Shown piece after piece: positions 1 to 42,481 of a stretch of DNA of 42,481 nt. The stretch is taken from positions 1 through 42,481 of the IMG/VR virus record IMGVR_UViG_3300037189_008114, one strand, 5' to 3'. The position numbers and the translations under genes were made by a program. Under the pieces are notes generated by a model that was not told where the DNA came from, did not search any database, and was given only the letters and a program-made list of their open reading frames with translations. The DNA comes from a virus. Position 1 is the first letter of the stretch, and the number at the start of each line of letters is the position of its first letter.

Positions 1-356
1 AGACACCGAACAGCAATACGGGGACGATGAGCAGGATCGATTTGATCCATAATATAAGGCAAGCTCTCGATACCGGGTTGAAACATGTCTTCAAAGTAGA
101 TAACATCTTCATTTGTAACTTCTCCTTGTTTCATCTTGCGTACAAGATTCATTAGTTGGCTCATACCAAAGTAAGTACGACCATGTGCATCTAACACCTG
201 TCCGGTTACGATAGCTTGATCGTTGCTGAGTGTTTCGCCTTCTACAATTTCGTAATTGATACCACGACGTTCGAATACCGCACGATTCCACTCTTGTAGT
301 TGTAGTGTGTATCGAGCTTTATAGGGCTCCAAGCCCATATACCATAACTTACGCAT
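1..356 (-). CDS. Possible glycosyltransferase-like phage protein, 3' end cut by window
   Basis: An open frame starts at an ATG (354-356) that overlaps the stop of the upstream glycosylase gene and runs off the left edge, giving 118 codons. The protein begins MRKLWYMGLEPYKARYTLQL and continues with TGQVLDAHGRTYFGMSQLMN and an acidic patch EDVIYFEDMFQPG (about residues 85-97). The hydrophobic start and the acidic FEDMF patch are compatible with a nucleotide-sugar glycosyltransferase, and I recall similar proteins in marine T4-like phages, but the catalytic half is outside the window. The overlap of start and stop places it at the distal end of the glycosylase-MazG operon. The function is a weak inference; the reading frame itself is secure. 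Confidence 0.5.
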   Translation of the reverse strand, partial: MRKLWYMGLEPYKARYTLQLQEWNRAVFERRGINYEIVEGETLSNDQAIVTGQVLDAHGRTYFGMSQLMNLVRKMKQGEVTNEDVIYFEDMFQPGIESLPYIMDQIDPAHRPRIAVRC

Positions 357-777
357 ATACTTCCTCTTCCAAATATCTCTTTAATTCTTTGTCTGTGGGT
401 TCTACCAAGTAGTTATTTTTAAAAAAAATTTCATAACTGTCCGATCCATATTTTCCGATTCCATATAACATTGTAGCATCTTCACCTTTCCATGTCAAAA
501 AGTCTTCAGTCATACGACATAACCTTTGATACCGGACATTGACCATGCCCAGTTTCTGGATTACTGTTTTGACTTCCGTCTCCTTGGCTTGCAGAAACTT
601 GCCAGGTTCGGGCCATTGGTTCATAAACACAGGAAAAACCGTTTTGACTGGTTTGCGGCCAGTTTGGTTTAGCATGATCACTGCCACCATATGTTGCCAT
701 ATGCCAACTCTGGTATCGAGTCCAGCCGGCAACTGCTGTTGTACCATAAGGTCGTCGTGCAACGGATTTATGTCCAT
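349..777 (-). CDS. MBD4-like HhH-GPD DNA glycosylase
   Basis: This 142-residue protein looks like the catalytic domain of MBD4-type mismatch thymine/uracil DNA glycosylases of the helix-hairpin-helix GPD superfamily. Seen in sequence: the helical start VAVIMLNQTGRKPV (31-44), the hairpin LYGIGKYGSDSYEIF (104-118), nearly the MBD4 LHGIGKYGNDSYRIF, and the following PTDKEL with Asp129 at the place of the MBD4 catalytic Asp (PEDHKL). There is no Fe-S cysteine cluster of the EndoIII kind. Its stop overlaps the next gene and its ATG overlaps the MazG stop (TAATG), so it is translationally coupled. Likely role: removal of damaged or mismatched T/U from DNA. Substrate is inferred only. Confidence 0.75.
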   Translation of the reverse strand: MDINPLHDDLMVQQQLPAGLDTRVGIWQHMVAVIMLNQTGRKPVKTVFPVFMNQWPEPGKFLQAKETEVKTVIQKLGMVNVRYQRLCRMTEDFLTWKGEDATMLYGIGKYGSDSYEIFFKNNYLVEPTDKELKRYLEEEVYA

Positions 778-1142
778 TATTTTATAAACTGCTTTAATTC
801 AGGCGCAGTCCAACCTACAGGTTTAAGAACCTTGCCATCTTCACGTTTACGCACCTTGCCAGTTTCGTGATCAATCTTGGCAAAGTTAGTACGCATGACT
901 TCTTTCCATGCGCCTTCGGCATCTGCACCCATTGAATGTATAGCACCTATAGTAACAACCAAGATATCAACAAGTGCATCCAGCGTTTCTACTCGATCAC
1001 CAGCAGCCACAGCAACATCGAGTTCATCTACTTCTTCGGCAATTAATTTATTGTATAAATTAAATTGTGTTTCGTGCCAATCTTCTACAGTTTGATCGCA
1101 AGCCCGCATAAACTTTTCTTGATCTCGAAAGGGATTAGTCAC
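777..1142 (-). CDS. MazG-like nucleotide pyrophosphohydrolase
   Basis: The chosen start is a GTG at 1140-1142, giving a 121-residue protein beginning (M)TNPFRDQEKFM; the longer frame to 1226 would overlap the upstream gene by 92 bases, whereas the GTG overlaps it by 8. The all-alpha NTP-PPase motif is visible as AEEVDELDVAVAAGDRVETL followed by DALVDILVV, supplying the paired Glu and Asp metal ligands. A C-terminal GKVRKREDGKVLKPVGW tail is typical of the phage and bacterial PRA-PH/MazG-like group. Family members hydrolyse NTPs or dNTPs to monophosphates; phage MazG has been proposed to adjust the nucleotide or alarmone pool. Substrate cannot be told from sequence. Confidence 0.8.
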   Translation of the reverse strand: MTNPFRDQEKFMRACDQTVEDWHETQFNLYNKLIAEEVDELDVAVAAGDRVETLDALVDILVVTIGAIHSMGADAEGAWKEVMRTNFAKIDHETGKVRKREDGKVLKPVGWTAPELKQFIK

Positions 1143-1398
1143 GTGGTTTCCAATTCGTGTCGCGTGGTTTAAAATCTTTGCGTTCACGCTTAGGAGTGCG
1201 CCATTGATCCCAAGGTTCACGACCACGTACCATTTTCATGTATTCGCCGTATGGTGTGCGTTCATTGTATAAATGACGTTCATCATATGGATATCCATAG
1301 TCACGGCAGAATTGGTGGTATACTTCTAAATCTTCAAAGATTGTTTTTACTTCGGGCTTGAGACGAAGATACTTGGTTAGCCATTCTGGTTTGGCCAT
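1135..1398 (-). CDS. Conserved small phage protein, function unknown
   Basis: An 87-residue highly charged, aromatic-rich protein (MAKPEWLTKYLRLKPEVKTI; then PYDERHLYNERTPYGEYMK; C-terminal KRERKDFKPRDTNWKPRD). I see no catalytic motif, membrane segment or signal peptide. The C-terminal third is basic and repeats a KPRD unit twice, suggesting a disordered nucleic-acid or protein-binding tail. It precedes and overlaps the MazG-like gene by 8 bases, so both are likely made from one message. I recall relatives of similar length in other marine T4-like phages, without known function. Confidence 0.7.
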   Translation of the reverse strand: MAKPEWLTKYLRLKPEVKTIFEDLEVYHQFCRDYGYPYDERHLYNERTPYGEYMKMVRGREPWDQWRTPKRERKDFKPRDTNWKPRD

Positions 1399-1411
1399 GA
1401 TTTTGCTTCCT

Positions 1412-1882
1412 TTAGATTACGATTGAGTTGTAAGGGCGAGTGAGATTGTAAGTGATTGAGCATCCGTTCTCGCCATCCTCGGATACTTCAATTGTGATAT
1501 TGCGACCGGGATACTTGTCGGCAATTTGTAAGTGTAAGTCATCTGCGATCATTTCGCAGCTCTTGTAGTTGAGTTCTAAAACGGAACTCGAATTATTGTT
1601 ATTACCGGAATTGATATTGTACAAGGATTCGCACCAGCGTTTGAACTGGATGAACTCGATGTCCCGGTCGTTGTGGAACACATCGATTGACACCCGGAAG
1701 TGGAAAATATGACGATGGGGATTAGCAAGAAACGCAACATTATATTCATCATTAGTATTTAACATTGGATCCGTGGCAGCCGCCGGGTAACAGTGGATAC
1801 CTTCTTTACGGAAAGTGATCCATATTTGACGTTTAGCTTCGTCTTTAACTCTTTCGATTTGCTCTCTTTGTTCTTGGTTCAT
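1412..1882 (-). CDS. 6-pyruvoyl-tetrahydropterin synthase / QueD-like protein
   Basis: This 156-residue protein has the layout of the PTPS/QueD fold. The three zinc ligands can be assigned to His30 (GIHCYP) and His56/His58 (PHRHIFHF), followed by DIEFIQFK (74-81, in place of VDFGDLK), KSCEMIADDL (107-116) and the substrate-anchoring Glu of IEVSEDGENG (about residue 135). QueD makes 6-carboxy-tetrahydropterin, the second step from GTP to preQ0; phage QueD usually serves 7-deazaguanine modification of DNA or tRNA. The TGT/DpdA-like gene at 2983-4533 lies in the same gene run and supports that role. FolE, QueE and QueC are not in the window. A residue run NSGNNNNSSS near 91-100 is an unusual low-complexity insertion. 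Confidence 0.75.
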   Translation of the reverse strand: MNQEQREQIERVKDEAKRQIWITFRKEGIHCYPAAATDPMLNTNDEYNVAFLANPHRHIFHFRVSIDVFHNDRDIEFIQFKRWCESLYNINSGNNNNSSSVLELNYKSCEMIADDLHLQIADKYPGRNITIEVSEDGENGCSITYNLTRPYNSIVI

Positions 1883-1883
1883 A

Positions 1884-2282
1884 TTATGCTTTCAGACAGG
1901 ACATTGTGACAATCTTACCCAGGGCCGAATCAAAATCTTCTGATTCGTGTATGATATGTAAGTCCGATTCGGGACCAACCCCGCCAATGGTAACGGCATT
2001 GCGATTTATTTTGTTAACTTGCACAATCCAACCACCCGCGGCTTGTGCTACATTAAAGTTGATACTACTTGCTGTTATATTCATATGTGATAAATCTGTT
2101 TGAGTGTTGTATGAAAAACCACCATTACCTCCTCCGCCGAGTCCTGTGTAATAAAGATTACCAGCAGATGGACCGTTTACATTAACTGTATATCCCATTG
2201 GTTTATCTTTTTCCAGTACTAGCCTGCCTGCAGCAAACCAATTTAAGATAGTGATGCGAAAATTTTTGAACCATAATTTCAT
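1884..2282 (-). CDS. Hypothetical phage protein
   Basis: A 132-residue protein with no motif I recognise. It has a hydrophobic N-terminal stretch (FKNFRITILNWFAAG) that is not a clear signal peptide, a glycine-rich middle (YYTGLGGGGNGGFSYN) and a conserved-looking C-terminus (DLHIIHESEDFDSALGKIV). Its ATG overlaps the stop of the upstream gene by 4 bases (ATGA) and its own stop is one base from the QueD-like start, so it is tightly embedded in the QueD-TGT gene run. Confidence 0.65.
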   Translation of the reverse strand: MKLWFKNFRITILNWFAAGRLVLEKDKPMGYTVNVNGPSAGNLYYTGLGGGGNGGFSYNTQTDLSHMNITASSINFNVAQAAGGWIVQVNKINRNAVTIGGVGPESDLHIIHESEDFDSALGKIVTMSCLKA

Positions 2283-2794
2283 TTGATAATTTCATCTTTA
2301 GTATACTTTGACCAATCCGTAAACAGTTTACGATCCTTTAATTCATGTAAGCTATGACACCATACTCCGGGATTGGTTGCTGCAAAGTCTTTGTCGTCGA
2401 GCTTAATTGTAGCATTATATCCCAATAGTTGTAAATAGGGCAATTTCACCGAAATCATGGGAATAAAGTTATTGTACTCCACCAGACTGGATTCTACTAG
2501 ACCTTCAACACAGGTACTGTCTAGATCCAACGTGCATAGAAATCCTTTTTGCAAACAATCGTTAATCATTGTGTCCCACTCACGCCAATTGTCACCATCG
2601 TCGGTATCCAAATTGGGAAAACTTTGGTTAGCACCAAAATAAATGTGAGTACAATCGTTATTCATTGCTTCTTGCATGACAATCTGACTGTCTTGCAAGT
2701 CCACTACAAATAATGTTTTGAGTCCGTATGCTGGCGTGTGTTCTACTTCTCGTCCAATGAAAAAACTTATTTTTTCGTGACCTGCTCTTTTCAT
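2279..2794 (-). CDS. Conserved phage protein beside QueD/TGT genes, function unknown
   Basis: A 171-residue soluble protein. Notable segments are KISFFIGREVEHTPAYGLKT, THIYFGANQSFPNLD, CTLDLDSTCVEGL and MISVKLPYLQLLGYNATIKL. The alternation of short strands and helices is compatible with an alpha/beta fold, and the Asp-rich turns (DLDST, KLDDKDF) could bind metal, but no family-defining catalytic motif is visible. There is no CxxxCxxC radical-SAM motif, so it is not a classical QueE. I recall close relatives in marine T4-like phages located near queuosine-type genes; a linked role is inference. Confidence 0.65.
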   Translation of the reverse strand: MKRAGHEKISFFIGREVEHTPAYGLKTLFVVDLQDSQIVMQEAMNNDCTHIYFGANQSFPNLDTDDGDNWREWDTMINDCLQKGFLCTLDLDSTCVEGLVESSLVEYNNFIPMISVKLPYLQLLGYNATIKLDDKDFAATNPGVWCHSLHELKDRKLFTDWSKYTKDEIIK

Positions 2795-2805
2795 AATATA
2801 TTAAA

Positions 2806-2982
2806 CTAAGTTAAGTTGTCTTTTATTTTAGCAATTTCGTCTTTCAAATGCAACCTTTGTTTCTTCAAAACTTCTAAGGTAACATCTTCAAATACTCCTG
2901 TGCTTTCCATGCCATCAATGCGTTTATTAATTCGGGCATGTTCCTCTTCTAATTGTTGTAACCGGATTTCTGAATGATTCAT
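2806..2982 (-). CDS. DUF465/YdcH-like coiled-coil microprotein
   Basis: A 58-residue reading frame fills the gap between the TGT-like gene and 2794. It starts at ATG 2980-2982, directly after the TGT stop, and ends in TAG at 2806-2808. The protein begins MNHSEIRLQQLEEEHARINK and has the DUF465 (YdcH/SlyX-like) signature: an EEHARINKRID heptad segment followed by LEVLKKQRLHLKDEIAKI, matching the family LKKxKLxLKDEI pattern. Family members are tiny two-helix coiled-coil proteins; their function in phages is unknown. The exact adjacency with its neighbour makes it part of the same operon. Confidence 0.8.
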   Translation of the reverse strand: MNHSEIRLQQLEEEHARINKRIDGMESTGVFEDVTLEVLKKQRLHLKDEIAKIKDNLT

Positions 2983-4533
2983 CTATTCACCTAAATGTTC
3001 AAGTTTACTTTCATCAAATTCTAGTTCAGGCTCAATAACGTCGTCCTGACCACCCTCTACTTCAAATAACATATCAAACATGGCATTGCCATTTAAGGCC
3101 TTTTTGCCTTTGAATCCACGTGTGCCTACAATTTCCATCCAGTAGTTACTGTATGCCTCGATGATAGATTCACTTGTGGCACGGTCTGGCGCGGCAAAAA
3201 TTGCCTCCACTAGATCCTCAAAGTATTCGCCGCCTGGGCCTGTGCTACGCATCATGGCAGGGTGAGCACCAGCATCAAAACGTCTGTTGGCTTCTTGTAC
3301 TGCTGTCAAATGCATCCATACATTATGACCCATCAACAATGCATAACTGAATGAGTCCCAGGATGTCTTGCCTTCCTTGCCATTCTTATTTAGGTCGCCT
3401 GGCTTGTAGTAACAAATATCTTTCATTTTGAACATGTCACTCAAAGGACTATCTTCCCACCGTGGATACTTGCCGTCTGCGACCACACCATCTGACCACT
3501 TGCGTGTGTCGGTGGCATATTTTTTATCGTCTGCGCTTGGTGCCATTCTGTAGGACCATTTGCCGTTGTCCGGGAATACATTTTCAAAGTACACCTGTCC
3601 ATTGGCAGTTGCCAAGAAAGGACTAGCACAATCAAAGCTGATGGTAAATGCAGGGTTTGCATACTTACGAACATTGCGTTGAATAACTGTCAATAGTACT
3701 GCCCACTCTAGTTTACTTGTACCCAAGAAGTGCATCCAATCATGCACACCTTCTTGTAATAAACCGTCATACTTTAATGCAATTAATCGTCTAAGGATCA
3801 AGTGTACGTCGCACATGTTCTGACCACCCATGGCCCAACCATTGAAGTGAGTGTCTGGGTATTTCGCAGGATCACAATAGTCTTTCATCAAATCATACCA
3901 ACGATCAGCATCGGGATGATTGGCACCCTGCAACACATTAAGGAACTTGGCACCGCCATTGGCAACACCCTTGCGATGTTTCATGAAGTAGTCGTTATTG
4001 AACTTAGTAGCATCTACCGCTTGTTCCAGCGTTCGAATGCCGCACTTGTCACTAGCGTTCTTATCATGAATGACCCAGGTTGGAATATCAAGGATCATAC
4101 CATAGTCAGCAATGCCGTCAAGCCAAGCCAAAACTTGTTCACGTTTTTTCTGGGCCTTCGGGCATCCTGAGTTTGCTTTCCAATCGCCTTCCCATAGTCC
4201 TTTAGCGATCTGGAATCCTCCAGAGTCACCTAGTACTAGTGTGTTTGGGTCGCGATTGCGAACCATGTCCTCACTCCAGTCCTGCTTGGTGAGATCAAGG
4301 TTGGCGTGGCCACCGGAGTAAAGCGACCACTTATAAGGAAACAACCCCTTCTGACCATTTAGCCAGTTGAGTTGTTCCATATCTGTTAAACCCTGCGGAA
4401 AGCGACCAGGTTCTACATACGGTCCATTTACTGGATCACGTTGTTTACCTATAAAGGTAGCGTAGAAACCACTAATCGCCGGCAGGAATACGGCATAGTC
4501 TGACTGCTTGGCAGTCAAGTCGTCTTGTGTCAT
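2983..4533 (-). CDS. tRNA-guanine transglycosylase-like protein, candidate DpdA (7-deazaguanine insertion)
   Basis: A 516-residue TIM-barrel transglycosylase of the TGT superfamily. TGT landmarks are present in order: DSGGFQ (103-108, substrate-binding Asp), NVLQGANHPD (199-208, cf. VQGG), GWAMGGQN (232-239, cf. AIGGLAVG), HFLGTSKLEWAV (268-279) and DCASP (301-305), at the place of the nucleophile motif DCVMPTR. Near the C-terminus ALLMGHNVWMHL (398-409) matches the LLTxHNLxxY zinc histidine segment, but the CxCxxC cysteines of bacterial TGT are missing; only Cys374 remains. Phage DpdA proteins are TGT-like and put preQ0-type bases into DNA, and the QueD-like gene nearby fits. Whether the substrate is DNA or tRNA is not decided by sequence. 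Confidence 0.75.
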   Translation of the reverse strand: MTQDDLTAKQSDYAVFLPAISGFYATFIGKQRDPVNGPYVEPGRFPQGLTDMEQLNWLNGQKGLFPYKWSLYSGGHANLDLTKQDWSEDMVRNRDPNTLVLGDSGGFQIAKGLWEGDWKANSGCPKAQKKREQVLAWLDGIADYGMILDIPTWVIHDKNASDKCGIRTLEQAVDATKFNNDYFMKHRKGVANGGAKFLNVLQGANHPDADRWYDLMKDYCDPAKYPDTHFNGWAMGGQNMCDVHLILRRLIALKYDGLLQEGVHDWMHFLGTSKLEWAVLLTVIQRNVRKYANPAFTISFDCASPFLATANGQVYFENVFPDNGKWSYRMAPSADDKKYATDTRKWSDGVVADGKYPRWEDSPLSDMFKMKDICYYKPGDLNKNGKEGKTSWDSFSYALLMGHNVWMHLTAVQEANRRFDAGAHPAMMRSTGPGGEYFEDLVEAIFAAPDRATSESIIEAYSNYWMEIVGTRGFKGKKALNGNAMFDMLFEVEGGQDDVIEPELEFDESKLEHLGE

Positions 4534-5267
4534 TACTTGGTTTGTGCAGGTAACATGTAGTGATAAACAGCAAGTCCAGAATCTACAGTGATTTCAGCAA
4601 CACCGTCGTCACTGATCTTAAATTCTTTGTCGCCGGGTAAACTCAAAATACTATTAACTACTGACACAGGCCAGTTTAGTTGTTTGCTTAAGGTACCGCT
4701 GGTCGTTGCAAATGTAAAACTTCCTGCGTGACTAGCAGCATCACCAAAGAAGAACTTCAGTTCACCGTTTTCGGTCTTGCTACTAAATGTAGTAGCATCC
4801 GAGTGTGCCATAGCTTGGAATTTTAATTTTTGAATACTTAGTGCTGTGGGCGTAACTTCAACACCCCATTTAACCGGTTTCATCTTAACGTTCTTTAATT
4901 GATCGTTAATGACCGCAGTTGCCATAAACCGATATGCATTTTTAAAGTCGCCTGTTTTGTTTTCAAAATTTACACTGGCAGGAACATTATTGCCTTCTGT
5001 GTCCTTTTGACTTGCTACAGTAATCTTAGCATTTTCCTTGTATTCGGGAATGTTAAGAATAGTATTCAATCGATCCAAGTTGGGCATACCAAACACGCCT
5101 TGAAACTCAGCAATAGGTGCTTTGAATTCTGCATTTAATACAACCGTTTTAGTTGCTTGATCAAAAGCATTAATCTGTGTGCTGTCTTTGGTACCAGTTA
5201 CCTTGATCATTGAGATGACGCCTAGGCCATAAGTGTGTTGTACGATATCTTTCAAGTAGTCAAACAT
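4533..5267 (-). CDS. Sliding clamp (gp45-like)
   Basis: A 244-residue protein of the length and composition of T4-type gp45 processivity clamps. The N-terminus MFDYLKDIVQHTYGLGVISM and the beta-rich body with FKAPIAEFQGVFGMPNLDRL match the clamp layout, and the C-terminal part (FKISDDGVAEITVDSGLAVYHYMLPA) reads as the last clamp strands. It lies directly downstream of the polymerase gene, with the clamp-loader ATPase 24 kb away. It should trimerise around DNA and tether gp43; in T4 it also couples replication to late transcription, which fits the late promoter motifs seen here. SD-like GGAG lies about 10 bases before the ATG. Its ATG is preceded by a sigma70-like promoter. Confidence 0.88.
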   Translation of the reverse strand: MFDYLKDIVQHTYGLGVISMIKVTGTKDSTQINAFDQATKTVVLNAEFKAPIAEFQGVFGMPNLDRLNTILNIPEYKENAKITVASQKDTEGNNVPASVNFENKTGDFKNAYRFMATAVINDQLKNVKMKPVKWGVEVTPTALSIQKLKFQAMAHSDATTFSSKTENGELKFFFGDAASHAGSFTFATTSGTLSKQLNWPVSVVNSILSLPGDKEFKISDDGVAEITVDSGLAVYHYMLPAQTK

Positions 5268-5291
5268 TGTGTATTCTCCGTAAGTGTTGTT

Positions 5292-5320
5292 AGTGTATAG
5301 GTTTATTTAGAAAAAGTCAA
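5292..5320 (-). promoter_or_regulatory. Sigma70-like promoter of the clamp gene with a nested late-type motif
   Basis: Minus strand: TTGACT (5320-5315), 17-base spacer, TACACT (5297-5292), predicted start about 5285, 18 bases before the gp45 ATG. The spacer contains CTAAATA (5310-5304), a variant of the T4-type late motif, so early and late control could overlap here. The -10 box matches 4 of 6 consensus bases. Confidence 0.5.
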
Positions 5321-5337
5321 AGGTTATTAAAATATTT

Positions 5338-7998
5338 TTATTCAAAACTAAACAGGTCATCAAAGGTTGTTTTGATATCTGTCGATTCGGCAATCTGCCA
5401 TTCAAGTACTCCCAACAAGTTCTCTACCTTTTGATCCACGATAGTTGATTCCATTGTTGTGTCGTCAAACGGTAAGTCCTTAAACCATTGCGGGATATGA
5501 GTTTCATCTGTGGGGTATCCTACGCTGGTGTACCCAACCGGATTATCCTTTAGCTTACATACAATGGTTTTCATGCCATCTACAATACTGGTACTGTAGT
5601 TATCTCCATGCATACGCTTTAGGTTATTCCAGTTCATTGCGGCACGAACATGTCCGGGCATGTTGGCTTTGCCTAGGCGTGCTTCTTCTGCCGCATACTT
5701 GGTCAGGTTGTTTACACGTTTAGGTGTACCCTTTTCCCATGCCGGCCTGGTAGCAAACAGCAATTTAAACTCTTTGACCTTTTCGATAACAGCTTCCTTT
5801 TGAGCACCAGTTAATACATCCATCAAGAGTTCGCTTAAAAAATCCTGTACTACCTTGGGAGTATCTGATCGTTTGAGATCAAGACCCATGGCCTTCATCT
5901 TGCCCGGTTTACCGTGCGTATCCACACGAATACCTTCCATGTCAAATATCAAAATACCATAGCGTTTCTTTTTAATGAATAATCCTTTTGATGCAACAAG
6001 TTCGCGACCGCCCATGATAATAGCGCCCATTTCTCTTGGGCAATGACAAGCACGTTCCATAAATTGTGGAAATGAAGCATTAACAGAGTCTGCAATAGTA
6101 TCGTATAACTGTACACAAATTTCTCTGTTCCATTCCATGCGACCTGCGGCTACTTCTTCTTGAAGGGCCGGCCACGCGGAGAAATAGACCGAGTCTGTGT
6201 CCCCGTATATGATGGCTTTACCCACGTGGTCGTACTCACCGGTGATAGCTTCGTTGACATGTGCGTCCATGTGTTTCGCGATGATGCGCCCAGTAAGTGT
6301 CGTGCTCTGGCCAATACGCTGGTCAAAGAACCTGCAACCCGGATTGAGGATCGCACCATATAGTGAATTGAGGTTAATTTTTTTAACGAGCTGTCTTTTG
6401 TCCCAGAACGCTTCATCTTCCTTAGATGTTGCGGTTTTCTTTTTAGCTTGCATTTCCTTACGTTCAGCATACCATCTCTCCAATAATCCTGGGATAATCC
6501 CTTTAACATTATGTTTAAATATTGTGCCATTGGCACTCAATGTCCAAGGCTGGCGGCTATCAAATATCAATCGCCATACATCTGCAGCACTCATTACATC
6601 ACTGCCGCCAGCTTCCCAGTCTATAGTAATTTCTGTGCCTACTTCTGAATTCATAACTGCTTGATACTCCAAAGTACCAAACATGTTTTCCCATGCATCA
6701 GCAAAACTTGATCCACTATCCATTTTTTCTTTGATATAGTGGTCAGTCATTATAGTTCTTAATTGCCCAATGATCGTTTCGGGTCCCATGTTAAGAGCAC
6801 GGATCGCTGATGGGTAGAGCGAGTTGATATCGATGGCACCGACGTATTCGTGCATGCCTTTTTTTGGGAAAGCAACATAGGCACCTGCGGCTTGTGTATT
6901 ACCTTGGTCATCTCTACTTCTCCTGTTGGGAACTACTAGGCCTCGTGAGTGGGCTTCATTGATAATGGCTTGCTCGGTAACTGCCACCGCACCCATAGTG
7001 GTTTGTAGCAGTACAGTATTATCGTGTGCCAGTTCATTGGCAAGATCTAAGAAGCGTAACTTCTTATCTAGTCTTGACAACAACATGGTATCTTGACGGT
7101 TATAGTCAATGAACTTTGGAAAGTCTTTGTTGTACAGTTGATCCAGGGTGCCTTCGTAGGCCAACTTGCGTTCACCTAGTTCGTATTCGGCAATGGCATC
7201 CAAGCTATAACTGTGACGTTCTTCGTAGGTGTATTTGCGATACAGTTGCATATAGTCCATATGCACACGGCCTATTAGATCAAATGTAAGCTGTTCTGCG
7301 CCAAAGCGTTCAAAGGTACGTTGTTTGGGTAATTGTCCCCACAAGCATAGTCTGCGAGTATCATCTTTACTTAGGACGCGGATAATACGCATGACAGTAT
7401 ATGGTATATCGAATCCTTCTGAGTTCCAGCCTGACAGTATGTCTGCATCTTGCACCAGGTCAAGGAATGTGTTAAGCATGTCCTCTTCTCGTTCAAATAA
7501 AAAGCAGTTGTCGAACGTAGCGGCAATTTCTTCTGCGGACTGCCACGAATAGCTTTTAGGCGGAACCACCAGAGTGACTAATTTATCCATCCAGTCTAAG
7601 TACACACTAATACTTGTGATGGCGTTAAATGGATCTTCAGGTTTGCTATATCCGCGGAGTGGGTCAAAGTCGACCTCAATATCCCAGAAAGCTGTTTGCA
7701 GTTTTGGAGAGTCTACACCTAGATAGTTTTCTTCTAAACAACGGAAGATGGGATTGATATCACTTTCCCACAGTCGCTTACCAGAGTTGACTCGTTGTTC
7801 TTTGTGAAACTCTTTGCCGTTGCGTGTTGAAAAACGGCTAACAGGAGTATCAAAAATTGTACGGAACTTGCCACGTGCATCATCGTAGTAGAAAACGTAG
7901 TTTGCTGGATACTCTTTGTATACACGTTCGCCGCCGATTCGTTCTACAACGTGAATACGATCGTGTTCACGATCAAATAATGCGTCTATATAAGACAT
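5338..7998 (-). CDS. Family-B DNA polymerase (gp43-like)
   Basis: An 886-residue replicative polymerase with all expected motifs. The 3'-5' exonuclease is intact: ExoI WDIEVD (105-110; Asp106/Glu108), ExoII WNSEGFD (191-197), ExoIII YNRQD (299-303). The polymerase domain carries motif A DINSLYPS (390-397), motif B KKINLNSLYG (539-548) and motif C YGDTDS (598-603). Length is close to T4 gp43 (898). The start has a good SD (AGGAG about 6 bases upstream). It is separated from the downstream clamp gene by 70 bases holding a promoter. No intein, intron or split is seen, although gp43 is a frequent target of such elements. Confidence 0.97.
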   Translation of the reverse strand: MSYIDALFDREHDRIHVVERIGGERVYKEYPANYVFYYDDARGKFRTIFDTPVSRFSTRNGKEFHKEQRVNSGKRLWESDINPIFRCLEENYLGVDSPKLQTAFWDIEVDFDPLRGYSKPEDPFNAITSISVYLDWMDKLVTLVVPPKSYSWQSAEEIAATFDNCFLFEREEDMLNTFLDLVQDADILSGWNSEGFDIPYTVMRIIRVLSKDDTRRLCLWGQLPKQRTFERFGAEQLTFDLIGRVHMDYMQLYRKYTYEERHSYSLDAIAEYELGERKLAYEGTLDQLYNKDFPKFIDYNRQDTMLLSRLDKKLRFLDLANELAHDNTVLLQTTMGAVAVTEQAIINEAHSRGLVVPNRRSRDDQGNTQAAGAYVAFPKKGMHEYVGAIDINSLYPSAIRALNMGPETIIGQLRTIMTDHYIKEKMDSGSSFADAWENMFGTLEYQAVMNSEVGTEITIDWEAGGSDVMSAADVWRLIFDSRQPWTLSANGTIFKHNVKGIIPGLLERWYAERKEMQAKKKTATSKEDEAFWDKRQLVKKINLNSLYGAILNPGCRFFDQRIGQSTTLTGRIIAKHMDAHVNEAITGEYDHVGKAIIYGDTDSVYFSAWPALQEEVAAGRMEWNREICVQLYDTIADSVNASFPQFMERACHCPREMGAIIMGGRELVASKGLFIKKKRYGILIFDMEGIRVDTHGKPGKMKAMGLDLKRSDTPKVVQDFLSELLMDVLTGAQKEAVIEKVKEFKLLFATRPAWEKGTPKRVNNLTKYAAEEARLGKANMPGHVRAAMNWNNLKRMHGDNYSTSIVDGMKTIVCKLKDNPVGYTSVGYPTDETHIPQWFKDLPFDDTTMESTIVDQKVENLLGVLEWQIAESTDIKTTFDDLFSFE

Positions 7999-8044
7999 TG
8001 ATTCTCCTAATGTGTGCGACTTTGAGCTTGCACTGACTCTTCAT

Positions 8045-8059
8045 GCTGGTTAAGCCAGC
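8045..8059 (-). promoter_or_regulatory. Hairpin in the gp43 leader, possible translational operator
   Basis: A 5-bp stem GCTGG/CCAGC with a 5-base loop lies about 47-61 bases upstream of the polymerase ATG and downstream of its predicted promoter, so it would be in the leader RNA. In T4, gp43 represses its own translation through an RNA hairpin operator near its start. The position here is further upstream, so the regulatory role is only a guess. Confidence 0.3.
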
Positions 8060-8070
8060 GACTCTACTAT

Positions 8071-8099
8071 AATATATATGTTTGATTGACAAATGTCAA
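8071..8099 (-). promoter_or_regulatory. Sigma70-like promoter of the DNA polymerase gene
   Basis: Minus strand: TTGACA (8099-8094, perfect -35), 17-base spacer, TATATT (8076-8071, 5 of 6). The predicted start is near 8064, giving a leader of about 66 bases before the gp43 ATG. The -35 is one arm of an inverted repeat ttgac-aaat-gtcaa (8086-8099), which could be an operator. Confidence 0.65.
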
Positions 8100-8395
8100 T
8101 GTAAAATAAATCTGATCAATCCCACAGCGTCAATGGTGATTAAACAAATATAATTGGCCAACAGTCCAAAGCTGCCTCTAGTCCAGCAGGTCCATGCACT
8201 GGCTAAGCAACCAGAAATGAATATACTGTAAAGAGGAATTACTGGTACATGTGGTACGCTATACGCAAATATAACAGCACTGACTAAACTACATGCCCAG
8301 GCAAACACTTCTGCACAAAATCGTAGAGGCCATTCGTTGTAATCTTTTTTTATGTAGCCCCAACTAGCGTAGAGCCAGTCACCAAACGGAAACAT
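8096..8395 (-). CDS. Small integral membrane protein
   Basis: A 99-residue protein with three likely transmembrane helices: about 24-46 (RFCAEVFAWACSLVSAVIFA), 50-70 (VPVIPLYSIFISGCLASAW) and 75-98 (FGLLANYICLITIDAVGLIR). The N-terminus carries KKDYNEWP before the first helix. The length and helix arrangement could recall a reduced PnuC-like or SemiSWEET-like transporter half, but no substrate motif is seen. Its ATG abuts the stop of the DsbA-like gene, suggesting transcription from the 8680-8708 promoter. Function unknown. Confidence 0.65.
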   Translation of the reverse strand: MFPFGDWLYASWGYIKKDYNEWPLRFCAEVFAWACSLVSAVIFAYSVPHVPVIPLYSIFISGCLASAWTCWTRGSFGLLANYICLITIDAVGLIRFILH

Positions 8396-8655
8396 TAAAG
8401 TGTTTTGCCTACTGTTTCAAGGATGTCGTTGAGTTCTTCGTGTTCAGCATTGGTATCACCAAGTTTACTTTTCTGGGCAATCCTGATGGCTTTCTTAAGC
8501 ACAGCTGGTTTAACTTCGAGTTCTTCTGCGACAGCTTTGATAGTATCGTTAAGTCCGGCTGTAAGGTCTTCCACTTCTTGCATTACAGCAATACCTTCAT
8601 TCATGATTTGATTGAGCTTGGCCTTTTGTTCGGCGCTAAACATACGTGATGCCAT
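8395..8655 (-). CDS. DsbA-like double-stranded DNA-binding / late transcription regulator
   Basis: An 86-residue helical protein (ADAPTED T4 DsbA length: 89). It has the segments EGIAVMQEVEDLTAGLNDTI and AEELEVKPAVLKKAIRIAQK, ending EELNDILETVGKTL, which match my memory of the T4-type DsbA family of small dsDNA-binding proteins that enhance late transcription. The central KPAVLKKAIRIAQKSK is a plausible helix-turn-helix. A strong SD (AGGAG) precedes the ATG, and a sigma70-like promoter lies just upstream. Assignment is by pattern, without a diagnostic residue. Confidence 0.6.
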   Translation of the reverse strand: MASRMFSAEQKAKLNQIMNEGIAVMQEVEDLTAGLNDTIKAVAEELEVKPAVLKKAIRIAQKSKLGDTNAEHEELNDILETVGKTL

Positions 8656-8828
8656 TGATATCTCCTAATTAATTGATTTATTGTACACGATTTAATTTAA
8701 AATTGCAAGAGAATTGTCAGATTATTGCTCACTTTAAGATACCATTCCGGGGCACGACTCCCATAATATCTAGCCCAGCAGCCGGGCATACACTAGTAAC
8801 CATAAGGTCCTAAGGTAGTGTATTTGTT
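8656..8828. other. Intergenic region, 173 bases: promoter, hairpin and rRNA-like core
   Basis: No protein frame is credible here. The left part holds the minus-strand promoter for the DsbA-like gene. The right part holds an 8-bp inverted repeat (8788-8795 and 8816-8823) whose 20-base loop contains a sequence close to a 23S rRNA domain IV core. On the plus strand the repeat is followed by a T-rich run (8823-8838), so it resembles a terminator for plus-strand transcription, yet no plus-strand gene is nearby. Confidence 0.5.
8680..8708 (-). promoter_or_regulatory. Sigma70-like promoter of the DsbA-like gene
   Basis: Minus strand: TTGCAA (8708-8703), 17-base spacer, TACAAT (8685-8680, 5 of 6 consensus). 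The predicted start is about 8673, 18 bases before the ATG at 8655, with the SD AGGAG between. Confidence 0.6.
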
Positions 8829-8838
8829 TTAATTTTTT
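8788..8838 (+). terminator. Terminator-like hairpin, plus orientation
   Basis: Stem arms atacacta (8788-8795) and tagtgtat (8816-8823) are perfectly complementary, followed on the plus strand by ttgttttaatttttt. The loop is long (20 bases). Read on the minus strand there is no T-run after the stem, so it would not act as a normal terminator for the minus-strand genes. Confidence 0.4.
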
Positions 8839-9467
8839 ACCTGTTCGTACATGACAGTATTGGTGTCGCCGAGAGCCCATTTGGGATCTGTTTCCACACT
8901 CCAACGCCGAGTGGCCACCCGAAAGTCTGGCTGTTTGAGTTCTCGAGGATTGCTACTGGGTTCTAGTATGATCAATCTGTTGTTGGGCTGTGCGGCAAAC
9001 TGTCCGTTGTCACATCGAATAAAATTGTAGCTTTTGTGATCTTCCACATCTTCGCTAAAGCCTGTGTCCAATGTGTTGAAGTCTGGATGTGCTGAGTCCA
9101 CAGTAAACATGTATTCACCTGACATCCACCCTCCATCTTTTAATTTAAATTTACATTTCATGCTTTGTAACTGTGCTTTTTTGATCACTGTGATGTCGTA
9201 GCTAAGACAGTCCCATAATTGCAAATAGTCCAAGGGCAAGGCATCACCTTCAATCGGTTTCCAACAGTAAGCATGTAGCGGTAACTTGTCATACAGGGCA
9301 CCATAGTTGTTGAGATAGCTTTCGATACGGAATGCTTGACCTCTCAAACTCTTAATGCTAACCCACCAGCATGGTTCCAGTTCTCCGTGACCTGACTCAT
9401 GATCATAAAGAAACTCACGTCGAACAAAACATTTTACCGGTGGTAAGTTGGCCACAATGTGACTCAT
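8829..9467 (-). CDS. Conserved phage protein, function unknown
   Basis: The ATG at 9467 is preferred because it overlaps the deaminase stop as ATGA; a longer frame to 9497 exists. The 212-residue product begins MSHIVANLPPVKCFVRREFL and contains GHGELEPCWWVSIKSLRGQA, LSYDITVIKKAQLQSMKCKF, GGWMSGEYMFTVD and a C-terminal DPKWALGDTNTVMYEQ. It is aromatic- and beta-rich without membrane segments. I recall homologues across T4-like cyanophages and pelagiphages, all of unknown function. It is the last gene of the run that begins upstream near 17287. Confidence 0.7.
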   Translation of the reverse strand: MSHIVANLPPVKCFVRREFLYDHESGHGELEPCWWVSIKSLRGQAFRIESYLNNYGALYDKLPLHAYCWKPIEGDALPLDYLQLWDCLSYDITVIKKAQLQSMKCKFKLKDGGWMSGEYMFTVDSAHPDFNTLDTGFSEDVEDHKSYNFIRCDNGQFAAQPNNRLIILEPSSNPRELKQPDFRVATRRWSVETDPKWALGDTNTVMYEQVKN

Positions 9468-10096
9468 TTCTTCTTGCCTGATTTCATATTGGCGCACCAG
9501 TGATACATTCGAGCACGTTCACCCGAAGCATTTTTAGCTCGCTTGCGTAGATCGGTTACACTACCGTTGCAACTGGCTCCACTACGTTTTACACGTCCTG
9601 GACGACTTTTGCCCTTAACCTTGCCGTCGGCAAAGTTTTCTTTTAAGAATGTATCGGATAGTTTTTTACACAGTTCACGTAGTTTTGGATTCTGAGTTTC
9701 AATGCCAACAGCATGATCCTGTGTGGGATCTTTGTATCCACAGTACACATGTTTGATGCCGTATTCGGCAATCAGGTCTTCGCAACTTTCGCCTGAGCGT
9801 TCATCCATGGGACGATTGCAAGGACTCAAGGTGGTTACTACGATACATTCTGGAGTGACATTGGCACAGCGTTCCAAGGCAGCACGTTCGGCGTGTACTC
9901 GGCGACCGTCTGCAGCTTCGTAGTTAACACCATAAACAAGTTCACCACCCGGGCATACCACACAGGCTCCAACCATGCCGTAAAACTTGTCATCGGATTC
10001 TTGGCCATTGAGCACCAGCTCACAGCAACGTGCCAAGATGGCATCTAGTTCCGCTTGGGCATCAGACTGGGCTGTAAGGATTTCGTTTATAATCAC
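9464..10096 (-). CDS. RibD-like zinc nucleotide deaminase with basic C-terminal module
   Basis: The start is a GTG at 10094-10096. The first 150 residues form a cytidine-deaminase-fold domain: HAE (68-70, zinc His and catalytic Glu) and SPCNRPMDERSGESC (91-105) supplying Cys93 and Cys105. The spacing between the cysteines is long, as in RibD (PCxHxGxTPPC) rather than the PCxxC of dCMP deaminases. Residues about 165-210 form a separate basic module (GRVKRSGASCNGSVTDLRKR, then MYHWCANMKSGKKK), a segment I associate with other marine phage proteins. Likely activity is deamination of a pyrimidine or pterin-like substrate; identity unknown. Confidence 0.7.
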   Translation of the reverse strand: MIINEILTAQSDAQAELDAILARCCELVLNGQESDDKFYGMVGACVVCPGGELVYGVNYEAADGRRVHAERAALERCANVTPECIVVTTLSPCNRPMDERSGESCEDLIAEYGIKHVYCGYKDPTQDHAVGIETQNPKLRELCKKLSDTFLKENFADGKVKGKSRPGRVKRSGASCNGSVTDLRKRAKNASGERARMYHWCANMKSGKKK

Positions 10097-10138
10097 TGTT
10101 GTCGCCCTCTTGAGTTTCTGGGTAAACTGGGTATTGGT

Positions 10139-10756
10139 TCATGATCCTGCAGCCTGACTTTTTCTCTTATGAAAATTTTTAAACCAGGTGACCTGCCGTG
10201 CCATCTTTACACCGCGCTCACGTGTGGCACGATTTGTACTTTTTTTCATTTCCGTGGCACGGCCATGCAATCTCATTAGATCAGCATAATCAATGGTGTC
10301 GCCTTTTTTAACCCCGGCTGTACGACGCATATCTTCACTAAGTCCAAAGTACTCGGGATTGTTTTCAGCAAAGTCACGCATGGCGATGCCGGCTTCACTG
10401 TTGGCTTGGTTTTCTTGATCAGTGCCTGTTTCGCCTGCCCCAGGTGGCAAGTTGCCTTCTGTATCTTGTTTAAAGTGTGTCAGTTCGTGTGCCAATGTAC
10501 GCAATACATCAACAGGATGACGACCACCTGTGACCAAGTAGATGCAACGGTCTTCTGGCGCATACATACCAAAAGTCTTATCCATTGGTTTGTCTAGCAG
10601 TTTAATTTTTGGTAATTGTTCAATGCCTAGTTGTTCTGCTACCCACGGAGCAAACTTTTTAACAAAGTTATTGGTTGTATTTTCTTCAAGGCTGGGCATG
10701 TTACTAGGTAACATGCGTAAGTCTTGATCCGCAACAACGACTTCTGTTATTTTCAT
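10139..10756 (-). CDS. HExxH zinc metalloprotease-like protein
   Basis: The ATG at 10756 is preferred since it overlaps the stop of the Dps-like gene (ATGA); this gives 205 residues beginning MKITEVVVADQDLRMLPSNM. The zincin motif LAHELTHFKQD lies at 88-98 (His90, Glu91, His94), with candidate third ligands Glu115 or Glu121 in DQENQANSEAG. The C-terminal 40 residues are very basic (RATEMKKSTNRATRERGVKM). Such short zincins in phages are usually structural or packaged peptidases; the basic tail could hold DNA. The MKITE start resembles the N-termini of neighbouring genes. Confidence 0.65.
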   Translation of the reverse strand: MKITEVVVADQDLRMLPSNMPSLEENTTNNFVKKFAPWVAEQLGIEQLPKIKLLDKPMDKTFGMYAPEDRCIYLVTGGRHPVDVLRTLAHELTHFKQDTEGNLPPGAGETGTDQENQANSEAGIAMRDFAENNPEYFGLSEDMRRTAGVKKGDTIDYADLMRLHGRATEMKKSTNRATRERGVKMARQVTWFKNFHKRKSQAAGS

Positions 10757-11187
10757 TTTAGTGTGGCACGCAGCATCCATGAATGTTTTCTATGAGCGTC
10801 CATGCGTCCGGCCATGAAATCGGCCAAGCCTTCTTCACCAGCAGCAGTAGCCAAATCAAAATTGCGTTTGAGTAATTGACACATCATGTCTGAGTCTGCC
10901 AACAATTCTGCAGTCATTTGTTCGGCCAGCAACACTTTGGTTTCATCTTCAATTTGTGTCAGAGCACTAAAACGTGTGTATGATCCCGGAGTATATGCAC
11001 CCAACTTGCGAATGTTTTCAGCGAACCCGTCGATGCTGTCATACACTTCTTCATAGATTTTTCCAAAAAGTTTATGGAATTGATAAAAGTTTTCTCCTTC
11101 CACGTTCCAGTGAAAGAAATGCGCTTTTAAGTAAAACGTAAACTCGCTTGCAAATGCAATTTTAGTTAATTTTTGTAAATCTTCCAT
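10753..11187 (-). CDS. Dps/ferritin-like protein
   Basis: Start ATG 11187 overlaps the upstream stop (TAATG), giving 144 residues beginning MEDLQKLTKIAFASEFTFYL. The Dps ferroxidase signature is intact: AHFFHWNVEG with His26, FHKLFG with His38, and DSIDGFAENIR with Asp53 and Glu57, matching E. coli Dps His51, His63, Asp78 and Glu82. Length is slightly short of Dps (about 160) because the N-terminal DNA-binding tail is missing. Dps stores iron and detoxifies peroxide. Its place among possible capsid proteins leaves open whether it is injected or made early. Confidence 0.8.
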   Translation of the reverse strand: MEDLQKLTKIAFASEFTFYLKAHFFHWNVEGENFYQFHKLFGKIYEEVYDSIDGFAENIRKLGAYTPGSYTRFSALTQIEDETKVLLAEQMTAELLADSDMMCQLLKRNFDLATAAGEEGLADFMAGRMDAHRKHSWMLRATLK

Positions 11188-11558
11188 TATACAATGCCTT
11201 TTTCTTTGGCCCAAGATTCGGCAATCATCAACATGTTTTCCAATTGCTCAACGCTTTCGCAATTCCACTTACGCAGAGCCAGGGCTTTACGTGTTGGTTT
11301 GCCGTTGGGTTTTTTCATCGGGCCTTTAACACCGCCCATTCTGGCACAGAAACTTTTACGACGTTTGGCAGCTTTTGAACCTTTTTTTAACTTGCTGGGT
11401 TTGGTAGTCACTGCTGTTTGTAATTTTGAACCAGGATTCTCTCTACGATAACTTGCAACACCTTTTTTGTTTAGCCCGCCAGTTTTGCTTTTGCCTTCTT
11501 TGCGCCGCCATGCCGCTGTTTCCTCAATTGTTTCGGTGATAAATTCTGTTGATTTCAT
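11187..11558 (-). CDS. Basic phage protein (DUF6321-like) with capsid-targeting-like N-terminus
   Basis: A 123-residue, strongly basic protein. It starts MKSTEFITETIEETAAWRRK, where MKSTEFITET resembles the capsid-targeting peptide of T4 internal proteins (MKTYQEFIAEA). The body has the pattern KEGKSKTGGLNKKGVASYRR, NPGSKLQTAV, KKGSKAAKRRKSFCARMGGV and ALALRKWNCE, which I associate with the DUF6321 family. Single cysteines in FCARM and KWNCE may be paired. The ATG overlaps the upstream stop (ATGA). A nucleic-acid-binding, possibly packaged protein is the best guess. Confidence 0.65.
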   Translation of the reverse strand: MKSTEFITETIEETAAWRRKEGKSKTGGLNKKGVASYRRENPGSKLQTAVTTKPSKLKKGSKAAKRRKSFCARMGGVKGPMKKPNGKPTRKALALRKWNCESVEQLENMLMIAESWAKEKGIV

Positions 11559-14182
11559 TTGATATCCTCAATTGTTTCTTGTAATTCTGCCACTAATTTA
11601 GCGGTTGTTGTGTTGCGTTCATTTTTTAGTCGAGTCCAATAGTTCGTGCTTTCGCCAAACTGCTCCAAGTCACGTTTCTCTTTGGCACGTTTCCGAGCAT
11701 AGTCAGTCTGTGGGTTACGTGGCTGACGGGCTACAGGTTTGCCAGCATCTATATCACGCTCACGCTGGCGACGCTTTTGGTAGTCAGTCTGACCTTCGTT
11801 TGATGTTTTCTTGGTGTTGACATTTATGGCCTTACCACTACGCTCTGGATTAGGATCTTCTCTACGCTTACGAGCTGCCGCACTAGCACGACCTTTTTTA
11901 CCTAGACTGTGTGCTTTGCTTTGTGGCAAACACTTGGGTTTGCCCTCACTATCATCGCCTCTGGCACAATCGCCTTTGATTTTTCCATCTGGACCAAAAC
12001 GGACCCATTTGTCACTGAACCATTTTTTTAAGTTTTCATCCAATTGGTCATATTCTTCTTGAGTGATGCTTTCATTGGAATTACCCCAGTTGGCGGCACC
12101 TTTTTTGCGACACTGCACCAATGCACCACTAGCATAGGCACTGGGCCATACCTTGTATCTTGATTTAACCTTGTGATAGCAGGCATCTTGCTTTTCGTTC
12201 AACTGGTCCTCATTGACCATTGGTCCCCCACAACCAGGACATTCGCCACGTTTGATGTAAGTTTCAAGACTTTCATTTTTGTTTTTAACACAGTTGGGAT
12301 ATCGTTTTCCAAACATGGTCTTCATGCCTTCTTTGTGATAGCCCTTCCAGCAGGCTTCACCTAGACTTTGCTGTGAATGATCACCGTGTGTTTCACACAT
12401 GCCACAGTCTTCGCAGACCATTTCCATTGCTTCATGGCTTTCATTATGTTTTTTCTTGCCAGCACAATGAGCCTTTTGACTAAAGCCTTTGGGATGACTA
12501 CAGTTTATACTCTTCTTGTACTTTTTGCTCCAGTCTTCTGCTACACTCGGCTGTGGAATCTTGCCAGAGTCTTTGGCATCATCCCATCCAGCTTCCCAGT
12601 CGTATGCCGCAGGGGATGTTTTTCCGTTGTCAGATTTGTAATAAGGATTTTGTTGTTTTGATAAGCCTCGGGCATAGTCCTGCTGACCTTGTTGTATAGC
12701 AGAGCTTCTTGAACCTTCTGACATGTCTGTAGGAGAAATGGTAATAGTCCCTGGATCACGGCCGTCGATCTTGAACTTGGCTCGTAATTTATTTGCTACA
12801 GCTTCTGCATGATCTTCGTTTTCAAAGTCTTTCCACTTCTTACCCTTGATATAAACTGAGTAAGGAGTGCGTGGTGAGCCTGTTCTTTGTGAAACAATCG
12901 CATCACTCCAGCCTTCACCAAATGCCTCTGGTGGGTTTTCTTTGAGCATACGCTCAACTTGTGAGACCCAACCGCTAACATCACTACTACCAATTTCATC
13001 AACATCACCCACATAGTCAGCAACATTATCCACAGCGGCACCCACCAGTTCGGGACCGTATTGTTTCAACAAGTCTAAACGCTGTTGTAATATGCGACGT
13101 GTGATAGCACCGGCCACTGGACTAGGATCAGAATTTTCTGTCATACCTTGTTGATTTGGCGGCAACGGAATTTTACCTGTTGGCTTCATGAGATATTTGT
13201 AGGCTATGGCCTCAGCACTATTTGGACCTTTTCGTTTGGCTAGGTTATACAGACCTTGAGGATTTTTAATGTAGTCCGCAACCAGTTGTCTGACTTGGAT
13301 TTTCCATTGTTTTACAGCATCCAACGCCGGAGGATTTATGCCAATAGTGGAGGCATAACCTTCATCCATTTCATCTTCATCGTCTGCATGTTGATTATAT
13401 TCAACATCACTCAGGTGCATACTGTGTTCGCCGTAATTGTACAGGTCGACAATAACAAACTTACCGCTTGGACTGAACTCACTAATCTCGCCAGTCTTGC
13501 CTTCAAATTCATTTGGTGCTGTTACAATGACAGGATCTCCTACCATTAAACGTGCTTCATCCATACCACCATGTATAGGACTTTGTGCATCATCAACTCC
13601 CGGGCCTTGTGTAGGCACAGCTGAGTTGGCATCTTCACCATGTATAGGACTCATTGAGTCAGCAGGGTTAGATGCTGCACTAACAGTTTCAACCATTTCG
13701 TGCTTGTCACTGGTCCACGCATCTCCTTGACCCCACTCACCGCCGTCGCCGGCATACCAACTATCCTCATCAACGCTTTCGTTATAACGATTCAACACTC
13801 TACGTATAGCTGGATCCAATGGAAGACGAGCACGGTCTGACAATGCCTTTAAGTGTCCCATTAGCTGTTGAACCATGCGAGTCTTTGGACGGTTGGACAA
13901 CATAGTAATAGCAGCTTCAACCGATTCTTTAGCAGTTGGCTCACTGATATGTAGTGTGTCCCAAATAATCTTTTTAATTTCTGCTTCAGCAGGTACATGC
14001 TGTGTTCCGCCCACTATACCTTCTTCAACACCTTCGTTGGGTACACAGTTATTAACACGCACACCACCTTTGACTTTGGTGCCTTCTTTATGCTTGCCCT
14101 TCCAGCATTTGGGGTCCGAGCGTTGGCTAGTTGCCTTGGCTTCATCCATGGTCATTGGGGTAACTATGTCGTACAGATTCAT
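11555..14182 (-). CDS. Large modular basic phage protein, possible packaged or structural protein
   Basis: An 875-residue protein made of short modules joined by polar linkers. A cysteine module occurs twice: KCWKGKHKEGTKVKG...NNCVPN (about 25-49) and ACWKGYHKEGMKTMFG...NCVKN (about 620-645). Two SPIHG linkers flank about residues 180-210, followed by a KOW/SH3-like beta segment (VGDPVIVTAPNEFEGKTGEI). Further modules include KKSINCSHPKGFSQKAHCAG, a CPGCGG knuckle, ACYHKVKSRYKVWPSAYASG, and VRFGPDGKIKGDCARGDD with ASAAARKRREDPNPER. The C-terminus repeats QTDYQKRRQRERD and QTDYARKRAKEKRD. No enzyme is recognisable; many modules occur singly in other marine phages. DNA or RNA binding is likely. 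Confidence 0.65.
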   Translation of the reverse strand: MNLYDIVTPMTMDEAKATSQRSDPKCWKGKHKEGTKVKGGVRVNNCVPNEGVEEGIVGGTQHVPAEAEIKKIIWDTLHISEPTAKESVEAAITMLSNRPKTRMVQQLMGHLKALSDRARLPLDPAIRRVLNRYNESVDEDSWYAGDGGEWGQGDAWTSDKHEMVETVSAASNPADSMSPIHGEDANSAVPTQGPGVDDAQSPIHGGMDEARLMVGDPVIVTAPNEFEGKTGEISEFSPSGKFVIVDLYNYGEHSMHLSDVEYNQHADDEDEMDEGYASTIGINPPALDAVKQWKIQVRQLVADYIKNPQGLYNLAKRKGPNSAEAIAYKYLMKPTGKIPLPPNQQGMTENSDPSPVAGAITRRILQQRLDLLKQYGPELVGAAVDNVADYVGDVDEIGSSDVSGWVSQVERMLKENPPEAFGEGWSDAIVSQRTGSPRTPYSVYIKGKKWKDFENEDHAEAVANKLRAKFKIDGRDPGTITISPTDMSEGSRSSAIQQGQQDYARGLSKQQNPYYKSDNGKTSPAAYDWEAGWDDAKDSGKIPQPSVAEDWSKKYKKSINCSHPKGFSQKAHCAGKKKHNESHEAMEMVCEDCGMCETHGDHSQQSLGEACWKGYHKEGMKTMFGKRYPNCVKNKNESLETYIKRGECPGCGGPMVNEDQLNEKQDACYHKVKSRYKVWPSAYASGALVQCRKKGAANWGNSNESITQEEYDQLDENLKKWFSDKWVRFGPDGKIKGDCARGDDSEGKPKCLPQSKAHSLGKKGRASAAARKRREDPNPERSGKAINVNTKKTSNEGQTDYQKRRQRERDIDAGKPVARQPRNPQTDYARKRAKEKRDLEQFGESTNYWTRLKNERNTTTAKLVAELQETIEDIK

Positions 14183-14748
14183 TATTCTACTCCGCCTTGT
14201 TGTTTAGCTTGTTTAATGGCGCTGACTACTTGAGCAAACTTTCCCGGGTCGACTTTTGCAGCCAGCTGCCCGAGTTCAGAGCCTAGCTCCATATCAACTT
14301 TTTTATCTTGTGCGCTTGGAATAGCAGTAGGATTGGTGGCCATCTTGGCTGCGGCCTGTGTTGCCTGCGGAATACCGGTTGAAATATTTACACCTGCTTG
14401 TTTAAGAGCTGATAAATTTTTCTGACTTGTTTGTGTTGCTTGTGCTAAATCTGTTGCTGATTGTTGTGGGTCTTGTGTTGCACCGCCACCAGCACTGGCA
14501 GTATTAGGAGCCCCGTATTCTTGTATGCCTTTTGCACGTTTTGTTTCTTCCCAGCGAGCACGCAACTTGTCACTCAATGACATTGGTTGTTCACATTCTT
14601 GTTCGCCAACTAATTTCTTACCAGGAGTGCCAGCGTCGGTACCATGCCAATGCATACCGGGTTTTTGTCCAACAGCTTGGCCGGCAAATTGATTGCCTTC
14701 ATCTAAACTCTTGAAGATATCTAAAATCTTGCTAAAATTATTATCCAT
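14182..14748 (-). CDS. Hypothetical low-complexity phage protein
   Basis: A 188-residue protein rich in Ala, Gln, Gly and Thr after residue 80 (APNTASAGGGATQDPQQSAT; STGIPQATQAAAKMATNP). The first 80 residues contain MHWHGTDAGTPGKKLVGEQE and a helical SLSDKLRARWEETKRAKGIQ. No catalytic motif or membrane segment is visible. Both ends overlap neighbouring genes by one base (TAATG), so translation is coupled. The composition suits a linker-rich virion or scaffold-like protein. Confidence 0.6.
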   Translation of the reverse strand: MDNNFSKILDIFKSLDEGNQFAGQAVGQKPGMHWHGTDAGTPGKKLVGEQECEQPMSLSDKLRARWEETKRAKGIQEYGAPNTASAGGGATQDPQQSATDLAQATQTSQKNLSALKQAGVNISTGIPQATQAAAKMATNPTAIPSAQDKKVDMELGSELGQLAAKVDPGKFAQVVSAIKQAKQQGGVE

Positions 14749-15200
14749 TACTTGCCTAACTTGACCGGACCGGCGCCCTTTGGTTTGCTGCCGTAACTGC
14801 CTAATTGTTTCATGACGTCGCGACGGCTAAATGTGCCTTTGTCGCCTAGTGTTTCCATGCTGACAGCGATAGTACTGCTAGAACTTGAACCGCCCGAGGC
14901 GTCTTCGCTAAGTGATTCAGCAAACTGTTGTTCAGCTGACGCTGTGTCAAAATTTGGAATTTCTTGTTGCTTGCCCATTTCGTGCTGACTGATCATATAG
15001 TCCATGACACTAACCATCATGCCTTTGATCTGTGCAATCTTTTCTTGACACCATTCCGGTAAGTTTTCGTTATCGCCTAGTTCACGCTCTAGGTGTGTGG
15101 CCACACGAACGATGGTGTGTAGGCTGTTTTTGGCCATACCAGCTTCATCGTTGTATTCTTGTTGGTCAATTGATTCTTGTAGAAATTCTGTAGTTTTCAT
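14748..15200 (-). CDS. Hypothetical phage protein with capsid-targeting-like N-terminus
   Basis: A 150-residue protein beginning MKTTEFLQESIDQQEYNDEA. The MKTTEFLQES start matches that of 11187-11558 and is close to the T4 internal-protein targeting peptide, with LQE a possible prohead-protease cleavage site (LxE or IxE type). The middle is helical (LHTIVRVATHLERELGDNEN; EKIAQIKGMMVSVMDYMISQ), followed by a serine-rich linker and a small C-terminal domain GTFSRRDVMKQLGSYGSKPK. A late-type promoter motif precedes it. Confidence 0.6.
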   Translation of the reverse strand: MKTTEFLQESIDQQEYNDEAGMAKNSLHTIVRVATHLERELGDNENLPEWCQEKIAQIKGMMVSVMDYMISQHEMGKQQEIPNFDTASAEQQFAESLSEDASGGSSSSSTIAVSMETLGDKGTFSRRDVMKQLGSYGSKPKGAGPVKLGK

Positions 15201-15220
15201 TGCTTTATTCCGTTATAATA

Positions 15221-15227
15221 TATTTAT
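15221..15227 (-). promoter_or_regulatory. T4-type late promoter motif before 14748-15200
   Basis: Minus-strand ATAAATA (context AATAAATA) ends 21 bases before the ATG at 15200; with T4 geometry the start would be near 15215. Confidence 0.45.
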
Positions 15228-16180
15228 TAAGTATTAATTCTGTAGTAACTATCGCGCTCGGCTTTTAGTTTGAGCATTCGATCTTTTAAGGCCTGCACAT
15301 ATTTGGCAGGCAATTTTTCGGTGGTAATGCGTTCTTTGATCTCGTCCATTAAACGGTTTAAATCTTCGATTCTACGTGCTTCCAACTCGTCCACGGCACC
15401 TTCTTTTAAGCTAAATGCACGTAGGTTTTTATCTGGTGTGCTGGGATCTACATCGCAACTCATGCTCATTGAGTAGCGTGGATCATTGGCCATCTTCTTA
15501 TTTTTAGCAACAACACCAACCCCGGCAGCTTCTTCCTGCACAGGCTCTGTTGGCACAGCTGGTATTTTATTATTCATGATTTGTTCAGCTTCGCGAGTAT
15601 AGCGACCAAATAAATCTGCAATAATTTGCTGGCGTTGCTGTTGGTCCGCTGAACTATACATGTCACGCAATTCTGTGCCGGACCGCATGGGCTGTCCTAA
15701 AACCTGAAAATCAAAGGTGGGCACGGTCATGATATAACCGTGTTGTTGCATTGACACAGTATCTCTGATATTCTTCAATGGCTGGAAATAAGGATCGCTG
15801 CCGTCCTTTTTAGGAGCAAAACTAAAGCGTGGATCCTCCGCCATATCTTTTTCACTAACAGCAAATATAACTACAGTATTGCTGGGATTGGCAATTTGAA
15901 TATTGCTCGAACTTAGTACATTTTCAATCTGATATGGTTGTGTCGCTTGGATGATACGATCTGCAGGAACTCCAGTGAGTTGCATAAAATATGCTTTTTC
16001 TGCAAATGTAAAAGGACTTTTATTATTGTCTGTTTTGTTGCTGGTTGCAATATAGACATTGTTGCGGCCAAACTTGGTGGTTAAGTGCTCAAACACTTGA
16101 GCATGACCTTTGTGAAAGGGTTGAAAACGGCCAGGATATATGACCAATAAAGAAGGCTCAGCAAGTTCAGAAATATACAT
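15227..16180 (-). CDS. Nucleotidyltransferase (HxGH family) with phage-specific C-terminal extension
   Basis: The N-terminal 200 residues form a cytidylyltransferase/NMN-adenylyltransferase-like domain: VIYPGRFQPFHKGHAQVF (13-30) with the HxGH site at His23-His26, TSNKTDNNKSPFTFAEK, and a SGTELRDMYSS loop near residue 175 that corresponds to the ISSTxxR motif. Enzymes of this class join a nucleotide to a phosphorylated substrate such as NMN, pantetheine phosphate or choline phosphate. The last 110 residues are an extension with AGVGVVAKNKKMANDPRYSM and a C-terminal coiled coil (RIEDLNRLMDEIKERI). The substrate cannot be decided; an NAD-salvage or structural role is possible. Confidence 0.75.
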   Translation of the reverse strand: MYISELAEPSLLVIYPGRFQPFHKGHAQVFEHLTTKFGRNNVYIATSNKTDNNKSPFTFAEKAYFMQLTGVPADRIIQATQPYQIENVLSSSNIQIANPSNTVVIFAVSEKDMAEDPRFSFAPKKDGSDPYFQPLKNIRDTVSMQQHGYIMTVPTFDFQVLGQPMRSGTELRDMYSSADQQQRQQIIADLFGRYTREAEQIMNNKIPAVPTEPVQEEAAGVGVVAKNKKMANDPRYSMSMSCDVDPSTPDKNLRAFSLKEGAVDELEARRIEDLNRLMDEIKERITTEKLPAKYVQALKDRMLKLKAERDSYYRINT

Positions 16181-16216
16181 AGTACTGTATTTACCGAACT
16201 TGCTGGCTAGCGGTAC

Positions 16217-17098
16217 TTAGTTTGTAGGCTGTGGTTGCTGTAGTTTAGCGCCTTGTGCAGCCAGTGTGTCTTCAATGATACCCATTGAACCACGCTTGCC
16301 AATGGCGATCTTATCCAAATCACCAGCATATTCATAGTGTCCAACGTGGTTAAGCAGGACTTTACTGTGTGCCCAGATTTCGCCACCTAGTTCTTGCCAA
16401 CGACGGCAGAACAGCCAATCTTCGCTCAAATAGTGTCCGCGCTCATCAATTTTACAGTCAAAAATACTATACATCATTGGCTCGTACTGTTTACCTAGAC
16501 CTACATCGTCTACATATTTGCATTCTGGATGTGCAGCAATCAGTTTTTCGTACACAGGACGCTTGAACAACAAGAAACCTGTGCCCATTGTATCTACTGT
16601 AAAAATGTCGCCTTGTATCTTTGTTTCTGGTTTCAAGTTAATAACATAACTTACAGGCAATGCTTTTTTAGGATATAATCCACCGATAACTTCTTTATCG
16701 TATGCAATCATCTGCAGGATTGATTCTGGCTGGAAACGGATATCAGCATCAATGAACATAAAATGTGTGGCCTGTGTGTTGGTCATCATCTTAGCCATCA
16801 AGTTATTACGAGCACGAGTTACCAGTGATTCATTGACCATGGTATCCAAAGACCAATTTAAACCGGCCTGTTGTGCCAACAATGTAAAACGCAGGAAACT
16901 AGTCATGGTTGGCTCACTTACCATGCCACCGTAGCAAGGAATACCGATGTGCAAATGAATCTTGCTAAAGTCAAACGGTTGACCTTGTTGTTGCTGAGCA
17001 CCTGCTTGTGGTGCCTGCTGTGCCTGTTGCTTCTGTTTTGCGGCAGCAGCTTTGATCATTGCTACAGCGTCTTTTTGGTCGATCTTCTTATCACTCAT
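16217..17098 (-). CDS. Glycosyltransferase, GT2/GT-A-like
   Basis: A 293-residue protein with a Gln/Ala-rich N-terminal tail (residues 8-40) followed by a GT-A-fold domain starting HLHIGIPCYGGMVSEPTM. The metal/nucleotide-sugar DxD motif is FIDADIRF (Asp117, Asp119), preceded by ARNNLMAKMM as in Anp1/GT2-like phage enzymes. VDTMGTGFLLFKRPV and the acidic YLSEDWLFCRRWQELGG (about 230-246) resemble the ED catalytic-base motif of GT2 enzymes. Likely modifies phage DNA, virion protein or host surface sugar. The low-complexity tail is unusual for an enzyme and suggests attachment to another component. Confidence 0.78.
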   Translation of the reverse strand: MSDKKIDQKDAVAMIKAAAAKQKQQAQQAPQAGAQQQQGQPFDFSKIHLHIGIPCYGGMVSEPTMTSFLRFTLLAQQAGLNWSLDTMVNESLVTRARNNLMAKMMTNTQATHFMFIDADIRFQPESILQMIAYDKEVIGGLYPKKALPVSYVINLKPETKIQGDIFTVDTMGTGFLLFKRPVYEKLIAAHPECKYVDDVGLGKQYEPMMYSIFDCKIDERGHYLSEDWLFCRRWQELGGEIWAHSKVLLNHVGHYEYAGDLDKIAIGKRGSMGIIEDTLAAQGAKLQQPQPTN

Positions 17099-17122
17099 TG
17101 ATTTCTCTCTTTAGTTAGTTGA

Positions 17123-17287
17123 TTAGGCTGTTGTTACTTCTACAAGTGTGCCCGCACCTGCCAATTCTTGTACCACTGCTTCTAAACTTACGATTAATTC
17201 TTCAGTCAATGCACTACCCGGCTCATCTGAATCTTTAATCAATTTGCTAATTTTAATTACTAATACATCTTCTTGTAGCTTTGCCAT
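17123..17287 (-). CDS. Small acidic hypothetical protein (54 aa)
   Basis: A short frame starting at ATG 17285-17287 and ending in TAA at 17123-17125. The protein begins MAKLQEDVLVIKISKLIKDS and ends in GAGTLVEVTTA. It reads as strand-helix-helix-strand with an acidic DSDEPGSALTEEL turn. An AGGAG SD precedes the ATG and an ATAAATA late motif lies 26 bases upstream, which supports expression. I recall similar-sized proteins in T4-like phages, without function. Confidence 0.65.
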   Translation of the reverse strand: MAKLQEDVLVIKISKLIKDSDEPGSALTEELIVSLEAVVQELAGAGTLVEVTTA

Positions 17288-17311
17288 CACGGGCTCCTTG
17301 ATAATATGCTA

Positions 17312-18037
17312 TTATTTATGTGGCAGCACAACCAGCTCGTGAATATTCAGTACCAAATTGGGATGGATTAAATTAAGGAACATGGTCACACTGGGATCAT
17401 TGGTATAAAAATACGCATTCCATACATAACCACTTCGGCCTGTTAACATAGCTATCAAATTGTCAGATATGGTTAGAGTATCACCGTTTAAATTGGTTAG
17501 GTAGCGTAATATACTCATTTTAATTTCGGAGGTATATCGCCCGTCTCGTATGATTACTTTATGTGTATATCCAATATCGGTCTTGCGTATGATAGCGCCA
17601 GAATTTAATACTTCTTCTGCTTCACTATCAGCTGGTCCGGCGATGCTCTCGACATATTTACAAAATGGTTTTAATTGATTGTTTATTAGATTCAGCAGTT
17701 CTGTTTCGGTTTCAGCATATATTTGTACTCTAGGTTCTTCAACTCTCAGCTTAAGGCCATTTGGATTTCGGCGCAGATCACGTAGCGTTTCTAGTAATTC
17801 AATATCAGCATGATCTAAATCTTTGTTATATCTATGTCCCCACCATCCAGACTGATTAATATTTTTAGTAACAGCGAGTCTATGTTCCAGAGCCGAATTT
17901 ATCGAGACTTTCTCGTCAATTAATCTGCCCGCTGGGGCATATACAATTATTTTGTATAAGTATCGCCCGAAGTATTTTTTGAGAGTGTGGTCTACTGCAA
18001 TCTTAGGATTGCACTGAGTCCAAGACAATATATCCAT
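17312..18037 (-). CDS. Hypothetical phage protein downstream of clpA
   Basis: A 241-residue soluble protein beginning MDILSWTQCNPKIAVDHTLK. It has a strand-rich N-terminal part (GRYLYKIIVYAPAGRLI), a helical DHADIELLETLRDLRRNPNG, and a C-terminal VWNAYFYTNDPSVTMFLNLI. No catalytic motif is evident. Its start overlaps the end of the ClpA-like gene by 35 bases; no better internal start was found, so the coupling appears real. Function unknown; an adaptor or substrate of the ClpA-like protein is conceivable from position only. Confidence 0.6.
   Translation of the reverse strand: MDILSWTQCNPKIAVDHTLKKYFGRYLYKIIVYAPAGRLIDEKVSINSALEHRLAVTKNINQSGWWGHRYNKDLDHADIELLETLRDLRRNPNGLKLRVEEPRVQIYAETETELLNLINNQLKPFCKYVESIAGPADSEAEEVLNSGAIIRKTDIGYTHKVIIRDGRYTSEIKMSILRYLTNLNGDTLTISDNLIAMLTGRSGYVWNAYFYTNDPSVTMFLNLIHPNLVLNIHELVVLPHK
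17313..17319 (-). promoter_or_regulatory. T4-type late promoter motif before 17123-17287
   Basis: Minus-strand ATAAATA ends 26 bases before the ATG at 17287, overlapping the stop of the upstream gene. AT-rich context makes chance occurrence possible. Confidence 0.4.
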
Positions 18038-20291
18038 TTGAATCTATCATAGGTGCTACGTTGGGGAATGCCTCGAGCACGGTTAGTTTGAATTCTTCAT
18101 CTGCATAATCTATTTCAACAATACGATTAGCTTCAATGTTTTCAAATAAGATCTTCTTACTGAGTGGTACTTTAATCAAATCGTTAATCTTACGACCCAA
18201 TGGACGAGCACCTAGTTTAGCATCGTAACCAACTTCAACCAGATGGTCTACAGCAGCTTCGGTCAATCTTACTTTTAGTGACTTTTCACTGAGCAACTCA
18301 TTCATTTCGTTAATAAACTTAGCAACGATCTTCTTGATGCTTACTGCGTCTAGTTTGTTGAACTTACAGATACCATCTAAACGATTACGAAACTCTGGCT
18401 TAAAGAAATCTTTAACTGCTTTGTCATCTTCGCCGGACTTTTGTAAATCCTTACCAAAACCAATTGTATTGCGTTCATTGTCGGCAGCACCCAAATTACT
18501 TGTAAGAATAATAATAGAATTACGTCCATCCGCTTTCTTGCCATTTGAACTTGTAATAGTACCTTCATCCATTAACTGTAATAGAACATTCATTACGTCC
18601 TGATGTGCTTTTTCAACTTCGTCAAACAAGATAACACAGTTGGGATTCTTTTCGATGTCGCTGATCAGCATACCACCGCCTAGGTTACTATCATCATAAC
18701 CAATGTATCCTGGGGGAGCACCAATCAACTTGGCAACAGAGTGTTTCTCTTGATACTCGCTCATGTCGTATCGTAGCATCTTCATGCCCATGCCTTCTGC
18801 TAACAATTTAGCAAGTTCTGTTTTACCTGTGCCTGTTGGCCCCAGGAATAAGAAATTACCAATTGGTTTATTCAACGACTTTAGACCTGCACGAGCCACA
18901 TAGATCTTTTCTAATACAGTTTCAACAACCTTGTCTTGTCCGTATAGTTTTGTTTTGACTGTTTCTTCCAAATTAACAAGACTCTTGGTGCTTTCGCTAC
19001 CAATTTGTTCTACTGGAATCTTGGTAAATCTGCTGATAATATCAACAATGTGATTCTTACGCACAGTCCAATTCATAGCATTGATTTTTAATTTGGCCGC
19101 GGCTGTGTCAATTAAATCAATGGCCTTGTCTGGTAGCCGCTTGTCTGGTTGATATCGAACCGATAAATCAACAGCGGCATCAACAGCGTCATCACTGATT
19201 TGACCACCATGGAAGTCTTCAAAGTATTCACGTAGGCCACGTAGAATGTCTTTGGCTACCGCCGGAGTGGGTTCTTCTACTGTCATACGCACAAAGCGAC
19301 GCATTAGGGCACGGTCTTTTTCAAAGCTACTTGTATATTCTTCCCATGTAGTACTTGCCAGGACTTTGATATTACCTTTGCTCAACGCTGGCTTGATCAT
19401 GTTGGCAAAATCTACAGAGCTGTTGCCAGCACTTCCGGCACCACGCATTTGGTGTGCTTCGTCGATAAACAAAATACACTTGCCTTTTGACTTTAGTGCC
19501 CCGATAACATCTTTGAACTTTTCTTCAAATTCGCCTCGATACTTTGAACCAGCAAGCAATGAGCCAATGTCCAAGTTGTAAACCGTGTAATCACGTAGAT
19601 ATTCCGGTACACGACCATCGACAATATTGCGTGCCAGTCCTTCGGCAATAGCAGTCTTACCCACACCCGGATCGCCAACTAACAGCACATTTGATTTGTT
19701 GCGTTTGGCAAGTACCTGTGCAATTTCATCTAGTTCAAACTCACGTCCTACCACAGGATCAATTTTGCCTTCTTTGGCTTGTAAATTTAAGTTTTCGCAA
19801 TGTTCTTTGAGTATGTCATCGGCACGAATGTCGGGACTGATGCGTTTGCCTTTGCTTTCAACATAGTTTGAATTATAAAATTCTACCATTTGACTACGCT
19901 CAAGTCCGTACTTGATAAAAAAGTAACTGGCATGGCTGTTTACTTCTGACACAATACTTAAGAAGATATCAATGATTTGCACATGATTGCGTCCGCTGAA
20001 TAATACCTGTGTGAAAGCACGATTAAACACTCGCTCTAGGCTGTGTGTTTTCTTGGGAATAATATCCTGTTCGGTGTTGGCAATATAAGTCTGCCGATCA
20101 AGGTATTCTTCCAGGTCGGTTAATAAACCGAGGTTGTCTGCGCCAAAGGCTATCAGTAAATCGCTAAAAGGTTTAAAACTAACCAACCCATGAGCAAGAT
20201 GCTCTAAAGTTACATATTCGTGGTTATATTTTTTTGCTAGATCAGTGGCATTGGAAACGACAACTTCAATTTCAGGATTGTGGTGTATCAT
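18003..20291 (-). CDS. clpA: ClpA-type AAA+ unfoldase
   Basis: A 762-residue protein with full ClpA architecture (E. coli ClpA 758). The N-terminal double Clp repeat spans about 1-145 (HEYVTLEHLAHGL). D1 carries Walker A GDPGVGKTA (206-214) and Walker B LFIDEAH (274-280); D2 carries GPTGTGKTE (484-492), ILFDEVEKAH (554-563) and sensor 2 LGARPLGR. There is no ClpB middle coiled coil. Residues 609-612 (TIGFGKD context) sit exactly where ClpA has its IGL/IGF loop that docks into ClpP. Both ATP sites look active. It follows dnaJ at 12 bases. It most likely recruits host ClpP to degrade or remodel proteins. Confidence 0.9.
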   Translation of the reverse strand: MIHHNPEIEVVVSNATDLAKKYNHEYVTLEHLAHGLVSFKPFSDLLIAFGADNLGLLTDLEEYLDRQTYIANTEQDIIPKKTHSLERVFNRAFTQVLFSGRNHVQIIDIFLSIVSEVNSHASYFFIKYGLERSQMVEFYNSNYVESKGKRISPDIRADDILKEHCENLNLQAKEGKIDPVVGREFELDEIAQVLAKRNKSNVLLVGDPGVGKTAIAEGLARNIVDGRVPEYLRDYTVYNLDIGSLLAGSKYRGEFEEKFKDVIGALKSKGKCILFIDEAHQMRGAGSAGNSSVDFANMIKPALSKGNIKVLASTTWEEYTSSFEKDRALMRRFVRMTVEEPTPAVAKDILRGLREYFEDFHGGQISDDAVDAAVDLSVRYQPDKRLPDKAIDLIDTAAAKLKINAMNWTVRKNHIVDIISRFTKIPVEQIGSESTKSLVNLEETVKTKLYGQDKVVETVLEKIYVARAGLKSLNKPIGNFLFLGPTGTGKTELAKLLAEGMGMKMLRYDMSEYQEKHSVAKLIGAPPGYIGYDDSNLGGGMLISDIEKNPNCVILFDEVEKAHQDVMNVLLQLMDEGTITSSNGKKADGRNSIIILTSNLGAADNERNTIGFGKDLQKSGEDDKAVKDFFKPEFRNRLDGICKFNKLDAVSIKKIVAKFINEMNELLSEKSLKVRLTEAAVDHLVEVGYDAKLGARPLGRKINDLIKVPLSKKILFENIEANRIVEIDYADEEFKLTVLEAFPNVAPMIDSNGYIVLDSVQS

Positions 20292-20296
20292 AAAAA

Positions 20297-20303
20297 TATT
20301 TAG
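20297..20303 (-). promoter_or_regulatory. Late-type motif CTAAATA directly before clpA
   Basis: Minus-strand CTAAATA (20303-20297) sits 5 bases before the clpA ATG. With T4 late geometry the transcript would begin at the A of the ATG, i.e. leaderless. Chance in AT-rich sequence cannot be excluded. Confidence 0.35.
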
Positions 20304-21134
20304 TTAAGAGTTGATTAAGCCACGCACAATGTCCAATGCTTCTGGACTAAAGTTTTGTGGAACGGTAAGAACAATTTCAATGTATAAATCTCCACGTGTG
20401 GTAGAGTTCATTTGGTACAATCCTTGTTGTGGAATTCTATATCGTGTTCCGGCTTGTGTTCCTGGACTTAGGGTCATTTCAAATACTCGTCCATCCAATC
20501 CAGTAACTTGTACAGGACCACCTGCAATAGCTAACAAACAGTTTACACGAGATTCGGTATATAAGTCAATTCCGTGTACACCAAATCCTTCAGCTGAATG
20601 AACATTAAATTGCACATACAAATCTCCACGGGGGATGGTATTGAACATGTTGTCACCTAAACCACTATATTTGATATTAGTTCCATGGGTAACACCGCGT
20701 GGTATGGTAACTTCCAAGTTGGATTTTTCACCTGTAGTGGTGGTTACCTGTATAGTTTTTTTTTGTTCTTCTAATGTAGTAACCAATGGGATCGGAATTT
20801 CAATGCGCAGATCTTTGTTTCGACGCTGTTGTTGACGTTGCTGCACAAATGGGTCATGACCAAAACCAAAGTTTTTAAAAATATCATCAAGATTACCATG
20901 ATTGAAATGAAATTGGAATCCGCCATTTTGCCCACCAAATCCCTGTCGTTGCATATCGTACTGCTGGCGTTTTTGATCATCACTGAGTGTGTCGTATGCC
21001 GACTGTATTTCTTGAAATTTGGTTTTGTCACCGCCCTTGTCGGGATGATGTTGGCTTGCTAGTTTCCTATAAGCCTTTTTGATTTCGTCTGGTCCGGCTT
21101 GTTCGGATACGCCTAAAGTATTGTAATGGGTCAT
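20304..21134 (-). CDS. dnaJ: DnaJ/CbpA-type co-chaperone
   Basis: A 276-residue type II J-protein. The J domain covers residues 1-63 with the HPD motif at 30-32 (LASQHHPDKGG). A G/F-rich linker follows (QGFGGQNGGFQFHFNHGN), then two beta-sandwich substrate-binding domains (from about residue 105: DLRIEIPIPLVTTLEEQKKT; then GDLYVQFNVHSAEGF). The CxxCxGxG zinc repeats of type I DnaJ are absent, as in CbpA. J-proteins deliver substrates to host DnaK and stimulate its ATPase. The gene is followed by clpA after 12 bases and preceded by a near-consensus sigma70 promoter, so the pair is an operon. Confidence 0.93.
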   Translation of the reverse strand: MTHYNTLGVSEQAGPDEIKKAYRKLASQHHPDKGGDKTKFQEIQSAYDTLSDDQKRQQYDMQRQGFGGQNGGFQFHFNHGNLDDIFKNFGFGHDPFVQQRQQQRRNKDLRIEIPIPLVTTLEEQKKTIQVTTTTGEKSNLEVTIPRGVTHGTNIKYSGLGDNMFNTIPRGDLYVQFNVHSAEGFGVHGIDLYTESRVNCLLAIAGGPVQVTGLDGRVFEMTLSPGTQAGTRYRIPQQGLYQMNSTTRGDLYIEIVLTVPQNFSPEALDIVRGLINS

Positions 21135-21142
21135 ATCTTTGT

Positions 21143-21171
21143 ATTATACGTGAAAATGCCGGCAGAGTCAA
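21143..21171 (-). promoter_or_regulatory. Near-consensus sigma70 promoter of dnaJ-clpA
   Basis: Minus strand: TTGACT (21171-21166), 17-base spacer, TATAAT (21148-21143, perfect). The predicted start is about 21136, so the dnaJ leader would be only 1-3 bases (near leaderless). The -35 box lies in the loop of the terminator-like hairpin 21155-21184. Confidence 0.75.
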
Positions 21172-21184
21172 CTATACCGGCATT
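21155..21184 (-). terminator. Hairpin between 21199-21387 and dnaJ, terminator-like
   Basis: Arms aatgccgg (21155-21162) and ccggcatt (21177-21184) form a perfect 8-bp stem with a 14-base loop. On the minus strand the stem ends in TTTTC, on the plus strand in TTAGTTTTT. It may end the lysis-side transcript while its loop carries the -35 box of the next promoter. Confidence 0.5.
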
Positions 21185-21198
21185 AGTTTTTAAACCAA

Positions 21199-21387
21199 TT
21201 ACTTCTTTTTGTCTACTTCTTTTTTAGCTGGGGCTTTTGGTTTATTGTCGGGAACCTTAGAGCCTTCTACCTTCTTGTGCTTTTTAACTTCTTTCTTTTG
21301 TGGTGTTGTCTTCTTGGTTGGTTCGGCGGCAATCGCTGGTGAAGAAGCAAATACAGCAATGATTAAAAATAATAGTAATTGTTTCAT
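21199..21387 (-). CDS. Small lysine-rich exported protein
   Basis: A 62-residue protein with a clear Sec signal peptide, MKQLLLFLIIAVFASSPAIA followed by A-E; cleavage is expected at AIA or IAA (about residue 20-21). The mature part is almost entirely Lys, Pro, Thr, Glu (TKKTTPQKKEVKKHKKVEGS), highly positive and probably disordered. Located directly after the holin gene, it may act in the periplasm during lysis, for example by binding lipopolysaccharide or murein. That role is inference from charge and place. Confidence 0.65.
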   Translation of the reverse strand: MKQLLLFLIIAVFASSPAIAAEPTKKTTPQKKEVKKHKKVEGSKVPDNKPKAPAKKEVDKKK

Positions 21388-21398
21388 TTTATTTTCCT

Positions 21399-21851
21399 TT
21401 ATAGTTCGGGCTGAGTAGCCTGCGGTACAACTTTTTTTCCACTATCATTTACAGAGGTTGCATTACCAAACGCAGGTGCTGGTGAAGCTGGTGCACCAAA
21501 GGACGGCGCGGGTGCAGCTGATGCGCCGAAACTAGGAGCCGGTGTACTCGGTACCGGCATTGTTGCGCCAGCCTTGTCGCCCAACTTTTCTTGTGTGCGA
21601 CCGTAAGCAGCAATACCCAACACAGCACCCATGGCAATGTGATATAGTCCAGCACCTTGCAACGTAATTGGTTGCCATTGTGTTTCAACACGGCCGCCGC
21701 CGATCACTTGTACTAGACTCCATAGTATAGGAAATGCTACAAAATCTGCTACACAGGTCAACATGTACGACCAGCCCATAGCCGGACGCCATTTTGAATT
21801 CATCCAATCTTCATTTTTCTTTGCACTTTCGCTTTTTATTTCTGTTGTCAT
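21399..21851 (-). CDS. Holin, GTA/3-TM holin-like
   Basis: A 150-residue protein. SKWRPAMGWSYMLTCVADFV opens the first membrane helix (about 22-45), with two further hydrophobic segments (FPILWSLVQVIG; LYHIAMGAVLGIAAYGRTQE). The RPA-x-GW start and GMxLGIAAYGRTxEK end are what I know from the 3-TM holin family of phages and gene transfer agents (PF11351 type). The last 65 residues are a Pro/Ala linker with near repeats APSFGA and APAFGN. It should form the inner membrane lesion that times lysis, in one region with endolysin and spanins. Confidence 0.7.
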   Translation of the reverse strand: MTTEIKSESAKKNEDWMNSKWRPAMGWSYMLTCVADFVAFPILWSLVQVIGGGRVETQWQPITLQGAGLYHIAMGAVLGIAAYGRTQEKLGDKAGATMPVPSTPAPSFGASAAPAPSFGAPASPAPAFGNATSVNDSGKKVVPQATQPEL

Positions 21852-21882
21852 ACTAGCTCCTTAATTTTATTATATTATATTT

Positions 21883-22170
21883 TTAAGCTTCTAAAGACTG
21901 TTTGTCTTCTTGGGCTTTTAATGCTGCATCTAATAGAGTTAATAAACTCTCTATAAGTGTATTTAACTGAGTTTTGAATTCTGAGTCCTCGGCATCAATG
22001 ACTTGTACATGCACTTCTTTAATCATGGCACGGTATTCCACTGGGTGCATAAAACCCAATAAGGATTGATGTGTGATTTGTGAAATGTAGTCTGCAGCAA
22101 TCTTATATTCTGGATGCTCGCAGATTTCTGCCATTTCTGCCAGACCTTGTTGAGTTTCTTCTAATGTCAT
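21883..22170 (-). CDS. Small helical protein, paralogue of the next gene
   Basis: A 95-residue all-helical acidic protein beginning MTLEETQQGLAEMAEICEHP. It aligns along its whole length with 22208-22465: start (M-L-x3-Q-x-LAE), the middle (D-IxxIxxxxxxGxM), and the end (FKTQLNTLIESLLTLLDAAL versus FKEKLNACINGLIMIAKAV). No known motif. The two genes are a tandem duplication; role unknown. Confidence 0.65.
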   Translation of the reverse strand: MTLEETQQGLAEMAEICEHPEYKIAADYISQITHQSLLGFMHPVEYRAMIKEVHVQVIDAEDSEFKTQLNTLIESLLTLLDAALKAQEDKQSLEA

Positions 22171-22207
22171 CGTCGGTTTCCTATAAGTTAAATTAGTATA
22201 TAGTAGA

Positions 22208-22465
22208 TTATACAGCCTTTGCGATCATAATCAAACCATTAATACAAGCATTTAGTTTTTCTTTAAAAGCCAATTGACTCATATCTTCTAATATGGCCAA
22301 TTGACTTTGTGCATCAGACATAATTTCTTCTACTTCACTATTGCTCATTTGTCCCGATTTAGCCTGCTCAACAATCATATTAATATCGTTAGCAAATTTG
22401 GCAAATATTGGATCTCCACTGTTAGCAACTTCTGCCAATGTGTGTTGTATATTATCTAAGTTCAT
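22208..22465 (-). CDS. Small helical protein, paralogue of the previous gene
   Basis: An 85-residue acidic helical protein (MNLDNIQHTLAEVANSGDPI; ANDINMIVEQAKSGQMSNSE). Its ATG overlaps the stop of the lipoprotein gene by 4 bases (ATGA), so it is co-translated with it. Related in sequence to 21883-22170. Function unknown; possibly a lysis or virion accessory component given position. Confidence 0.65.
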   Translation of the reverse strand: MNLDNIQHTLAEVANSGDPIFAKFANDINMIVEQAKSGQMSNSEVEEIMSDAQSQLAILEDMSQLAFKEKLNACINGLIMIAKAV

Positions 22466-22869
22466 CTCGGTCTTCTCCCTACAACGTGTTGTATTGTTTC
22501 TGCTGAATTTTCAATGCTGGTAAACTTTAACTTGCAAAAAGTAGCACTGACTGGAGTCTTGGGATCTCGGTAACGATCCCGTAGTCCTTGTGCTATTTTG
22601 TTTAATTCCCGACTGGCGTTGATACCATTTGCGTTTCTAGGAATCTGTGATTCATAATTTTGGAACAACATGGTTTTATGACTTATAGCTACAACATTCA
22701 CACGACTCGCTTCTACGGCATCGCATTGTTCTTTGTATATGCCAGCATCGGTGCGAATTTCTGTAATGATACGATACTCGTTTGAATCAAACCCAGTCAT
22801 CATGTAAGCGTCGTATAACGCACAACCGTTTAATGCTAAAATTGATAACGCAATTAATAAACGTTTCAT
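22462..22869 (-). CDS. Outer-membrane-type lipoprotein, function unknown
   Basis: The ATG at 22869 is chosen over an upstream TTG because it directly begins a lipoprotein signal: MKRLLIALSILALNGCALYD, lipobox LNGC with Cys16 as the lipidated residue. The 135-residue product continues with a mixed alpha/beta domain (SNEYRIITEIRTDAGIYKEQ; NVVAISHKTMLFQNYESQIP) and three more cysteines (two inside DAxx/FCKLKF contexts). It lies among lysis genes but is longer than typical o-spanins and lacks a proline-rich stalk. Superinfection exclusion or lysis support are possible roles. Confidence 0.6.
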   Translation of the reverse strand: MKRLLIALSILALNGCALYDAYMMTGFDSNEYRIITEIRTDAGIYKEQCDAVEASRVNVVAISHKTMLFQNYESQIPRNANGINASRELNKIAQGLRDRYRDPKTPVSATFCKLKFTSIENSAETIQHVVGRRPR

Positions 22870-22908
22870 ATTAAATCCAATCATGATATTCTTTAGTGAC
22901 AAACAAAC

Positions 22909-23052
22909 TTATTTCCAGAAAAATAATAATGTTTTTAGTTTGTCAATATATTTTTGTAGATACTTGGCCTGAATGCTTTTTGCAAAATCTGGCTGTGGGA
23001 AATTCCACCCAACAAATGCACCTACAACAATCCAAAATAATGTTTCTAACAT
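22909..23052 (-). CDS. Small membrane protein (47 aa)
   Basis: A short frame from ATG 23050-23052 to TAA 22909-22911. It begins MLETLFWIVVGAFVGWNFPQ: a single N-terminal transmembrane helix ending in WNFPQP, then an amphipathic basic tail (FAKSIQAKYLQKYIDKLKTL). I recall equally small proteins with VGAFVGWxxPQPxxAK near lysis genes of cyanophages and pelagiphages. A strong AGGAG SD stands before the ATG. Possibly an antiholin or pinholin-like component, by position only. Confidence 0.7.
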   Translation of the reverse strand: MLETLFWIVVGAFVGWNFPQPDFAKSIQAKYLQKYIDKLKTLLFFWK

Positions 23053-23067
23053 AACTTCTCCTTTTAA

Positions 23068-24033
23068 TTATCTTACCCAATACCAGACAACGCCCGGCTG
23101 TGCGCCGCCATCGATGTTGCTCATCCAGGGCACCGGATCACATCCGCAATTATTATGACCAATCAGTGTGCCCCACCAGCCACCACGGAATCCGTCTGTG
23201 GTCAACCAACCGTAGTTGATGCCAATACCTACCCAAGGCATACGTGCTTCCATACCTTCAGTATTGTAATTCCATGTATTGCCGTTGTACCCAAAACGTG
23301 CTAGTTCTGTAATGTTCTTACGCCAGCCCGGTGTGCCTAAATGTTCATCACCTAGCTCGCCGTCTTCAAGAGTCTGTATGAATGAGTATGCTTCATTAGC
23401 AGTCCACGCACCACCTAATGAACCGTGTTCACGAGCAGTGATCATAAAATCAAATCCTGAGTCTGCACGTTTGATCTTGTCAGCCCAACTTAGGATACTG
23501 TAGCTTTGACTAGCCGATCTATTGTCGTATGTGGCCAATTGTGTAGGAGCAGTTGTAGGAGTACGACTATACACTTGTTCTGGTGTCCAGTCTGCAGAAC
23601 AATTTTGTACAACTAATGTCCAACCACCACCCAGGGTAGTCATATCGCAGTACACAGCGAATGGATCTCCATTGTTGATAGTATCGTTTTGTATCCAATA
23701 CACACCATCTTCTGAATCTGGATAGTCTTGTTTAATCTGCCAAGCACTGGTGCTGTATTCTTCTCTAGTCTTACCAGTGTGTACACCCAGTGCTAGATTA
23801 CGTGCTTTAAGTGCGGCCTTTTCACGTGCTATAATCGCCAACTCGGTTGTACGTAATGAAGCAGTTAATGTTGCTCGATCACTTATAGTTAGTGTGTCAT
23901 AATATGTTAATATAGTTTCTTGATTCACAATTTCTTCCTCTGAACTCGGTACTAATTTAAATTGTCCGTCAACTTGAACTGCTGTCCAATTGTCAGTTAA
24001 TCCCCCATTGCCGTCATTAATGAATATAGGCAT
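23068..24033 (-). CDS. Fibrinogen/intelectin-like adhesin
   Basis: A 321-residue protein. The N-terminal 95 residues contain a helical segment (RATLTASLRTTELAIIAREK), likely an attachment or trimer stem. From about residue 96 a fibrinogen-related domain begins: GVYWIQNDTINNGDPFAVYC, DMTTLGGGWTLVVQN (residues 130-144), then aromatic-rich ARMPWVGIGINYGW and C-terminal GVVWYWVR. The GGGWTLV core and terminal aromatic strand match fibrinogen/intelectin carbohydrate-binding domains. Such domains occur in phage receptor-binding proteins. Its place between small lysis genes and spanins is unusual; it could be a virion adhesin or act on the cell surface. Confidence 0.65.
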   Translation of the reverse strand: MPIFINDGNGGLTDNWTAVQVDGQFKLVPSSEEEIVNQETILTYYDTLTISDRATLTASLRTTELAIIAREKAALKARNLALGVHTGKTREEYSTSAWQIKQDYPDSEDGVYWIQNDTINNGDPFAVYCDMTTLGGGWTLVVQNCSADWTPEQVYSRTPTTAPTQLATYDNRSASQSYSILSWADKIKRADSGFDFMITAREHGSLGGAWTANEAYSFIQTLEDGELGDEHLGTPGWRKNITELARFGYNGNTWNYNTEGMEARMPWVGIGINYGWLTTDGFRGGWWGTLIGHNNCGCDPVPWMSNIDGGAQPGVVWYWVR

Positions 24034-24042
24034 ATGATTTCC

Positions 24043-24309
24043 TCATTTTACTGAATCAAAAATTGCCCGTTGAGTTTTGTACCATTCAATCCAAGCATCT
24101 ACCTTGACTCGGCATTCGTGATATTGTGTGTAGTTATTTGTTACTACAACAATTACTTCACTTAACTTTGTTGTTGCTGGATCAACTTGTTCCAAGACAG
24201 GGCAAGCCGTTTTTAATTCTTCTGGTACTTCTGGGAAATGACGACTGACAGGAGTATTTAAACAACCTGTTAGTGTCAACGCTAATGCCAGTGCTAATAA
24301 TTTTTTCAT
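24043..24309 (-). CDS. Outer-membrane spanin lipoprotein (Rz1-like)
   Basis: An 88-residue lipoprotein with signal MKKLLALALALTLTGCLNTP, lipobox LTGC and Cys16. Mature part short, with a Pro-containing stretch (VSRHFPEVPEELK), two further cysteines (ACPV, HECRV) that could pair, and a final helix. Its ATG overlaps the stop of the upstream membrane gene by 4 bases (24306-24309), the classic i-spanin/o-spanin arrangement. It should connect through the periplasm with the product of 24306-24767 to fuse the membranes at lysis. This implies a Gram-negative host. Confidence 0.72.
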   Translation of the reverse strand: MKKLLALALALTLTGCLNTPVSRHFPEVPEELKTACPVLEQVDPATTKLSEVIVVVTNNYTQYHECRVKVDAWIEWYKTQRAIFDSVK

Positions 24310-24767
24310 TTTTTAACCCCCGGCATTGTGGCTGATTCGTTTAAGATTTTAACAGCCTCTGAATCTAATCGACATTCATGATCGATCTTGGCAGCACTTT
24401 GTTTGATGTGTCCGAGTACGATATACTTGTTGTCCTGTATAGCTTTATTTTTTTCCTTAACCACCGTGGATAGTTTGGTATTGGCATCCTTGCTTTGTTG
24501 TTCGGAAACTTTAATTTTAGCTTCTAATGCTTCAACCTTGGCACGCCATTCCATCTCATTGCTATAACCGCCCTTCATAAAGACGCCCAAGACAACCAGT
24601 ACGATGCCAATGGGTTTTAATACCTGGGCATAACTTCCGTAGAATGGAATCCAACGACCAATCCACGCGGCGGCCCATCCAGTGACACCCGCAATTAAAA
24701 TTACATTGATAAACCAGACAAGTACACTAGTTGGGATAAGACTCCACATCCAATCTAGTTGCCACAT
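24306..24767 (-). CDS. Inner-membrane spanin (Rz-like)
   Basis: A 153-residue protein with two hydrophobic segments near the N-terminus (about 11-33, VLVWFINVILIAGVTGWAAA; about 52-68, IGIVLVVLGVFMKGG) followed by a long coiled coil (EMEWRAKVEALEAKIKVSEQ; NTKLSTVVKEKNKAIQ) and one cysteine (HECRLDSE) that might form a disulfide with the lipoprotein. The two membrane spans are atypical for lambda Rz, which has one. Order holin, o-spanin, i-spanin, endolysin (all minus strand) matches a lysis cassette. Confidence 0.65.
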   Translation of the reverse strand: MWQLDWMWSLIPTSVLVWFINVILIAGVTGWAAAWIGRWIPFYGSYAQVLKPIGIVLVVLGVFMKGGYSNEMEWRAKVEALEAKIKVSEQQSKDANTKLSTVVKEKNKAIQDNKYIVLGHIKQSAAKIDHECRLDSEAVKILNESATMPGVKK

Positions 24768-24770
24768 TGG

Positions 24771-25406
24771 TTAAGCTCCAAGTACGTGTAGAGCGTGTTC
24801 GTAATGTTTCTTACGATCTTCTAGTCCAATTGTTCCACCGTTGATACGTTTGGTCATTGTTAGAATATCACCGCTGTCTGCGTATTGATTTAAGTTGTTT
24901 GCTTCCCAGAACCAAGCTGCTGATTGTACGCAACCTTCAAATGTTTGCAGGAACTCTGTAATTTCTTCTACAGGCGTGTCGATACTTTCAGCAAAACGAC
25001 TATAGTTGCTTTTACCAGTTAACTGTATTAGTCCACGACCACAATAACGATAGCCATCGCCGCTTGCTTCATCACCGTTGCCCATGCGACTAGCATAAAC
25101 ACGATTGGCAATAGCTTCTGCCTTGTTGGGACGACCAGCATAGTCTTCAGCCAATGCATCTGTTGGAAAATACTTAGGGAACACTTTGCGTAAGGTAACA
25201 GCACGATAATTTAAGTTTTCTTGAATAGCATTAAAGCCACCAGATTCGTGAGCACACTGAGCCAGGAAAGCTGCTACTCGTGCTGGGGTGTCAATTTCAT
25301 AATCTGGCAGAATTTTTTCTAATGCTTCAAACCAATGGTCCAAGTGTTGATTCTGCGGAATAATTTGTTGCAATTGATCTTTTGTAAAGTTAAACTGAAA
25401 CGCCAT
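24771..25406 (-). CDS. Endolysin, GH19 chitinase/lysozyme-like
   Basis: A 211-residue protein of the glycoside hydrolase 19 family. The catalytic Glu54 lies in FLAQCAHESGGFNAIQENLN; GRGLIQLTGKSNYSRFAE (about 123-140) and SAAWFWEANNLNQYADSGDI (about 165-184) and the terminal KRINGGTIGLEDRKKHYEHA are family hallmarks. No signal peptide or membrane segment is present, so release needs the holin. GH19 phage enzymes cleave the MurNAc-GlcNAc backbone. Near-complete conservation of the motif set suggests an active enzyme. Confidence 0.9.
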   Translation of the reverse strand: MAFQFNFTKDQLQQIIPQNQHLDHWFEALEKILPDYEIDTPARVAAFLAQCAHESGGFNAIQENLNYRAVTLRKVFPKYFPTDALAEDYAGRPNKAEAIANRVYASRMGNGDEASGDGYRYCGRGLIQLTGKSNYSRFAESIDTPVEEITEFLQTFEGCVQSAAWFWEANNLNQYADSGDILTMTKRINGGTIGLEDRKKHYEHALHVLGA

Positions 25407-25596
25407 TTAATTTCTCCTTTATTTTTTCTTTGCGTAGAATCTCGCGAGTAATCTTGGCCTTGACCTTGACTCTCTGCGTGGTTTCTAACAATTTATTTAA
25501 TTGTGTTATGTTAAGAGGACCTAAACGTGCATTGCCGTTTTTGGTTAACATTGGATTTGCTACTCTGCTTTTTTGATTGCTACCTTTTGCGGCCAT
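25390..25596 (-). CDS. Small basic conserved phage protein
   Basis: A 68-residue protein, MAAKGSNQKSRVANPMLTKN followed by GPLNITQLNKLLETTQRVKV. The GPLN-x-xQLxKLL helix and the highly basic second half (KAKITREILRKEKIKEK) suggest nucleic-acid or protein binding. Start overlaps nothing upstream but its end overlaps the endolysin start by 17 bases. I recall the same KGSNQKSRVANP start in other T4-like marine phages. Function unknown. Confidence 0.65.
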   Translation of the reverse strand: MAAKGSNQKSRVANPMLTKNGNARLGPLNITQLNKLLETTQRVKVKAKITREILRKEKIKEKLNGVSV

Positions 25597-25605
25597 AATG
25601 CCTCC

Positions 25606-26151
25606 TTATCGAATTCCTGCTGCTGCCTTTAAGCTCTCCGTATAATCGTTTTTAGGTGCTTTGGTAGTTACTTCTACTCCGGCGGCAGTTTTTAATTGAT
25701 CAATCTCTTCTTGTCCGTACTGCTTTTCGTATGCTTCTGGACTATTGGGTATTAAGTCGTGTAGTGCTTCCAAACTCAATCGAGTTTCCTTGTGACTCTT
25801 GTAATAACGAACACGCCAATCCTCAATTTGTTGTTCTGTTAGGTTTGTTATATCATTTATTAGTTCTATAATGTTATCAGCAACTTTTTCATTGCGATCC
25901 AATTCAACAAACACAATATAGCTACCATCCTCCATCTCGCCGGAGCTGACATCAGCATCTAGGATCCAGTCGTAGCCTTTTTCAACAAACGCTACTAGAT
26001 CATTTGCTGGTTCTTTTGAGTCTACTTTAAAACTAACAACCACAACATCTTGATCATCACCTAGCTTGCTCTTAAATTCATCAATGTGTAATTCTGGATG
26101 TATCAGGCGTTTAAGGTCGCCGGCTTCCAGTCCTTCAAATAGCTGGTGCAT
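25606..26151 (-). CDS. Conserved hypothetical phage protein
   Basis: A 181-residue protein. The first 110 residues read as an alpha/beta domain (DVVVVSFKVDSKEPANDLVA; GSYIVFVELDRNEKVADNII), ending in a helical EDWRVRYYKSHKETRLSLEA and a linker. The C-terminal KNDYTESLKAAAGIR repeats the element KTAAGVEV seen slightly upstream. No catalytic motif. Start overlaps the upstream gene by 17 bases. Possibly virion-associated; unproven. Confidence 0.6.
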   Translation of the reverse strand: MHQLFEGLEAGDLKRLIHPELHIDEFKSKLGDDQDVVVVSFKVDSKEPANDLVAFVEKGYDWILDADVSSGEMEDGSYIVFVELDRNEKVADNIIELINDITNLTEQQIEDWRVRYYKSHKETRLSLEALHDLIPNSPEAYEKQYGQEEIDQLKTAAGVEVTTKAPKNDYTESLKAAAGIR

Positions 26152-26698
26152 TTTGTGGCCCCTGTTGACTTTGATTTATTTCTTGATCGATATTACTTTG
26201 TTGATCTGTTATATCGTCGTCGGCGCCGGTTTGATATGCTTGATCAATGTCCTCCATGTCAATCGTGCCTGATTCTAATTCTAGTGCGCCTTGTTCGATG
26301 TCTTGCATTAATTTTCTAGGCATGACAATGCTAACTAACCACACAGGACTACGTTTCATTTTAGGAACTTTGGTCCCTGGTCTGAAATCATTTGGCGTTT
26401 TAATGGTATCTGGGTGTTCAAAAAAATCTTTCTTAAAATTAATTTCACAGTCATAATCTGCCAGGCGCTTTGCCCCACGTGGGTCGGGCATTTTTTTGTA
26501 AGGCCACATAAAGATACACTTGACAAAGTATTTCTCGTAAGTTGGTCCTTCTACCAATTCGCCGCTTTTCCAATTGGCAAAAGCATATAAATCTAACTCA
26601 TCAAGCACACGTTCGAAGTCCAGCAGAGTATTGACTGCTGAATCTGTCATAAAGATGTCTTTGGTATTTGTAAGTAAGTCGCGGATGTTGGCTGTCAT
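26135..26698 (-). CDS. Conserved hypothetical phage protein
   Basis: A 187-residue protein. VNTLLDFERVLDELDLYAFA and WKSGELVEGPTYEKYFVKCI (around 40-62) followed by WPYKKMPDPRGAKRLADYDC and SPVWLVSIVMPRKLMQDIEQ; the last 50 residues are acidic and Gln-rich (TGADDDITDQQSNIDQEINQ). I recall homologues in marine T4-like phages, no function. First gene of the leftward run after the phoH intergenic region, with a late-type motif 21 bases upstream. Confidence 0.6.
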   Translation of the reverse strand: MTANIRDLLTNTKDIFMTDSAVNTLLDFERVLDELDLYAFANWKSGELVEGPTYEKYFVKCIFMWPYKKMPDPRGAKRLADYDCEINFKKDFFEHPDTIKTPNDFRPGTKVPKMKRSPVWLVSIVMPRKLMQDIEQGALELESGTIDMEDIDQAYQTGADDDITDQQSNIDQEINQSQQGPQNAPAI

Positions 26699-26718
26699 AA
26701 TTTTAATAGGTTATACTT

Positions 26719-26725
26719 TATTTAT
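26719..26725 (-). promoter_or_regulatory. T4-type late promoter motif before 26135-26698
   Basis: Minus-strand ATAAATA (context AATAAATA) ends 21 bases before the ATG at 26698, the same spacing as the motif at 15221-15227. Confidence 0.45.
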
Positions 26726-26730
26726 TAAAA

Positions 26731-26748
26731 TAGGAGCCCGGGCTCCTA
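26731..26748. repeat. Perfect 18-bp palindrome in the phoH divergent region
   Basis: taggagcccgggctccta is fully self-complementary. Its core agcccgggct recurs at 26778-26787, centres 43 bp apart (about four helical turns). Candidate operator pair or cruciform between the leftward operon and phoH; without a T-run it is not a clear terminator. Confidence 0.6.
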
Positions 26749-26777
26749 GATATAACAACGACGGTAGTCTAATACTT

Positions 26778-26787
26778 AGCCCGGGCT
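26778..26787. repeat. Second copy of the GC-rich palindrome core
   Basis: The 10-bp palindrome agcccgggct repeats the core of the 26731-26748 palindrome. GC-rich motifs are rare in this AT-rich intergenic region, so the duplication is notable. Confidence 0.5.
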
Positions 26788-26829
26788 GCAACGGCATAAA
26801 CACGCAGTTTTTGCTTATTCGATTAAGGC

Positions 26830-26836
26830 CTAAATA
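26830..26836 (+). promoter_or_regulatory. Late-type promoter motif before phoH
   Basis: Plus-strand CTAAATA, 47 bases before the phoH start. With T4 geometry transcription would start near 26842, giving a 42-base leader with the AGGAGG SD. Confidence 0.45.
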
Positions 26837-26883
26837 TTTGTGTAGATTGCACGACGCTACTACACTTCAAACAGGAGGCAACA

Positions 26884-27639
26884 TTGTCTAAACGGCAAAA
26901 AAGAGCAGAAGCTCTAGTTGTAAATGGTAGTACAAGCAGCTTTAAAAGTAATAATGCAGTACGGATAGATGTGTATCAAAAACCACAAAACCGTCCGATC
27001 CAACTCTTGCCCAAGAGTCTAACACAAGAAACCTATATAGATCTACTTACTGACCCGGAGAAACTAATCGTTTTTGCTACGGGTCCTGCCGGCACTGGCA
27101 AGACCATGCTGGCAGTATTAGCCGCGCTAAAAGCATATAGAGCCGGTGCAATCGATCGTATTGTGGTTACCAGACCAGCTGTAGGAGTTGACGATGAACA
27201 ACATGGATTTTTACCCGGAGATCTAAATGAAAAGATGGCTCCGTGGACAAGACCCATATTTGACATCATTGGCGAATACTATCGCCAAAGCGAAATCGCA
27301 AAAATGCTAGATGATCATATAATTGAGATTTCTCCACTGGCATACATGAGAGGTAGAACATTTAAAAACTCGTGGATTATTGCAGACGAAATGCAAAACG
27401 CGACCCCAAGTCAGATGAAAATGTTACTCACGCGATTAGGCGAAGGCAGTAAAATGGTAGTGACTGGAGATACCCGTCAGGCAGACCGCAGGGATGATGA
27501 CAACGGATTGCTAGATTTCCAACGCTTGGTTGAAGACTACAGTCGTTGTAAATATGTATCCGGTATTGAGTTCGATCACCGAGATATACAACGCCACCCT
27601 GCTGTGCTTGAAATACTTAAAATCTACCGGGAAGTCTAG
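26884..27639 (+). CDS. phoH: PhoH-like ATPase
   Basis: A 251-residue protein and the only plus-strand gene. It starts at TTG (26884-26886) with a perfect AGGAGG SD five bases before it, and no nearby ATG fits. The ATPase domain has Walker A GPAGTGKT (67-74), ADEMQNA Walker B (about residue 165), VVTGDTRQADRRD and a final FDHRDIQRHPAV. PhoH is a NTP-binding protein of the phosphate-stress regulon, with RNA helicase or RNA-processing links in relatives; in T4-like marine phages it is very common. It converges on the HAD gene with overlapping ends (27636-27639), without visible terminator. Confidence 0.92.
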   Translation: MSKRQKRAEALVVNGSTSSFKSNNAVRIDVYQKPQNRPIQLLPKSLTQETYIDLLTDPEKLIVFATGPAGTGKTMLAVLAALKAYRAGAIDRIVVTRPAVGVDDEQHGFLPGDLNEKMAPWTRPIFDIIGEYYRQSEIAKMLDDHIIEISPLAYMRGRTFKNSWIIADEMQNATPSQMKMLLTRLGEGSKMVVTGDTRQADRRDDDNGLLDFQRLVEDYSRCKYVSGIEFDHRDIQRHPAVLEILKIYREV

Positions 27640-28220
27640 CCAACGATTAACTCGTAAACTTCTTTCCAGTTTTTAACGGTACGGACATCTTTATGATAAT
27701 GAGTCATATTATGTCCGTGCTCCATTAATAAACTGTTGAGGCCCAGGCTGGCCCCTAGCTCTGCGTTTTCGACCTTATCTTCGATCCACCAGCATCCGGT
27801 ATCCCTATACTGATATAATGCTGTATCTTTCGGAGCACCTGTGTCTAAACATATGACCTTTGGAAATGCGGTTTCTCCAAATAATTTGTGTAAATTCATT
27901 TCACGTAATTTAATAGCATTGGGATCTAAACTTACACTGGTAATACAATGGAAAGTATAGCCATGCTCCTTGTGTAGTTTTTCTACATAATACATAGAAT
28001 CACGCAAGGGGGGAAGAAATCCCACTGCGGCACTTTCGTTAAACATTTTAATTAACTTGACGATTTGTGCTCTTGATATACCGTAGCGTATGCTCATGTC
28101 ATAGTTTAGTTCGCCACCGGGTAATTGTTCAAAGCCATGTTGTGCCATCCAGATTTCAAACGCATACTCCCAATTGAGTAAAACCCCATCTGCATCAACT
28201 AATATAACATTTTCTTTCAT
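27636..28220 (-). CDS. HAD-superfamily phosphatase
   Basis: A 194-residue haloacid dehalogenase-fold protein. Motif I is ILVDADGVLLNW with nucleophile Asp9 and acid Asp11; motif II may be CITSVS (about 93-98); motif III/IV includes the basic GAPKDTAL and acidic WWIEDKVENAE (about 143-153) supplying metal ligands. Length and motif set suit 5'-nucleotidase or NagD/polynucleotide-type phosphatases. Its substrate is unknown. Its ATG overlaps the stop of the upstream gene by 4 bases. Confidence 0.75.
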   Translation of the reverse strand: MKENVILVDADGVLLNWEYAFEIWMAQHGFEQLPGGELNYDMSIRYGISRAQIVKLIKMFNESAAVGFLPPLRDSMYYVEKLHKEHGYTFHCITSVSLDPNAIKLREMNLHKLFGETAFPKVICLDTGAPKDTALYQYRDTGCWWIEDKVENAELGASLGLNSLLMEHGHNMTHYHKDVRTVKNWKEVYELIVG

Positions 28221-28882
28221 ATGACCTTTACATAATTTAAAACAGTAACACGAGCATTACCGCGATGCTGATCCTCTCTGTGGTCTTTGATACGAGCTGT
28301 AATCTTGCCTACTTCACAAATCTTGTCTAGTGTGCGAGCCCAATAAAAAAGTAAATTGTCTCCGTCGTCTACTCCGTACACAGCCCAACAATCCATTGAT
28401 TTGATATAACGTTTTTCGATAAGTGTAAAGTCTGTGGTAATACGATCACGTACATGGCCAACATACCTGCTATGGGTCTCATAACGAGCACTGACTTCAC
28501 GAATACGATCTTTACGTTGATAGTCGTCGGCCAATTTGGGAGCCCAGGCAATAATGCCAAAATCTTTAGTAGAGATTTCTTGATTAGATAACAGTTCGGT
28601 AGTTTGGCCCAAGAAACGATCTGCCGAGCCTCTAAGGCTTTGCAGTATTACTGTCTGCTGGAGATACTGTATGATGTCCTCAGCTTCTTTGCGATGGAAA
28701 TCATTGATGACAAATGGTCGTTTCATTCCTTCAAAACAATCAGCAATTAACTGGCGATTTGAATCTGTTCTGGCACCATTGTCATGCACAGTATTGCGTA
28801 CCACTTGAGAACTGTTATGGGCATAGGCCGCAACAGCACCGGCAACTACTTCTAAAGTTGGGAACGATTTAGATTTGCTCAT
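28217..28882 (-). CDS. Conserved T4-like phage protein, function unknown
   Basis: A 221-residue protein starting MSKSKSFPTLEVVAGAVAAY, with KRPFVINDFHRKEAEDIIQY and LSNQEISTKDFGIIAWAPKL; C-terminal VGKITARIKDHREDQHRGNA then TVLNYVKVI reads as an OB-fold-like barrel. I recall the FPTLEVVA start and the C-terminal beta barrel in a widespread T4-like phage protein without established role. An OB-fold would suit ssDNA or RNA binding; inference only. Own sigma70-like promoter upstream. Confidence 0.65.
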   Translation of the reverse strand: MSKSKSFPTLEVVAGAVAAYAHNSSQVVRNTVHDNGARTDSNRQLIADCFEGMKRPFVINDFHRKEAEDIIQYLQQTVILQSLRGSADRFLGQTTELLSNQEISTKDFGIIAWAPKLADDYQRKDRIREVSARYETHSRYVGHVRDRITTDFTLIEKRYIKSMDCWAVYGVDDGDNLLFYWARTLDKICEVGKITARIKDHREDQHRGNARVTVLNYVKVI

Positions 28883-28913
28883 TTGATCTGTCCAATATCC
28901 GATTTCATACTAC

Positions 28914-28943
28914 ATTATAGCATGAAATGGATTTATCGGTCAA
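28914..28943 (-). promoter_or_regulatory. Sigma70-like promoter of 28217-28882
   Basis: Minus strand: TTGACC (28943-28938), 18-base spacer, perfect TATAAT (28919-28914). Predicted start about 28907, 25 bases before the ATG. The -35 overlaps the end of the upstream coiled-coil gene. Confidence 0.65.
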
Positions 28944-29182
28944 CCGCGATTGACTCTAGCGATGTATTGGTGTAATTGGTTAAGATATGCAGTTTGACTG
29001 ATCATTTTGGACTCTAGTTCGTCCATCCTGCGTCTTAGATCTTGATTTTGTTGTTGTAACTGTTCTACTGTTACGCTGGCATCTTTGATACGTTTTTCGT
29101 GATTAAGCAAGTTAGGACGTGGTGGTGCATTGGGATCCACAGCCCTTTTCTTTTTGGTCTTGTACATATCAAACATGCTCAT
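28940..29182 (-). CDS. Small coiled-coil phage protein
   Basis: An 80-residue protein: MSMFDMYKTKKKRAVDPNAP, a PRPNLLNHEKRIKDASVT linker, then a coiled coil (VEQLQQQNQDLRRRMDELES) and YLNQLHQYIARVNRG. I recall this start and end in small T4-like cyanophage proteins. No function known. It overlaps the cupin gene stop by 4 bases. Confidence 0.65.
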   Translation of the reverse strand: MSMFDMYKTKKKRAVDPNAPPRPNLLNHEKRIKDASVTVEQLQQQNQDLRRRMDELESKMISQTAYLNQLHQYIARVNRG

Positions 29183-29502
29183 ATGTAATATTTATCGTTG
29201 GGTATGCTTGGGAATTTTACTGCTATAACATCTGTTGGTTCAAGGTAGTGACTCCGATATTCTTCACCGGGCTCAAGTACACATATATCGCCGGGGCCGA
29301 ACTCTTCTCCATTGACTACTAAACATCCACGAACTACCAATTGTACTTCGGTTATTATTTTATGATAGTGATCTGCTTGTGGTATATCTTGGCAATCTAC
29401 TTGCCAGCATACTTCGAAGTCTTTGGTACGTACTACAGCTTCGGGAAAGTCACCAATGAACCAACCGCGGGCACCGCTGTCACTGAGTTGGAATTTCTTC
29501 AA
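29179..29502 (-). CDS. Cupin-fold protein
   Basis: A 107-residue single-domain cupin. ADHYHKIITEVQLVVRGCLV has the cupin motif 1 His-x-His and Glu (H-Y-H-x5-E), and GEEFGPGDICVLEPGEEYRS is motif 2 with Pro-Gly-Asp. The second-motif His is represented by SHYLEP. A metal site with three ligands is plausible. Phage cupins of this size are unassigned; sugar or small-molecule binding is typical. Start overlaps the 3' end of the upstream gene by 23 bases. Confidence 0.7.
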   Translation of the reverse strand: MKKFQLSDSGARGWFIGDFPEAVVRTKDFEVCWQVDCQDIPQADHYHKIITEVQLVVRGCLVVNGEEFGPGDICVLEPGEEYRSHYLEPTDVIAVKFPSIPNDKYYI

Positions 29503-29848
29503 CTTTGGTTTCCTCTTCTGCTGGAATAAACTGTTTAAGATATTCTAAATCAAGTTCGGACATGACAGTGGCAACTTCTTTCGGATATGCTTCTAAAAAA
29601 TATTTAAACAACGCATCAAAATCACGCTGTTCAGCATCATACCGATTTTGTACAACAGTTTTTTTAGCAAGATTCAACACAACACCGGCATATTGTTGAT
29701 CTTTACTACTCAGTCCTTTTGTAAATTCAACACGTTCATCATATTGAAAGTTTTTAGGATCTTTCATCCAGCCAGCGATTTGTGTTTGCACACCCGGTTT
29801 AGGTTTTTGTACGTAAAACGCAATCAAATGTAGGTCTTTGATTTTCAT
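29480..29848 (-). CDS. Conserved protein in gp62 position, function unassigned
   Basis: A 122-residue protein located immediately downstream of the gp44-like clamp loader ATPase (one base between stop and start), which is where T4 has gene 62, the small clamp-loader subunit. T4 gp62 is longer (187) and I cannot recognise its sequence here. The text MKIKDLHLIAFYVQKPKPGV and GWMKDPKNFQYDERVEFTKG, then FDALFKYFLEAYPKEVATVM resembles a conserved unknown protein of marine T4-like phages. Ends with an acidic AEEETKVEEIPTQ. Confidence 0.6.
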   Translation of the reverse strand: MKIKDLHLIAFYVQKPKPGVQTQIAGWMKDPKNFQYDERVEFTKGLSSKDQQYAGVVLNLAKKTVVQNRYDAEQRDFDALFKYFLEAYPKEVATVMSELDLEYLKQFIPAEEETKVEEIPTQ

Positions 29849-29849
29849 A

Positions 29850-30770
29850 TTATCCTATCTGAGTTAGTTCAATTAAGGTCGCCGACAAGTTAATTTCTGG
29901 ATCGGCACACATGGGATGATTAACCAGGCCTTTGCGTATTGCCAGGATTGCCGAGTCTTGTCCTTCCTGTGTTTTTGACCACAGTTCTAAGTTATCATAC
30001 ATCCAACGGAACAGTTCATCCATGTCTTCACTGCCGGCTTGGGCACAAATTGCCTTGCGCCCTTCTACAATCTTACCGGACTTAAAATAATTTACTGCGT
30101 CGAGTTTCCAATCTTTGATACCGCGATCATTTTCGCCCGGGGTGTTTAGTGTGCCTGTTGTGCTGTTGGCCTGTAACAAATTTAAACATTTACGTAAATC
30201 TGGATATGTTGCTTTGACATAACTGTCTAGTGTGTCTAATTCAAACTCTGCACCTTCGGTGACTAACACAGTGGCCGCCCTGGCTGTAAACTCTGTTACA
30301 TCCGACTTGTCAATATGGAAACCCTGGCAACGACTATGCAATGCTGGAATAATCTTGTGCGGCATATTGCAAGTTAAAATAAAGCGGGCTGACTCTTGAT
30401 ATGTTTCCATAAGTCCACGCATGATCGCCTGCGCATTGTGGGTCAAATAGTCGGCCTCGTCCAGCAACACAACCTTAAATGGGCCAAACGGCATTGTACT
30501 AACAAAGCCTTCTACACGAGTTTTAATAAAGTCCACACCGTTATCTCGGCTAGCATTGATATGTAATGTGTCGTATTCTTCAATACCTAGCTCATTGATC
30601 AACACCTTGGCCAATGTGGTTTTACCTGTGCCCGGACTACCGCTTAACAATATATGCGGGATAGCACCTTCTTTAATCCATGCATCTACTTGTTGTCTTT
30701 GATTGGCATCGGTGAACACATAGTCTGCTACTGTTTTAGGACGATACTTTTCTGTCCAGAGTTCTTTCAT
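29850..30770 (-). CDS. Clamp-loader ATPase, gp44-like
   Basis: A 306-residue AAA+ protein, length close to T4 gp44 (319). It begins ELWTEKYRPKTVADYVF, a typical clamp-loader start; Walker A GSPGTGKT (44-51), Walker B LLDEAD (102-107), sensor 1 LTCN (132-135) and the arginine-finger motif SRC (146-148). It assembles the gp45 clamp on DNA with the small subunit. The clamp and polymerase genes lie about 24 kb away, unlike T4, where 45-44-62-43 are adjacent. Confidence 0.92.
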   Translation of the reverse strand: MKELWTEKYRPKTVADYVFTDANQRQQVDAWIKEGAIPHILLSGSPGTGKTTLAKVLINELGIEEYDTLHINASRDNGVDFIKTRVEGFVSTMPFGPFKVVLLDEADYLTHNAQAIMRGLMETYQESARFILTCNMPHKIIPALHSRCQGFHIDKSDVTEFTARAATVLVTEGAEFELDTLDSYVKATYPDLRKCLNLLQANSTTGTLNTPGENDRGIKDWKLDAVNYFKSGKIVEGRKAICAQAGSEDMDELFRWMYDNLELWSKTQEGQDSAILAIRKGLVNHPMCADPEINLSATLIELTQIG

Positions 30771-30976
30771 TCTGTTATCCCAAATGTTTGTTTAATAATT
30801 GTTGTATCAGCTATTGTAACACACTCGTTGGCAATTAACTTGGCAAATGTTTCCAAAGCATCCTTGGGATCTGCTAGCTTACCGTCTTTGGTTGCTACTA
30901 AAATCGGCATACCTACGCTGTTGGTTGCTGGTTCGATGCCAGCTTTTTTTGCAAGTTCGGTAATGCGCTTGATCAT
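30767..30976 (-). CDS. Small conserved phage protein
   Basis: A 69-residue helical protein (MIKRITELAKKAGIEPATNS; ETFAKLIANECVTIADTTII; KQTFGITE end). The KxxFGI/V ending and FAxLIxxEC pattern resemble a widespread short phage protein. Function unknown. Start overlaps the CDGSH-like gene stop (ATGA), and its end overlaps the gp44 start by 4 bases. Confidence 0.65.
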   Translation of the reverse strand: MIKRITELAKKAGIEPATNSVGMPILVATKDGKLADPKDALETFAKLIANECVTIADTTIIKQTFGITE

Positions 30977-31143
30977 TTGTCACCCATTGGTTGGCTGTTG
31001 AGATTTTCTTTTGTTTCGTGTTCGGCTAGTTTAATGCGATAATTTTCTTCGCTCAGGGCATGCCAACCTATGCAATTACCTGTGGGACTGCGACCACATC
31101 CACATGTACCAATCTTACCGGTTGGGTTTGTTTTTACTTGCAT
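30973..31143 (-). CDS. CDGSH-like iron-sulfur or zinc microprotein
   Basis: A short frame of 56 residues from ATG 31141-31143 to TGA 30973-30975. The text reads MQVKTNPTGKIGTCGCGRSP, TGNCIGWHALSEENYR. CGCGRSPTGNCIGWH has the CDGSH pattern C-x-C-x2-S-x(4)-C-x-G-x-H, with one residue less between Ser and the third Cys and Ile for Asp. CDGSH domains bind a labile 2Fe-2S cluster with three Cys and one His. The match is partial, so a zinc knuckle is an alternative. Start and stop overlap neighbours, so it belongs to this operon. Confidence 0.65.
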   Translation of the reverse strand: MQVKTNPTGKIGTCGCGRSPTGNCIGWHALSEENYRIKLAEHETKENLNSQPMGDK

Positions 31144-31334
31144 TTTGATTTTCCTTTGAATAGATCGATAATGTTTTTAAAACGTGATTTATATGGATCA
31201 GATAAAATACTATCCAACATACTTGGATGATGAGGACAACGACCTTGCATAAAGTCACACATGGGTGTATACTCTTGACCGCAAGTGCTACAATTTATCT
31301 TTTGAGTATTTCTACTATTTGTTCTTGTTCCCAC
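31134..31334 (-). CDS. Small zinc-finger-like protein
   Basis: A 66-residue protein starting at GTG 31332-31334, with GGAG seven bases before it. NCSTCGQEYTPMCDFMQGRC then PHHPSM gives CxxC (about 15-18) and a distant CxxH-like pair, as in a treble-clef or ribbon knuckle. The C-terminus is basic and amphipathic (RFKNIIDLFKGKSKCK). Small such proteins in T4-like phages are of unknown role. Overlaps the upstream gene by 40 bases and the CDGSH-like gene by 10. Confidence 0.65.
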   Translation of the reverse strand: MGTRTNSRNTQKINCSTCGQEYTPMCDFMQGRCPHHPSMLDSILSDPYKSRFKNIIDLFKGKSKCK

Positions 31335-31516
31335 AGTTCTTCTCCGACAAATTTTGGCAACTGACTATATTCTTCTTCTAGCCAACATTTTAACATATAC
31401 AATTCGTGTTTGCAAGAACTACTTGTCCATCCGTCATTGTAAGGACTACGTATTTCGCCCAAACTGTTGCGTATAACAGAGTATGCTGAATTAAGATCGG
31501 GTTTACGAAATCCCAT
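31295..31516 (-). CDS. Small hypothetical phage protein
   Basis: A 73-residue protein, MGFRKPDLNSAYSVIRNSLG, then a Cys (SSSCKHELYMLKCWLEEEYS) segment and helical EELWEQEQIVEILKR end. The IRNSLGEIRSPYNDGWTS middle is a loop-rich stretch. No motif recognised; conservation in related phages is presumed, since it is tightly packed between two neighbours. Confidence 0.55.
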   Translation of the reverse strand: MGFRKPDLNSAYSVIRNSLGEIRSPYNDGWTSSSCKHELYMLKCWLEEEYSQLPKFVGEELWEQEQIVEILKR

Positions 31517-31517
31517 T

Positions 31518-31667
31518 TTAACTTGGAATCATGTGTGGAATATAAGGAACGTTGCGGGGGCCGTGACGTTGTTCCAGCAACTTTTTTGCTTCTTGTGCGG
31601 TTGATGCAAACACTCGCTCTTTGGTTTCCCCGGCAGGTGTCCGTACTGTAGTTTCGTACATTGGCAT
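31518..31667 (-). CDS. Small hypothetical protein (49 aa)
   Basis: A short frame from ATG 31665-31667 to TAA 31518-31520, beginning MPMYETTVRTPAGETKERVF. The strand-helix pattern (TPAGETKERVFASTAQEAKK) resembles a small DNA- or protein-binding unit such as a mini-KH-like fragment, without proof. Its start overlaps the stop of the GroES-like gene by one base (TAATG), and a larger frame in another register (to 31836) is an artefact. Function unknown. Confidence 0.6.
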   Translation of the reverse strand: MPMYETTVRTPAGETKERVFASTAQEAKKLLEQRHGPRNVPYIPHMIPS

Positions 31668-32086
31668 TAGTTGTATTGCTCTCTACGTTTACGCTCAGCA
31701 TGGACAGCGGTTGAAACGGTTTCCATTGTGTCTGGTTCTTCATCCTGTGCAAAAATGATTCCATTGGGGTCGGCACGACGTATAACAAACTCCTCACCTT
31801 CAATGGAAACTTTAAGCCCGCGAGTCCAGCGACCATGTTCGATTAGAACCCATTGCCCGATGGCAACATCTTGCTGGTCTGGGCCAATTTCGTACACTTT
31901 GGCCCAGCGTGGGCGAATGCCATCAGTTTTACCATCATCGCCTAATAGTACAATACCACTGGCCAACTGTCGCAGATCAAAACTCATGTCACGAACTATA
32001 ATATGATCGTGTAAGGCGCGAAGGCCCGGAATCTCATTGGTTGATTGCCACAGGGTTTTAGTGTCAAACGGATTTTCAACTGCCAT
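31667..32086 (-). CDS. GroES/gp31-like cochaperonin
   Basis: A 139-residue protein. Residues about 20-112 follow the GroES fold: LRALHDHIIVRDMSFD (22-37), mobile-loop region with the docking motif GIVLL (44-48), KVYEIGPDQQDVAIGQWV (63-80), then HGRWTRGLKVSIEGEEFVIR (84-103), ending NGIIFA. The mobile-loop hydrophobic tripeptide is what binds GroEL. T4 gp31 is a 111-residue GroES substitute needed for capsid protein folding. A C-terminal tail (TVSTAVHAERKRREQYN) extends it. With dnaJ and clpA this adds a third chaperone function. Confidence 0.75.
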   Translation of the reverse strand: MAVENPFDTKTLWQSTNEIPGLRALHDHIIVRDMSFDLRQLASGIVLLGDDGKTDGIRPRWAKVYEIGPDQQDVAIGQWVLIEHGRWTRGLKVSIEGEEFVIRRADPNGIIFAQDEEPDTMETVSTAVHAERKRREQYN

Positions 32087-32087
32087 A

Positions 32088-32525
32088 TTATATTCTCGAT
32101 GGGCCTTTTGGTTTACGTGGATCTACGGATGGACCTTGATTAACTGTAGTTGGTTTAGCAACACTATTAGCTAATGCTCCACGACGTGCTGTAGTTGCGG
32201 GTTTGTCTGGATCCACCACGGGTTCACCAACACTGGGCTCAACCAAATTATTAACTAAATCATGCAGGGCCTTGGCCTTGGTTGCATCTGCAGCAGCTTG
32301 ACGTTTAGCAACTTCAGCAGAAGTATTTGGACTATACCCTTCGCTAACAGCATAGGTCCGATCCATAATTTGATTACGACCGGCCGCAATTTGCCCGCCT
32401 GCGCCTATTAGGTCTCCGCGTGCATTGACTTTCATATTACCAATTGCAATAGCGGTTTCGTTAGACAACTTAATTCTGTCTATGTCAACCTGTTTGCCTC
32501 TTGCTGTTTTGTATACTCTTGACAT
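32088..32525 (-). CDS. Conserved structural-type phage protein
   Basis: A 145-residue protein: MSRVYKTARGKQVDIDRIKL, then SNETAIAIGNMKVNARGDLI and GAGGQIAAGRNQIMDRTYAV. The second half is Ala/Pro-rich and disordered. The KTARGKQVDID and GNMKVNARGD elements are shared, from memory, with proteins of T4-like marine phages thought to be virion components. A canonical late promoter lies 20 bases upstream with an AGGAG SD. Confidence 0.65.
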   Translation of the reverse strand: MSRVYKTARGKQVDIDRIKLSNETAIAIGNMKVNARGDLIGAGGQIAAGRNQIMDRTYAVSEGYSPNTSAEVAKRQAAADATKAKALHDLVNNLVEPSVGEPVVDPDKPATTARRGALANSVAKPTTVNQGPSVDPRKPKGPSRI

Positions 32526-32544
32526 TTAATTCTCCTGTTATGGG

Positions 32545-32552
32545 TATTTATA
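32545..32552 (-). promoter_or_regulatory. Canonical T4-type late promoter TATAAATA
   Basis: Full TATAAATA on the minus strand (32552-32545), ending 20 bases before the ATG at 32525. It is the best late-type match in the window and supports gp33/gp55-type late control. Confidence 0.6.
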
Positions 32553-32563
32553 AACTACCCAGT

Positions 32564-33076
32564 TTACTTCAAAAATTCTTCAATCGGAAGATCATAGTAT
32601 AAACTATTGATCCGGTGTACTCCCAGCAAATATAACACATAACTGGCTGTACTTGAACCTCTACCTAGGCCCCATACTACATTATTTGTTCGCATGGTAT
32701 CTACAAAGTATTTAAGATACTGTAATAAATCAAATAAGTCACGTTCTTGATACAAAAGTAATTCTTCGCCAACACGCTGTAATTCAGCGTCGGTTGTACA
32801 TAAACTCAATACATGTTCGGCAATGTTTAACTCCTGATACTCTTTGGGCATACGCCAATGGCTTTGTAGTTGTTTATCAAATTCTTCAACTGTAACATCA
32901 TACGGAGTATACTCATCAAGTAACGGTAATTCTGAATAGGTATCCATACAGGCACGATTGTATTGAGTTGGGTCCTCCACAAAAAAACTAGCAAGATTTA
33001 AACTGGGGTTTTGGTACAGCATGTCACAGAGTTCATTTTCTGTTGTGTATGCCCGTCCATATTGATCAAACTTCAT
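32564..33076 (-). CDS. PolIII-alpha palm-like fragment, catalytic aspartates missing
   Basis: A 170-residue protein whose second half resembles the region just before the active site of bacterial DNA polymerase III alpha: NNVVWGLGRGSSTASYVLYL (131-150) and LGVHRINSLYYDLPIEEFLK (151-170). In the polymerase, GxGRGS-x-xSLVxYxLGIT-x-DPLxYxLxFERFL is followed at once by the catalytic DxD (PDFDxD); here the protein stops after FLK. So it keeps the GRGS (138-141) but no catalytic residues. It cannot polymerise; it may bind DNA or a partner. A helical N-terminal half (residues 1-125) shows no known domain. Confidence 0.65.
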   Translation of the reverse strand: MKFDQYGRAYTTENELCDMLYQNPSLNLASFFVEDPTQYNRACMDTYSELPLLDEYTPYDVTVEEFDKQLQSHWRMPKEYQELNIAEHVLSLCTTDAELQRVGEELLLYQERDLFDLLQYLKYFVDTMRTNNVVWGLGRGSSTASYVLYLLGVHRINSLYYDLPIEEFLK

Positions 33077-33309
33077 TGTATATCGATAATGTTTTTAAAG
33101 TTTTTGGAATTCTTTTCCATATCGGCTAAAACCTTGTTATTGCGTAGTTGTATTTCGTTTTGGTAGTCTTCCATCAACATCTGTATTTGCTGTATCATAT
33201 CAGTTTGCCCAATGCGATATGCATAGGTTATACGCTTTAGTAAATCACCATACTTACTATTAAGCTCATCTAAACTCAACTTACTAAGGTCTGGGGCTAA
33301 TGGATGCAT
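33073..33309 (-). CDS. Small coiled-coil phage protein, first gene of its operon
   Basis: A 78-residue helical protein (MHPLAPDLSKLSLDELNSKY; GDLLKRITYAYRIGQTDMIQ; QIQMLMEDYQNEIQLRNNKV). I recall the MHPLAPDLSKL start and QIQMLxxDYQxEI helix in marine T4-like phages. Function unknown. A strong AAGGAG SD and a near-perfect sigma70 promoter lie upstream; an inverted repeat overlaps them. Confidence 0.7.
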   Translation of the reverse strand: MHPLAPDLSKLSLDELNSKYGDLLKRITYAYRIGQTDMIQQIQMLMEDYQNEIQLRNNKVLADMEKNSKNFKNIIDIQ

Positions 33310-33318
33310 AAATGAAAA

Positions 33319-33354
33319 CTCCTTGTATAATTATATAGCAATTATCACAAGGAG
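33319..33354. repeat. Inverted repeat framing the -10 box
   Basis: Perfect 8-bp arms ctccttgt (33319-33326) and acaaggag (33347-33354), 20 bases apart, bracket the TATAAT of the promoter and cover the SD. Placement suggests an operator for a dimeric repressor. One arm equals the SD region, so the arms could also reflect SD-like sequence. Confidence 0.5.
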
Positions 33355-33358
33355 TCAA
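33330..33358 (-). promoter_or_regulatory. Near-consensus sigma70 promoter of the 33309 operon
   Basis: Minus strand: TTGACT (33358-33353), 17-base spacer, perfect TATAAT (33335-33330). Predicted start near 33323, 14 bases before the ATG at 33309. Confidence 0.7.
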
Positions 33359-33375
33359 GTGGTTTTGATGATTAA

Positions 33376-34671
33376 TTAGAATGTTGTTAAACTAGCTTTT
33401 TTCCAGTTATTTGGTCCTAGGCAAATATAAACATTGCCAGAATCGTAACTAATTTGTCCAACAGTTCCGCCTGAGCTGGAACTTGTTGGAACATAAACGT
33501 TAGCAACTATGATATTGCCTGTCGCAGTCACATTTTTATCAATTATAACATTGCCAAAGAAACGAGCACTTTGATCATTTTCAATTCCCAGGGCCTGTGT
33601 TGTTACATTGGCATTGGTTCTACCAGACTGTGCAGTAAAAAATGCTATGTTACCGCCGATGCCGCCAAAGGTATTTGCACCTGTGGCATAATAACGCATG
33701 CCTGCAGTCTGTACAAAATATTGGTTGGTATTGCCTACAGTTGGTGTGTAGGCAAAAGCACTTACGAAACCCAGCATGTCGTTGTTTTGAACATTGGCAA
33801 AGGTGCCAGTATAGATATTACCACGTGTGGCAGTGATTGAATATCCTGCTACGCCTTGTGATGAATTTATTCCATCGTTGTATATGAGAGTATTGGCATT
33901 TACTGTGGAAAGATTGCCAATCATGACTGAATTCAAACTGCCTCTTACACTGACTACATCTTGCCCTTGCTCAATGGCCAGACCGGTTTGTAAGCTGTTT
34001 TGATTGTAACCAATTAATAAAGATGGGCTAATGGAATCAACATTGTTTAGATAAAAACTAGGATCACGGAACGTGGCATGATTGCGGGTAGCGTCAAATA
34101 TTAAATAACTGTTACCACCATCAATACTGCTAAAATCAAATATAAAATTGCCCGGAGCATCGAATGTGATAGTATTATTGGCAGGATTATAACCAACAAT
34201 TTCATTTACACCGACACTGACACTGACAGGTAATGTTATAGTATGTGATGCACTACTAAGTACAATCCATACTCGCATGGATCCATACCCTAGCGCACCG
34301 GTACCTGTTGACGTTGGCCAGTTTGCAAACTCTAAATTAATTGACCCAGCAGTAGTTATTTTTTGGAAGTTGGCTTGATTAAAATCTAAAGTAGCACTAG
34401 TGCTAATAGCACCAAGATCATATAATGACTGTGTCCATGCACTTAGCTGAGGACGTCTAATAACAGCCCCAGCCATGTCGTTGTTAAGTGACTGGCCGTT
34501 TAACGCACCTGTTAGTAGGACTTTGCCTTGCAGATCGTTAAGTTCATTTTGTGCAAACAAAAAGTTATTCTTAATGTTTGTAAAATTATCACGGAAACCT
34601 TGGCTAGAATTATCTTGCCCCGCCACAGGGAAAGCGCCGTTGATATTGTATGGGTTAATGTTTGATGCCAT
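33376..34671 (-). CDS. Tail fibre-like protein
   Basis: A 431-residue protein beginning MASNINPYNINGAFPVAGQD followed by SSQGFRDNFTNIKNNFLFAQ, the N-terminal unit used by T4-like marine phages for fibre attachment. The body is a beta-rich Asn/Ser/Thr repeat region (FNQANFQKITTAGSINLEFA; NTITFDAPGNFIFDFSSIDG). The C-terminal module VPTSSSSGGTVGQISYDSGN, YICLGPNNWKKASLTTF recurs in the next gene. Virion adhesion role likely. A late-type motif stands 25 bases upstream. Confidence 0.75.
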   Translation of the reverse strand: MASNINPYNINGAFPVAGQDNSSQGFRDNFTNIKNNFLFAQNELNDLQGKVLLTGALNGQSLNNDMAGAVIRRPQLSAWTQSLYDLGAISTSATLDFNQANFQKITTAGSINLEFANWPTSTGTGALGYGSMRVWIVLSSASHTITLPVSVSVGVNEIVGYNPANNTITFDAPGNFIFDFSSIDGGNSYLIFDATRNHATFRDPSFYLNNVDSISPSLLIGYNQNSLQTGLAIEQGQDVVSVRGSLNSVMIGNLSTVNANTLIYNDGINSSQGVAGYSITATRGNIYTGTFANVQNNDMLGFVSAFAYTPTVGNTNQYFVQTAGMRYYATGANTFGGIGGNIAFFTAQSGRTNANVTTQALGIENDQSARFFGNVIIDKNVTATGNIIVANVYVPTSSSSGGTVGQISYDSGNVYICLGPNNWKKASLTTF

Positions 34672-34695
34672 TTGATTTTATCCTGGATTATTAAG

Positions 34696-34702
34696 TATTT
34701 AT
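34696..34702 (-). promoter_or_regulatory. T4-type late promoter motif before 33376-34671
   Basis: Minus-strand ATAAATA (context GATAAATA) ends 25 bases before the ATG at 34671, with AGGA between. Confidence 0.45.
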
Positions 34703-34719
34703 CTTTTGTTTTGGCAGGG

Positions 34720-35325
34720 TTATATTCTATACCAATTTGCACCGGCGCTATTGTAAACCCAACGGAAGCTGGCATTTGGAACAAACGCATTTGTAGCAGT
34801 ATTACCATAGAGGCTAGTATTAGTACCGTTTACTCTTAGAATCGCACTGGTTACAGTAACATTACTGGCAATAGTCAATGTTTGGCCATTTACCAGGCCA
34901 ACGTTTGATGGCAAAAATATATTGGCCCTGGCAATATTTCCGCCAAGTGTGCTGTCTAAGACAACAACAGTATCCGTGGACGTTAAAGTAACATTACTGC
35001 TGGCACTCAAATTTGCTGCACGAAAAGTAGCCAGCGGAACACCAAATGGAATTGTACCCCAACTGTTGGTTCCTATACATACATAAAAATTTCTGGAATC
35101 TGCAGCTATTTCTCCAATGGTACCGATACTAGTACTGCTAATGGGAACAGTAGTATAAGTTGGTACAACACTCAGTGTGGACTGTATGCTAGATATTTCG
35201 CTGGATGCGACAGTAAAGTTATTTCTGATAGAGCTAAAATTATCACGAAATCCTTTGGTGTCATTATCTTGTCCCGCTATAGGATAAGTAACGTCAATAT
35301 TGGTTGGTACGATTCTTGATGCCAT
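34720..35325 (-). CDS. Short tail fibre-like protein, paralogue of 33376-34671
   Basis: A 201-residue protein with the same N-terminal unit (TYPIAGQDNDTKGFRDNFSS; IRNNFTVASSEISSIQ). Immediately after it comes the module VPISSTSIGTIGEIAADSRN, FYVCIGTNSWGTIPFGVPLA, which in the longer paralogue sits at the C-terminus, and then a 95-residue beta-rich end (SNVTLTSTDTVVVLDSTLGG; FRWVYNSAGANWYRI). Likely a small fibre or fibre tip. Late-type motif at 35359-35365. Confidence 0.72.
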   Translation of the reverse strand: MASRIVPTNIDVTYPIAGQDNDTKGFRDNFSSIRNNFTVASSEISSIQSTLSVVPTYTTVPISSTSIGTIGEIAADSRNFYVCIGTNSWGTIPFGVPLATFRAANLSASSNVTLTSTDTVVVLDSTLGGNIARANIFLPSNVGLVNGQTLTIASNVTVTSAILRVNGTNTSLYGNTATNAFVPNASFRWVYNSAGANWYRI

Positions 35326-38300
35326 TAGTTAAAAACTCCAGTCTGTGGGAACTTCAAATATTTATCCTGACTATTTGGTACATAATACTGATCTCTGAGA
35401 CTAAAGAATTTAGTAGTTCCGTTGTTAAATGTTGTTGGTACAACCAGCGCATTCTTGTTGATAGAATACACCTCATAATATGGCACGGTTTGTCCAGCAA
35501 TAGTTGGCGAATTGTAGTACATAACTGCACTAGCGTAGGTCTTTCCACTGGTTATTTGAACTCGATCAAACAGCCCAATTTCTTGCACGGAAGTCAGCAC
35601 AACAATATTGTCTAATAGAGATATCTTCCACACACTACCTCTTTGATCAACTGTTGATAGACCTTGTTTTTTTTCCAAGTAGCCGGACACAATGTTATGT
35701 TGATCAAACGAGTTAAAGTTTGGTTCTCCGCCATAGCCATTGCTGAGACCGTCTAGGCTGTTACCAATGTACCCGTCTTGAAATTTAACCCAGCCATCAT
35801 ACGGACCTGCCTCTAGAAATCCTTCTTGTTTAGCAAAGATTAATGTTTGTCCTGCAGTAAACGGAGTTACTCGAAATCCGTCAATGCCACCGCGAGAATT
35901 AATATATTCTAATGTACGGCCGTTAATTTCTTTAAATGGTACACTGACTGCGTAATTTACTTGAGCTACAATAGTACCTATGTTATTTTTTGGCAGGGCA
36001 TCAAATGTTGTTTCAATACTTTGATAGTAAACTTGATCAGCAGTATCAAAGTTTTGAGCAAAGTAATTATCAACTTCATAACGATCGACACTAAAGTCAA
36101 TGTTACTAAAGTTTATTCCTGCATTCTTTAAACGATATGCTATTAGCTTACTGGCACCGGGTATGGTATAGGCCAACACCACAGCTTTAGTAAAACCCAG
36201 CGGAGGATTAAATGCTGCCTCGGATCCAGTTGTGGCTGTTTGATTACTAGTCATCCATGGCGGTAAGCTGCTTTGATCGGCATATCCTACATTCTGCTCT
36301 AATCGTTTGATCATACTAACAGAACTGTTAGGATAAACAATCTTGTATTCAGTGCCGTTGGCATCGATGTAGGGATTTTCTATCACATCGGTTAGGTCTA
36401 ATTCAAGTCCTGGGCCAGTGTATTTTTTATTTTGATAAACTTCTTTGGCATCAGTGATTTCTATATAAACCACTTCGTATTTTTTATTATACGATTTGTC
36501 CAAGACCACAGCAGTCTTGATATCACCAAAGTTGTATTTTTTAGTCCAATGGTTTAGTGCAATCGCCTGTTGATATTCATCAAGCTGCTTGGAATTCAAC
36601 CCAGGTAAGAACAACAGTTGTATGTCCTGGTTTACCCCAAACCAAGGATCGTTTGGGCGGTAAATTAAGTTTGGATCAAATATCTCAGGATCATTGACTA
36701 CAGAAGTATAAATTTGTCTTTGATCAAACGCCGGAAAGGCACGCAGATATAAATTAACATACGGCTTGACGTCGATGATATTTAATTTAAGTTTAAATTC
36801 TTTGTAAGTTTCTGCTGAATAATCTTCTGTGTGCGCATAGACTGTAAAGGTTGAAATTCTATCTATAGTCATTAAATCATTATCAAATGTAGTGGCATAG
36901 TTGTCAATAGCAAATGCTTGAAAACTCACACGTCCACTAATTTCGCCAGTGGGCAATAAACTCAAACCCTGTGGTAATTTTGCTGGAATACCCGGATAGT
37001 CGTACAGTTCGTAGATCATTGGTAAGCCCAGTCTACTCTTGGCCACTATGTCAAGTTCGCTAACAGAACCGTTGTCTATAGTTCCTAGGTCACTTGGTGT
37101 AATCCATTCTATTAGGTTATTAACATCGCCGAGTACTGGTAAAATAAATTGCACAGATTTACTCTCATATGTTACGCCATCCACTACTTTGCTGACAGTT
37201 ATACCAAAACTGTAATTTTTTATTGCGCTGGTCTGCGGATTAATTTTTCCATATAACCAACCGCTTTGTGAATCTAGTATTACCCCAGGAAGATTTGACC
37301 CTCGATCACCAAGATGGTCGAAACTGCCAAGTTGACCATTGGTATTATTGGTACCATCGTCTCGAGGTAGCGGATCAAACGGATCAGCATCAAACGTGCC
37401 TGCTACGTTGGTAATAGAGTAAGTTATTGTGTCACCAGCAAAGTCATATCCTAAGAATTTGTAAGCATAGTAGCTGTCCTGGCGTGCAGTAGGCAATGTA
37501 GTGGTTGAATTTAATAGCACCGGTATGTAGACATTACCTTGGTCAACTGTTAGGTAGGTATTGTCTGCGGTAACATTTGCGTTGTCTGCGGTAAAGCCTG
37601 GACGACTTACCACATCAATCACGTAGTCTTGTAGGTCGTAGTTGGCTCCATCAAATGCCTGGATGGTAAAATTATATTTCAACGTCCTGCTACTAGTGGT
37701 GCCAAAGTCGTACGAATTGTTGTCATACTGCTGCTGATATACTATTGCACCTGTTACGTCATCAATGGATTCATAATCGTATCCAGCAATTTGACTTGGA
37801 TCGTTTGGGGGCAATGGCACAAGGTATCCACTAATTAGACCATTGGAATCTAAGGTCAGTCCTGGTGGCATGATACCAATATTGCTCCAAGAAATAGAAA
37901 CATTGGGGTTAAGTGCGTTAACGGATAATTGCTGACTAAAGTAGCTTCCGTCAAAGTATGAACCAAGCAGAGATGTAGTCGGTTCAATGATCGGGCCGAA
38001 CACATTAGTAATGGTTAAGCTAAAGGATCTATCATTGATATGTCCTGCGCTGTTGGTCGCGCGAATAGTAAATCTAAATTGCTCGGAACTATCTACAGCA
38101 ATGGTGTCTAGCAATACAGGCACACCTTGTAGGTATCCCGGAGAATAAAAATCAATAACAGCACCAGCATTGATTAAGCCAGTGGGCGGCGTGCTTAACA
38201 CAATTTGTTTAGCAAGATTGTCAATACTATAAACAGTTGTACCTGCAGCAATATATTGACCATACACATAGTCGCCAACGTTGATACTACTTACATCTGA

Positions 38301-38831
38301 CAGAGTCAATGGTAAACTGGTAAACTGATTGGACATAGTTGTAGTCTTACTACTACTAGTAGAAACCAGCTGCATGCCATTTGGCAGTTCGCCTGATATA
38401 AACTTATAGGTGATTCCTAAGTTACTTGAGCTTTGCGCCTGCAACTGTAGTCTGTAAAAAACTCCGTCGGGCACAGTTCCTAAATTTCCAGAGTCGGTGA
38501 TCCAAGAAAAATCCTCGTTCACTGTGTTAGATAATATAATACTAAACATTCCATCTAAAACTCGACCGTCAGCTGTTTGTGCTCGCACAGTAAAATTAAA
38601 TGTCTGTGAAACAAAATAGTTGTCCGCAGCAGTAGTGTATGTCGGAACTCCGGAAATAACCCCAGCGGAGCTTAAGGTTAGGCCCGATGGTAGACTGCCA
38701 GTGAGAATTTTATATGTGAGTGTGGCGCTATAATTGGAGGCATCAACCGCTTGTATAATTACGGAAGACGGAATGCCAATTAATAAATTAGCAATCGTAC
38801 TCGGTGGAGTAATCCAACTCAATTGACTCAT
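35325..38831 (-). CDS. Large Ig-like (He_PIG-type) tail or baseplate protein
   Basis: A 1168-residue structural protein. Repeated Ig-like units share the pattern xLPxGLxLxxxGxIxG: GSLPSGLTLSSAGVISGVPT (about 45-64), GELPNGMQLVS, MPPGLTLDSNGLISGYLV, LPGVILDSQSGWLYGKI, and LPQGLSLLPTGEISGRVS; these are He_PIG/cadherin-like strands. The C-terminal third is a different domain (YEVDNYFAQNFDTADQVYYQ; GGIDGFRVTPFTAGQTLIFA). No enzymatic site seen. Its stop overlaps the start of the next fibre gene by one base. Likely virion surface protein. Confidence 0.75.
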   Translation of the reverse strand: MSQLSWITPPSTIANLLIGIPSSVIIQAVDASNYSATLTYKILTGSLPSGLTLSSAGVISGVPTYTTAADNYFVSQTFNFTVRAQTADGRVLDGMFSIILSNTVNEDFSWITDSGNLGTVPDGVFYRLQLQAQSSSNLGITYKFISGELPNGMQLVSTSSSKTTTMSNQFTSLPLTLSDVSSINVGDYVYGQYIAAGTTVYSIDNLAKQIVLSTPPTGLINAGAVIDFYSPGYLQGVPVLLDTIAVDSSEQFRFTIRATNSAGHINDRSFSLTITNVFGPIIEPTTSLLGSYFDGSYFSQQLSVNALNPNVSISWSNIGIMPPGLTLDSNGLISGYLVPLPPNDPSQIAGYDYESIDDVTGAIVYQQQYDNNSYDFGTTSSRTLKYNFTIQAFDGANYDLQDYVIDVVSRPGFTADNANVTADNTYLTVDQGNVYIPVLLNSTTTLPTARQDSYYAYKFLGYDFAGDTITYSITNVAGTFDADPFDPLPRDDGTNNTNGQLGSFDHLGDRGSNLPGVILDSQSGWLYGKINPQTSAIKNYSFGITVSKVVDGVTYESKSVQFILPVLGDVNNLIEWITPSDLGTIDNGSVSELDIVAKSRLGLPMIYELYDYPGIPAKLPQGLSLLPTGEISGRVSFQAFAIDNYATTFDNDLMTIDRISTFTVYAHTEDYSAETYKEFKLKLNIIDVKPYVNLYLRAFPAFDQRQIYTSVVNDPEIFDPNLIYRPNDPWFGVNQDIQLLFLPGLNSKQLDEYQQAIALNHWTKKYNFGDIKTAVVLDKSYNKKYEVVYIEITDAKEVYQNKKYTGPGLELDLTDVIENPYIDANGTEYKIVYPNSSVSMIKRLEQNVGYADQSSLPPWMTSNQTATTGSEAAFNPPLGFTKAVVLAYTIPGASKLIAYRLKNAGINFSNIDFSVDRYEVDNYFAQNFDTADQVYYQSIETTFDALPKNNIGTIVAQVNYAVSVPFKEINGRTLEYINSRGGIDGFRVTPFTAGQTLIFAKQEGFLEAGPYDGWVKFQDGYIGNSLDGLSNGYGGEPNFNSFDQHNIVSGYLEKKQGLSTVDQRGSVWKISLLDNIVVLTSVQEIGLFDRVQITSGKTYASAVMYYNSPTIAGQTVPYYEVYSINKNALVVPTTFNNGTTKFFSLRDQYYVPNSQDKYLKFPQTGVFN
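35359..35365 (-). promoter_or_regulatory. T4-type late promoter motif before 34720-35325
   Basis: Minus-strand ATAAATA (context GATAAATA) ends 34 bases before the ATG at 35325, inside the end of the upstream gene, so codon choice could also explain it. Confidence 0.35.
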
Positions 38832-38832
38832 G

Positions 38833-41424
38833 TTATAGTATAACCGCAGTAATTACTTTTTCACCAGCATCTAAATTAGTTTCTATAGACTTAGCAAATA
38901 CACTAGCGCCTTGAGATCTGTCATGACCCACACTAACAGCAAACCCCGGAACCGTTGAAGTTACTAACAAATCTCCCTTAGCCACAGGACCAATAACCTT
39001 GCAGGGAACACGTCCACGTAGTGCAACTGGCAATCCAGTCGCGCCGCCATTCATCAGGTATGCCGGATCTGTAGAAATTGCACCAGCTACTCTTGGATCT
39101 GCAAAAATTGAAGTCACTGTTATTTCGGCGTCACCACCAAATACAACAACAGTACCGGGTGCATAGTCAGTGTCACTGGTATAATTTTCTGCCAAGTCGG
39201 CGTATAGGGCCTGGACACTACGTCCATAAATGTTATTAAACCATGCAGTAGTAGAACCGAGATTTACTGCCGCGGCGTTGGATGTTGGAACTATGGCACC
39301 ACTGACTGTCAAGCCAGTTAGTGTGCCAAGACTAGTAACAAATGGCTGAGCATTTGTTTTTATCTGTCCAAACACGCCACTGAATGTTGGATTGGCATTT
39401 GATCGTAGATCTTGAGGAGTGCCAATTGTAACAGTTTGACTACCCGCAACAGCAGTAACCCCAAAGTTGCCGGCAAATACCAAAGTTTGTCCAGTTAATG
39501 AAACTGTGCCAGTTCCTGTGGTTCCTGTTGTTGCCAATGTAGATGATACAGCTGCTGAAGTTAAATTTGTAATACGACCAAATGCATCGGTTGTGATAAT
39601 AGGAACAGCAGTTGCACTACCAACTGTTACTGCACCTGGCCCTGTCGCAGTCAATGCAATGTTACCTGTTACGGAATTAATTGTTAAATTACCTGCGCCG
39701 GAGCTAGTCGAGACTACACGATTAAGATTATCGTATACAGCATTGCCATAGATTGTGCCATATACATAACCACTGATGTTGGCATTTAAATTTCCTGTTT
39801 CATCAACACCAACGCGAGTTCCGCCGAGATAGATAGTTCCAGCATTGAGCCAAATATCTTTCCACCAGCTGGTGCGACTACCTAAGGTAAAGATGTTACC
39901 AACGCTAGGTATGATATTGCCGGCAAACACGTTACCTAATACTGTGTTGCCAGTGACTTGCAAGTTTGCGGTGGTGACTTTATTTGTTACCGCGATACTA
40001 TTTTGTGCAGTAATATTACCACTAACAGTTAATGCAGTCAGGTTACCAAGACTAGTGAGTCCTGGTTGTGCGGCTGTGTTCAGTGTACCAGTTAATGTAG
40101 TCCCAACGTTTCCAATGATAGCTGCGTTGACATTGGCGGCGATAATATTACCAGTGGCTGTTAGTGTGCGTACACCAGAAATAGTACCCGACTGTATAAA
40201 AAGATTATTTGTTATAGTTACATCTGTAACACCAATGGTCTGAACATTTAGTCTGTTGGTTGTAGTAGTGTAGGTGACTGTTAAGTTGCCCAGTGTACCA
40301 ACATTGGTAATATTAGGTTGGTCAGGATTAATAATAGTTCCATAATATGGACCATTGAATCCTCCGGCGATAACGTTACCGCCGACTCCAACACCGCCTG
40401 CTACCACAAATGCTGCATCAGTCTGACTAACAGCATCATAGGTGGCAGGGAATAACACATTACCTAATACAATACCGCCTGAGAATAAATTGTAAGGACC
40501 TGCTGTGTTAACACTGAGCAATTCAGAGCCACTAGAAAACAATGTGCCCGACACTTGCAGGTTACCTTGAACGTTGCCGGTGACCACCATGTCATAAATT
40601 GTGGCTGTAGTTACAACCATATTGCCACTGGCATAGATATTTCCACCAACAAATAAATTGCCATCTACATTGGTGTTGCCCGACACTATTAAGGTGTTGG
40701 CTGATGTAGCAACAGTATTACTTAGAATTAAACTACCAAGTCTGGCACTACCATACACTCCACCAGTTACTACATAATCACGAGTGGTAGGATCTAGTTC
40801 AATGGCCGACTTATGTATAAACTCGCCGGTAAGGTGATCGTACCCAAAATAACTATAGTTGTTACCCGTAGCATTAAGATTAGCGAGAATACCAACATCT
40901 TGATCGTTTGATATGTCTTGTAACTGTAAGATACTGGCTTCTGAAACAATAGTGACAACGTTGGTTTGAAATAGATTCTTAATGTAAGCATTGTTGAACC
41001 ATACGGTTGGGCTACCAAGGTCATAGGCTAAGTTTGCTGTGGGAATAATATTGTTACTTAGATTAACTGGGCCAAGTTGATTGATGGTGCCCATGTTAGT
41101 GACACCATTGAAGTTTGCAATGCCGCTGCTGTAAAGACCTGTGGTAGAAATTAAATTACCAGCAGTGGCATTTCCAGTAGTATTGCTAGTGGTAACAAGT
41201 AAGTTGGCTATGGAAACATTTGTAGACAATAACTCTGCAGCATTTAACGAATTAATAATATTTGCATTGAAAAAACTCAATTGAGGATCTGCTAAATGCT
41301 GTGAAATTGCTCGAAAGTTATCAGAGACCCATTCAAAAGATTGACGAACAGCAGTTCCAGTACCGTCATTGGGGTTTTGCCCAATATAAACATATCGAAG
41401 AAGAGAGTCGCTCCACGTGGCCAT
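38833..41424 (-). CDS. Long repetitive tail fibre with conserved C-terminal domain
   Basis: An 863-residue protein. N-terminus MATWSDSLLRYVYIGQNPND, GTGTAVRQSFEWVSDNFRAI echoes the attachment unit of the other fibres. Long low-complexity repeats of the kind LGNLTALTVSGNITAQNSIA and GNVFAGNIIPSVGN fit a trimeric beta helix or shaft. The last 110 residues begin VQALYADLAENYTSDTDYAP, with VVVFGGDAEITVTSIF and STDPAYLMNGG, a conserved tip domain of T4-like marine phages that recalls intramolecular chaperones, unproven. CTAAATA lies 22 bases upstream. Confidence 0.75.
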   Translation of the reverse strand: MATWSDSLLRYVYIGQNPNDGTGTAVRQSFEWVSDNFRAISQHLADPQLSFFNANIINSLNAAELLSTNVSIANLLVTTSNTTGNATAGNLISTTGLYSSGIANFNGVTNMGTINQLGPVNLSNNIIPTANLAYDLGSPTVWFNNAYIKNLFQTNVVTIVSEASILQLQDISNDQDVGILANLNATGNNYSYFGYDHLTGEFIHKSAIELDPTTRDYVVTGGVYGSARLGSLILSNTVATSANTLIVSGNTNVDGNLFVGGNIYASGNMVVTTATIYDMVVTGNVQGNLQVSGTLFSSGSELLSVNTAGPYNLFSGGIVLGNVLFPATYDAVSQTDAAFVVAGGVGVGGNVIAGGFNGPYYGTIINPDQPNITNVGTLGNLTVTYTTTTNRLNVQTIGVTDVTITNNLFIQSGTISGVRTLTATGNIIAANVNAAIIGNVGTTLTGTLNTAAQPGLTSLGNLTALTVSGNITAQNSIAVTNKVTTANLQVTGNTVLGNVFAGNIIPSVGNIFTLGSRTSWWKDIWLNAGTIYLGGTRVGVDETGNLNANISGYVYGTIYGNAVYDNLNRVVSTSSGAGNLTINSVTGNIALTATGPGAVTVGSATAVPIITTDAFGRITNLTSAAVSSTLATTGTTGTGTVSLTGQTLVFAGNFGVTAVAGSQTVTIGTPQDLRSNANPTFSGVFGQIKTNAQPFVTSLGTLTGLTVSGAIVPTSNAAAVNLGSTTAWFNNIYGRSVQALYADLAENYTSDTDYAPGTVVVFGGDAEITVTSIFADPRVAGAISTDPAYLMNGGATGLPVALRGRVPCKVIGPVAKGDLLVTSTVPGFAVSVGHDRSQGASVFAKSIETNLDAGEKVITAVIL

Positions 41425-41445
41425 ATTTTAAATCCTTATATAGCT

Positions 41446-41452
41446 TATTTAG
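41446..41452 (-). promoter_or_regulatory. T4-type late promoter motif before 38833-41424
   Basis: Minus-strand CTAAATA ends 22 bases before the ATG at 41424, the usual spacing for late motifs here. Confidence 0.45.
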
Positions 41453-41497
41453 CAGGATTTGTATCAATGGTGTTCGAGGAGGAATTAACTGGGTATA

Positions 41498-41824
41498 TTA
41501 AGTTGGTGAAAAACTACTACCGCAACCACAGGTTGTGACTGCGTTGGGATTTTTGATAACAAACTGACTGCCGTACTGATCTTCTTTATAGTCTATTTCA
41601 GCACCTTGCATGTAGCCACTGCTCATTGAGTCTACCAGTACATGTACTCCGTTGATATCCAAATCCCAGTCATCTTCATTGATTACATCATCTAAAGTAA
41701 AACCGTATTGCATGCCCGAACAGCCGCCACCTTGTACAAATACTCGTAATTTGATAGCAGGGTTATTTTCCTCAATGAGTATATCCTTTAGTTTTTCTAT
41801 TGCTGAATCTGTTAGTGTGATCAT
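41498..41824 (-). CDS. IscA/ErpA-type A-type Fe-S carrier
   Basis: A 108-residue HesB/IscA-family protein. All three cluster cysteines are kept: Cys35 in [12 protein letters not shown], Cys99 and Cys101 in TTCGCGSSF. Length and [20 protein letters not shown] start are standard. A-type carriers hold a 2Fe-2S or 4Fe-4S cluster and pass it to apo-targets. Start overlaps the SOD stop by 4 bases (ATGA), so both are made together. Phage copies may support Fe-S enzymes during infection. Confidence 0.9.
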
Positions 41825-42366
41825 AGTCTACGATTAACGGCATCCCAATCAATGATACGCCAGATATTGTCCAGGTACTTTGATTTATCTGAGTGATAGT
41901 CCAAAGCCCAGGCATGTTCCCACCAGTCTACTAATAGTGCTATATCTGTGCGTTTAGCGTGATTGCGTATGGTCTTGATCTGCCCTGATTTGCTTAGATA
42001 AATCCAAGCCGATCCTTGCAGTTTCATTGCTTCCGCTTTAAAGTTCTTTTTAAAGTCTACAAAGTTAGAGTGATGGCGATTAATTAAATCCAGTATATGC
42101 CCACGTGGACGACTCACTCCTGGTCGTTTAAACTGACTAAACCAGATGCTGTGTAAGTACGCACCGGCTTCGTTAAAGTTACGATCGCCTTCGCCTTTAT
42201 TAAAACGATCAACATAACCTTTGTATAATTTACCGTAGTGATAGTCAACGGTATTGCTGCTCATCACAGGTGCTAATGCTGTACGTGAGTATGGCAATTT
42301 AATTTGTTCTAGTTTGGGAGTGTTTTTTGCTTCAACTAGGTCTAGGGTTTGTCTTATATCGCTCAT
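41821..42366 (-). CDS. Fe/Mn superoxide dismutase
   Basis: A 181-residue SOD. The four metal ligands are present: His43 ([11 protein letters not shown]), His72 ([10 protein letters not shown]), Asp147 and His151 ([14 protein letters not shown]), as in E. coli FeSOD His26/His73/Asp156/His160. [20 protein letters not shown] and [17 protein letters not shown] are also family landmarks. The middle is shortened ([17 protein letters not shown]). No signal peptide, so cytosolic. Metal preference is not decidable. It is preceded by an ATAAATA motif six bases before the ATG. Confidence 0.88.
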
Positions 42367-42370
42367 ACTA

Positions 42371-42481
42371 CTATTTATTACGATATACTACCCTGCCTCT
42401 AGTTAGATCGTATGTTGACATTTCAACATTTACTGAATCGCCTAATAATATGCGTATATTATGCTGTCTTAATCTACCGCC
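42371..42481 (-). CDS. infA: Translation initiation factor IF-1, C-terminal part (cut by window)
   Basis: Thirty-six codons plus TAG at 42371-42373, running off the right edge. The text [36 protein letters not shown] aligns along its whole length with the end of bacterial IF-1 ([33 protein letters not shown]). The S1/OB-fold core strand RILxGDxVxVE and the YDLxxGRxV(F/W/Y)R signature are intact. IF-1 binds the ribosomal A site and helps start translation. The N-terminal half is unseen, so completeness is unknown. Confidence 0.85.
42372..42378 (-). promoter_or_regulatory. T4-type late motif directly before the SOD start
   Basis: Minus-strand ATAAATA ends 5 bases before the SOD ATG; under T4 geometry transcription would begin at the A of the ATG. 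It overlaps the last codons (Asn-Lys-stop) of the upstream gene, so it could be a coding accident. Confidence 0.3.

Follow-up and report, generated by a model that had tools for sequence, protein, structure and literature searches.

A phage ClpA unfoldase encoded with DnaJ in a conserved operon, and its probable role in a jumbo-phage ClpAP(S) protease

The stretch of DNA analysed here (the window, 42,481 bases) is a virus record and a fragment of a phage genome, which encodes a phage DNA polymerase (PHROG match), a clamp loader, an endolysin, and PhoH. Within it, a gene for an AAA+ unfoldase (clpA) follows a gene for a J-domain protein (dnaJ) on the same strand, with 12 bp between them, and a promoter embedded in a terminator-like hairpin precedes the pair (Table 1). 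A holin-like gene (Pfam) is located a short way upstream of dnaJ. Two adjacent small genes in the window (21883–22170 and 22208–22465) appear to be tandem paralogues and both match one gene of a 356,865-base contig, G001. A PHROG_1574 gene (16217–17098) is 91% identical in G001, and its position behind clpA is kept in many relatives.

Table 1. Features of the dnaJ-clpA locus. Positions are those of the window, or residues of ClpA where stated.
Feature	Position	Strand	Basis
Terminator-like hairpin around the -35 box, AATGCCGG...CCGGCATT and then a T run	21155..21184	-	folding
-35 box TTGACT of the dnaJ promoter, within the hairpin	21166..21171	-	
-10 box TATAAT, 8 nt ahead of the dnaJ ATG	21143..21148	-	
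dnaJ, class B (CbpA-like) J-domain protein, 276 aa	20304..21134	-	ORF, Pfam, motif check
clpA, AAA+ unfoldase, 762 aa	18003..20291	-	ORF, Pfam, PHROG, PDB comparison
ClpA N domain	residues about 5-140		
ClpA D1 Walker A	residues 206-213		
ClpA D2 Walker A	residues 484-491		
ClpA D2 pore loop GYIG	residues 528-531		
Codons of the IGFG ClpP-docking loop (residues 610-613)	18453..18464	-	alignment with E. coli ClpA IGL
Third gene, encoding 241 aa and starting within clpA, which it overlaps by 35 bp	17312..18037	-	

The clpA product has the N domain and the two complete AAA+ modules of the class 1 Hsp100 unfoldase ClpA (Pfam domains Clp_N, AAA, AAA_lid_9, AAA_2, and ClpB_D2-small), and matches PHROG_4871, 'ATP-dependent protease', over nearly its full length (E 1.6e-240). 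Across 92 homologues, the Walker A and B motifs, the Arg finger, sensor 2, and the two pore loops are conserved, and all are intact in the window's protein, an observation that bears out a preliminary description of this DNA that had assigned both ATP sites and the N domain. That description had also claimed that the ClpB middle domain is missing. The two Walker A motifs are indeed 278 amino acids apart, compared with 280 in an Acinetobacter ClpA, and a spacing like that of ClpA leaves no room for a middle domain, unlike in ClpB or ClpC. Among solved structures the closest is E. coli ClpA (1ksf, 609 bits), with ClpC at 511 bits and ClpB at 509, and the phage protein has the domain order, motifs, and docking-loop position of E. 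coli ClpA. A segment of the N domain reads HEYVTLEHL in the phage protein versus HEFMTVEHL in E. coli ClpA. Alignment of the phage ERNTIGFG with ERKSIGL of E. coli ClpA places IGFG exactly at the ClpP-docking loop, as had been proposed, and this loop is IGF in 80 of the 92 homologues. Identity as ClpB or ClpC is ruled out by the Walker A spacing, the PDB scores, and a tree with ClpC-type sequences; where a ClpB/ClpC-type phylogeny lacking loop conservation had been envisaged as contrary evidence, we found a ClpA grouping and a retained loop.

The dnaJ product has the Pfam domains DnaJ and DnaJ_C. The HPD motif (residues 30–32) is kept in 77 of 77 readable sequences, and a zinc finger (CXXCXGXG) was not found in the 276-amino acid protein. 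The combination of a J domain with HPD, a DnaJ C-terminal region, and no zinc finger is that of a class B (CbpA-like) J protein, in keeping with the CbpA-type DnaJ described earlier as coupled to ClpA. The gene precedes clpA in the same orientation in 74 of 80 viral loci, mostly as its immediate neighbour; the remaining six have clpA at one end of the contig or close to it. A dnaJ gene is also near clpA in phages Atu_ph07, Phosso, and MIJ3. In contrast, the Acinetobacter locus examined pairs clpA with clpS. Phage DnaK was found in only 2 of 18 relatives, and so the phage DnaJ must normally use host DnaK. Contig G007, a phage contig that also has dnaJ-clpA and clpP, encodes consecutively, at 1492–4257, DnaK (638 amino acids), an Hsp20-like protein (called by sequence alone), and ClpS; the DnaK of contig G012 is 70% identical to that of G007.

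The third gene also occurs behind clpA in 40 other loci. Its product is predicted by AlphaFold to have a confident fold (pLDDT 94), for which no convincing match was obtained in the PDB, and in sequence it matches only uncharacterised phage proteins, one of which is from Atu_ph07. A known ClpA adaptor was considered and rejected, as neither Pfam nor PHROG gave a match and the fold comparison was likewise unconvincing. The protein may be a substrate of ClpA, an adaptor, or a bystander.

The dnaJ promoter (TTGACT-17-TATAAT) matches the sigma70 consensus at 11 of 12 positions and scores highest in a 13-kb scan. The predicted start point is at ~21136, which would make the dnaJ mRNA practically leaderless. 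The hairpin around the -35 box has a folding energy of -15.7 kcal/mol (z -4.8). In close relatives, the -35 box, T run, and -10 box are kept and the stem is altered on both sides. Among 76 upstream regions, promoters matching at least 10 of 12 positions occur in 51 (versus 3.0 in single-base shuffles), leaders no longer than 9 nt in 36 (versus 0.6), and terminator-like hairpins with a T run in 35 (versus 1.2, by a strict rule that misses the window's own hairpin), an excess that is clear although its exact size is not, given the simple base shuffles and the presence of near-duplicate loci. The -35 or -10 box is inside the hairpin in most of the 35 regions bearing one. Conservation across the 76 regions rules out a chance promoter, and the near-consensus sigma70 promoter noted in the preliminary description is thereby joined by strong promoters recurring before dnaJ in relatives far above chance.

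Contig G001 as a whole has 50 promoters matching at least 11 of 12 positions (versus about 10 in shuffles), 43 of them on one strand. Five of the 50 overlap a terminator-like hairpin, and among these only the one at dnaJ has an ATG 4–9 nt past the -10 box. An extended pattern like TTGACCnATAAATCCnTTTAATnTATAAT is common to many strong G001 promoters, frequently followed by an ATG 6 nt past the -10 box, and some of these promoters precede tRNA-like sequences. The pattern suggests a family of phage promoters yielding leaderless mRNAs.

Because the promoter is embedded in the terminator of the upstream genes, host sigma70 RNA polymerase would transcribe the dnaJ-clpA operon independently of those genes. 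Transcription arriving from those genes would terminate at the hairpin, and a transcript initiated at the promoter would not be stopped by it, since it lacks the 5' arm; on this simplest reading the operon would be insulated. The terminator-embedded, nearly leaderless promoter constitutes a compact control element whose layout is constant while its stem sequences vary.

The window is collinear with ~7.3–54.5 kb (about 47 kb) of G001, whose ClpA is 84% identical to that of the window and is the sole G001 ATPase with a ClpB_D2-small domain. Neither clpP nor clpS occurs within the 42-kb window. The absence of ClpP had been remarked on correctly, yet it is uninformative about the phage, since the window is a fragment and clpP (88.2 kb) and clpS (119 kb) of G001 both lie beyond the matching stretch. 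In G001, clpP is ~56 kb from clpA and not part of its operon. The G001 ClpP (196 amino acids) has a catalytic Ser-His-Asp triad that aligns with that of host ClpP, scores 259 bits against a solved ClpP, and is closest among phage proteins to those of Phosso and Atu_ph07 (70–71% identity).

A search for phage clpP elsewhere, which had been suggested as a check, thus found it in G001, and it also found PF00574 in nine of the ten phage records that carry this ClpA match; a cognate ClpP with the triad is present in the collinear 357-kb relative and these nine records, the window being too short to show one. The tenth record (735 kb), without PF00574, has a ClpC-like protein without the IGF loop. 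PF00574 also occurs in 8 of 13 long contigs, as canonical ClpP in six and only as a paralogous ClpP-like protein in two, and ClpS in 18 of 21 (17 above the cut-off). Contigs G003 (250 kb), G008 (199 kb), and G011 (181 kb), which may be incomplete, encode ClpA without ClpP. In contig G005, two ClpP-like genes, ClpS, and a ClpX-sized ATPase are located within 4 kb (30461–34117). Phage ClpP has been detected, by one peptide only, in CBB virions (PMC5259590).

These results bear on the earlier proposal that phage ClpA operates on host ClpP, and DnaJ with host DnaK, soon after infection, with the destruction of host defence or sigma factors as the outcome. In its favour, the IGF loop would suit bacterial ClpP, the sigma70-type promoter suggests that unmodified host polymerase transcribes the operon, and clpP is absent from the window and several large contigs. 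However, close and cultured relatives encode a catalytic ClpP, and usually ClpS. The canonical ClpP and ClpS of G001 and the ClpP of nine of ten ClpA-bearing phage records weaken the case for seizure of host ClpP as the primary design, and we consider the proposal unlikely. The parts of the earlier interpretation that stand are a phage unfoldase/co-chaperone operon with its own promoter of host type, an intact ClpP-docking loop, and the normal need for host DnaK. With regard to early expression, what the sequence shows is the host-like promoter.

The docking loop provides a further comparison. Ten phages have a ClpP that aligns with G001 ClpP at 185 bits or more, and in all ten the loop is IGF or IGY; in all five whose ClpP reaches no more than 151 bits it is IGV, VGF, LGM, or MNM. 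These five are the RaK2-like group and Vibrio phage 2.275, phages of enterobacteria and a vibrio, and their five ClpAs form one clade in the tree, so that the co-divergence counts as one or few events and is phylogenetically confounded. With that proviso, the sequences are suggestive of a ClpA loop diverging in step with phage ClpP. Loops such as MNM, LGM, and IGV accompanying a divergent phage ClpP would be unexpected if the partner were host ClpP, although here too ancestry confounds the comparison.

An intact ClpA and DnaJ, their conserved linkage, and the presence of ClpP and ClpS in G001 and most cultured relatives are observed directly. From the sequences, the window's ClpA is probably the unfoldase of a jumbo-phage ClpAP(S) protease, co-expressed with a DnaJ co-chaperone from an autonomous operon. 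ClpA hexamers would dock through the IGF loop on phage ClpP, with host ClpP probably fitting as well. Substrates would enter through the ClpA N domain, either directly or by way of ClpS, and be unfolded and degraded, and DnaJ would deliver misfolded proteins to host DnaK. The task of ClpA may be quality control while virions are made or, with about the same likelihood, removal of host proteins. Counting against a phage ClpAP(S) protease are the lack of clpP and clpS in the window, the three ClpA-bearing contigs in which ClpP was not found, and the distance of clpP from clpA in G001.

ClpA could instead be mainly a ClpP-independent remodelling chaperone that works with DnaJ and DnaK, for example in dissociating replication or tail-assembly complexes. 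The linkage to dnaJ in every viral locus with a readable upstream side fits such a role, as does the presence of clpA, in a variety of phages, among genes for tail or structural proteins, and plasmid P1 RepA is a substrate that ClpA and DnaJ/DnaK are each able to remodel. Translocase or assembly roles have also been proposed for phage ClpA (Iyer et al., PMC7824862). Retention of the IGF docking loop in most homologues and the ClpP usually encoded by the same genome argue against this role, which we judge quite improbable. Still harder to sustain is the idea that clpA is a recently acquired host gene without a fixed role in the phage. Its ancestry is clearly bacterial ClpA, but the phage ClpAs (that of the 735-kb phage excepted) cluster together with support (SH-aLRT 99) and separately from bacterial ClpA, with long internal branches, and the best matches to the window's ClpA in the genome collection are only ~40% identical. 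Despite great divergence, the phages have kept the catalytic motifs, the order of the genes, and the promoter. The tree and the low identity of the nearest matches lead us to reject recent acquisition, to which we assign a very small probability.

A broader reading, which we offer tentatively, extends the ClpAP(S) protease to a lineage of environmental jumbo phages. Its members would carry a self-contained protein-turnover system, composed of the dnaJ-clpA operon, their own ClpP and ClpS, and in some DnaK and Hsp20, in which ClpA would have co-evolved with the phage ClpP. A recurrent composite element would control the operon, its promoter within the upstream terminator hairpin giving a leaderless dnaJ mRNA and an insulated operon. 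With a phage-encoded ClpP, the question shifts from seizure of host ClpP to the targets of a phage-owned ClpAP protease, a matter that the proteins of cultured phages (Atu_ph07 or PA5oct, for instance) allow one to test.

The ClpA and DnaJ of the window are not the first of their kind, since phage ClpA, ClpP, and ClpS and a dnaJ-clpA pair have been reported in Atu_ph07 (ClpA gp292, DnaJ gp293, ClpP gp676, and ClpS gp708; Attai et al. 2018, PMC6102473). That phage additionally carries ClpX and ClpB, and the roles suggested there were proteolysis, assembly, replication, and the clearing of aggregates (PMC6102473). ClpA, ClpP, ClpS, and DnaJ are also listed among jumbo-phage proteins (Iyer et al. 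2021, PMC7824862). In open-access papers, we did not find a description of a conserved dnaJ-clpA operon combined with co-divergence of loop and ClpP and a terminator-embedded leaderless promoter, nor anything usable on leaderless promoters with terminators or on ClpA in PA5oct virions.

Atu_ph07 resembles the window in the identical order of its dnaJ-clpA pair, its membership in the phage ClpA group, and its own ClpP and ClpS. It differs in that its ClpA is only ~40% identical and its corresponding dnaJ site has no recognisable sigma70 promoter or hairpin. Similarly, Sinorhizobium phage Phosso and Pseudomonas phages MIJ3 and PA5oct have dnaJ adjoining clpA or one gene from it, the IGF loop, and their own ClpP and ClpS, but in Phosso a peptide deformylase lies between dnaJ and clpA, and in MIJ3 the DnaJ is shorter and distant. 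In the RaK2-like phages (RaK2, GAP32, Munch, and XaC1) and Vibrio phage 2.275, clpA is solitary, inverted, and flanked by structural-type genes, and that of RaK2 has a perfect 12/12 sigma70 promoter, which fits autonomous transcription. These phages share with the window an orthologous ClpA and a ClpP-like protease of their own, whereas their clpA has no adjoining dnaJ and both their ClpP and docking loop are divergent.
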